DNA from: Saccoglossus kowalevskii
Lineage: Eukaryota; Hemichordata; Enteropneusta; Harrimaniidae
Reading direction: 5' to 3'
DNA: 50,968 nucleotides
NCBI RefSeq assembly: GCF_000003605.2
Contig: NW_003130854.1
Coordinates: forward strand, 1,748,866-1,799,833
Below, piece after piece: positions 1-50,968 of this stretch. Within the stretch, counting starts at the first letter, position 1, and every line of letters begins with the position of its first letter. The translations under genes and the position numbers were made by a program. The notes under the pieces were generated by a model that made no database searches, was not told the origin of the DNA, and saw only the letters and a program-made list of their open reading frames with translations.

Positions 1-3000
1 GACTCGTTCAACGGCCAACGGTAATAAAAACTAAACCAGATATATTAAATGTGGCATTTTCAACAATAGTGGAACTGCACTGCGTGTTTGTGAATATATA
101 TTTAAACCATGTATGGCTATTACATAAGAGTTCTTTACGATGAATAGAGCGCCATTCACTACAATAACTACTGCATACTTCAACTGTTCATATTTTAACA
201 GGCAGTCATTTTCATTATCGTGAGCATGACTAACACGGCCCGATGCTAGGAAGCAGCGTGTGTTACCCCCCAACGCCAGAATATGACGGATCGACAAACA
301 CAGATGAAATCACTATCACTGGATTGTACGAAATGCCAGGCTACACAAATATTTACTGTAAACACCAAATTGATCTAGTATGTGAAAATTACTCAAGATT
401 ACTTGCAATGAATTACTATACATTAAATAGGTCAAATACATTAAATACCTCAAATATTAAGAACTCGTGACTAATAATTTTCCAACGTTATTTGACTAGA
501 CTACAAATACAATAAATATGATGAAGGCACACATTAACGCACATAATCAGACATGTGCATATAATATCACCGGAATTTCCGCTGTATTCATTTCAAACGA
601 AAGGTGAACACTAGTAACGTAACGTTTATTGTAATGTCAACTACGTTGCAGATTATAGATTATGCACACATTGTACACATCAATTTGTTGCAATAAAGTG
701 TAAGGAAAATAAACTGAAATGAATGTATGTATAATAAACTGCTATTGTCTATTATAATAATCTGTATAATGTATGTATGTATGTATAGAATGTTAGATAT
801 TATAGCCATTCCATAATGAACGTGTACATAAATATATGCATCAAATATATATATTTACTGTGACTGGCCGATTAGATTAGATTGTTCAAAGACAGAACAT
901 GCGATCCTTTTCTGGTGGCGCGGATAGAAATTGAAGATGTTCTCATCTTGTATATTACGTCATTTAAAAACTCTGAGTTGCTCATGTGATAAATAGGGTA
1001 TCGCTTGATTTCATCATTCTTAGCATTCATTGGTTGACACTCTCGACTTCGCCGTGGACTGTATCAGCCACTGACATTGAGCGTAATACTAGTTCATATC
1101 AAACAACCACATAACAAACAAATCGTAACTACACGAAACTAAGTTTACGACAATTTTTGAGTTTGCTGTCACGACTGTCATTCGAATGAATGATCTTGAA
1201 GTCCAAAATTCTGCACGATCTGTTGTATCTGTGTAATGTTTGGAAACGCATAAAATGTTGACATTTAACGTGCAAATTGTGACGTTTACGGTACAGTATA
1301 TTATCTAGTGATCTTTCACAATAAACATCCCAATTGTGACAGATGTATACAGTGGTTGTGTAATACTATAGTAAAAATATTCTAATATGAGGTTATTACG
1401 GGAATACTGCAAGTTGTACACGAAAGCAGTAAGGGGAAAAAAGGTGTTCGAATGTGACGACAATAACCATAATTCATCAATGTTAGCAACGAAGTTTACC
1501 CCATATAAGGGAAAGTTCGAACGTGCTGATGCGTTTTGAAACGAGTGGTGATACGGCTTTCTGCTGAACGGAAAATGTTATTGGACGCAATTTGGGACCG
1601 TGACTTAACCTATATGACCATCTCCCAAGACGCCAAAATGCTCGTTTGCTGACTAGACAATGCATTTTTGGTAACGAATGTTTCTGCAATGCGTTTTCCT
1701 TTTAATGACAAATATGCTGACTTCACCTCTGTTGCCAATCTCGGCAAAGCACACGACACGTTTCAACCATTGTACCGCTTTCTAATCTCCGGTGACTTGT
1801 TTTGAAATCCTGCTAGAATTACTATACCCGTAAATATATCGTGTCGAAAAGTTAGGCATTGTTTGTTGAAATAGGAGGTTTACTTATATGCTCAAGTGCG
1901 TAAAGCGTAAAACCCCGATTGTGCCCCTTTGTAAAAGTATATATACAGTTGAAATAGCCCGTCCAATGTGTTGCTACAATAATGATAGTGTGTTTGTCTA
2001 AGTAGACTCTAAGGAATCACCGATATGCTACTATTGGATAAATGTTGACCAAGGGAATATATGACCGCTGGCTGACAACGCTGTGTTGTGTCGCAATTGG
2101 CAACGTTACAGTGATGTTGGACTGAACCATATTAGTGGAGGGATATGTTTATGATGCAGGCTGGATAAAACGTATACTATGACTAATTGGGCACATTTAA
2201 AAGTGGGATAATGTAGTCTGAGTCGACTAAACCAATCATTGTTAGACAATTAGGAAATATACACGTTGTAGACCCTATAAAAGTAGCATGAATGTTGAAA
2301 TATTCAGATTTGCTTGATCTAAGCAGATCCATTTCTTCAGCCCCTGACTCCAGTGGGAAACAGGTTATTTACCTGAAACCAATATATAGATATCATTGGT
2401 ATGCACAAACACGCAGGACATACAAGTCACATACAGTTATTTTACAGACATTAAAAGAGTATTAAAAAACAGTAGTACAGTACGAAACTCACACAAGTCA
2501 AAACTGAAGTCACGTCAAATAAAGACCAAAGTTTCGAAATTGGCAGTCTGTCATGGCTGCGTTTTGGGTTCCAGCTCTAAGCAGTGTCTAGATATATTTT
2601 CCAGCTCTGTAATATTTCCCAGACCAATATTTGTGTTTGACGACCCTGTTTACCGAGGCTACACATAGGACAAATGTTCCCCCATGAGGGGGACACCAAG
2701 TTGTTATAACACTTATCCAACATCAGAAATGACTTAGAAGTAGCATTTGATTTATGTTTATTATTATTACTCAATCCCTCCGTAATTAATAATATAGCCG
2801 AGGTGGCCCTTAGATATTTACTCAAAACGACCCCACTGCCTTATTAAAGAGTAGCAAATACACATCTATTAGACTGCCCACGCTACCAGTAACTAAGACT
2901 ATTAAACAAGTAACCAAAGCTATCTGATCGGTGTTCCAGTACGATTAGAACAGTTTTAACTACAAGACTGGTGACTCCTTAAATAAATTATTTTTTTGTA

Positions 3001-6000
3001 ATCACAGGCGATAAGCTGGCTGTGAAACTGTTATCATGAAGTGGTGTGTTTGTATGTAAATGAAAACGACGCGATTAATAAGCATCGTGTGCACACACAC
3101 AAATATTGAAAAGGATGTTAGTTAATGTTGAGAAAATATCCGCGAAACAGATACATGTGATAAATAGAATATAATAACAGGAGACGAACGTGATAATTAC
3201 GACATGAGTTTAGGAAATATGATATCATGAATCACTGACTAGATATCCTATCGGTATTGCAGTGCATTACGCTGTAGTGTACTTTGTGTCGATCGTGTTT
3301 ATTTTAGATATAACGACAAAACTATTCATACTTGTATGCTTCGAGTCAAATGATATTCGATTTGTTGTCTATTAATTGGCAATTCATATCATATCATAAT
3401 TCGTGCTATTCTGAAAGGGAAAAAAGCGTGTTCTTCGCATTAGATTAGTTGCAATAATTACTGTCGTCACTAATACAAATTGTGAAGTAAAGCTATTCTT
3501 GTATGCGAATTACTGAATTACTGGGTACACACATCTTCTGTTTATATATAGCCTTCTGTTTATTTATATATATATATATCAATATATATGTCAATGCTCC
3601 AATGTACGGTAGTATCATAAACGTGGAACTAATCACGACCGGATCTCATTCTGATTCGATTGATTTTGCGCCTTTATACTATATTATATTGACTGAAATG
3701 GTAACCTAAAGGCGGTGACTGTAGAAAACATGACTTGCCCTCTGTGTTTCTGCAGATTTAAGAAAGAATGCTGTATTCATTTATTCTGGTTAAACAATGC
3801 AAAGTTATAATTAAGCAGTTCACATAATCTTCTTCATAGTAGGACGCCAAGAAAAAGAAGGATTTGAGTATTCTGTTAAACCTGAAATAATATAATTATG
3901 ACAGCAAATTCTATAATCACTAAGACATTACTCTGTCTGATGATGATGTGAACCTAACAGAGCATTTTAAGAGGTTTACATCAGTGTTATTACTAGTGAA
4001 AATTGATTCAAAGCTTTGATTTGTATTTGATCCTACAGATTAACATATTTTTGCAGATGAAAATACTATAATAGTAATTCCATGAGGTCCCGGGAAGCTC
4101 ATTATTAACGATATAATTTGTGTTTAACTACAACAGGATTGTATTAAATTATACGAGGGGACACAATTATATATTATTTTATGGATAGTTTTCGCCATTG
4201 TTTTCGCATTGTGCGTTGCGTATTAATAATTGTTTTGTTATATTGACTAATATTACTTAACTGCTTATTCGACTTTCACATATTATGCCTATAAAGCGTT
4301 GGTGTGTTTTTTAAACATTCATATTACAAGCAAAGCAGAATTGTGTTGCGCGTACAAAATACTGCTCACGAATTATCTTCTGAATTTCACATTAATATTT
4401 TAAGATGAGAGAAAACAGCACGTCCGCGCCATTATTGTTGTTTTAGCCTAATAGAGAAACGTAATTTTGTTTTTATACTACATCGAATTTTGAATTAATG
4501 GTTACCAAAATACCTCACTTTAATATTACAGCAGATAATAGTGTGTAGCAATTATGTACGCATTATACTCATCTGAGCTATACACTAATACTTTCGGGTC
4601 ATAAACAGTCTTTTGCTTTTTAAAACATATTCACTCCAGGGGGTATGCAACTTAAAGGATATCTCAAAGCACATCAGAAACTAAATACTATCAGGTAACA
4701 ATTTACGCTTTAGTGGATGGGAAAATAAAATTAGGAAAGCATTTTTTCAAAGACACATGAACATGATAAAGCCGACTAGAAATAATGTCGTTATGATTTT
4801 TGAGCCCATATCATACACCCTTAGGCAATAATGCATATATGCTCACTTCTTTTGAGCATATTACGTTTCATTTTCAAATTGAATGGCCAACATATTGACG
4901 TAACAATGTATAATCGCATAATAGTGTCACATGAGGAAGCGTTTCTAAGTACAGAGAAGATTGTTGAATACAGAATTGTCACCCACACTAAAATGGCACT
5001 TATTCAAAACGTTATAACCATCAATACGTATGACTGTATCAAACCGTTATTTTGAGCAGAACTGAAGTACGCGTTGCTCCATCGTTAGCATCAAACATGT
5101 GAATACACACGGAAATGCACTGATTGAATATTGAGTAATAGAAATGTGACAAACACTTGTTTGACGTGTTTTATTTCAGTTCGCTCAGAGCATCACATTT
5201 CCTATACAGCATACAACTCATGCAACACGCGTCTTAATAAATTTGATCTCTTTATACTACAGTCATTGTGCTCGTCTCGGTGAGTTTTATGTTTCATCTC
5301 TGTATGTATGCTAAACACTATTAATGTCAAAACCTATTTAACAGGCTCACCGGGGATTTACAGTTCGTATAGTAGCAACTCTAAGGCACCCCGTGCAAAG
5401 CACCAAACGGTTTTATGTTAAACTAGCACAAATATAAGCAGAACCATATTAACACTATTTACAATTAATGAAGGGAATGGATTCATGGTTCAACCAAGCA
5501 CAGCCTTCAATTGTTGTATCATTTACACTGCCTTGGAAATTAGATTAGAAACATATTTTACACTAGAGAAATATGTTTTAGCTATCCTAACCGTCTGTAT
5601 CAGTAACGAAGGGCAATCAATTATTTAATTATAAAATCGTACACCGTAATCAAGTTATAACTATCTATATATTGTAGTGACTACCGTGATAACAGAGAAA
5701 TACGATACTTATTTTTACATTGACTGTACTGTGGTACATAATCTTGCAGGTTGTAACCGCCGACGTGTGTACGTAGTGTAGAGCATGAATTAGTCAGTGA
5801 TTGAATAAAACCGTTAATTATATAGATACGATTTCTTAACGTATTACACCATGCGCTATTGTTCGTGGATATTGAGGCGGCGTTTGTATACATACATTTT
5901 TTGTAAGCAACATTATAAGCTCAACAGTACACTTTGATATCTATTGAAAAACTGGCTGAACCACATAAATTACATAAATTACACTTCATTGACGCAATGC

Positions 6001-9000
6001 TTATTGTATTGATTCACGGCTTCAATGACCAGTCTTTATTTTGTGTACGTGCAAGTATTCGTTTTTACTAGTCCGTAGGGGGCCACTGTTTGATATTAAA
6101 TACAATTAAACTGTATTTTGTTTATGATAACATAAACACACATGTTATAAATACGTAGACGATAAACACCGCAAAATAGTAGTATGTTCATCCCCAGAAG
6201 ATTTTAAAGTTTTAAAATGATCACCCCGCTGTGAACACGTTTGCAACCACATTGCTAAAAGCTACCTTATCCACGGGAATATCAAATTTGTTTGATCTTT
6301 CAAAAACGACAAAGATCTCAACTATCATACCTTTGAGTATAACTGTCAAGGCCGTATCACGTATTAACGAATTGAATGTTGATTTATTATTGATATGAAC
6401 CACGAAACCACGATTCTCTTCAATCGATAAGTTCATTCTGCATTCAGAATGCTTGTTCATTGTATCAGTGCGCTTGTGCACAATTCATGATACAACTGAA
6501 TAGAGATAACACATTGTTACATTAAAGTATCAGCAGAGTTAGTGTGCATAATAAATAACGTATTTGTAATCAAGTTAAAACTGTAACAACAGTAATACAG
6601 TACATGTTTTGTTTTTTTCTGCCGCACAATGCATATATTTATAATTACAAATCAAATATACAATTCTCGAGTTAACCTTCCCTTGTAATCGAGAACTCAA
6701 CAAAGCACCCGCCTAGTAGATACTACGTGTTGACATACACATTATTACCATCATTGTTGTTGTCTGTCACGGTACTGACTCAATACGATATGCTTAGGAT
6801 TGTAAAAATGAATAAAGTCGTCTTTGATTTAGCGTCGGCCTGATAAACAAGATGACATGATGATATTTAAATAAAAATACAAATGACTATATAACATTCC
6901 GTGCATAACACAAGCGAAGGTATTTCATATATCCCTTCATATAAAACTATATTTTTTGTCAAAAAATGTGTTAAAATAATTTGGCGCAGAAAACAGGTCG
7001 GTATATGCACGACATTTGTTGTGACGTCACACTGACTTGTTAAAAGCAGTCGATGAAATAAATCGATTTTCGTTTCCTTAACCCAGTATTTTCACAAAAG
7101 TCATTATGTAGATGTCTGCACCTTCTAAAGTTACATAATTTAATCGGCTCAAGTGAAATAAAATATAGTGTTGTCTGCACAATCCGCATGGTTCGATTTC
7201 TCACTGATTGAAAGACATGCGTGATTCCAGATTAACGCTTTAAATCGAAAATCTATCTGATCGAAACGATGCTACGTTGTGTTCCAGATTAATCATTCTA
7301 CCGAAAAATGTCATTAGGCAGAATGAAATGTAAAAATAATATGCTTAGTAGTCCTTTTTTTTAAATATTGTCAATTGAATATTTCATGAGTGGTATAAAT
7401 GAATATATTCACCAGTGAAGAATGTTTTGGTGACGTTTTCACGGTAGTTTTGGAATGAATATTTCATGTATATTGTTTTTTGAAACGAATAAAGGCGATA
7501 GACATTTAAAAAGATCAGAAATTACGATATACGTATTTAATAGTATAATTCACTTAAAATGGTCCATTGCCAATAACAACGGGTTTCAATATTGAATTTT
7601 GTAAGGACATCATCGTCTGCTCTGTACGCTATAGTGCGACTGATGCCGCTATCACGGTGGCGCCCGAATGGGTCGCTCAATCGTGTCATTGAACTAAGAT
7701 TGACCAAGGGGTAATCTATGCAGCAAATGCGTTGTACAAGGTGGGATCATGTCTTCAGAGCGCGAGTACAGAGAGCTGAATTTGTTCTGCTTTTTGCATT
7801 GAGTAGTACTACACTATTTAAGAAACGAGATCGACGAAGGACATATCATATCAGATGTAAACACGAATTTCAAGAATGATATTTTAATAATATGCAGACT
7901 CAGAGGCCAGTGAATTTGAAACTGTTCTGCTTATTTCGGACTTTCACAGGTTTGCTGCTTTACAATGGCAGCAAATTCACTGACACTGACAACAAAATAA
8001 TAACACTAATGAACTCCCGATGGCCTATATTGGGCTCGGCACATTTTGTGCTACGAATATGTCCCCTATATTGGATTAGCTGGTCGTCTATTATTGTTTA
8101 AATATGTTGGATATTTCTATATCTAATAGAAAAATACTTATAATTATTTAAATCATTCGAAAAAGTAAATCATAAGCCATGCAAATACTAAGCGAGCATC
8201 TTGTATCATGTGTGAGAAGCGAAACATTATGAAGTGAAATACAACCTAATTTTATTATTTTAGTACGACCGAAGTTAATTTGGGGATTTTTTGAAGTTGA
8301 CGTTTACAAGAATGTATTCAGATGTATTAAATATATTTTAAATACTACGCATCATAAATTACACTTACATTCTGTCTGATTTGGTGACCAGAAATGATTT
8401 GGAGAATTGCAATCAGAATTTTAGGTGAAATGCGGTTATAACTTTGTAAATGAACCCTAGAATACCTAACTGCATGGTTAAGCTGATCACTGCAACGGGT
8501 TAGAATGTATGCGTGTTGTCATAATTGTATCTCGATTAAAATTAATGACATTTATCCATCATAATTTATGGAGTTATACTGTCGTAATGCAAATGTGTAT
8601 ACATGATTTACAGCCATGAATGTGGAGTTTGGTTATTTGTTATTTCTGCGTGCGTGTCCTGGCGTACATAATGCTATGAATACTGCCGTTTACTCAGTAT
8701 GTATTTTATTTTATTAGTATTTTCTGAGAGATAATAAATAATTGCATGTAGAGACAAATGCCAAAAAAAAACATTGTATATACGTTCTGTATAGACGTAT
8801 ATCATTTGCATATCATATGAATACGTTGTTCAAATATCATTAATTATAAAACATAATTCTATTCACACGAGTGACATATTGACATGTGACATGCTCACAT
8901 ATTATAATTGGTTGGGCTCATCAGCTTCAGCACCTCGTAGTATCAGTGGTACTTAAATGCACTATAAATATTCAATTTCAGTAGAAAATAATTATTCATA

Positions 9001-10024
9001 CCATTCATCAGCGCTGTTATTCTTTGCATATCGATAAATATTTGTGATGTCAGCTATAGCTTATAAACGTGCATATACTATGTAATACAGTATCTATTGT
9101 GATTTCTTATGTAGGATACGATATCCAATGGGAAGATCGCAGACTAAATGGTGTATATTCTCGGACACAATGGTTTCATTAATTTAAATTATTAACTGCC
9201 TTCAAATTAACAGTCTAATGTTGAAATAGTTTTTTTGATAATTTTCATACAACCTGTGCAAAGCTAAAGTAGATTACCATATTCAAGATTTTTTTTGCCC
9301 CACCATACGGATTTAAAAAATGTTTTATCCATTATCTGCAACGTCATTTTTTTCAAATACAGTTTGAGTACTAACTAATTCTAGGCTGATTATGAGTTAC
9401 GCTACTTGCTACAAATGATTGCAGTTATCCTTGATATTAAATGATCTTATGCATACTCAACACAGTACTTTTGTAATATTTTAAATATTTAACAATGTTC
9501 GGTGTTTTGTCAGTCAGACGTAGACTGCCGTGATAGAATATTATTGAAATGTTATAAATATCGATTTCATTTCCTAATTCCCAAGTTTCTAATACGCCAC
9601 GCTGGGGGCACTAATATAATGTGTTCAGATGGTATTAAACCTAATCCTCTTAATTATATGACCTCAAACCCTGCATGTTTTGTCAAATCATGTTTTGGAA
9701 ATCTCCAAACCCGGTGGTTCCCATCTACTATACGGCGTCAGGAAATCAATACAGTACAGAATAAATCAGATCTTGGTAAACAACAATCCCGTGTGGTACC
9801 AAATCTGACACATATCAATAACAGTAACCATTTATAACGCTTATTTTTATCAGAATGTGAGCTCTTCGTTTGGAATTGAGGCTTCAAATTTAGTCGTAAA
9901 TGTAAATATTGTCCAGGCGTTTTGTATACATTGTTATACCTTTTGTTATACCTGACTGAGACCCCACAGTAGAATGTGCACATGCGCAGTTCTGATGACC
10001 ATGACGATCCAAAAAACATTATTT
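1..10024. other. Gene-poor DNA
   Basis: AT-rich sequence with only short open frames of random appearance, apart from the weak 6.2-6.5 kb candidate. A small GTAT microsatellite stands near 768-786. A 111-residue frame at 9502-9837 has no recognised feature. I see no RNA gene or mobile element. Confidence 0.6.
6221..6481 (-). CDS. Possible small ORF or exon, 86 aa, unrecognised
   Basis: An open frame with fairly balanced composition, including GFVVHINNKSTFNSLI and KFDIPVDKVAFSNVVAN, and no low-complexity bias. Nothing confirms expression and I know no relative. It may be chance in a long gene-free stretch. Confidence 0.18.
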   Translation of the reverse strand: MHKRTDTMNKHSECRMNLSIEENRGFVVHINNKSTFNSLIRDTALTVILKGMIVEIFVVFERSNKFDIPVDKVAFSNVVANVFTAG

Positions 10025-10733
10025 ACGTAGTGTGGTTTCATATTGATAATCTAAAACGATGCAAACATGTAGAATTTCACTAGAGACGATATGGCATTCA
10101 GCTTCCATATAATCATATGCCATTTGCTGTGGTTTCATATTTGCAGTGTGGTTTCATATTTGCAGTGTGGTTTCACATTGATAATCTAAAACGATGCAAA
10201 CATGTAGAATTTAACTAGAGACGATATGGCATTCAGCTTCCATATAATCATGTGCCATTTGGTGTGGTTTTATATTTGCACTGTGGTTTCATATTTGCAG
10301 TGTGGTTTCATATTTGCAGTGTGGTTTCATATTGATAATCTAAAACTAAAACGATGCAAACATGTAGAATTTAACTAGAGACAATATGGCATTCAGCTTC
10401 CATATAATCATATGCCATTTGGTGTGGTTTTTATATTTGCACCGTGGTTTCATATTTGCAGTGTGGTTTCACATTGATAATCTAAAACGATGCAAACACA
10501 TAGAATTTAACTAGAGACGATATGACATTCAGCTGCCATACAATCATATGCCATTTGGTGTAGTTTTATATTTGCACTGTGGTTTCATATTTGCAGTGTG
10601 GTTTCATATTTGCAGTGTGGTTTCATATTTGCAGTGTGGTTTCATATTGATAATCTAAAACTAGAACGATGAAAACATGTAGAATTTAACTAGAGACGAT
10701 ATGGCATTCAGCATATAATCATGTGCCATTTAG
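10025..10733. repeat. Composite minisatellite (135-bp unit with 19-bp subrepeats)
   Basis: Five units begin at 10031, 10166, 10320, 10462 and 10635. The spacings (135, 154, 142, 173) are explained by 0, 1, 0 and 2 extra copies of a 19-bp subrepeat, TTTCATATTTGCAGTGTGG, plus 7 bases of small insertions in the fourth interval. Each unit body contains ATGGCA and TGCCAT, forming a weak hairpin. Confidence 0.9.
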
Positions 10734-13700
10734 AAATTATGCCTGAATCTCGACCCCCACACTGACTGTTATAAATATGGTGTACAGGTGGATGAATTCT
10801 TATTGTCCGTAGACACGTGATTATAAACTATTTTATATATTATCATTATGCGATGAATGATTTACATCTACAATATCATATCATATCATTACATTTACAC
10901 AATCTATATCGCGATATTTATGTTTGGCACCTGGATAATTCATATAATTTCATAGTCGTCATTATACGAAATTGACGCCGATATTTCCCAATGTAAGTAT
11001 TATATTTAGACAAATCGCAGCTGCGCACTCATCAACGTACCGTATATTGCATTATACTCGTCCACAGATTTGACTGTCTCTTGGCAACGGCATTGTGCGA
11101 GTGTCACCAGTAACGGAAAACAGATGCAACCAATGCGCCTGGGGGTACTGAAAGAACAAATTCGACAACTAGTAAACAACGCAGACAATCGTCAATCATA
11201 GCGACAGCTTTACTGTGACAAAAAACCCAAATCCGCGTTCAGCAGCGTGCATCAAATATACTGGCTATTGTGGTGCGATAGGACAAATGGATAGCTAGGC
11301 GGATTATGGTAATACATTTGATGAAGCACATTCATGTAAATAACAATGTACGCATCAGTTGATGATAAATCCAAATGTTGTTTATATTACACTGGAAAAA
11401 CATGTTCACCGGTGAATTCAAGTATTGTCATACATTGGAATTAATAGATGGATGTTACAAGAGGCTTGGTTCAATACAATAATCCGTATGTTATTTTGTC
11501 ACCAACGACCTCTACTTCACATCTCCAATTTACAAAAATGTAAAATATCCACATCGTTGATGTAAGTTTGGATTTTTCGTGACAATTAAATACTATTTTT
11601 GATTCGTTTTAATTAATTATAACGATTATCCAATGTTCTTTATCTAATCCTTATTATATCATATATGATAACGTAATCTCTTGATAAGTAAGAGAAACGC
11701 CAATCGGCCATATTATTTTGAAACACTTCGAAAATATTTAACGCTGTAAGTTAAAATGTCTAACTAAGATAATTCTTAATGTAATACGGAGTCGATTCAT
11801 TCGCTGCGTATTGCATGTCGTGTAACTCACCCACGGTTATAATAGAATGGTCTATGTTTAGTCTCCTGTCACACGGAGTTATGGATTATTCTGTTATTTC
11901 AGTTCATATCAAGCAGTGTACAAACTAGACATGTGTGCACGTACATAATACCTTGGTATTTTGGGCAGAAGTTGCTTTCAGCTCGGCAGGTGAGTCGATA
12001 TTCCGTACTGATTGTATAAATGTATGGTATGCGTCCGAAATTCGGTACTAGTTTGAACAGATACGTATAATGATACAAATAGTAGCATGCTTGTGCAATT
12101 AGTCAGTCCTTCAAAGTTTATTTATATTACATTTATATTTATATTATAATTCTATATTAGCTATTTTAGTTGTATTTGTCAACGATCTTAAATGTTTTCC
12201 ACCTGCTAACTCAATATTTTGTCTATGGAATTTACACGTGAAATTGCTACTCGAACTCATATTCCATATATTTTGAGGCTACGTAACAGGTATGTGTGAC
12301 ATACCACAAATCATTAAGCATTATGGCTATCCCAATCTGGTTGAACACAATCACCTGTGGACATTTACCAATGTGTTGTTTTTTTTCGCTTGGCAATAAA
12401 TCTCGGACAGTGACATTGAGTATGTGGCAATGTCACCCAGTGACGCTACTGGTTATCACGAGCAATGACGTTCATCTTCACAGTCGAGCCATACATTGAT
12501 TTATCATTATATTCTAGTGATATTTGTGGTTGTCAACCACATATTAACGATTCATTCCTATTATGTAGATGAAACCGAAATAAATTAACTCAACATATAA
12601 TATATATTATACTAATTTGTGTTATTTTTTAATTAGTCTAAAAAAACATCACATGGAAAGGCAAATTTGTCTACGCAAAATGTATTTTAGCCATTGATAA
12701 TAAACACATTAAAAAAAGAACACTGCACACTATGATTCACACTTTTGTGTTTCAAATTTTCATAAATCTAATTAGTTATCATATGCTTATGAACACAAAT
12801 GATATATATGCGTTTGCCATAAAGAGAACGGGATATCCTCAATCTTTTTTTTTCGTCTCTGATACATATTTTTTCTCACACTGAAGATACCAATCGTTTT
12901 TTTTTTATCAGGCGGATGAACAATAAATTGTACAGAGCATCTCATTCGATTAATGAGTCAACTTTTAATATCAAAGCAGTAGGAGTGTTGGACGAATTTT
13001 CACAGAAGTAGAGAATTATATTCGAAAAATATGTTTTTGATTGAAAGAGGAGATGCAGCAAAAGATGGTCTTACATGTACTATATTTCGTATTTTCAAAT
13101 AAACGTGATTCAATTCCAACATTCCATGAATTTCATGTATCCAATGGAGTACTGCGAAAGGGTTAATCATTCACTGGGTTTTAATTTTGCTTATTTCGCT
13201 GACTGCAAAATGCGCTAAATTAAAACCCAATGATTATGTAAAGTTGAGCATAGAACACATTATCTACATGATAAAAGCGTGAATTTAAAACCAACTGAAT
13301 ATGCCTGAAATGCTAAATCAGTGAAATTTTAACTGTGTGAAAATTAGTCATTTTACAGTAATATTCAATAACCTAATCATAGGAAATCGAGATTAAGTTT
13401 GAATGTAGTGTGTTCTATTTTATATATACTTCACCAAATCTATTTTATTACCATTATTGGCGCTTATGTGGTTATAAACTCATCAAATTCATATCCGCCT
13501 TTCATAATATATGAATTTATACAGCATTGCCTGAAAGTACATTTTTATTCTATCATTTCATGATTAACACCTGGGTAGATTACTGATTTAATCTAGCCAG
13601 CTAACTAAAGTTCATTTTGAGTATCCACTTTACTTGCTTTTCTTGTAGTACCTCCAATATAACCTAATTTAATGTCTATCACAGAATAATGACCCAGCCT

Positions 13701-14223
13701 TCATCTCCGCAAATTGGAAATTATATATTAGAAATTTTAAAGCGTTCCAATAAAGCCACAGAACGAATTAACCCGCTGCTTTATTTGACGATTTGCCAAG
13801 GCTTTATGTTTTTATTCGGGTTGACGTTGAATTAAAAATTGGTATTAAATCCGAAGGCACAAACGGATTATGTTTGTAGATAGTACTATACTGTCATTCG
13901 ACTCTTAACCGTCATTTTCGTTTTCTCCTATCCATCGTATTCCTCTTAGATGCGTCTATCTCCCTGTGCTCAAATTGGTTTGAAGCTATTGCGATGGAGA
14001 ATATGGGTCCCTTGTTAAACTGTTAGCTCACTCTTGCCACAGTTGTAGATATGGTGCCCCTCGAAGAATTTATCTACTGGTCACATTGTTTCACGTAAGC
14101 AGATTTTCGAGACACTTCCTCGTCAGTCGTATATTATATAACATAATGTACTCGGAAAGAAAAGGTTACAACGTTATCTGTATCGCAACTAATCATATAT
14201 GTTGCCAATATACTGTGCTACTG
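10734..14223. other. Gene-poor DNA upstream of the RASL10-like gene
   Basis: No supported coding region or repeat. It should contain the promoter of the GTPase gene, but I cannot identify a convincing core promoter. Confidence 0.55.
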
Positions 14224-14238
14224 TGACATCTATCTACT

Positions 14239-14847
14239 ATGCAGACAATTGATATAGCAATACTTGGCGCCCCTGCAGTGGGTAAAACTGCTATTATACA
14301 ACAGTATAAAGACTGCACGTTTCCAGACCAGCATTTCCCAACAAAGGTAACGTCAACATATACACCAGTTGTTCTAGCAAATCAACATCTTTATGAACTG
14401 AACATTGTCGATACGCCGCCACTGCAATATTTTCAAATGAAGAGTTACTATGATTGGGTGGACTTTCAATCCTACTCGGATGAAGTGAAAGATGCAGCAG
14501 CGTTTATTCTTATATTCGATGTTTCTAACATTGACAGTTTCCAGTACGTCAAGGACCTACGAGAACAGATACTGGATTATCGCGCGAGCGGTGTGGGTGA
14601 AATACCGATGGTTGTAGCTGGTAACAAGAGTGATTTAGGTAAATGCAGTGGGCTGTTTAAGAGAGACATGGCACATATAATTAGGAAGAACTGGAAATCT
14701 GGCTACGTTGAATGTTCGGCAAAATATAACTGGCATATTGTGACTTTATTTAGTGAGGTTATGAAGTTGATATGTGAATATCGGGATAAACCGTCTAACG
14801 CTAGAATGCGAGGCGGACTAAGGCGTAATAGTTGCATAATTATGTGA
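14239..14847 (+). CDS. RASL10: RASL10-like small GTPase, intronless, 202 aa
   Basis: Ras-superfamily GTPase closest to the RASL10A/B group, predicted to bind GTP and attach to membranes. Visible motifs: P-loop GAPAVGKT at residues 10-17, switch I threonine in PT at 34-35, DTPP at 58-61 in place of the usual DTAGQ, NKSD at 129-132, ECSAKYNWH from 158, and a C-terminal CAAX box CIIM at 199-202 preceded by basic residues. The stretch GYVECSAKYNWHI and the proline-containing switch II are, from recalled family knowledge, typical of RASL10 rather than classical Ras. The ATG is the first after an in-frame TGA at 14224-14226, and it aligns with the family start. The whole protein lies in one exon; a bare intronless gene could be ancestral or an old retrocopy, and I see no poly(A) tract or target-site duplication. 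The missing switch II glutamine suggests atypical or weak GTP hydrolysis (inference). Assignment to A or B is not possible from this alone. Confidence 0.93.
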   Translation: MQTIDIAILGAPAVGKTAIIQQYKDCTFPDQHFPTKVTSTYTPVVLANQHLYELNIVDTPPLQYFQMKSYYDWVDFQSYSDEVKDAAAFILIFDVSNIDSFQYVKDLREQILDYRASGVGEIPMVVAGNKSDLGKCSGLFKRDMAHIIRKNWKSGYVECSAKYNWHIVTLFSEVMKLICEYRDKPSNARMRGGLRRNSCIIM

Positions 14848-15048
14848 CGTAAATGTATGTTTTTCCGTATAAGCTCAATTGTTTGGTAAAAGTTGCCTAA
14901 TGTCAGAGTTTTTAATCTCTCTATACGTTATATACATGTTTCTTTACTTTGGTACGTCTTAACGCGGGAAGAACGAATCCAACTCACAGATTTAAAACCA
15001 GGAGAATAATAACAAGACTTTATACAATGTTACCGTTCATATCCAAGG

Positions 15049-15054
15049 AATAAA
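15049..15054 (+). promoter_or_regulatory. Candidate poly(A) signal of the RASL10-like gene
   Basis: The first clear AATAAA lies 202 bases past the stop codon. In AT-rich DNA the hexamer is common by chance, so this is only a plausible 3' end. Confidence 0.35.
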
Positions 15055-17480
15055 CACATAAGTTGCAACACATAAGTTAGGCCGTTTTTTTCTTATTATA
15101 TTAATAAGTTATTCATACATTTTTTAAATATGTGTATAACATATACAAACAAATGAGTATATAGTTTCAGCTCTTACGTTAGTCGCATATACTATGTCTG
15201 AATACAGTTCAACATAAAAAACACTAATAATGACTTGGCATTTGAGCGAAATCCATAATTACTTTCAATTCAAGATAAAGTACTAGTAAATGAACGGCTA
15301 CACCGGATTCGGAGTGATTCACTATAATGTGTGGATTGTAGAATTATAGCTTTTTATGTAACGTGTTAGAGAATTGTAATATAATGATCTATTCTAAAAA
15401 AATCTCTTAGATACGATCTGTATAAATGTTAAAAAAGTCTACTAAGGAGTACTGTAATTGCAATTTATATGTACTAGCGACAACACAAGAATAACAATAA
15501 GAGGACGGTTACAAAATACAAATTAAAAAGCTACAAGTGTGATAGTAATTCGAAATATACACGTATAACATATTGGTGGAATGTTCAGATATTGCCCAAG
15601 GTCGTGTTTGTAATTTATAACTTACCTATTTGAAAATCCAATTACATGTCTGCTATTACTAAAACTGTAGGAGTAAAAAAGATCGACATGATATTTCAGT
15701 GTAGTGCTATTATCGAAATGCTATTATAGGGATTCTAAAATTAGTGTAGGGAACACGAGGGAATACATCGTATCAGCAACATCTCTCAACAATGTTATTG
15801 ACATTTTGATTGAGAGTTGTGATAACTGCAGAGCGCAGTGTCGTACGGCCACATCACACTAACGTTTGTACACGGTAAGTTCTATATATAAAGTCGTGTA
15901 TTTAGCGTGCTTCACACACGGGGTCACACATAATTATGCCATAATTAAATGCGTGACACTTTAAAATATGAACAGTTACAATAAAAATGACATTTAAATT
16001 AAAAACATGCGAATTTGCACATAGCAAAATGATGACACCTTAAAAAGAACCTGACCTTATGCCGACGTAATGGTCGAATGTAAGTTAGATTTATTTATGT
16101 TGCTTGGTGCTACGCCGTGGGATATTATGTGAATTTTCGCCACTGTGCTGCATATAATAATTGAGAGTATTTTTGTGAACAACTGACATACACGATGCCT
16201 TATATAAGATCGGTAGCGTCTAAACACGAAATCATAGCGAAGCCGAAGTTGTATCTATAACTTTTCCCAGAAAACATGGGCAAGATAAAGACGTATGAAA
16301 TCGCCCGATGAACTATATGGTATATCTGTCAAGGTCATTTTTGAAATTGAGGGCGAAGTCGGATTTTTCATGTTAAAATGTTCGTAAATGTGCATGTAAT
16401 TTTGTTTAATTTAATTTAACTCGTATCTAGTATACATAAATACATAACATACTGCTATATCGCTACACAGACTCGCATAAAGTCAAGTTCATCGAACTGA
16501 AAGTAATGAATGAACACTCATGAACAACATGCATGAAATCAAAGATAATCATCGCTAAATTATGACCGATGCTATTGTATGCAATTTATTTGTTTCAGAG
16601 ATATTCACCTAATCTGTGCCGACTCGTAAGTAGTAAAATGAGAAACTTTGGAATAAAAAATGTTCATTTAGCAATGGCATGTCTTTTAGTAGATATGGTC
16701 AAACCCTAAACAAATTACAACAGGAGGCATTTCAGCTGTTTTGTAAAAGCGAAATACATCTTAGTAACATACACAAATAATTTGAAATGTGTTTTTTTTT
16801 CATATTTATTTTTAATGGATAAAAGTAAATAAAAGAGTATACCCCATGGGCTACAATATGGTTACAATTTTCTTCCCTCCCATCCCCGCAATCGTTTTTA
16901 GGTATATTTATATTACCTGTGATGACAACATTTTGTTAATATTAGAAACGTTGAGATGACCCATAACTATTTAGCATATTCAGGCAAAAAAAACGGTAAT
17001 GTGATTGTTTTCTTTCTAAGGGCAGAGAAAACAGATAACTTAAGTGAAAACAATGAAACAGTTGATTCTCGTCATATGAGCGTATCTGCTCACAATTCTT
17101 TTTTTATACGTATGAAATGTGCGCGTTTCGGCCGTTCTATGCTGGCTGAAAAAAACAATGTTTTGAACATGTGAAACAAGTGAATCTAAAGACTCTATTT
17201 ATATTTCAGCAATTACTCATTTTCTCCCAAAGACATTTAAATAATCACCAAATCTAGCCCTATACAGAACAAAGAACTCATGAAACTAAGAGGCCAATGA
17301 AACGTGTTATTACCAATCAGAAACTAGAAGAACTTGCATCCCATTTTTTTACCTAAAAAGAAATAGCAGTAAACTAGTTGTTCTATAATTTTATTATATA
17401 TAACATGTTAATAGAACAAGTACAATCAATGTAATTGCGAAGAGTGAGTCGATTGAAGGTGTGTTGACTTGTTGATATGG
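15055..17480. other. Gene-poor DNA
   Basis: AT-rich sequence with scattered short frames; nothing supported. Confidence 0.55.
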
Positions 17481-17483
17481 TTG

Positions 17484-17775
17484 ATCACAATGGTCTAGGA
17501 TTGGTCCCATTTAGTACGAGATTTTACACATTTGATATATGATGATTCACAGTGATCTCAGACTGACCATATTTAATCTTTTTATAAAATTAGCCGAATT
17601 TGGTATAAGATTGACCGAATTGGGTATAGTACTAGTATTTGCCGACCGTAGAATTGGGATTAGATACATTTTCTATATGATTGATCTCAATGGTCTAGGA
17701 CTGACTAAATTTGGTATAAAACTGAACATATTGCGAATAATATCATCATATTGCTTAAGATTTGGCCACATTGCG
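17484..17775. repeat. Degenerate short tandem repeat
   Basis: Loose repeats of about 20-30 bases around GATTGACCGAATTGGGTATA, with variants such as GACTGACTAAATTTGGTATA and CAATGGTCTAGGA. A 94-residue open frame here follows the repeat and is probably not a gene. Confidence 0.5.
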
Positions 17776-18192
17776 TCCAGGTTTCATATAACACATCACA
17801 AAATGTATGAGAACTTTTCTTAATTTAACAGGGAATACCTTTCATTTATAACAATTGCATTCTCACTAGCGTATTAAGGTGAAATCTCTTATCAGTCTCT
17901 TATATTATGTAAGTATAGACAATTGATTCTACTTCGACAATATTACTAACAAATTCTCATTTATAATTATATTTTATACTAAAATGTACGGTTGTATATG
18001 TTATTGAGATGATTACATGTACGCTTTTGTTTAACCTCGTCTGCAACTGTTATGTTATCATATTCTTCTACTTTAAAAAACAATCGTAATCACGTTTGTT
18101 TAAAATTTAAGAAGAATGTGCATTCACGTACCAGGTCATTGAATGCGTACAAACATCGTACCTATGAGCCAAACTTTCACCTTTCTATCAAT

Positions 18193-18343
18193 CTTATGTT
18201 TACATAATTTATGCAACATTGGCATCAAAGCATTACCTCGAGGCAAATTATTTACTATTTGAGTCACTGTGGTTGCGTTTGTGTCGTGGGTAAATTTATT
18301 TAAGCTATCGTAATCTAAAAGTTGGAATAACATATCGAACTGT
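18193..18343 (-). CDS. Possible isolated coding exon, unrecognised
   Basis: Open minus-strand stretch (FDMLFQLLDYDSLNKF, then TQIVNNLPRGNALMPML) bounded by an acceptor-like GGCTCTACAG and a good donor, AAAG/GTGAAAG. No neighbouring exon found. Could be chance or a remnant. Confidence 0.2.
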
Positions 18344-18899
18344 AGAGCCGTCAACAAAGGTCATCTAATAAGGAAATGTAAAAGTACAAGAACATAAACA
18401 TAAAACAAATGACTCGCAACAAAGTACACTGCACTACATAGACAAATCAGTAAGATGAATATGGCATCCATAGTATACATAAAAGAATGTCAGGTGTTTT
18501 GAAAGGAGTGAGCACATTCTGCTCAGAAGATAATCTTGTGATTTATAGTTGACCTTTAACATAGACTTATATATCTGTGTTTTTGTATCAGTAAACCATT
18601 GTTTGTGTATGTCCAACCAACAGTACTGATTTGCAATGCATGACTATTATGCTTAATTACTCGAAGTTACATGTAAACACGCCATATTGTCATTGTTGAT
18701 GTGACAATATAAATACACTAATGCATTGTCAATTTAAAAAAAAAGACGTGTTTTTTTTTTTTGTCCTGTATATTATCAACATTGAGGATTACAATCAATT
18801 GATAATGATGTGACATGGTACATTCATACAATATAGTAGATAACATCTAAGGAATTACATGAAACCAAAGACAAACATTCATTATAACACTAAATACTG

Positions 18900-19760
18900 A
18901 ATTCAAAAATAGTGATCATAGAAAGCGTCTTGCCACTGTGGACAGACGTGCTCCTCATCACGCCACAGTCAATGTTCTATGAAATGAACATCTCTGAGTG
19001 ACACGTAATTAGCGTAATCCCAGAGTGATAGTTGTTAATGGTCGAATCGAATCACAGACAGATACAAACGTGTAGTTATATAACAACGCTGTTATAAAAC
19101 ACTATTACTCATGGTCTAATACAAACTCTACGTAGTTAGGATTAATCTCAAGGGAAATTCCGACCACTAACAGAGACAAGCATACTGTAGAATTAAATGC
19201 AATTACAGGCAAACGAGTATAAACGACAAGCGCCTCGCTACTGTAGGAAGACGTGTACCTTATCACGCCACAGTCACTGCTATAAAAAATATCTTTAAAT
19301 AGAGCATATTTTGCACAGACCTATAATTACTAGTTGTTCTCGCACAAGTCTAATAGAAATCAACATATGATAATATAATGTATGCTTTTTATTTATGTCT
19401 CACTACTAATCCTACACCGTTACGAGTTTTCATTGGACATTTCACATAGTAAACTAGTTTGTGATCAGACGTGCACCTCATCAGGTCACAACCACAAGTC
19501 TTAAAAAGTACAGCTCCAAATAGCGCGTAATTACCTTTACCCAACAGTATCGCAACGTATAATAATATAACTAACAAGGCCTAGTATTCTTGGCCCCTAT
19601 GAACCATACATAGTTAAGATTGTTTTGGGGTCGATTCTGTCCACTAGCAGAGACAATCACTGTGCGGAATTGTATGTGATTCCTGGGCACCAAAAACCTG
19701 GGATCCTTACGACTCTATGCAGACGTTCTCCTCATCATGACACGGTCATATTCAAACAGT
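18900..19760. repeat. Four degenerate tandem repeats of about 220-300 bp
   Basis: A shared core, CAGACGTGCTCCTCATCAC or close variants, recurs at about 18944, 19249, 19467 and 19721. A second shared block (ACCACTAACAGAGACAA and variants) recurs near 19164 and 19639. The core often sits inside ACTGTGG/CCACAGT inverted repeats. One unit contains an open minus-strand frame with cysteines (19389-19577), the others do not. Confidence 0.6.
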
Positions 19761-22700
19761 CAAAAGACAATTATCTACAGTGAGTTTACTGTGAAAAGTT
19801 GTTTGATGATTGTACATCAATACAAAACAAATAGTGTCTCTAACTGTACTCTGTCGTTTGAAATATCCGATGTGTTTTCCAACATTTCTAAGAAAATAGT
19901 TCTAAAGTATGTTAAAGTATAAAATCGATATTAGACGATATTCAAGCGATATCCTAAAATGCTATAAATTCGCGCCCTCATGGTCAATTATTCCTGACGC
20001 AAAATGATTCAAGAATTCAACTTTTGGGAAGCACGAGTGACAATAGAATCGTAGTACATAACCTACGCTCTCTCATCATGTAAAATGGTATAATTCAACA
20101 TGTAAGTGAATCGTAATTCACTACTGGAGACACTATGTGAGACAAATAAAATGTGAAATGAATGTTCATGATAATATGCGCCACCATGAGTTCATTCTTC
20201 TTTGTTTAAATCTATCACGTTCAAATTTGCTATGCTCGAATTTCCTATATTAAAATATGTTCAAATAGTAATAAACAAAACGGTAATGAATGTTCAATGC
20301 CCCTTATTCATATTGTTTTATTTATATATAAACATAGTTCATATTCAAAAATCGTGTATATTGGCACTAAGCTGAAAGCACATGACCATAATGGGTCATT
20401 TTGGACAGCGGTTCAGATTATTATATACCACCTGTTCACCATTGTGGAGCTAATTATTTCAGGTCGTTTTTCACCTTTGGAAAACTTTCCCATACTACAA
20501 CTTCTGGCTCTTTTCAAATAGCTTAGCATCTAATTTTATTTCCAAGTATAAACAGGACGCACGCCTTGAATACTAGTTATTTATTGCATATGTTTCAGTT
20601 GCTTTATATTAATCAGTTGCTTGATCGCTTACAGTTTCTCTCTGTATGGTATATATACAATTATATTAATTTGTTACGATTAGATTTCTTCCCATTTAAC
20701 GTACTTTGGGTCTGATGTTTCATTTTATGAAATTTAACAATACATGTTAAGTGACATATGGTCTACATTGTACAAGTTACGTCGGGCTATATCGGCGAAA
20801 ATCTTTGTTACAGATAATCATGCTAAATGCGCAAAACAAAAACCTTGATTTACTATAGAACGCACATACATTTGATGCCTCGGCTGAAATGCAGCCGTTA
20901 CCGCAATGGCAGACAAATAATACATACACATTTTATTAGAGGTGATAAGTTCAGAAAGCTGCTGCAGATCTGCCATATAATCATATTTAAATTAAAAGCT
21001 TCAGACAGTTAGTAGTAATCAGGTGCCTTTTATGATAAGGTGTTTGTGTACGTGCCCTTGTGTTAGGTATAAGTGTTTTAGTGTATGTGCTTGTTATATA
21101 TTTGCATCAAAACAGACGTCCGAGTATTGTTAATAAATAAACATGACATACTCCCTGATTATGCTGTATACAAAAATAAACATTCTATGTACAGTTTAAT
21201 CAACGATTTGCACACGAGTCATGATACTATATAATATATTATTCATATCCCGCCGTCATTCACCAGGGCACGTTTGAAATTATAATTCAATAAACAATCT
21301 ATTTTGCACGTGTTGAATAATTAGTATGGAACCCATATTGAACGGACACGACGCGACAACCGTGGCGCTTTGAAGAGTATGAAAACGAGGTCGATGGGCC
21401 GAACATATATATATATACAAGGTACAAGCGCTCACCATTTGTTAACTTTGCAAATGCGATAGACGTATGAAATAAAATATTTTACTACAACTCGTGTTAT
21501 ATAAATATGGATAACAAATCCATGTAGTTCAATCTAGTTTCCATGCACTGTTACGTTAAATATATATTTTCGCATGCACCATAACGCAATGACTAGTTGG
21601 TAATTTAGTTAAAATGGGTTAATTTAATTCAAATTACAGCCACTAGTATAGTATGAACATAATTCTAAGGTAAGTGAATTTTCAAATGTATAAGGCACTT
21701 CACTACATCACATATTCGGGAGAGTGGCGCCCTCTGACGAGAACAATATAAACTATGTGTCATTTGAGGAGCAGAACGTGCTGCTAGACATATACTTTGT
21801 ATAATTAACAACACGAAAAATATCTGTGACACAGACAATGTCAATAATCATAATTTTGCTCCAAATATATTAACGACAAAATGGAGTTATTGTCTGCTAT
21901 TGCTCGAAGCAATATGAGTATTAGTTCGTTCAGCACACGTTATTATTTGAATGTTCGCCATTTATTAATATTCTTTATAACAAGTGTCAAACCATGCTGG
22001 CAGAGTCGTCGTTTGTAAATTTTGGCTTACATATACACACTATTGCTGTGGTTCAATTATACGCAAAACATACGTTAATTAAAAATTCAGAGCAGCTTTG
22101 TCGGGTCCAAGTTTGAAAGAAGGCTGGATATGCCTTAATATATCTACTGGTATTCAGAAGATGCTTTCCCCATGCATGCTACATGCAAAACAGCAAGTTA
22201 ATCATTTACACCAGTTTGTGGCCAATTTTTGTTTTAAATCTCAGATGGTGGTCAAACCCGTGACTGATCAGCATTATTTCTCTCATAAGAAGCTATGGTC
22301 ATATATACTACATGCTAAATAGCAAGTTTGTCGGTTAAAGCGCTCGTGGGAAACAACAGATTGTGGCATTTTTTTGTCGAAAATCCAAGATGGTGGCCAC
22401 ACCATGTGATTGATATAAATTATTTTATTTTTGTCAGTTAAAGCACGTTGAGATCATGTTGTGCGCCCTGTTCTTTTGAGACGAAAAGATTGCATACGAT
22501 AAACCCTCAGTTAATATATAGTCATACATGTCATAGTCATAGTGTGAAGTATGAAAGTGTTTTGAATTCAATTGTGACTTTCCCTTTCTTCTTCTTTATG
22601 CTTGACGATCGAAGAATGCACATTATGAGTGCACTCATATACAAGTTTGCGTTTATTGGACTCAACAAACGATAAACAACATAAAAACATTACAAATGAA

Positions 22701-23274
22701 CAAAGTAAAGAAATGTTAATACGTCAGGAAACTAATTATTATTGAAGTAGTACCTTCGTTGCTGTACAATGTAACCTCTAATTATGTCATTTAAGAAAGA
22801 CACAACACAGAAATTAATATCCAGGTATTTTACCAGTCTCAATGTACTTAGTATATTGATAATTTCGTCGTTCTGGTGGTTCTAATATCAGAATACACGT
22901 GGACGTTGCGCGACTGTGGTATGGCGCACGATATGTGAAACCAGTGCAATCTTGTCGAAATTGCCGTAATATTGACACTAACCCGTTTAAATGTTGCACG
23001 CAATATATTATGAATGGTCTGGCAAAATCGCACACCAAGGCCTAGGTTATATATAATTGAGGATTTCAACCGCACTAATGTTTAGCACCAGAGGAGGTTC
23101 AATGAAGCATACAGACTTTAAGAAATGTAACATAACAAAGAACCAAATTTGTGAATAATTAACGTTACCTATGCTGTATTTATGGTGGAAGACTAAAGGA
23201 GGCAATGTAGCAATTTGCGTTTAAATGTACTAGGCCGGAATGATGATTATTTTTATCACCAACAGAGAAAATTA
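19761..23274. other. Gene-poor DNA left of the duplication
   Basis: Apart from the 22.2 kb repeat, only short frames of random appearance. No recognised gene. Confidence 0.55.
22176..22435. repeat. Diverged direct repeat, two units of about 130 bp
   Basis: Both units start TACATGCaAAAcAGCAAGTT-like and contain an AAGATGGTGG-type core (TCAGATGGTGGTC and CCAAGATGGTGGCC). Likely an old dispersed or tandem repeat. Confidence 0.45.
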
Positions 23275-24177
23275 CCATATTTTTACCATGAAGGGAACCA
23301 AGATACTTGTAGGCTTCCAGATCAATGAATATAGGATGGCTCTACCCTGGGAGAATGGATGACATCAGTGAATGTAACAGCATACTGCTCCACTAACAGC
23401 TTTTACCCAATTTACCCAGGTTCATTAAATTGATAGCTCGTCATTTTAAGGCGTGCAAATTACAATTTCAAACACTCACCTTTGCTAGCAATATGGTAGT
23501 CTCAGCTCATTTATTATGAGATAACTCTCGCTCATTGAAAATGAAGTCCCAATACTTGTACATTAGTTCCCATTCTAGTACCTGAAACGTTTTGGAAGTC
23601 ATTGACTTCTTGAACATGTTGTGTTTAGTATTTTGAGACACACCTCGATAAATGAGGCATTATGGTGATTTTTAGCATGGTCGTCACCTTACAAAATAAA
23701 GTTTATTCAGAATATTTGTGCAGATAAATGTATAGCATGTAAATGATTATCACACTGTCTTTTTGTCAGTGTTTTAACCGTTTTACATAATTACATCACC
23801 ACAGACTATAATAATTATTGTGATGTTTCACCACTTTAATTGTAGGCTAGCTTGTAGAGGAATGTTTGTTTTGGATTCTATCAGACTTTGCAACTAAATC
23901 TCTTACTTATTGGTATATATTTCCCAACTGACTGGCTATGTCCGAGAATGTAGTACATATGCAAACTGTTTAAACAGAAAGAGTTTTAACATCCAAAAAA
24001 TGTGTTAGCAGAAAGCATTTGATTATGACTACCAATGACATATGGCGAGTGTCACATGTGGATCAGTATATTATTATTCCTTTTGAGATACCTGAAATCA
24101 TTTCATGTTTACCATATTTGTCTCCTATTGATTTGGCGATGCAATGTAGTATACGCAATTTTGTTGTATCTTGCCCT

Positions 24178-27100
24178 CTATGTTTTAGTAGTGTTCATGC
24201 TGTGTACTTTTGTTTTCATCATGAAGGTCACGCCTATGAATTATCGGAAGTACGTGCGTATGCATGCATGCAGGCAAGTACTTGTAATTATAATTTACAA
24301 TCAGAACCAATTTTATAATGTTTATGGTCAAATTACAAAACAAGAAAATTAACGTTCTTTTTTGCATGAGTTGGTAAAATACTTGATTTCAATCCAGTCC
24401 TGCAGTTTCTTACCTGAATTCAATGAAATATGTTTTTGTGATTGTATACATTGATTTATTTCTGCTCACGTTTCTCAATGGTAATTTTCAGATAGTTGTG
24501 CTGTTCTATGTCCTAATTGGAAAATGTTAATTTGGTGATATCATGTTATCCAGACAGTGCATTGAAAGTTTAGCTTTCATGTGTTATAACAGTATTTGTT
24601 TACGTCAGTCATCCGTCAATGTGGAGACGTTGACCAGCAGGTTAATCATTGCTACTCTTCTTCATCGTAGCTAGTGATATTAGCTAGTGATTAGCTAGTG
24701 ACATTAGCTAGTGATATTAGATAGTGACATTAGCTAGTGATATTATCTAGTGATTAGAAGATATTTGTGTTTGTTCCTTTAAATTAAATTTGAATTTTTG
24801 TTTTTATGCCATTTCCTTTGAAACGTACTTATGTGCTAACCGCACTTTTGATTGCGTTATTCGAATTTTGACATTTTTACATATTGGAGATATATATGTC
24901 CACAGACAATGTTATACATGTTTTAGTTATGTTTTAATAACCTAGCAATGTAACATTTATGATAAGCTGTATATTATACTTGATTACTATACGTCGATTT
25001 GCAATGTTGACCAGATTGCTGTGGATGAAAAATGAAAAGAATCAGTTGCATAGTCGTGCTCCCACATTGCATGTCATGCATGTTACATAAATAAATAAAT
25101 AAACTACGTTTCTTCTTCGAAATATTCTGGGCTTGTTCCAATGATTATTTTGACTCCATGATCAGAGTGTGACTTCGACGTTATAGCTATAACAGTTTCC
25201 CATGCTCTTTATAAATCAACAGTTGCCATAACAATGGAAGTACGTCCAAATAATCTCTCACTACGTCGAAATTGCTTTAAAGGAAAGTGCAAATTATTAT
25301 GGCGGGAAAATTAACCCACCATACCTAATTTGGTTACCAGTCCATCTATATCATGGAATCAGTTTTTTAACAGCAATTATTCAAGTAAGGGTTATTATGC
25401 AATGTCTGGGTCAATACACTAGCATTTGACAGTTTAAACTACAAATTGTGAAATTCTTTTGCGTTTAAAAAACATGTATTTAACTTACCATTCATTCAAT
25501 AATGCACTTTTAAAATTAATCACATATACATCAAATTGCTTTTCAATAGCAATACATTCAGGAAGGAAATACATTTACGTGTACACTTACAAGAAGTCAC
25601 ACAGCACACACGTCCCCGAGTGCAGCCAGTGCATCCAGGCTCTTCTATTTCATTCCTATTGCATTTATGTGCACGACATGTACCTCCACATTTGTCTTCA
25701 CAGTGAGGTGCTGTCAAAACAAAATAAGACACAAAGACTTAATAAACATTTACATTCACTCTCACAATTAATAAAAAGTGAGAATAATTGACATTTCTCA
25801 TTGGTTGATTATGTGGATTTATCTAATAAATGCGTGAGTAGATAAAATGTTTTAGATGTTCGGGCTCATTACTAAATATTGTGTGATTACTTACGTATTG
25901 GCACGCAACAAACAAATCCTTTCTTGCAACCAATGCACTCTAATGCCTGTATCTCGCTCGAAGAGCATTCGTCTTTACGGCATACACCACCACAACAATC
26001 ATGGCAGTCGAAAGCTGATCAGGAAATAATACAAAAGACTTTAGAACATTAATGTGTTCATTGTGAAAAAAACAACAGAATAAGACATTATAGTTGTTGT
26101 TCATATCAATGTAAACCAGTGTCTTCAAAAAGATCTGTGCTTACGACATATTTCATGAACATATACCTAAGGGAACACAGCAGTGTCCAGCAGGAATGAC
26201 AGGACAGGCAGGATGTGAAAACTCGTTTTTATGGCAGTGATGACGCCATACACCACCGCAACAATCTTCACAGTCATATGCTGATTCAGACAGAATAAGA
26301 AGAGTTGAATTTATAAAACAGTGTTTAAACTCGGCACAGGTTTAACTAAAGAAACAACAAAGTGTGACTTATACTTGGAAAAGGACAGAAATGAATATTC
26401 GTCCAACAATCATCCACACACACAAAACATCAACAATTCCTGTCCATATTATCTGATTATGGCATATTGTATTTCATTTAGATGATTGTTGGGGAGAGTG
26501 TAAATTTAACATTTCAAAGCTATGTTACATAACAAAGATGGGGACTTTCATTGTTTATTTTCACTGTATCCACGTGAATTTTAAATAAACATAAAGGTAC
26601 TTGAAGAAGAATGCAATACTCATAGGACATAATAGAACGCTTTACACTAGACGTTCAACACATGGTCACATACGATTGATTTCAATGTATGATTTTTTTT
26701 TTCAGATTCACCCTTTAAGTGAATTATCTCTAGAATTTTAGCTTACCAGCATTTATATCTAATTTAGTATGTAGATTATGATGACTACCCAAGTCGCAAC
26801 AAGTGCCTACTTTTCAATTACAGTAGTTGCACAAACAACAGTTATTATGTTTATGAAATCCACGTCCACCCATCAAGGCTTGTTCTTAATAAAGTCATAT
26901 ACAGGTAATAGCAAAGCCTATTATTTAATACATGCAAATAACCCTGGAATGTAAAAATTGCAAGGCAATACTGTTTTGTAATATCTACCCCCCCTTTCGA
27001 AAGGTAATACACAGCAAATGTTGTATATGTTAACTAAAACCCTGCCCCTTAGTGAAGTATTTGTTTAGGCATTGTCAAGTGTGTAGTGGCACACTTGACA

Positions 27101-27562
27101 TGAAACATCTCAGTTAGAGGGGTAAACCGAAAAAAATACATGATTTAAAATGAAACTTTCAGTATGTAAGTGTTGGTAGAAAATCAATTACTTGTGGAAC
27201 ACAATGAAAATAAATAGGTATGCACAACAAACAACCAATGTGATACCTGGTGTAAATGTGTCATCTTCGACAGTAATCGCCTGCAATAACAATTGAAAAG
27301 ACAAATTTCACGGTCCAATTCACTCAATTCGTTCGATTATTCACAATTTGCTGTTTAAATTAAGCGATAGACCTCATCGTCTTATAAATAGTATGACAAT
27401 GTTGGATATACAAGAATTGCGACTTAATGTTGACACAGTGGCTTTTTTGAGTGAATAAAACTTACATAGCCGGTTGGGTGAGACCCAAGAAGAGAGACTA
27501 TATAAAATAATATTTATACTTACATTCGGTAGTACTAAAAGTGCTATGTAAATGAAATACAT
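24178..27562 (-). CDS. Secreted cysteine-rich three-module protein, copy 1 (160 aa, 6 exons)
   Basis: Spliced minus-strand gene; function not recognised. Exons in order: 27562-27524, 27280-27247, 26280-26167, 26014-25895, 25710-25591, 24233-24178, total 483 nt with stop. Exon 1 encodes a hydrophobic signal peptide starting MYFIYIALLVLPN. Exon 2 gives an acidic linker (AITVEDDTFTP). Exons 3, 4 and 5 each encode one module of 37-39 residues and are all phase 1-1, so they could be shuffled or duplicated in frame. The modules share Cys-x2-[Cys/Lys]-Cys-Gly-Gly, an Arg, and end in Cys-Cys-Val. Exon 6 encodes a short basic tail ending NTTKT. Donors are GTAAGT at exons 1, 4 and 5 and GTAT at exons 2 and 3; acceptors end in AG. 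The model is strengthened by copy 2: same exons and phases, length differences in multiples of three, conserved stop. The protein is probably exported and disulfide-rich; a defensive, matrix or signalling role is possible but unproven. The last exon is the least certain. AATAAA (23702-23707) lies about 470 bases past the stop. Confidence 0.82.
24668..24756. repeat. 12-13 bp tandem repeat (TAGCTAGTGATAT)
   Basis: About seven variants of ATTAGCTAGTGA(T/C) in the last intron of cysteine-rich copy 1. The matching place in copy 2 has no such array, so it expanded after the duplication. Confidence 0.8.
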
Positions 27563-27653
27563 TGCGAAAAATGTCTAAATTAACTGTCTAGCAATGCATA
27601 TGCGATATCACTCGAGTCCTGGTTGAGATACTGGATTACTTAAATTTGCTATG

Positions 27654-27662
27654 TTTTATATA
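27654..27662 (-). promoter_or_regulatory. TATA box of cysteine-rich gene copy 1
   Basis: TATATAAAA on the minus strand, 92 bases upstream of the ATG. A matching TATAAAA stands at nearly the same distance in copy 2, within a conserved stretch containing GCAACAGACT just upstream. The expected start site would be about 25-30 bases downstream, leaving a 5' leader of roughly 65 bases. Confidence 0.55.
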
Positions 27663-28391
27663 GTCTGTTGCGTTAGAACAAACGATGTTTACCTTATGTT
27701 TCCTAAAATGCGTTATGCATTATACATGGTATGAACATACGTGTGGTGAAATGTTAATGACATAAGTGAGGGCAATGTACCAGCACCACAAAGTGATATA
27801 TTCGCAGATATTTTTTTTCTCTAAGTGATCACTTATTATACACTTTAGTCTTTTTACTTCCACTATCTGGGGTTAGTCAAGAAATAAAATCGGTCAACAC
27901 TGACGTCTTACTAAATTATATAACACGAGGTCACTGACATGCAATTCATACACCAAACGGTTTCTTTTTACATATACATCATTTCCTCGTCTGAGACCAG
28001 TGAACTATTGAAGTTTGATTTACATGACTTTTTATATGCGATATAATTGTTATTCTCTGTTTATTCCAACAAGGATTTGTGTACATATTGGAGGTAGTCA
28101 GTTTTCATTGTTTAAAATTCTACTCACTGCGAATTGTTTCGAAAAAATGCAAATTTATACTATGTTAACCTGTAATATACAGGGCAGTCAAAACTCAACA
28201 GATAAATGATGAAGTGAACAAGACAAATAAACAATACATCCATTCATCTCAAGAACAGTTAGTGCATCTAATATAGCAATTACAAAAAAAAGACATTTAC
28301 ATAGAACAAAAATTGTTAGAATAATGTAAGTGACTGAACGAGTGATAAAGGTCATATAACGGGCATGAGGACGTTGATCAGATTGAATCAT

Positions 28392-28460
28392 GCAGTTTTC
28401 GACAGACAGTTGGTAATACTTACCAGGACTGAGGTTTACCAACTGTCTGCGAGAAACTGC
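28392..28460. other. 69-nt inverted-repeat hairpin upstream of copy 1
   Basis: Two 25-nt arms, starting GCAGTTTTCGACAGACAG and ending CTGTCTGCGAGAAACTGC, pair with a few mismatches around a 19-nt loop. An equivalent 69-nt hairpin stands at 36576-36644. It lies about 730 bases upstream of the TATA box. The size resembles a microRNA precursor, but a small MITE-like palindrome is also possible. Confidence 0.6.
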
Positions 28461-28503
28461 TTAATCCGCTAAGCGTGTGTGAGGTTGTTCACCTCAGTTG
28501 AGT

Positions 28504-28556
28504 AAATAGAGCATTGAACAGTATGCTGGAGAATACAATTGGAGAATACTGTTATT
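28504..28556. other. Short inverted repeat near copy 1 upstream region
   Basis: AACAGTAT and ATACTGTT form 8-bp arms around about 20 bases that contain a repeated GGAGAATAC. The element is also present in copy 2 near 36700-36735. A nearby GAGGT/ACCTC hairpin (28481-28495) is kept as well. Significance unknown. Confidence 0.4.
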
Positions 28557-28680
28557 GCGTGAAAGCAACCTCATTTTATGAGGCTAATTTAATCGTATTT
28601 AATTATGTTTAAATATGCGTTAATTATTCAATGTTAAATATATCTTTTACGTCAAACATTATCAATATTATAATGCGAAA

Positions 28681-29098
28681 TTGGTTCAGGGAACAACTGA
28701 CTATTCACAACACTCCATAAACTGCCTAATTATAATACGTTGTTTCAATGAGTTCATGAGTGAATTATGTGTCATGCTAGAAAATCAGTTAAGTAATCCG
28801 GACCTTTTGCTGGTGGTGGCGCAAACAGAAGAAAAAAATCATCATAAAAGCCATCTTTATCGCAACTGGAATAAACATGCACCTGTCGTTATCCGTCGGA
28901 ATTTGTTCTTCTAATGCTGCTAGAAAATATCAAAGCGAAACGCAGGTCTTATGCTAAGATCGAAAAAGCGGCTGAAAATTTGATTAAAGAAGACATTTTG
29001 GGCTTTCATGATAACTTGGACGCAATACTGAAAAAGTCTGAATAATAAATTAGATGCGACTAGACAAGGTTGAAGAAGACATTAAGGATGCTGATGAA
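28681..29098 (+). pseudogene. Coding-like remnant running into the gap
   Basis: Two short open frames follow each other. The first, opened from about 28756 by MSELCVMLENQLSNPDLLLV, ends at 28914. The second starts at ATG 28913, overlapping that stop, and reads 44 residues with a Lys/Glu-rich composition (for example KAAENLIKEDILGFHDNLDA) to TAATAA. A third frame, MRLDKVEEDIKDADE, runs into the gap. The matching region of copy 2 (about 37080-37370) is broken by deletions and stops. This could be a decayed gene fragment or exons of a gene hidden by the gap; I do not recognise the product. Confidence 0.3.
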
Positions 29099-31137
29099 NN
29101 NNNNNNNNNNNNNNNNNNNNNNNNNNNNNNNNNNNNNNNNNNNNNNNNNNNNNNNNNNNNNNNNNNNNNNNNNNNNNNNNNNNNNNNNNNNNNNNNNNNN
29201 NNNNNNNNNNNNNNNNNNNNNNNNNNNNNNNNNNNNNNNNNNNNNNNNNNNNNNNNNNNNNNNNNNNNNNNNNNNNNNNNNNNNNNNNNNNNNNNNNNNN
29301 NNNNNNNNNNNNNNNNNNNNNNNNNNNNNNNNNNNNNNNNNNNNNNNNNNNNNNNNNNNNNNNNNNNNNNNNNNNNNNNNNNNNNNNNNNNNNNNNNNNN
29401 NNNNNNNNNNNNNNNNNNNNNNNNNNNNNNNNNNNNNNNNNNNNNNNNNNNNNNNNNNNNNNNNNNNNNNNNNNNNNNNNNNNNNNNNNNNNNNNNNNNN
29501 NNNNNNNNNNNNNNNNNNNNNNNNNNNNNNNNNNNNNNNNNNNNNNNNNNNNNNNNNNNNNNNNNNNNNNNNNNNNNNNNNNNNNNNNNNNNNNNNNNNN
29601 NNNNNNNNNNNNNNNNNNNNNNNNNNNNNNNNNNNNNNNNNNNNNNNNNNNNNNNNNNNNNNNNNNNNNNNNNNNNNNNNNNNNNNNNNNNNNNNNNNNN
29701 NNNNNNNNNNNNNNNNNNNNNNNNNNNNNNNNNNNNNNNNNNNNNNNNNNNNNNNNNNNNNNNNNNNNNNNNNNNNNNNNNNNNNNNNNNNNNNNNNNNN
29801 NNNNNNNNNNNNNNNNNNNNNNNNNNNNNNNNNNNNNNNNNNNNNNNNNNNNNNNNNNNNNNNNNNNNNNNNNNNNNNNNNNNNNNNNNNNNNNNNNNNN
29901 NNNNNNNNNNNNNNNNNNNNNNNNNNNNNNNNNNNNNNTCCATGGAAGGTCATTCTCTTGCTCAGCTGCTGAATCAATAACCGTGGCTGAACGCACCACC
30001 AGAGTCAACTACATGTAGTTTTCTTTCCAAGATTTTTGTTTTGCGAGATGTCTCGACGAAGATCTGTATTATCTGATTTGAATGGCAACGAGGGGGATAG
30101 AAGTCACAGCGAGTGCTGAACTGAATCGGGAGATGCGATCGCTTAGGTTTAAAGTTGTTACTATTTTGTTGATTTGTAAAATAACCTGTTCGCCATAAAT
30201 CGTTTTTTAGTTCCCAAAACTGTTAGTGTGATGATTCTTTTTCCATCTTAAATGCGTAATACATAGTACCGGAACAACTGCTGGCGGGGACTACTGCCGG
30301 TATCTAACATTCAGTTCACTTTCTATATCATGTATAACAAATCTAACTGAATCCGTCAAATTATTTATTGAGAATGTGAAGATAAAGAAAAATAAAACAG
30401 GTAAAACAAGGATGCTCACACACACGCTTTTACAGCTGCTTGTCTGGGGTTTTACGTGTAGCCATGTTGTAGCCAAGTCCGGGCCCAAGTGTTTCACTTC
30501 CGACTCATTGTGGTCGGAGTCCATGACACGTAATTTGGTCACGAAAACTAAGTCTGCCATGTGCTCAAATTTTCTACCTTCTGTTTATACCTCCATGGTC
30601 TGATCAATTAAATCGTGGAAGGTACCTTCCATGATTAAATTTTCATAATAATCGCTTTACATACTGTCGACGTTCTTCTCAAAATTTCCTTGCATTTGTT
30701 TTTTTCGTCACTGTCATAGTCGACCCCAAGACGGTTTCATAGTCGACTGCTTGAAGAGTGAGAAATTCAACAAAATTAAATTTGTGGACGAGCGTAAATG
30801 GAGTGCGTGTAACTTGTACCTCGGACTACTAATACAAAAATGTACTCGTATTACTAGTCTGAGCTTGTACCATAGACCCTCAACGTATGGGTGGTGACTA
30901 TTATGCAAATTATCTGTCTATTATGTCTTTGGCTGATTAATTAAAACATAGCTTTCAAAACAATGACATGTGCTTTTGTTTTTAATTAACAAAAAATGAT
31001 TTTTAAACCCTATAAAGACATTGAATTCACTTTTTTTCCTACTGAGTGTTTGCTCATTGTAGTCCAGCATTGAAAAATACAAAAAAGTAGAATTTTGGGT
31101 TTCAAAGCAAAAAAGGTGTACAGCCTCCTTAAATGAT
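29083..31137. other. About 2 kb present only in duplication copy 1
   Basis: Copy 1 and copy 2 agree up to GAAGAAGACAT (29072-29082 and 37368-37378) and resume at ACGGCAAAAG (31139 and 37379). Between them copy 1 has about 2 kb including the gap. The readable part (29939-31137) has open stretches on both strands but no recognised domain. It is either an insertion in copy 1 or a deletion from copy 2. Confidence 0.6.
29099..29938. other. Assembly gap, 840 N
   Basis: A run of undetermined bases within the part of copy 1 that copy 2 lacks. Open frames crossing it are artefacts. The true length may differ. Confidence 0.99.
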
Positions 31138-32551
31138 ATACGGCAAAAGGTTCAAGAAGATTAATGTAGAATAACTGATATTTAAAAAGGGAAAACAAAA
31201 ATTTACTGGTTTTATGCCACAACTATTAACAGCTATTAACAACAGCTGTATCAACAACAAGTTTGTTATGGAGAGAAGCAAAAACTGTGGACTTCCAGAT
31301 CACTGAATATAGATTTGGATCTACTCTGGAAACATGATTGGAGTTTGTGAAACACATTCAAACTGTGTGTGTTAGGTTCGCTATATTAATAGCTGATGTC
31401 ACACTGTTTTCTAATTTCTAACCATTTATACATCATCATACATAATACATATATATTTTCTTCGTCACTTAAGTTTATGGCTTCAGGATAAAATGGTGTG
31501 CGAAAGAAATGATGTACTTTATCACTCCAAAACACTGGAATATTGGTTCAGATAAGGGCTTTTAAAACAATTTTGAAAACTACATGATTTCAATTTAAAT
31601 ATCCAAATGTATTTTTAAATATTCAAATGCAGGTGAAATCCAGAATGTGCTTGCTCTACTAAACATATGATCCTGCACATTTTGTTGTTAATATTTTTGT
31701 ACTCAATGACAGTTCATAACCATAGATATCAATGTTGTATCACTTGATGTACACAGTATCAATGGTATATATTGTACAATTAGTCATAAAAAACATATTT
31801 GGGATTCGCTACTGAAGCATCTTATTTCGTTTAGCAGCCACTTCATGTTTGGCTACTTTCTGAGATTTATTCCCATCATTTTTTTTTATTTATTCTGAAG
31901 CAATTGTTAACATAGTCTTTTAAACTGATTTCAAGGACATTCAGCTAACTGTGTGGCAACAAATAGACAAGGTCGACCTTTGTTGAAGCTTTTCATTTTT
32001 ATTTCCCAAATCCATAGAGACATAACTGAAACTGCCTGCATAGCGGACATTGCTACTTTCTTCTATATTTGTACTAATATAACTGTATCAACAACATTTT
32101 ACGTACATACAATAACTACCATTTAAATTAAACAGTTATTTTTGTAGCTTCGTTCTTTGTTCTTTATGCTTCTGTAATCAACAAATTTACATCTAGATTC
32201 TGTATGCTTATATGTAAAATATATTTATTTATTTATTGATTGATTTTTGATACAATTGTATATGTTATATAAATTGTTATTGTACGTTCGCCAATGTCTT
32301 GTAAATATCTTGTATATAAATTAATTTGTAAATGATATGATTGTTGTTTTGAAGAAAAAGGGTCACCAGTTTGCCATTTTAACCAAATCACAAAGCAAAC
32401 TGACTTGCATCATCGTAAATGAAGCCGAAAAGAATACCTTACAACATTAGGGGGTGCAAGGGGTTCTGGTCAGCATCAGCAACCAACATCTTGATTTCAG
32501 AAAGGTATTCGTTTTCGTCAATTTTCAGACAATTTTATTTTTACGACCTGA

Positions 32552-32557
32552 TTTATT
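32552..32557 (-). promoter_or_regulatory. Candidate poly(A) signal of copy 2
   Basis: AATAAA on the minus strand about 100 bases past the stop; a second AATAAA follows at 32539-32534. Either could mark the 3' end. Confidence 0.35.
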
Positions 32558-32656
32558 GATTGACGGAGCACTGTAGTGTACTTGACAGTTGTTTTATTCT
32601 GTCATTTATCAGAAGCTTTTCGCAAGAACACGCCAAGTATTGTTGTATGCTGCCCT

Positions 32657-35600
32657 CTATGTTTTATCAATGTTCATACTCGATTTCTTCCTGCAGGTCA
32701 CGCCTGGGAATAATTAGATTAATATGTTTTGTTTTTTTTGTTTTTTGTGTGTGAGTGAATGTATTCAGTGACGGCTTATTTCACTTCACTTTTTCCAATT
32801 CTTCGATATTTGTGCTGTTATTTGTTATAACACCATTTGTTTATGGGAGTCAATGTGGAGATGTTGACCAGCATATGATACATGAGACAGGCTAGTTTTT
32901 GTCATTCAGTCAATCACTGCTATTCGTTGCCACTGGGAGAGATTGTTGTGTTTTCGGTCCCTTTAAATTGAATATGACATTTCCTGATTGCGTTATTTAA
33001 ATCATGACTCTTTTATCCACCAGAGACACCTATGTTTAACACAATATTTTTTTATATTTTAATAACCTAGCAATGTAACATTTATAAGAACCTGTAGATA
33101 ATACTTCTCTTTCACGACGGTGCTAGTTGCAATGTTGACCAGATTTCTGTGGATGGAAAAGGAAAAGAATCAGTTGCATAGTCATGCTCCCATATTACAT
33201 GCAATACATGCCCCATAAATAAACAAACTACGTCTATTCTCCAAAATAATCTGGGCTTGTTCTAATGATTGTTGACTTCATAATCTGAGTGTGACATTGA
33301 CGTTTACTGATAAAGATAGATAATAGCCAGTTCACCACGTTCTTTATAAATCAACAGTTGCAATAACAATTGAAGTAAGTCCAAAAATCTCTCATTACGT
33401 CGAAAAGTACTGAAACATTACATAAAAGTCCAAATTATTATGGCGAGAGAACCTTACCCACCATACCTACTATGGTTACCAGTTTAGCACATGTATGTAA
33501 TGAACTTATCATTCTTAAAATGAACTTTTAATATGAATCACATACATAAGTTATACATCAAATCATTTTTGAATGGCAATACATTCAAGAAGAAGATATA
33601 AATTTATACACTTACAAGAAGTCACACAGCACACACGTCCTCGAGTGCAGCCAGTGCATCCAGGCTCTTCTGTTTCATTCCTATTGCATTTATGAGCTCG
33701 ACATGTACCTCCACATTTGTCTTCACAGTGAGATGCTGTCCAAACAAAATAAAACGTAAACACTTAGTATACTAACATTCACTCACACAAATGATAAAAA
33801 ATAAAATAAATGGTGTTTCTTATTGAATGGTTATGTGAATTTATTCTATTAATGCATAAATAAAAGAAATGTGTGTGTTTTGAATGTTTAAGATTATTCC
33901 TACATGACAAAAGTATTGTGCGTTTACTTACATTCTGGCACACAGCAAACAAATGTATCCTTGCAACCAATGCACTCCAATGCCTGTACCTCGTCTGAGG
34001 CGCATTTATAGCGACATATACCACCACAACAATCATGGCAATCAAAAGCTGGTCAGGAAAAAATACGAAAATAATTTTATAACGTTTTTGTCATTGTAGG
34101 AAATAGAATAAGACAGATTCAAGGAGAAAATTTTATATAATTGATGTTCATATGAATGAAAACCAAAGTTTACTATAACCAGTGTCTTTAAACTAAGTTG
34201 TATGTGCTTTCAATAGGCAGACATATTTCGGTTTTGATGAACATATACCTAAGGGCACACAACAGCGTTTGACTGGTAGGACAGAGCAGGCAGGATGTGC
34301 ATACTCGTATTTATGACATTGTTGACGCCATACACCACCACAACAGTCTTCACAGTCAAATGCTGATCCGGACGGAATAAGAGAAATGTTATTTATTAAA
34401 ACATTAATATGACGTTAACTAAGCAAAAGTTTAATCAAGGAAGAAAAACTTATTTGTAGCTTTGAAATTACACGATTAATTATGTCACTTAATTTTCCTT
34501 GCATGTTAGTATATGGCTGGTGTATTTTTAATAAACATAATTCATAACCAGTATTGCCTAATGTAAATGAATGAATAGTAGGTGGCTCGTGCTAGCTGGT
34601 GTCTATCAGTGTGCGAGTTGAAGCAAAATAAAATAAAAAAAGTTCTATTCTGCAGCAGTGCTCTTACAAATGTTTTTTTTGTGTGAAATCAAATAATTCA
34701 TATTTAAATTGACCTAGTTATTTCTTATTAGAAAATAATTCTCTATCTGTTTCTGTCTTTGAGTGCGGAATTCACATCTTGTTTTATGCAAGGTAGTAGT
34801 GTATTTTAATTTTAATATTAATCTCGAGCAGTGTAGATTTAGAAATGAATACTAAGAATTCATCATCAATATTCAGTCCAAATATAACAGAAATGTGTTA
34901 CTACATAATAGTTGCTAAACACTGTATAATTGTCATGAGAATCAAATATGATAACAAGTGTTTGCTCTGTAAATTGTGGTAAGTTCCCAGACACCAAAAT
35001 TGCACAAACTGCCCTCTGTTGAATAAAATCACATCTAGTTTACTTATTTGAGTTGGTGTAGTCTTAATAGGATCATATGCATATAACCTTAGAATGTTGT
35101 AAATGTGAAATATCTGCTATTGTTTAGGTTACGTACATGATGTATCAAGGAATAAATACACACCGAAATCATGACACAAAGATTAGTCACAACATAAACA
35201 CGAGTAGTTCATTTGTTGTTGTGTAAAATTGATATTCCCGTTATATCTGAACTCAAACCCTGCCAATATCTAAAGTATTTGTTGTTGGAACGGTCAAGTA
35301 TGAGGTAGCACACAATTAGACATCTCAATTAGAGCGGCAAAGATACGATAAAGCTAAGATTTCAACCAAGATAGAAAATTACTGTTATTTGAGTGTTGGT
35401 AGATAATGAATAAGATGTGGTACACAAATAAATAAGTAGGTCTGTATAGAAACGATCAATGTGATACCTGGTGTAAATGTGTCATCTTCAACAGCAATCG
35501 CCTGCAACAAAAATTTAAACGGATAAATTTTACTGTCTACATTACTCCGTTCGATCGATCACACATTCATAATTTGCTGTTTAAGTTGAGCGGTAAACCT

Positions 35601-35786
35601 CATCGCTTTATACATAATATGACAGTTGGAGATACAAGATACAATAATTACGTACTGAATGGCTTGTTTGAGTGAATAAAACTTACATAGCCGGATGGAT
35701 AAGTACCAAGACAAAAGACTATATAAAATAATAGATAGGATACTTACAGTCGGTAGTACTAAAAGTGCTATATAAATGAAATACAT
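32657..35786 (-). CDS. Secreted cysteine-rich three-module protein, copy 2 (156 aa, 6 exons)
   Basis: Paralogue of the gene about 8.2 kb to the left, same strand. Exons: 35786-35748, 35501-35468, 34362-34249, 34048-33932, 33735-33616, 32703-32657, total 471 nt with stop. The signal peptide differs from copy 1 only in its last residue (T for N). Modules sit at about residues 26-62, 64-101 and 103-141. Module 1 differs from copy 1 at 11 of 37 residues, module 2 at about 10 of 39 including a one-codon deletion, module 3 at only 2 of 39. All module cysteines are kept. The last exon is 9 nt shorter than in copy 1, stays in frame, ends at the same TAG, and gains one extra Cys (CVTCRKK). Both copies look intact, so neither is an obvious pseudogene. 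Function unknown; likely secreted and disulfide-rich. Confidence 0.82.
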
Positions 35787-35882
35787 TGCGAATAAATTTC
35801 TAAATTAACTTTCTTCTAGCAATGCATATGCAATATCACTCGGGTCTAGGTTGAGATACTGGATTACTGAAATTTGCAATGT

Positions 35883-35889
35883 TTTTATA
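35883..35889 (-). promoter_or_regulatory. TATA box of cysteine-rich gene copy 2
   Basis: TATAAAA on the minus strand, 97 bases upstream of the ATG and in the same sequence context as the copy 1 box. Conservation between paralogues is the main support. Confidence 0.55.
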
Positions 35890-36575
35890 GAGTCTGTTGC
35901 ATTAGAACAAACAATATTTACCTTATGTTTCCTAAAATGCGTTATGCATTACACATGGTATGAAATATAGGTAGTGAAATATTAATGAGATTAGTGAGGG
36001 CATTGTACAAGCACCACAAAGTGATGTATTATTTTCTCTCTAAGTGATCATAATTACTTGCGTATTAGACACTTTAGTATTGTTACTTCCACTCGGTTTA
36101 GTAAAGAAATTAGATCAGTCAACATTGACATCTTACTAAATTATATTACACGAGGTCAATGACATGCAATTCGGACACCAAAAGGTTACATATACATCGT
36201 CTAAGACCAGTTAACTATTGAAGTTAGATTTACATGACTTCTAATATGTGTCGGAAAATGACTTGCAGTTTTATTCTCTGGTTATTCTATCAATACTTTT
36301 TGAACAGATTGGAGGTATATCGATAAAAATATATAGTCACACTCTCTATTCTACTGTGAATACATACGAATTTATAGTATGTTAACCTCAACACATAAAT
36401 GATGATGTGAACAAGACAAATAAACAATAAATTCATTCATCTGAAGAACAGTTAATGCATCTAATATGCGGCAATCACAAACAAAAACATTTCATAGAGC
36501 AACAGTAATGTTGGTGACAGAACGAGTACTAAAGGTCATTTAACGGGCATGAGGACGTTGATCAGATTGAACCAT

Positions 36576-36644
36576 GCAGTTTTCGACAGACAGTTGGTAA
36601 TACTTCACAGGACCGAGGTTTGCCAACTGTCTGTCAGAAACTGC
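36576..36644. other. 69-nt inverted-repeat hairpin upstream of copy 2
   Basis: Same length and arms as the copy 1 hairpin. The 5' arm is identical across all 25 bases; the 3' arm has changed at a few sites but still pairs, one change giving a G-U-type pair. The loop has also diverged. Confidence 0.6.
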
Positions 36645-37876
36645 TTAATCCGCTGAGCGTGTGTGAGGTTGTTCACCTCTGTTGAGTAAATAGACCATTG
36701 AACAGTATGCTGGAGAATACAATTGGAGAATACTGTTATTGTGTGAAAACAACCTTATTTTATGTGGCTAAGTTATAATTTTACAATATTCAACGATAAA
36801 ACGTTAATTATTCAATGTTAAATATATCTTGTGCGTCTAATACAGAAAACATTATCATCATTGCCATCAATGTCAGTTTAATTTGTAACATTCTTACTAT
36901 CATTTGTGTACTGTAGTGCTCTCTGTGCTCATGTTACGTGATTTGGAGGTAACAAGAGAAACCAAAGACTGATAAATTTCGTCAACAACCATTTTAGATA
37001 ATGTGAAATTGTTCACAGGGGCCAACTAACCATTCACAACACTCCATTAACTGAATAAATATAATACGTTGTTTCAATGAGTTCGTGAGTGAATTATGTG
37101 TCATGCTCGGAAATCAGTTGAGTAATCCGGACGTTTTGCTGGTGGTGGAGTTCATCTTTATCGCAACTGGAATAATCTGCCGTTATCCGTCATAATTTGT
37201 ATAGCTGTTCTTCTAATGCTGCTCGACAATAATAAGCGAAACGCAGGACTTTTGCTGAGACCGGAAATGCGGCTGAAAACTTGATTAAAGAAGACATTTT
37301 GAGCTAATTGCATTATCACCTGGACGCAATATTATGAATAATAAATTAGATGCGACTGGACAACTTTGAAGAAGACATACGGCAAAAGCTTCAAGATTAA
37401 TTGAGAATAAACGATCTTTAAAAAAAAAGAAAAAAAACATGTACTGGTCTTAGGCTACAATCAAACAGCTATTTTCGGTGATATGATTTAATCGACACAC
37501 ACTTTTCATGACCATATTAATTATTGTTAGCCTCAAGCAATCTGTATAACCTCAATCTCAATCTCAATCACCAAATAAACGCTAAATATGTTATTGAAAT
37601 TAACATATATATCACTAACATTCATTCATTAAAAGATATTCAACCACGGTAACAATACTGTGCATACAAGAATAAGTACCATTGTTGTTATAAATTACCA
37701 TCGGTCAAGCGTAAATCATCATGCATCTCAATATTACAGGGGGCATCGTACAATTCAAAATGTTGTATTTCCAACTCGTTTTCAATGCGTCTCATAGTCT
37801 CGATGAATTGCGCCCCTAGCAACAGAACGCTTCTGTAGCGTATACAGGGTTGAACTCGTTGAAATCGACAATTGCG

Positions 37877-37882
37877 TTTATT
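37877..37882 (-). promoter_or_regulatory. Candidate poly(A) signal of the selenoprotein gene
   Basis: First clear AATAAA on the minus strand past the stop, about 660 bases downstream. It leaves room for a SECIS element in the 3' UTR. Weak evidence on its own. Confidence 0.25.
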
Positions 37883-38476
37883 TTTCTATATTATAGTAAC
37901 ATATATCCAAAACATAATTCTTATTCATGAATAACTACTGATTAAAACGATGCCAACGATTTTCACGACCTCCCTGTTATCAATTTCCGTCATAGATACT
38001 CTAGAGGGCATGACTTATAAGAAAGGTATATTGAGCCTTTCAGCTGAAATTATCCCTTTCTTTATCAAGAAAGCTTATTAAGTGTGTGCAGTAATACCCA
38101 CAAACTTTCAATTTGAATGCATCATTTATATATCTTGATTATAATATTATATATTTATATGCAGTAATACTCATGAATGGTTTACAAATCTTTTCAATAA
38201 AAAAACAATTGAGGCATAAATCATGTACAATTCTCAGTCATACAATATATCTCTAAAAAGCTTTTCACAGTATGACGTCATATGACATTGTTTTCATGCA
38301 ACAATGTTTAAAATATGAACAAGGAAGCAATTATATATTAGTGTGTAGATGGTTATACTGGTTCAAATAAAGTGAAGACCTGGAGCTGAATAGTATTTAA
38401 AATTGTATGAATAACCAACTTATCTGTGTATGTCCGTTTCGACACAGGAGATATTCTAATAAAGTAATTACAATCT

Positions 38477-38512
38477 GAACACACCACATGTCAGTTTTTA
38501 TGTGGTGTATTC
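38477..38512 (-). ncRNA. SECIS-like stem-loop candidate in the selenoprotein 3' UTR
   Basis: Starting 28 bases past the stop, a perfect 13-bp stem (one G-U pair) carries a 10-nt apical loop, AAAAACTGAC, and is followed on its 3' side by AGAT. Stem length, A-rich loop and the 3' GA fit a SECIS element. The canonical 5' ATGA is missing: the flank reads TTATTGC and the nearest GA pairs inside the stem. I scanned roughly 700 bases of 3' flank by eye and found no better canonical candidate. Confidence 0.3.
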
Positions 38513-38540
38513 GCAATAAACAAACCAGTGATATTTCTTT

Positions 38541-40371
38541 TTAATTTGAAGACAGCCACTTCTCTACTACATCAGCCATCCATGAGATTGAATCTGGATT
38601 TCTTGTAGTTTCGACCGTATTAGTTCCAATCATCTTTATTTTTCTGTCTTCAATAATAAAAACATCTTCCGGGAAGCAGTCATAGATGCTGGCAAATGAG
38701 TGTTCCATATCATCACTGACGACACGGATCTATGGTGAAAGTACATGTTAGGTAAATATGATAATACCGTATACAACTATGTTTTTAGAGTACATTGATC
38801 AAACATCATACATACATCATACATACAACACAATTGAAATCTGCTTGTCAAAACACCGGTTAAATTATCACGTTTGTCTTAATACTGCTGTCGTTGTTTT
38901 GCTGGTGCCACACAAACACGTCATACACATAATTAAAATAATTACCTTATCAGCACAATCAATGTTTGTAGTAGCGATGTCTTTGGTTTCTGTATTGATA
39001 GCATCCACCAAGAGCTTTGCAGCATTTATTTTCTCCTCAATAGTTTTGTGCTGAAGTATCATACTTTCATCCAAATTTATCCCATCTGATGGATGAGCCT
39101 CTAGCTGGTACACAATCATAAACTCTGCCTTCTCCTTATAAGCATTATAAAGGATTGCGAGTCGACCCTGCTTAACAAGAATCTATGATAACGTGCAGGA
39201 TTAGTTCAATGTATTTGAATGTATACAGGAATGGAAATGACGCAACATGAGAACTTAAAATGTATAATGCCCAACAATATTGTGGCTAAATTCAGGAGAG
39301 TCAATGTTAACTTCGTTTTGAACATTCTGACTAATCTCACTCGGTCAAACAAATCTTTTATAGTATTGTGCTACGGGTTCTGTTTTACACATTTTTGCAG
39401 AATAAAACGCCAGTCATAATTACACTCTACGTGGTACTAAACAAACTGTGTCGCCCATGTGATGAATATCGGCATTGTAATCAAAGCACACATAATACTG
39501 GGACAAATTAGACGAACATTTTCAAAATATTACACGCAATAAATTACTCGTCAGTAGCCAGCTGGAGTTTTTCTGGTGTGTTTGATAATCTCATCAGAAG
39601 TGTTTTAATTACAACATAAAAATCGTTTCCTCAAGTATCTTAATTTGTAACAATAACGCAATTCAGACAAACTAACTTATTATCCCAACAAAATAAAGCA
39701 CAAAATACATTGAATACCGCCAGTTAAACCCACCATTCATTCGATTGATATGACAAACTACTAACCGACAGCATTGGTCAGCTCCAAGATGAAGAAAATA
39801 TTACCAGTGGTTTAGTTTTTTGTATGTGACATCTAGACAAAACACTATACTTTTGTTCGTCGTCCAAAGAATGTACTTCAACATCTGGGGCCTCATCGCC
39901 AACGTTCAATGGAGTCTTAGGATAATATGTACTTCTCTCGACTGCGATTTGATCCATGATCTATGGGACAAAGAATTACGCAAGGTTACCCAGGGAATAA
40001 AGGACGCTGCCGGTTGGCAATAATGAGTGAGACGCAGTCGAGTCCATTTTTAAAGCAAACATCTCTTATCAGAGTAGACAGATAGAAATGGACAATGGTC
40101 TGGCCGCACATTAGAATACACGTACCTCTTGATCGGAATGATAATTTTGTATTATCGTTCGCATTACTGAGTACTTTGATTGCTTGAACTCGAGGTTATA
40201 GTATGCAAATGCCCTTTTCCATGCTTCTTTATAAGGTGTTATGAAATTTGGATCATTGTTCCTGAGCTTGTCCCTGATTTCTAGAGAATCGTCCGCCATG
40301 ATTTCTTTCATCTTAATGATTAGTTTCAATGTAGTGTCACGATCATCAAATATCGAGCGTTGTTGTTCCAT
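38541..40371 (-). CDS. Iodothyronine-deiodinase-like selenoprotein, 288 aa, 4 exons
   Basis: Minus-strand exons 40371-40126, 39960-39766, 39182-38946 and 38729-38541, all separated by phase-0 GT-AG introns, 867 nt with stop. Deiodinases are thioredoxin-fold enzymes that remove iodine from thyroid hormones using selenocysteine. Exon 2 carries NVGDEAPDVEVHSLD (about residues 101-115), then KPLVIF and SSSWS-Sec-P, where Sec143 is an in-frame TGA at 39780-39778. Exon 3 carries MIVYQLEAHPSDG (residues 169-181), matching the family's EAHxSDG motif with Glu175 and His177. Exon 4 has the C-terminal VVSDDMEHSF and EDVFIIEDRKIKM segments, ending with TAA. Spacing from Sec to EAHPSDG is 31 residues, close to the usual 29. 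Odd points: the usual Gly-Ser-Cys-Thr before Sec is replaced by Ser-Ser-Trp-Ser, and the charged first 82 residues show no membrane anchor. The ATG may be internal, because an acceptor-like CCCAG sits 10 bases upstream of it. The substrate is not known; it may not be an iodothyronine. Confidence 0.85.
39778..39780 (-). other. In-frame TGA read as selenocysteine (Sec143)
   Basis: The TGA lies five codons before the exon 2 donor, at the exact position of the catalytic Sec of deiodinases (Sec followed by Pro). The frame is open on both sides and downstream exons stay homologous and in phase. A stop codon here would remove the EAHPSDG region and the C-terminal half. Confidence 0.8.
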
Positions 40372-40868
40372 AGCTGCGTCTCTGGGAATATAAAATCGTA
40401 TAGTCGACGTTAATACAAGAAATATTTATTGAACAAAAACCTATTTCATGTAGCCATAGTGATCATGGTAATGTATATCGATTTTGATGATTGCTTACAA
40501 CTTTGAATATTTGAAATCCTAGGCAACTAAGACCTACATACTAAATGTTTCGTCATGCATACATTATCTTTTTTTAATGGAAAGTCATTGCCATTGCCAA
40601 AACTCCAAATAACGTAACTACACTTAATGCATTAAAAAAATAATTTTTCTAATTTATCCATAACGTGGCAGTTTCTGTGCTCATGAATATTCATTCATTT
40701 CTCGGCCAATACATTCATCAAGAGACCTTATAAATATATATATAAAATTAGGGGGCAGGATTTAGAAAGGAAAAAGTAGATCGCCTTAGGTGATCAATAC
40801 AAAAGGGGTGTATATCGAGTGTACTGCTTGTGTAAGCACTGACTGACCCGACCCTAGCCCTAATGTTC

Positions 40869-41033
40869 GAGATTTATTTTGGTGTTAACGATTATTGTTT
40901 TTTTTCTTTTTCAACCATTGAAAGTTGTTAAATTGCGAGAATAACTGTTTTGACAAATATTTTAGACTTATTTTGGTGTAAACAACTCTCGTTTAATTAA
41001 TGTTCACCATTGTAAGTTATTAATTAAATTAAT
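40869..41033. repeat. Two diverged direct repeats of about 70 bp
   Basis: GA(T/C)TTATTTTGGTGT-AAC begins each unit, at about 40869 and 40964, and CACCATTG or ACCATTG with AAGTT(A/G)TTAA closes them. Lies upstream of the selenoprotein gene. Confidence 0.5.
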
Positions 41034-44000
41034 AGGATAAATATACCGGTATCATTGAATATTTTATTGTATTGTGTTTTTATAAAACATTAACTACTGA
41101 ATTCCCATACACCATACAGGGTTTTTATCTGGGTCTTCTGTTTCATTCTTGTAACGATCTGCTGAACAAGCTGCGGTCTCGGTCAGTTATTTCTTTCATG
41201 ACTTACTTTGTTATCGTTGCAACGAAGTGAGTGACCCCTGGTGTGACCCCGTGGACTATATGACCAGTTACGCATGCTAGGATTTATTACCGTTGCTATC
41301 ACTATATTGTCACATGATTTGTTCCACCTTATAGCAGGTACCAAATCGTATATACCAAACAAACGACCGCAATCGAAGGTCATGTATGCTGTGACGTCAT
41401 CAATCCGCGTGTAGGTACGTCTTCTGGACTTCATAGACTTAATGTACAATCGGTTAACGGCATGTCAATAGCTTTCCATTAAATGTTATTGTTGTAGTCC
41501 CGGACGTTAATGTTGTTTGTCAAATCCAGGGAAGCTAGATACCGACTATTGATGATGTTTAGCGGGTTTTCGCTGGGTGACCCAAAACGTTTTGAGGCTG
41601 AATTGCAATAAACAACATAGCCCTGAGTTGGCCTTCTTCCGCTACTGGGGTTGATTGGGGCCGAATGATCAGCGGAAGGAGGCTACAAAAACATTGGTGC
41701 TAGTAGAGAAGTATTGCTCACCTACGGTAAGTCGGAAACCTTCTAGTCTTTACTTGGCAATATAGCGAATATCACTCACATCCAATCGAATACAAACCTC
41801 AAGTTAACCACGGCCAGCACTTTAGCGGCTTCAAGACGCCAATGCAATACGCAATACCTACTCAGTACATTTGGTCGCATCTACCACCCGGTATTTCTGC
41901 TGTGTCACAAAGCACCAATTTGAGGTCACTCCTTATTTGCATCACAAAAACACTTCGCTTAGAGTTTAATGGCACGGAACAAGAAACACGTACACACTGA
42001 TTCACAGTGATTTATTGATGAGTGTGTACTCAGGGACTGTCGTATAATAATGCTGGGTTTAAAATAAGTGATAATAACATTTGTACTGCTGAACAAAGTT
42101 ATAACACACAATCATCTTTGTATCATAATCATGCATATTGGGTTACAAGTCAATTTGTTTTTGAGACTGGCGGCCATTTATGCTTGTGCCGATTCCAGAC
42201 TAATACTACGTCTAATTCAGATTACAGTTTGCACACAAATACTTTCCCTGCGGATAATACTGCAATCGTTAAATCACAGTCTCTAAACGTGTCCGGAAAG
42301 CTTCGATTCTGTACAAGGCAGTTCACTGCATACACACTTGCAGCAACAAAAATCAAATTAGTTCAGTGCTTAAACTAAATTCAAGACGTTATTTCAGGAT
42401 TAAAATAACTTTGCATTAAAGACATTTATGTCTTATATTATTATTATTATTAGATTATACCTTAGTGTGGGGGCGCTTTAACAAATAGCAGTTCTGGTTT
42501 GTTCAATTTGTTAGTGTTACAAGTGATTGCTTACGTTGCTGATACTCTGACTGATAAGAAGACGGCTTGGAAGAGCTCTTACAAATAAACACCGTCATAA
42601 ATTGATTTTATAAGTTTACTAACCATCACTTGTTCGCTTAATATGTATGCGGCAATCGTGTGCAAAATCCATCACAGTGTTAAGTTACCAAAGTGTGCAA
42701 TTAAAGAACACGACTGAAAATAAAAATAATTGGGTTAAATAATTACATAGAATAGACTGTTATCATGAACAATATTTCCCACAATCCGATCACAATGATT
42801 TATTGTCTGCATACACTAACCAACTGACAGCATGTAACACGTTTGTGTTGATGTTGCTACTTCTGTTGTATCCCTTCAGGTACACCTGTTTTTACTACAG
42901 TATTTATAAGGTGCACCAAACTGTCCCGATTACAACAATCGTTCCCATGAGTAACCATGTACGCAGAATAAATCGGTTAAATATAATGTTTAGTGATGAT
43001 CTTCTATATTTACAAGTACGTACTATTTCATGTCACAATTGCTCACAAATCAAATTACGGAGCTTAGTTCTCAAGAATTCCCGGTTTAGGATTATATAAT
43101 GTGTCCGCCAACACATAATGTTCTTATTGTTTATTGTGTTTCTTTCATGTATCCAATTAGTGGTGGCGCTCTTGGGCGCCTCGGTTTCTCGTCATTGGCC
43201 TTAGGAATATACATCAAAGAGGCATAATTGTCACAACTATATTTGTCATTGTCATTTTTCCCCAAAACAATACTGTCGTCAGTTTTGAACAATATAACCG
43301 ATATACACCGATTATTCTAACAGCTGTTCATCAGGCATTCACATCAAATCACGGACTAGCTGTCAGGTGTAAATTACATGTATTTGTTTAATTTTCAGTC
43401 ATGCTGTAGTGTGGGACCGTATTCAGTCGACAATAACTATTCCGTGTAACACAAATGTTGATATTATATAATAAAGACACGGCCATGGTAATATTAATAT
43501 TATCATAGATTATTTGGTTATTTTGGTTATAAGCCGTGATTATATTATATAACTCATCATGACATTTGTAACTAGCCAAATAAAAAAACTTCATGTGGTA
43601 CTATCATATTGATCACGTTTGTCGAATGGTGTCCAGTCTCAACGAACAAGTTACAAGGCGCTCTCTATCAGTTGTCAATGTTAGTCAAGGATTTGGCAAT
43701 AGGATTTGGTGTTGAAATAATCAGTATATTTCGGTTAGTATACTTGCCTTCATATAAATCACTATGTATTATTACATATGTACTGCAGTTTATTTTGATT
43801 CGTCCCTGAAATCAAAATCGGTATTTCCACATCTCATATGCAAATGAGGTCTGAGAGCAAACAAAGTAGTCTCTTCAGGAGTACCGTTTTTCGAAACATA
43901 GCAGAAATAAACAATATTAAGAAGTAGGATATTTTTCTCTTGGGTACATGAATATACTTGCCGAGTGAAATGAAATTTGAACAGCAGTAATGATACCTTT

Positions 44001-45251
44001 AGCCAGTCACTTATTTTGACAAAAACTAATCACCCATGCTATAATGTTTTCGGTATTTTCACGGTCGATATGCAAATGAACATGGTATTTCCTTCGGCTA
44101 CCGAACTATCTTTATTTTGTAAACACATTTTCGTCTGCTATTTTTGTCCGGTTCAAATCGTCAGGCAACATTTTTGGCATGTCAAGTGTACATCACATGG
44201 AATACTACGATTGGGAGAACTTAATGTATGTTGACCACCTGGAAACTGAGTTTTATAAACCTTGAAGGGCTTTCAGAAGATTCACCAGCAGTGAAATCAG
44301 CGATTACTATGCATCCGCAATCATCAGCATCGAGATACCATCGTAATTGTTTTATTATTTATTTATTATTTTTTTCGTAATAAATGTACATATCAGACTA
44401 TGTTCTTTATGCTAAAATTCGCCGGAATGTCTATGTTATATGTTCAAATACTATTTATATAATATCATACTTAGTTTCAAGGAAGTTCTCTTTGACTTAT
44501 ATTGACTATTATAAACTCGAGTTTGGATCACTTGTTAGAAAACCATGAGACACTGAAAATATTCGGGCGCTGACCCGATTTGTTGAGTGTTTTACTTTTC
44601 AGCTGAGTGCGCCCTCAAGCTAGCGTATAACATTTGCTCCACGTAACGTTTTCTCATATAACGCCCTCACATTTTAGGGCATACTAGACAACCGTGAGTA
44701 GAGTAAACCACGGCATTAAGGCACTGCTTGCGCCAAAATGTTTGTATTGGTGGTTTAGTCAGTCAAAGAACTTGACAAAGAACTACCGTGGTACGGTATG
44801 TGAGACATCCTGGTTATTATACTTGACTATCATTTTCATCAATCAAAAAAAAAATTCTATTTTGTCTGGCTTCCAATTCTGTGTTTGTCCATTGAACAGT
44901 TGTTATTTATTTGAAGGAGGCAGTATTTAACATCGGTTGACATTTTTGTTACGTTGACTTGGGGGCAGTTCTACACACTTTCGGATGTCATGTATTACAC
45001 GTCAGGTGACCAATTACATGACGTCATTCTTGTTTTCCATTGAAGTGACACAGAAACTGTTCAGTCATGAATTCCCGGAATGGTCTTCTCTTCTCTGTAT
45101 ACCGATGTCATTGGAAATGAATCATACAATTGAAACCTAACTCGGGTGTAACGTCTTGTCGATGGAAGCAGTCACACCAACATCAACAGAATCCTAGTCA
45201 TTTCGATTTGGTTCTAGTGTACCATAAGCGTCATCGACATCTGCTGTTAAA
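41034..45251. other. Intergenic DNA between the divergent selenoprotein and VWA genes
   Basis: The two flanking genes point away from each other, so both promoters should lie here. I find no clear TATA box. A 118-residue frame at 42022-42378 shows no domain or splice support. Confidence 0.5.
41631..41683. other. 13-bp inverted repeat (possible hairpin)
   Basis: GCCTTCTTCCGCT and AGCGGAAGGAGGC pair at 12 of 13 positions around a 27-nt GC-richer loop. Stands out from AT-rich flanks. Role unknown. Confidence 0.4.
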
Positions 45252-46380
45252 ATGAGCATTAGGGTGGACGCCGTTGCAAAACCGGAAGCGATGAATCATG
45301 ACTCCTCTATCCTGGATTTAGCATTTGCCATGGATTGTACGGGAAGTATGGGAACGTATATATCCATGGCTCAACAGGTTAGGAATATATCATCTTCAAT
45401 ACATTCGCGAAGGTATACGTGTGTTCATTCGCGACAGACACTCAAAATAGCCGTCTCGTGATAAACAATCTTACATATTGTTGAACACTTCAGTTAATGC
45501 TGTAACCGTAAGACACTGGCATTTAATTTCATAATTTTGATGTTTTGAGCAATTTCACCTGGTTTGAATTTCCCGTACTTGAGTTCTATTGTTATTCTAT
45601 ATGTTCACGTGGATTTAATTTTGTGAATTTCACTTATCTGCGAAAATGCGAAATTAAAAACTCGTGATTATTTTAATGAGTTCATATACATCAGTAAGTG
45701 TCAATATAATTAATACGCGTGAGTTTAAATGAACATTACGCTGAAGTAGATAGAATTGTGTCCAAGGTGACTTCCAACCAGTGCCAAGTCATTACTTATG
45801 ACACATAGGTTATCTTGAAGTATGTTACCATTAAAATATATACCATATTAATTCTGTTGTGTATTCATCGGATGTTAATTAATTGTCTTTTGTTCTGTAG
45901 AGTATCAATCACATCGTAGATGAAATTGTGTCCAAGGAGAGTTCCGATATACGTCTGGCCCTGGTTGAATACCGTGATCATCCACCAGAAGATAGGACAT
46001 TTGTGACGAGAGTGAATGATTTTACTCCCTATGTTAGTACCATGAAATCCTGTTTAAACGCAGCCAGAGCCGATGGAGGTTTGTAATATATGTGGTGCAC
46101 AGTATTTGTTATATTTTGGAAAAACGCAAGCTTGAACTCCCTTGTGTTTGATGACGACGTTCATGGGCTCTTATATATTTGACCATTGTTCTTTCCTAAA
46201 ATGTTTTTATTCTAATAGGCGGTGATACACCAGAAGCGGTAGCTGATGCGTTGTATGATGTTTTAAATCTCAATTGGAGAAGTAGTGCCACAAAGATATG
46301 TGTATTTATTGCTGACGCCCCGCCACATGGGTTGTCTCGGGGAGGAGATAGATTTCCTGACGGTAACAGAGTGATTCTTG

Positions 46381-46465
<85 letters not shown>

Positions 46466-47956
46466 TAGAAGGCAAGGTCCAGCGAGCGAGCGCAGCCGAG
46501 CAGTTTATTAACCCACTTAAAATGAAGCTGACGTAAGCATAGAACGTCGATGCGCGTGAAATCGAGGTTATAGTCCACACACGGGTTGACCGGGAGCGTC
46601 CTTGCCGAAGGTCGATGTCATTGCGCTCGCTATAATCTTTAAAATTGTTAATGTACTACTCGGTTGCACCATTATCAGCTTCAGCTCCAGACTATTATCA
46701 CAATATATACCATAAAGTACTTCTGAGCCTTATTCGTTCTATAAATTGCTGTACATTTCCCAAATGTAGACACCAAGTGTTTGTTTATTTCTTAGGATGT
46801 CCTAGCGGACTTGATCCGATGAAGACTGCGAGACAATTGGCCGAACGCGATATTACCGTGTATATGGTGGGATGTGAACCCAGTATAACGCCGTACAAAC
46901 ATTTTTTCATGGCCGTTGCACACATGACGGGTGGTCAGTACGTGCCACTGACCGATGCATCTTCGCTCGCTAAAGTGATCATTGGAGGTGCCAGAGAAGA
47001 ACTATCTTTACAAAGACTGAGATTGAAAGTCGATGAAGAAATTCGTAAAGAGGTTGAAACAAAGGGTGTTGTCGATGAAGACTCTGTGTCAAAACGAGTC
47101 ATGAATAAGTTTCGTGACGAAGGTTTGCAATGTTTTGTCCCAATATAATTGACTGTGTTAAAATATTACAAATATCATGCAAAGTGATTGTTTTGAATAG
47201 ATAGAAAAGTGAAAATTGTTGCCATGTAATCTGAAAGAGTACGTTCAATCGACTCTGACTCTGACATTCCGACGACAATGTTTCTGAGAATCTGACTGGA
47301 CAATTGAATGATGAGACAGATTAATTTTAATGTATCAATCTGACTGTTTAGTTTCAAACAATATCATATAACATATATCCTTTTATGACTTACAGGCTAC
47401 AAAACAAAACATATTACAATTAATAAACTCCAACTTAAAACATCAACTTCAGAAGCTGTGAAGTATTCAGAATGTTCATCAATGGCCGATGTGAAAAAGG
47501 ATTTCGTGGAAGCGGGAACCACAGAGCGAAGGTAAAACAATTTGTATTTTTAATATATACAGGCGAATAAAAAAGTAGTAAGACAATGTACATAAAATTG
47601 AATAAAGATGCTGAAATCACTGGTGTTTATCGTCCCACTATACATAGTCAATGGTAGCCACCCCATTATCACATTTTTAAACTCTAATAACAAAATCAAT
47701 ATAGGGACAAAATGTTGCACTCTTGGCGCACAGCAAATGTGCCTCCGGAGACAAAAGCCTTCGCCAATGTTATCTAACAAAATAGAACAATTCACAAGAA
47801 ACCCATACACTTGGATTTCGTAGCTGCTTGTGATTGAATACCATTGATGGAATTCTCATTGTCGTTTTGCTGTCTCGTATTATAGTACCGTACTATTGTT
47901 ATTACCCCATACTTACTACCCTGTCATTACATTAACAATTCCGAAAAAACGCATAA

Positions 47957-47997
<41 letters not shown>

Positions 47998-48404
47998 CTG
48001 ATTGATTGACTGATTGATTCAATGTAAGGAATATTTAGATTATAATAATTATTTACGGTATTGCAAGCCATTGTTATTCTGTACCGTACATACATTTTTT
48101 CAATAATTAGCATAACACTGGCATTTTTGATAAGAAACACACATGGGCTTGATCTCATATCAGTAACTTCGATCTATTAAAATAGCACAAATCTGTGTTA
48201 GTTTCGTACCTCCACGAAATACAGTAAAATATGCCTTGTTAATGAATAATAATCGTGGTAGTAACTAATATTGTGTACAAATATATTCACAGCACAAGTA
48301 GCTCTGGGGATGTCGTAGACGTCGAAGAAGATGATATCACTTTGGAACAAGCCAAACGACTCGTGAAACGTTCAGTCGCTACAAGAATGATTCTGAAGAA
48401 ATGA
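45252..48404 (+). CDS. VWA-domain protein, 340 aa, 6 exons, no kinase domain
   Basis: Exons 45252-45377, 45901-46078, 46219-46362, 46796-47122, 47396-47531 and 48293-48404, 1023 nt with stop. All junctions are GT-AG and phases agree. Residues about 20-215 form a von Willebrand factor A domain. The metal-binding MIDAS motif is DCTGS at 28-32; further family marks are VEYRDHPPED, GGGDTPEAVADAL, IADAPPHG near 132-139, and DG-CPSGLDPMKTARQ across the exon 3/4 junction. This set is typical, from recalled knowledge, of VWA domains found with alpha-kinases (the VwkA type), but no alpha-kinase follows. Instead there is a charged C-terminal region: an RLRLKVDEEIRKEV helix, then a Ser/Thr stretch, an acidic patch (VDVEEDD) and a basic end. 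No signal peptide or membrane segment, so probably intracellular. Role unknown; likely a metal-dependent protein-binding or scaffold function. The start ATG has no closer competitor but upstream coding exons cannot be excluded. Confidence 0.9.
45746..45777 (+). pseudogene. Partial copy of exon 2 inside intron 1 of the VWA gene
   Basis: About 32 bases (containing GAATTGTGTCCAAGG) match exon 2 positions 45916-45947 with about 5 differences. The copy stands 170 bases upstream of the true exon and lacks its acceptor context. It looks like a decayed tandem duplication of the exon start. Confidence 0.5.
46382..46465 (+). repeat. (ATT)n microsatellite in intron 3 of the VWA gene
   Basis: About 28 uninterrupted trinucleotide copies. 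It begins 19 bases past the exon 3 donor and abuts a GC-richer segment, so it may be the tail of a retroelement inserted on the minus strand. Confidence 0.95.
46466..46632 (-). mobile_element. SINE-like or LINE 3'-end segment with (AAT)n tail
   Basis: About 165 bases clearly richer in GC than their surroundings, containing CTGCGCTCGCTCGCTGGAC on the minus strand and ending in TTCTAAATAATAAT and the long AAT run. A unique body followed by a simple-repeat tail is typical of non-LTR retroelements. AGCGAGCGC (46485-46493) and GCGCTCGCT (46623-46631) also form a 9-bp inverted repeat, which could instead suggest a small MITE. Family not identified. Confidence 0.4.
47957..48019 (+). repeat. (ATTG)n microsatellite in intron 5 of the VWA gene
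   Basis: About 15 tetranucleotide copies, interrupted twice by GACTG variants. It produces a spurious Ser-Ile-Asn-Gln repeat ORF on the minus strand. Confidence 0.95.
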
Positions 48405-49709
48405 ACATAAGAATAATGTGTTGTGAAAAACTGGAAATATAGTAAATAGAAATGATGGTGTTAAAACAATGTTTACTTCTTCGTATATACTTTAGTACTA
48501 CGCTGATTGAATCTTAAATGGCGCTAGTCGTCGCGCCACGCATGCGCGACATATATGGGTTTCATATAAACAAAGATGGCGACTTTGACTATTGCGTAGA
48601 TTAATTAACGAGTATAAACAGAGACGTTACCAAGCCTTAATTAGGTATTTTTTAGGTGACTGGAAGGTATCGAAGAAGAAGTCACCGGTGTTAATTTGTG
48701 CAAGTCGCGCACGGGTCAAACCTCATACTTGTGATTTACATTAAAATAGCGCATTGGATTGTGGGAAAATCAATGTTTATCAACACAAATGTCGCACATG
48801 CACAACGCGACGACCGCCGACCTTTAATGTAGTAACACAATATTAGGCTAACCGTTTTGTGATCTCAAACAATTGCTAAAGCCTTCCCTATAGCACTCAC
48901 GTGATTGCTTGAATATATCAGCAAATGCCGTATTATGTTCCCTCTGTGTTTCTAACTATGTTGCTGTGAAAGTATTACATTATTACATCCTTATCTTTAT
49001 CGTTCTATAATAACATACCAGCGTTGTTGTGAAGACTTCGGGGGAGGGTGAAGTACGATGTATTTAAACGTACATGTGTGTTTACTGGTTAAAATGTTGC
49101 CAGGTTGTGCATTATGACGAACGTGTTATTATGAGATGATAATTTACTATATGGTGATTCAGGTCCCACAAAAAACAATCTGCAATTCGTCACACTCCAT
49201 GCTATGTACATTGACAAAACGTGCCTCACACTAATCAATGACCCAGCGTAACATAAAATGAATCAAGGTGTCAGTATATTATTATAGTACTATAGTTAGT
49301 ATACAGTTAGTTGCATATTTTCCATTATTCCATTTATTGTCGCTTATGAAAAAACTAATGAAATTATATTTAACATTATTTTGTCGCGTAGATTAAAATT
49401 GTACGATATCAATTTTCCATATTATCGGCATCAGCTGCGTGTATCGATATTTTTTCATATTCTATATTCATTTAATCGTAAAGAGAGTAATTTAGTTCAG
49501 TACTTCATTGATTAAAAGATTTTGAAAAAAAAAATGTATTTTGATTTATTTAAATGATCATGTATGCAACTTTCAGGTATCGCGTTATGAAATCGAGATA
49601 GAATGACACAATAGGATTGTAGACATTCATAATGCCTAATAAATTGAAAGATATGAGATAGGTATCTTGTATTCAGATGAGAATGACAAATATGAAGTGA
49701 CGTAAAATT
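48405..49709. other. 3' flank of the VWA gene
   Basis: No gene seen. The first plausible poly(A) signal is an ATTAAA near 48740. A GC-richer stretch at 48520-48560 contains GCGCCACGCATGCGCGAC. Confidence 0.45.
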
Positions 49710-50905
49710 GAATAGATTACATGACATCTTAATATCCATAAGTTTACATCACATCTTGGTATCCATGTGGGGATTAATCACATATTGGCATTCATAAGTT
49801 GATTGACACATGTTTGTATCCATAAGTAGATTACGTCAAATCTTGCATATCCATTCGTAGTGGGAACCATGAGTAGATTACAAGACATCTTGGTTTCCAT
49901 ACTTAAATTACAATATATCTTGGTAGATTACACGATCAATTGTTATCCATACGTAGATTACAAGACGTCCTGGCGTTGATGCGTACATTACAAGACATCT
50001 TAGTATCAATACGTAATTTACAAGACATCTGCATCGATACGTATATTATAAGATATCATGGTATCCTTACATGGATTACAAGACATCCTGGCATCCATAC
50101 ATAGATTAAACCAAATTATTGCATCCATACGTAAATTACATCACATGTTGGTAGCCATTCGTAGCTTACAAGCGATATTGGCAATCGTACATAGATCCAT
50201 GCACTGATTACAATACATCTTGGTATCCATACCTAAATTACAAGACATTTTGGTATCCATACGTAGATTAAAATACTTCATGGCATCCATACACAGATTA
50301 CAAAACTTCTTAGTATCCTTACATAGATTTCAAGATATCTTGGTTTCCATACGTAGATTACAATCCATCCTGGCATCCATACGTAGATTATATGACATCT
50401 CGATATCCATACAAAGATTACATGACATATTGGTATCAATTCGAAATCATTATCCATACATAGATTACAAGATATCTCTGCATCCACACGTAAACTACAA
50501 GACATCTTGGTATCCTTACATAGGTTAGAAGACAACCTTGCATTGATTACAATACATCTTTGTATCTATACTTTAATTACAAGACATCTTAGTATTATTA
50601 AGTAAATTACAACATATCTTAATATCTATACGTAGATTACAACACATCTTGGCATCCTTACATAGATTACAAGAAATCGTAGTAACTAAACAGAAATTAC
50701 AAGACATCTTAGTGTCAATACGTAAATTGCAAGACATATTAGTATCAACACGTAGGATTACATGACATCCTAGAATCCTTATGTAGATTACATGACATTA
50801 CGAGACATTATAATATTCATACGTCAATTACGATACATCTTAGTATCGATACGTAGATGTCATGCCATCTTGGCATCCATCAGTAGATTACAAGACGTTT
50901 TACAT
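49710..50905. repeat. 30-bp satellite array
   Basis: Close to 40 diverged copies of a unit like TTACAAGACATCTTGGTATC followed by CATACGTAGA, in one orientation and nearly continuous to the end of the window. Some units are shortened or carry small insertions. Because the period is a multiple of three, several frames stay open over long stretches. Confidence 0.9.
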
Positions 50906-50968
50906 AAATGCGTTACATGACTTAGTATAGTTAATCGCACGAGTTGGAGTGCGTTTATAACTATAAAG

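Follow-up and report, generated by a model that had tools for sequence, protein, structure and literature searches.

A deiodinase-family gene with an in-frame TGA, probably decoded as selenocysteine, in Saccoglossus kowalevskii

Does a gene of the hemichordate Saccoglossus kowalevskii whose reading frame is crossed by a TGA encode a complete selenoprotein of the iodothyronine deiodinase family, or does the TGA end the protein? The locus lies in a stretch of 50,968 nt (hereafter the window) of contig NW_003130854.1. We read it as an intact animal gene of this family in which the UGA at codon 143 specifies selenocysteine (probability about 0.87). This kind of gene is already known from the published Sec deiodinases of invertebrates and is ordinary for an invertebrate genome. 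The finding leaves existing knowledge of selenoproteins unchanged, and the gene may be an example of those that annotation can mishandle.

Gene structure and family membership

The gene is encoded on the minus strand, which the first-pass annotation had omitted to say, with its exons running from 40371 to 38541 (Table 1). The four phase-0 exons and the 288-residue product proposed there could be reproduced: the joined exons comprise 867 nt, or 288 codons followed by TAA, the phase is 0 throughout, and all three introns have GT...AG borders. The sole internal stop in the joined frame is the TGA at codon 143, and the two alternative frames hold 18 and 27 stops. All the landmarks listed with that model (APD, KPLV, Sec-Pro, EAHPSDG) occur, and in order. 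In two paralogs elsewhere in the genome, L127 and L128, the three introns fall at corresponding positions and the TGA recurs, which gives the gene model independent support. An alternative acceptor for exon 3, located after AAGCAG and giving five codons fewer, was dropped because both paralogs retain those codons behind the same boundary.

Table 1. Features of the deiodinase-like gene, in window coordinates
Feature	Position	Strand	Remarks
Exon 1	40126..40371	-	82 codons from ATG; N-terminal region common to three close copies; without a transmembrane-like stretch
Exon 2	39766..39960	-	65 codons; APD..KPLV..SWS-Sec-P; donor 4 codons past the TGA; boundary common to L127 and L128
In-frame TGA, codon 143, predicted selenocysteine	39778..39780	-	Catalytic codon also TGA in seven other copies
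Exon 3	38946..39182	-	79 codons; VYQLEAHPSDG and second His region
Exon 4	38541..38729	-	62 codons and TAA; C-terminal region
SECIS-like element	38220..38294	-	Core ATGA at 38281-38278; 260 nt past the stop (UTR+260)
AATAAA, possible polyadenylation signal	37877..37882	-	UTR+659, downstream of the SECIS-like element; consensus match only

The 5′ end of the coding region deserves comment, as an AG lies 10, 8 and 8 nt upstream of the ATG in the window gene, L127 and L128, respectively. These distances break a single phase, so an upstream coding exon bearing a membrane anchor seems less likely, from the sequence, than an intron in the 5′ UTR.

The first-pass annotation had proposed searching the joined translation against deiodinase profiles. 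With Cys typed for Sec, the protein matches the Pfam family T4_deiodinase (PF00837) with 73.0 bits (cut-off 27; E 2.9e-20). The match extends over residues 101 to 262, contributed by exons 2, 3 and 4, and covers profile positions 74-218 of 237. Individually, exon 3 (E 6.1e-10), exon 4 (E 0.016) and exon 2 (E 0.091) also match the profile, and exon 1 alone gave no match to it. The best sequence matches in the PDB are mouse Dio3 (E 3.2e-11) and Dio2 (E 1.1e-4), and a profile built from bacterial relatives only recovers the window protein with E 6e-24 from a set of three sequences. At codons 143-144 the gene reads TGA-CCA, which places a proline directly after the catalytic residue; the seven other copies found in the genome likewise have a TGA followed by a Pro codon. 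Two scans of viral contigs for relatives gave 66 stretches, none of which was confirmed, and 0 matches, respectively, and none of the 91 stretches obtained by searching genome contigs with alignment A1 was confirmed.

Decoding of codon 143

The codons past the TGA are under purifying selection, with dN/dS of about 0.3. For the window gene and L127, dN/dS is 0.363 before the TGA and 0.347 after it (95% CI 0.186-0.627), and the corresponding values for the window gene and L128 are 0.344 and 0.312 (CI 0.191-0.515). Bootstraps of the post-TGA value reached 1 or more once in 1000 for L127 and never in 1000 for L128. The comparison of L127 with L128 is less clear before the TGA (0.619, with 82 of 1000 bootstraps reaching at least 1) and gives 0.261 after it, with no such bootstrap. 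As the post-TGA values lie well below 1, the sequence behind the TGA has been maintained as protein.

Downstream of the stop codon, the minus strand contains a SECIS-like element of the form ATGA-C-GUCAUAC...AAAA...GUAUGAC-UGAG, which combines an ATGA and GA core with a 7-bp helix and 12 nt to the apical AA. We take its quartet, spacing and apical adenines to be those expected of a eukaryotic SECIS. Compared with the UGAN/KGAW core given for mussel deiodinases in the portion of PMC8481496 that describes it, the fit is only partial. Similar elements are located at UTR+185 in L127, where UTR+732 offers another, weaker candidate, and at UTR+196 in L128. In BLAST comparisons, the window UTR aligns with those of L127 and L128 over a single stretch (195-279) covering the element's 5′ half, and with that of a third close copy, L126, over a stretch (181-331) that includes the whole element. 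At the last pair of the 7-bp helix, C-G is shared by the window gene and L126, whereas L127 and L128 share U-A; one pair of the L126 helix is broken. Since L127 and L128 are close copies, their U-A pair is probably one event, and in a shuffle test of covariation among the four sequences the observed value was reached in 79 of 500 shuffles, which is not significant.

Rfam SECIS_1 scores the window element at 16.6 bits (E 0.7), well under the cut-off of 35, and does so in a 131-nt scan only; a 5-kb scan returned no SECIS match, and the whole window returned 0 Rfam matches at gathering score. At E up to 10, Rfam found no SECIS in seven 9-kb paralog loci and reported none of the candidate elements of L126, L127 and L128. 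SECIS_1 was also run on eight short stretches, four candidates and four controls, and its single hit was a candidate (L144; 16.9 bits, E 4.3). A rule-based SECIS scan is unspecific, as 107 of 1000 shuffled 1-kb UTRs also match; it marks one place per strand in the real 51-kb window, that on the plus strand being unrelated. The folding energy of the window hairpin is unremarkable (z -1.1). In the first 1200 nt downstream, the copies L129 and L131 showed no SECIS candidate and L130 showed two weak ones. The SECIS-like element common to the close paralogs is best described as suggestive, below formal significance.

The genome also contains genes for the selenocysteine tRNA. A tRNA-Sec match (RF01852) on contig C4068 scores 76.7 bits (cut-off 47), and an array on C1591 (G000:C1591:112-9534; L134-L140) contains ten above-cut-off matches on one strand, placed about 1.3 kb and 0.5 kb apart. 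A further 34 matches fall below the cut-off, and five of 14 control genomes pass it. ARAGORN, run on four of the eight loci, assigned the anticodon TCA in L133, L135 and L140, with three genes each in L135 and L140, and found no tRNA gene in L134. Animals usually have one or a few tRNA-Sec genes.

The first-pass claim of a deiodinase-like selenoprotein is supported by the catalytic TGA in all eight copies found, the purifying selection past it, the suggestive SECIS-like element and the tRNA-Sec genes, and we consider insertion of selenocysteine at codon 143 nearly certain. The TGA could otherwise be a true stop, leaving a pseudogene or a truncated protein with the downstream exons as relics. 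A TGA is indeed present, and L126 shows that a close copy can be plainly broken, with lesions in exons 1 and 4. The window copy, however, has no other in-frame stop in its 289 codons; given this, the constraint on the post-TGA codons described above and the TGA shared by every copy, we rejected the pseudogene reading as very improbable. A single reading frame crossing the TGA would also be expected if the genome had a changed code that assigns TGA to a standard amino acid. Yet the joined genes of the window, L127 and L128 each contain TGA once, exactly at the Sec position, and tRNA-Sec genes with the anticodon TCA are present; a changed code was accordingly rejected, its probability being lower still. 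Decoding of UGA as selenocysteine is thus the reading we retain.

Copies and relatives

A PF00837 search of the window's own 572-Mb genome, in which 17 of 17 candidates were scored and none of 14 control genomes matched, returned 10 exon matches that group into at least eight gene places on six contigs: the window gene, three on C2222 (L126, L127 and L128) and one each on C1465, C1267, C4558 and C1606. Eight is a lower bound for this genome. L127 and L128 are intact, with 289 and 293 residues and intron phases as in the window gene. The third copy on C2222, L126 (G000:C2222:238000-247500), has both a TAA and a frame shift in exon 1, and its exon 4 is disrupted by another frame shift, by an insertion and by a TGA replacing Trp. 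We thus find a family of at least eight deiodinase-like copies, all with the active-site TGA, in which one close copy is decaying beside intact ones. Such a within-genome family could help in asking what roles deiodinases had before, or have besides, thyroid hormone metabolism.

Phylogenetic placement was assessed in a small unrooted tree built with fragments of mouse Dio2 and Dio3 together with 18 of the 70 usable bacterial rows, and lacking Dio1 and other invertebrates. In this tree the window gene groups with L126, L127 and L128 (support 100/100), and this close four-copy clade sits on a long branch of 1.01 changes per column. All eight own-genome copies stay together, apart from the two mouse fragments, with support of 100/98 against the mouse rows and 94/94 when the bacterial rows are included. 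As a separate observation, dS to L127 and L128 is 0.22 and 0.24 in exon 3 and far higher, 0.73 and 0.93, in exon 2, a pattern that gene conversion between copies might leave.

The vertebrate enzymes DIO1-3 (PF00837; mouse Dio3, 4TR3; mouse Dio2, 9H48) likewise have the Sec-Pro site, the EAHPSDG loop and both relay histidines, and the window protein is 35% identical to the matched Dio3 fragment and 29% to the Dio2 fragment. There are differences from the mouse proteins. The window site reads SWS-Sec-PML, with a Trp two residues before Sec, whereas the mouse sites read SCT/SAT-Sec-PPF; the window protein has two extra residues past Sec-Pro and a shorter loop between the two histidines; and directly after EAHPSDG it has Ile in place of the mouse Trp. 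Unlike DIO1-3, it has no visible transmembrane stretch, and its N-terminal segment is its own.

The published descriptions, as far as the cited portions go, give the Sec deiodinases of Lottia, Capitella, amphioxus and Trichoplax and the mussel McDx and McDy a TGA for Sec, multiple copies, some of them clustered, and SECIS elements, where the present gene has a SECIS-like element only. The portion of PMC3473315 concerned lists 11 deiodinases for Trichoplax, four for Lottia, 12 for Capitella and nine in a sixth column, which we read as amphioxus, and its section 10 describes invertebrate deiodinase clusters with SECIS elements. Two cloned mussel genes with TGA and SECIS are described in part of PMC8481496, a sea urchin paper (PMC9856734) contains many deiodinase entries, and PMC4692385 names two deiodinases from oyster.

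Deiodinase-like genes, including forms with TGA as the catalytic codon, also occur in bacteria (Planctomycetota, Chloroflexota, Alphaproteobacteria and others), where a pattern scan gave at least 117 loci (L001-L117). Among the 119 pattern matches listed, 102 fit the active-site expression, and of these 67 have a catalytic TGA and 35 have Cys; the other 17 fall outside the expression and do not enter the residue counts. Inspected by eye, 13 of these 17 have Cys (12 with GSVSC, that is, Ser before Cys, and L106 with Thr before Cys), in L085 and L094 the upstream part is truncated or unclear, and L008 and L087 do not resemble relatives. The bacterial proteins share a FGSxT-[Sec/Cys]-PF-like site, EAHP[ST]DG and a similar spacing with the window protein, whereas their genes read as one open frame without introns and are separate from the window gene in the tree. 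Among the matches listed, Thr precedes Sec/Cys in all 102 fitting rows and Trp lies past EAHPxDG in 85 of them; the window protein has Ser and Ile at these positions.

Active site, proposed chemistry and surrounding sequence

A proton relay proposed for Dio2 consists of Ser127, Thr129, Tyr157, Glu160, His162 and His182, according to the part of PMC11592359 that sets it out. These positions align to Ser140, Ser142 (a conservative change), Tyr172, Glu175, His177 and His192 of the window protein. Since the relay residues are kept in the alignment, reductive dehalogenation is chemically plausible. The second relay His is absent from two of the eight copies, L131 and L132.

The product is probably a deiodinase-family reductase that is soluble and uses selenocysteine, likely a dehalogenase. 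No membrane anchor was found within the 288-residue model, in which the highest hydropathy mean over 19 residues (1.26, at residue 133) falls inside the catalytic core, and the protein is probably cytosolic. A catalytic domain of thioredoxin/peroxiredoxin-like fold would follow an N-terminal segment roughly 95 residues long. During translation, UGA at codon 143 would be read as selenocysteine, aided by the tRNA-Sec of the genome and a SECIS hairpin of the 3′ UTR. By homology, the selenolate of Sec143 may then remove iodine, or another halogen, from an aromatic substrate, formally in cationic form, with the proton supplied by the network Ser140/Ser142/Tyr172/Glu175/His177/His192 and the enzyme presumably regenerated by cellular thiols. 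Reductive dehalogenation is the chemistry we favour, with some reserve.

The same fold could instead serve a selenoprotein that is not a dehalogenase but a peroxiredoxin-like enzyme or a thiol reductase acting on peroxide, disulfide or a similar substrate. A peroxiredoxin motif within the deiodinase fold is described in the relevant passage of PMC11592359, and the close four-copy clade, besides its long branch, has Ile or Phe, not Trp, past EAHPSDG. However, the window protein keeps all six proton-relay positions with the same or a conservative residue, and its EAHPSDG loop is intact. Moreover, Ser before the catalytic residue is not an exclusive mark of the window clade, because the 12 listed bacterial relatives with GSVSC, all of them Cys proteins, have it too. 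Such a non-dehalogenase function is unlikely, though it carries real weight beside the dehalogenase that we prefer.

Features associated with thyronine binding differ in the window protein, with Ile for Trp past EAHPSDG, a Pro aligned to Dio2 Phe224 (counted along the fragment) and no visible membrane anchor, and thyroid hormones as the natural substrate are a doubtful proposition. More speculatively still, the window gene may, together with its three close copies, make up a clade of soluble selenocysteine-dependent dehalogenases peculiar to this lineage, with their own N-terminal segment and an altered pocket (SWS-Sec-PML/PFM/PFL, and an EAHPSDG loop without Trp), whose substrates would be halogenated phenolics other than thyroid hormones.

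The sequence around the gene contains several further features. A repeat, GCAGTTTTCGACAGACAGTTGG, forms a hairpin with an inverted near-copy at 36576-36644 and recurs at 28392-28413; near these copies lie two frames similar to each other (36998-37195 and 28624-28911), and the repeat looks like a dispersed mobile element. The low G+C at 28-30 kb is due to a run of 840 N at 29099-29938. A single open frame of 202 residues at 14239-14844 matches the Ras family (PF00071, E 1.8e-22), and an array of repeats of about 30 bp (ATCCATACATAGATTACAAGACATCTTGGT and variants) occupies 49944-50854.
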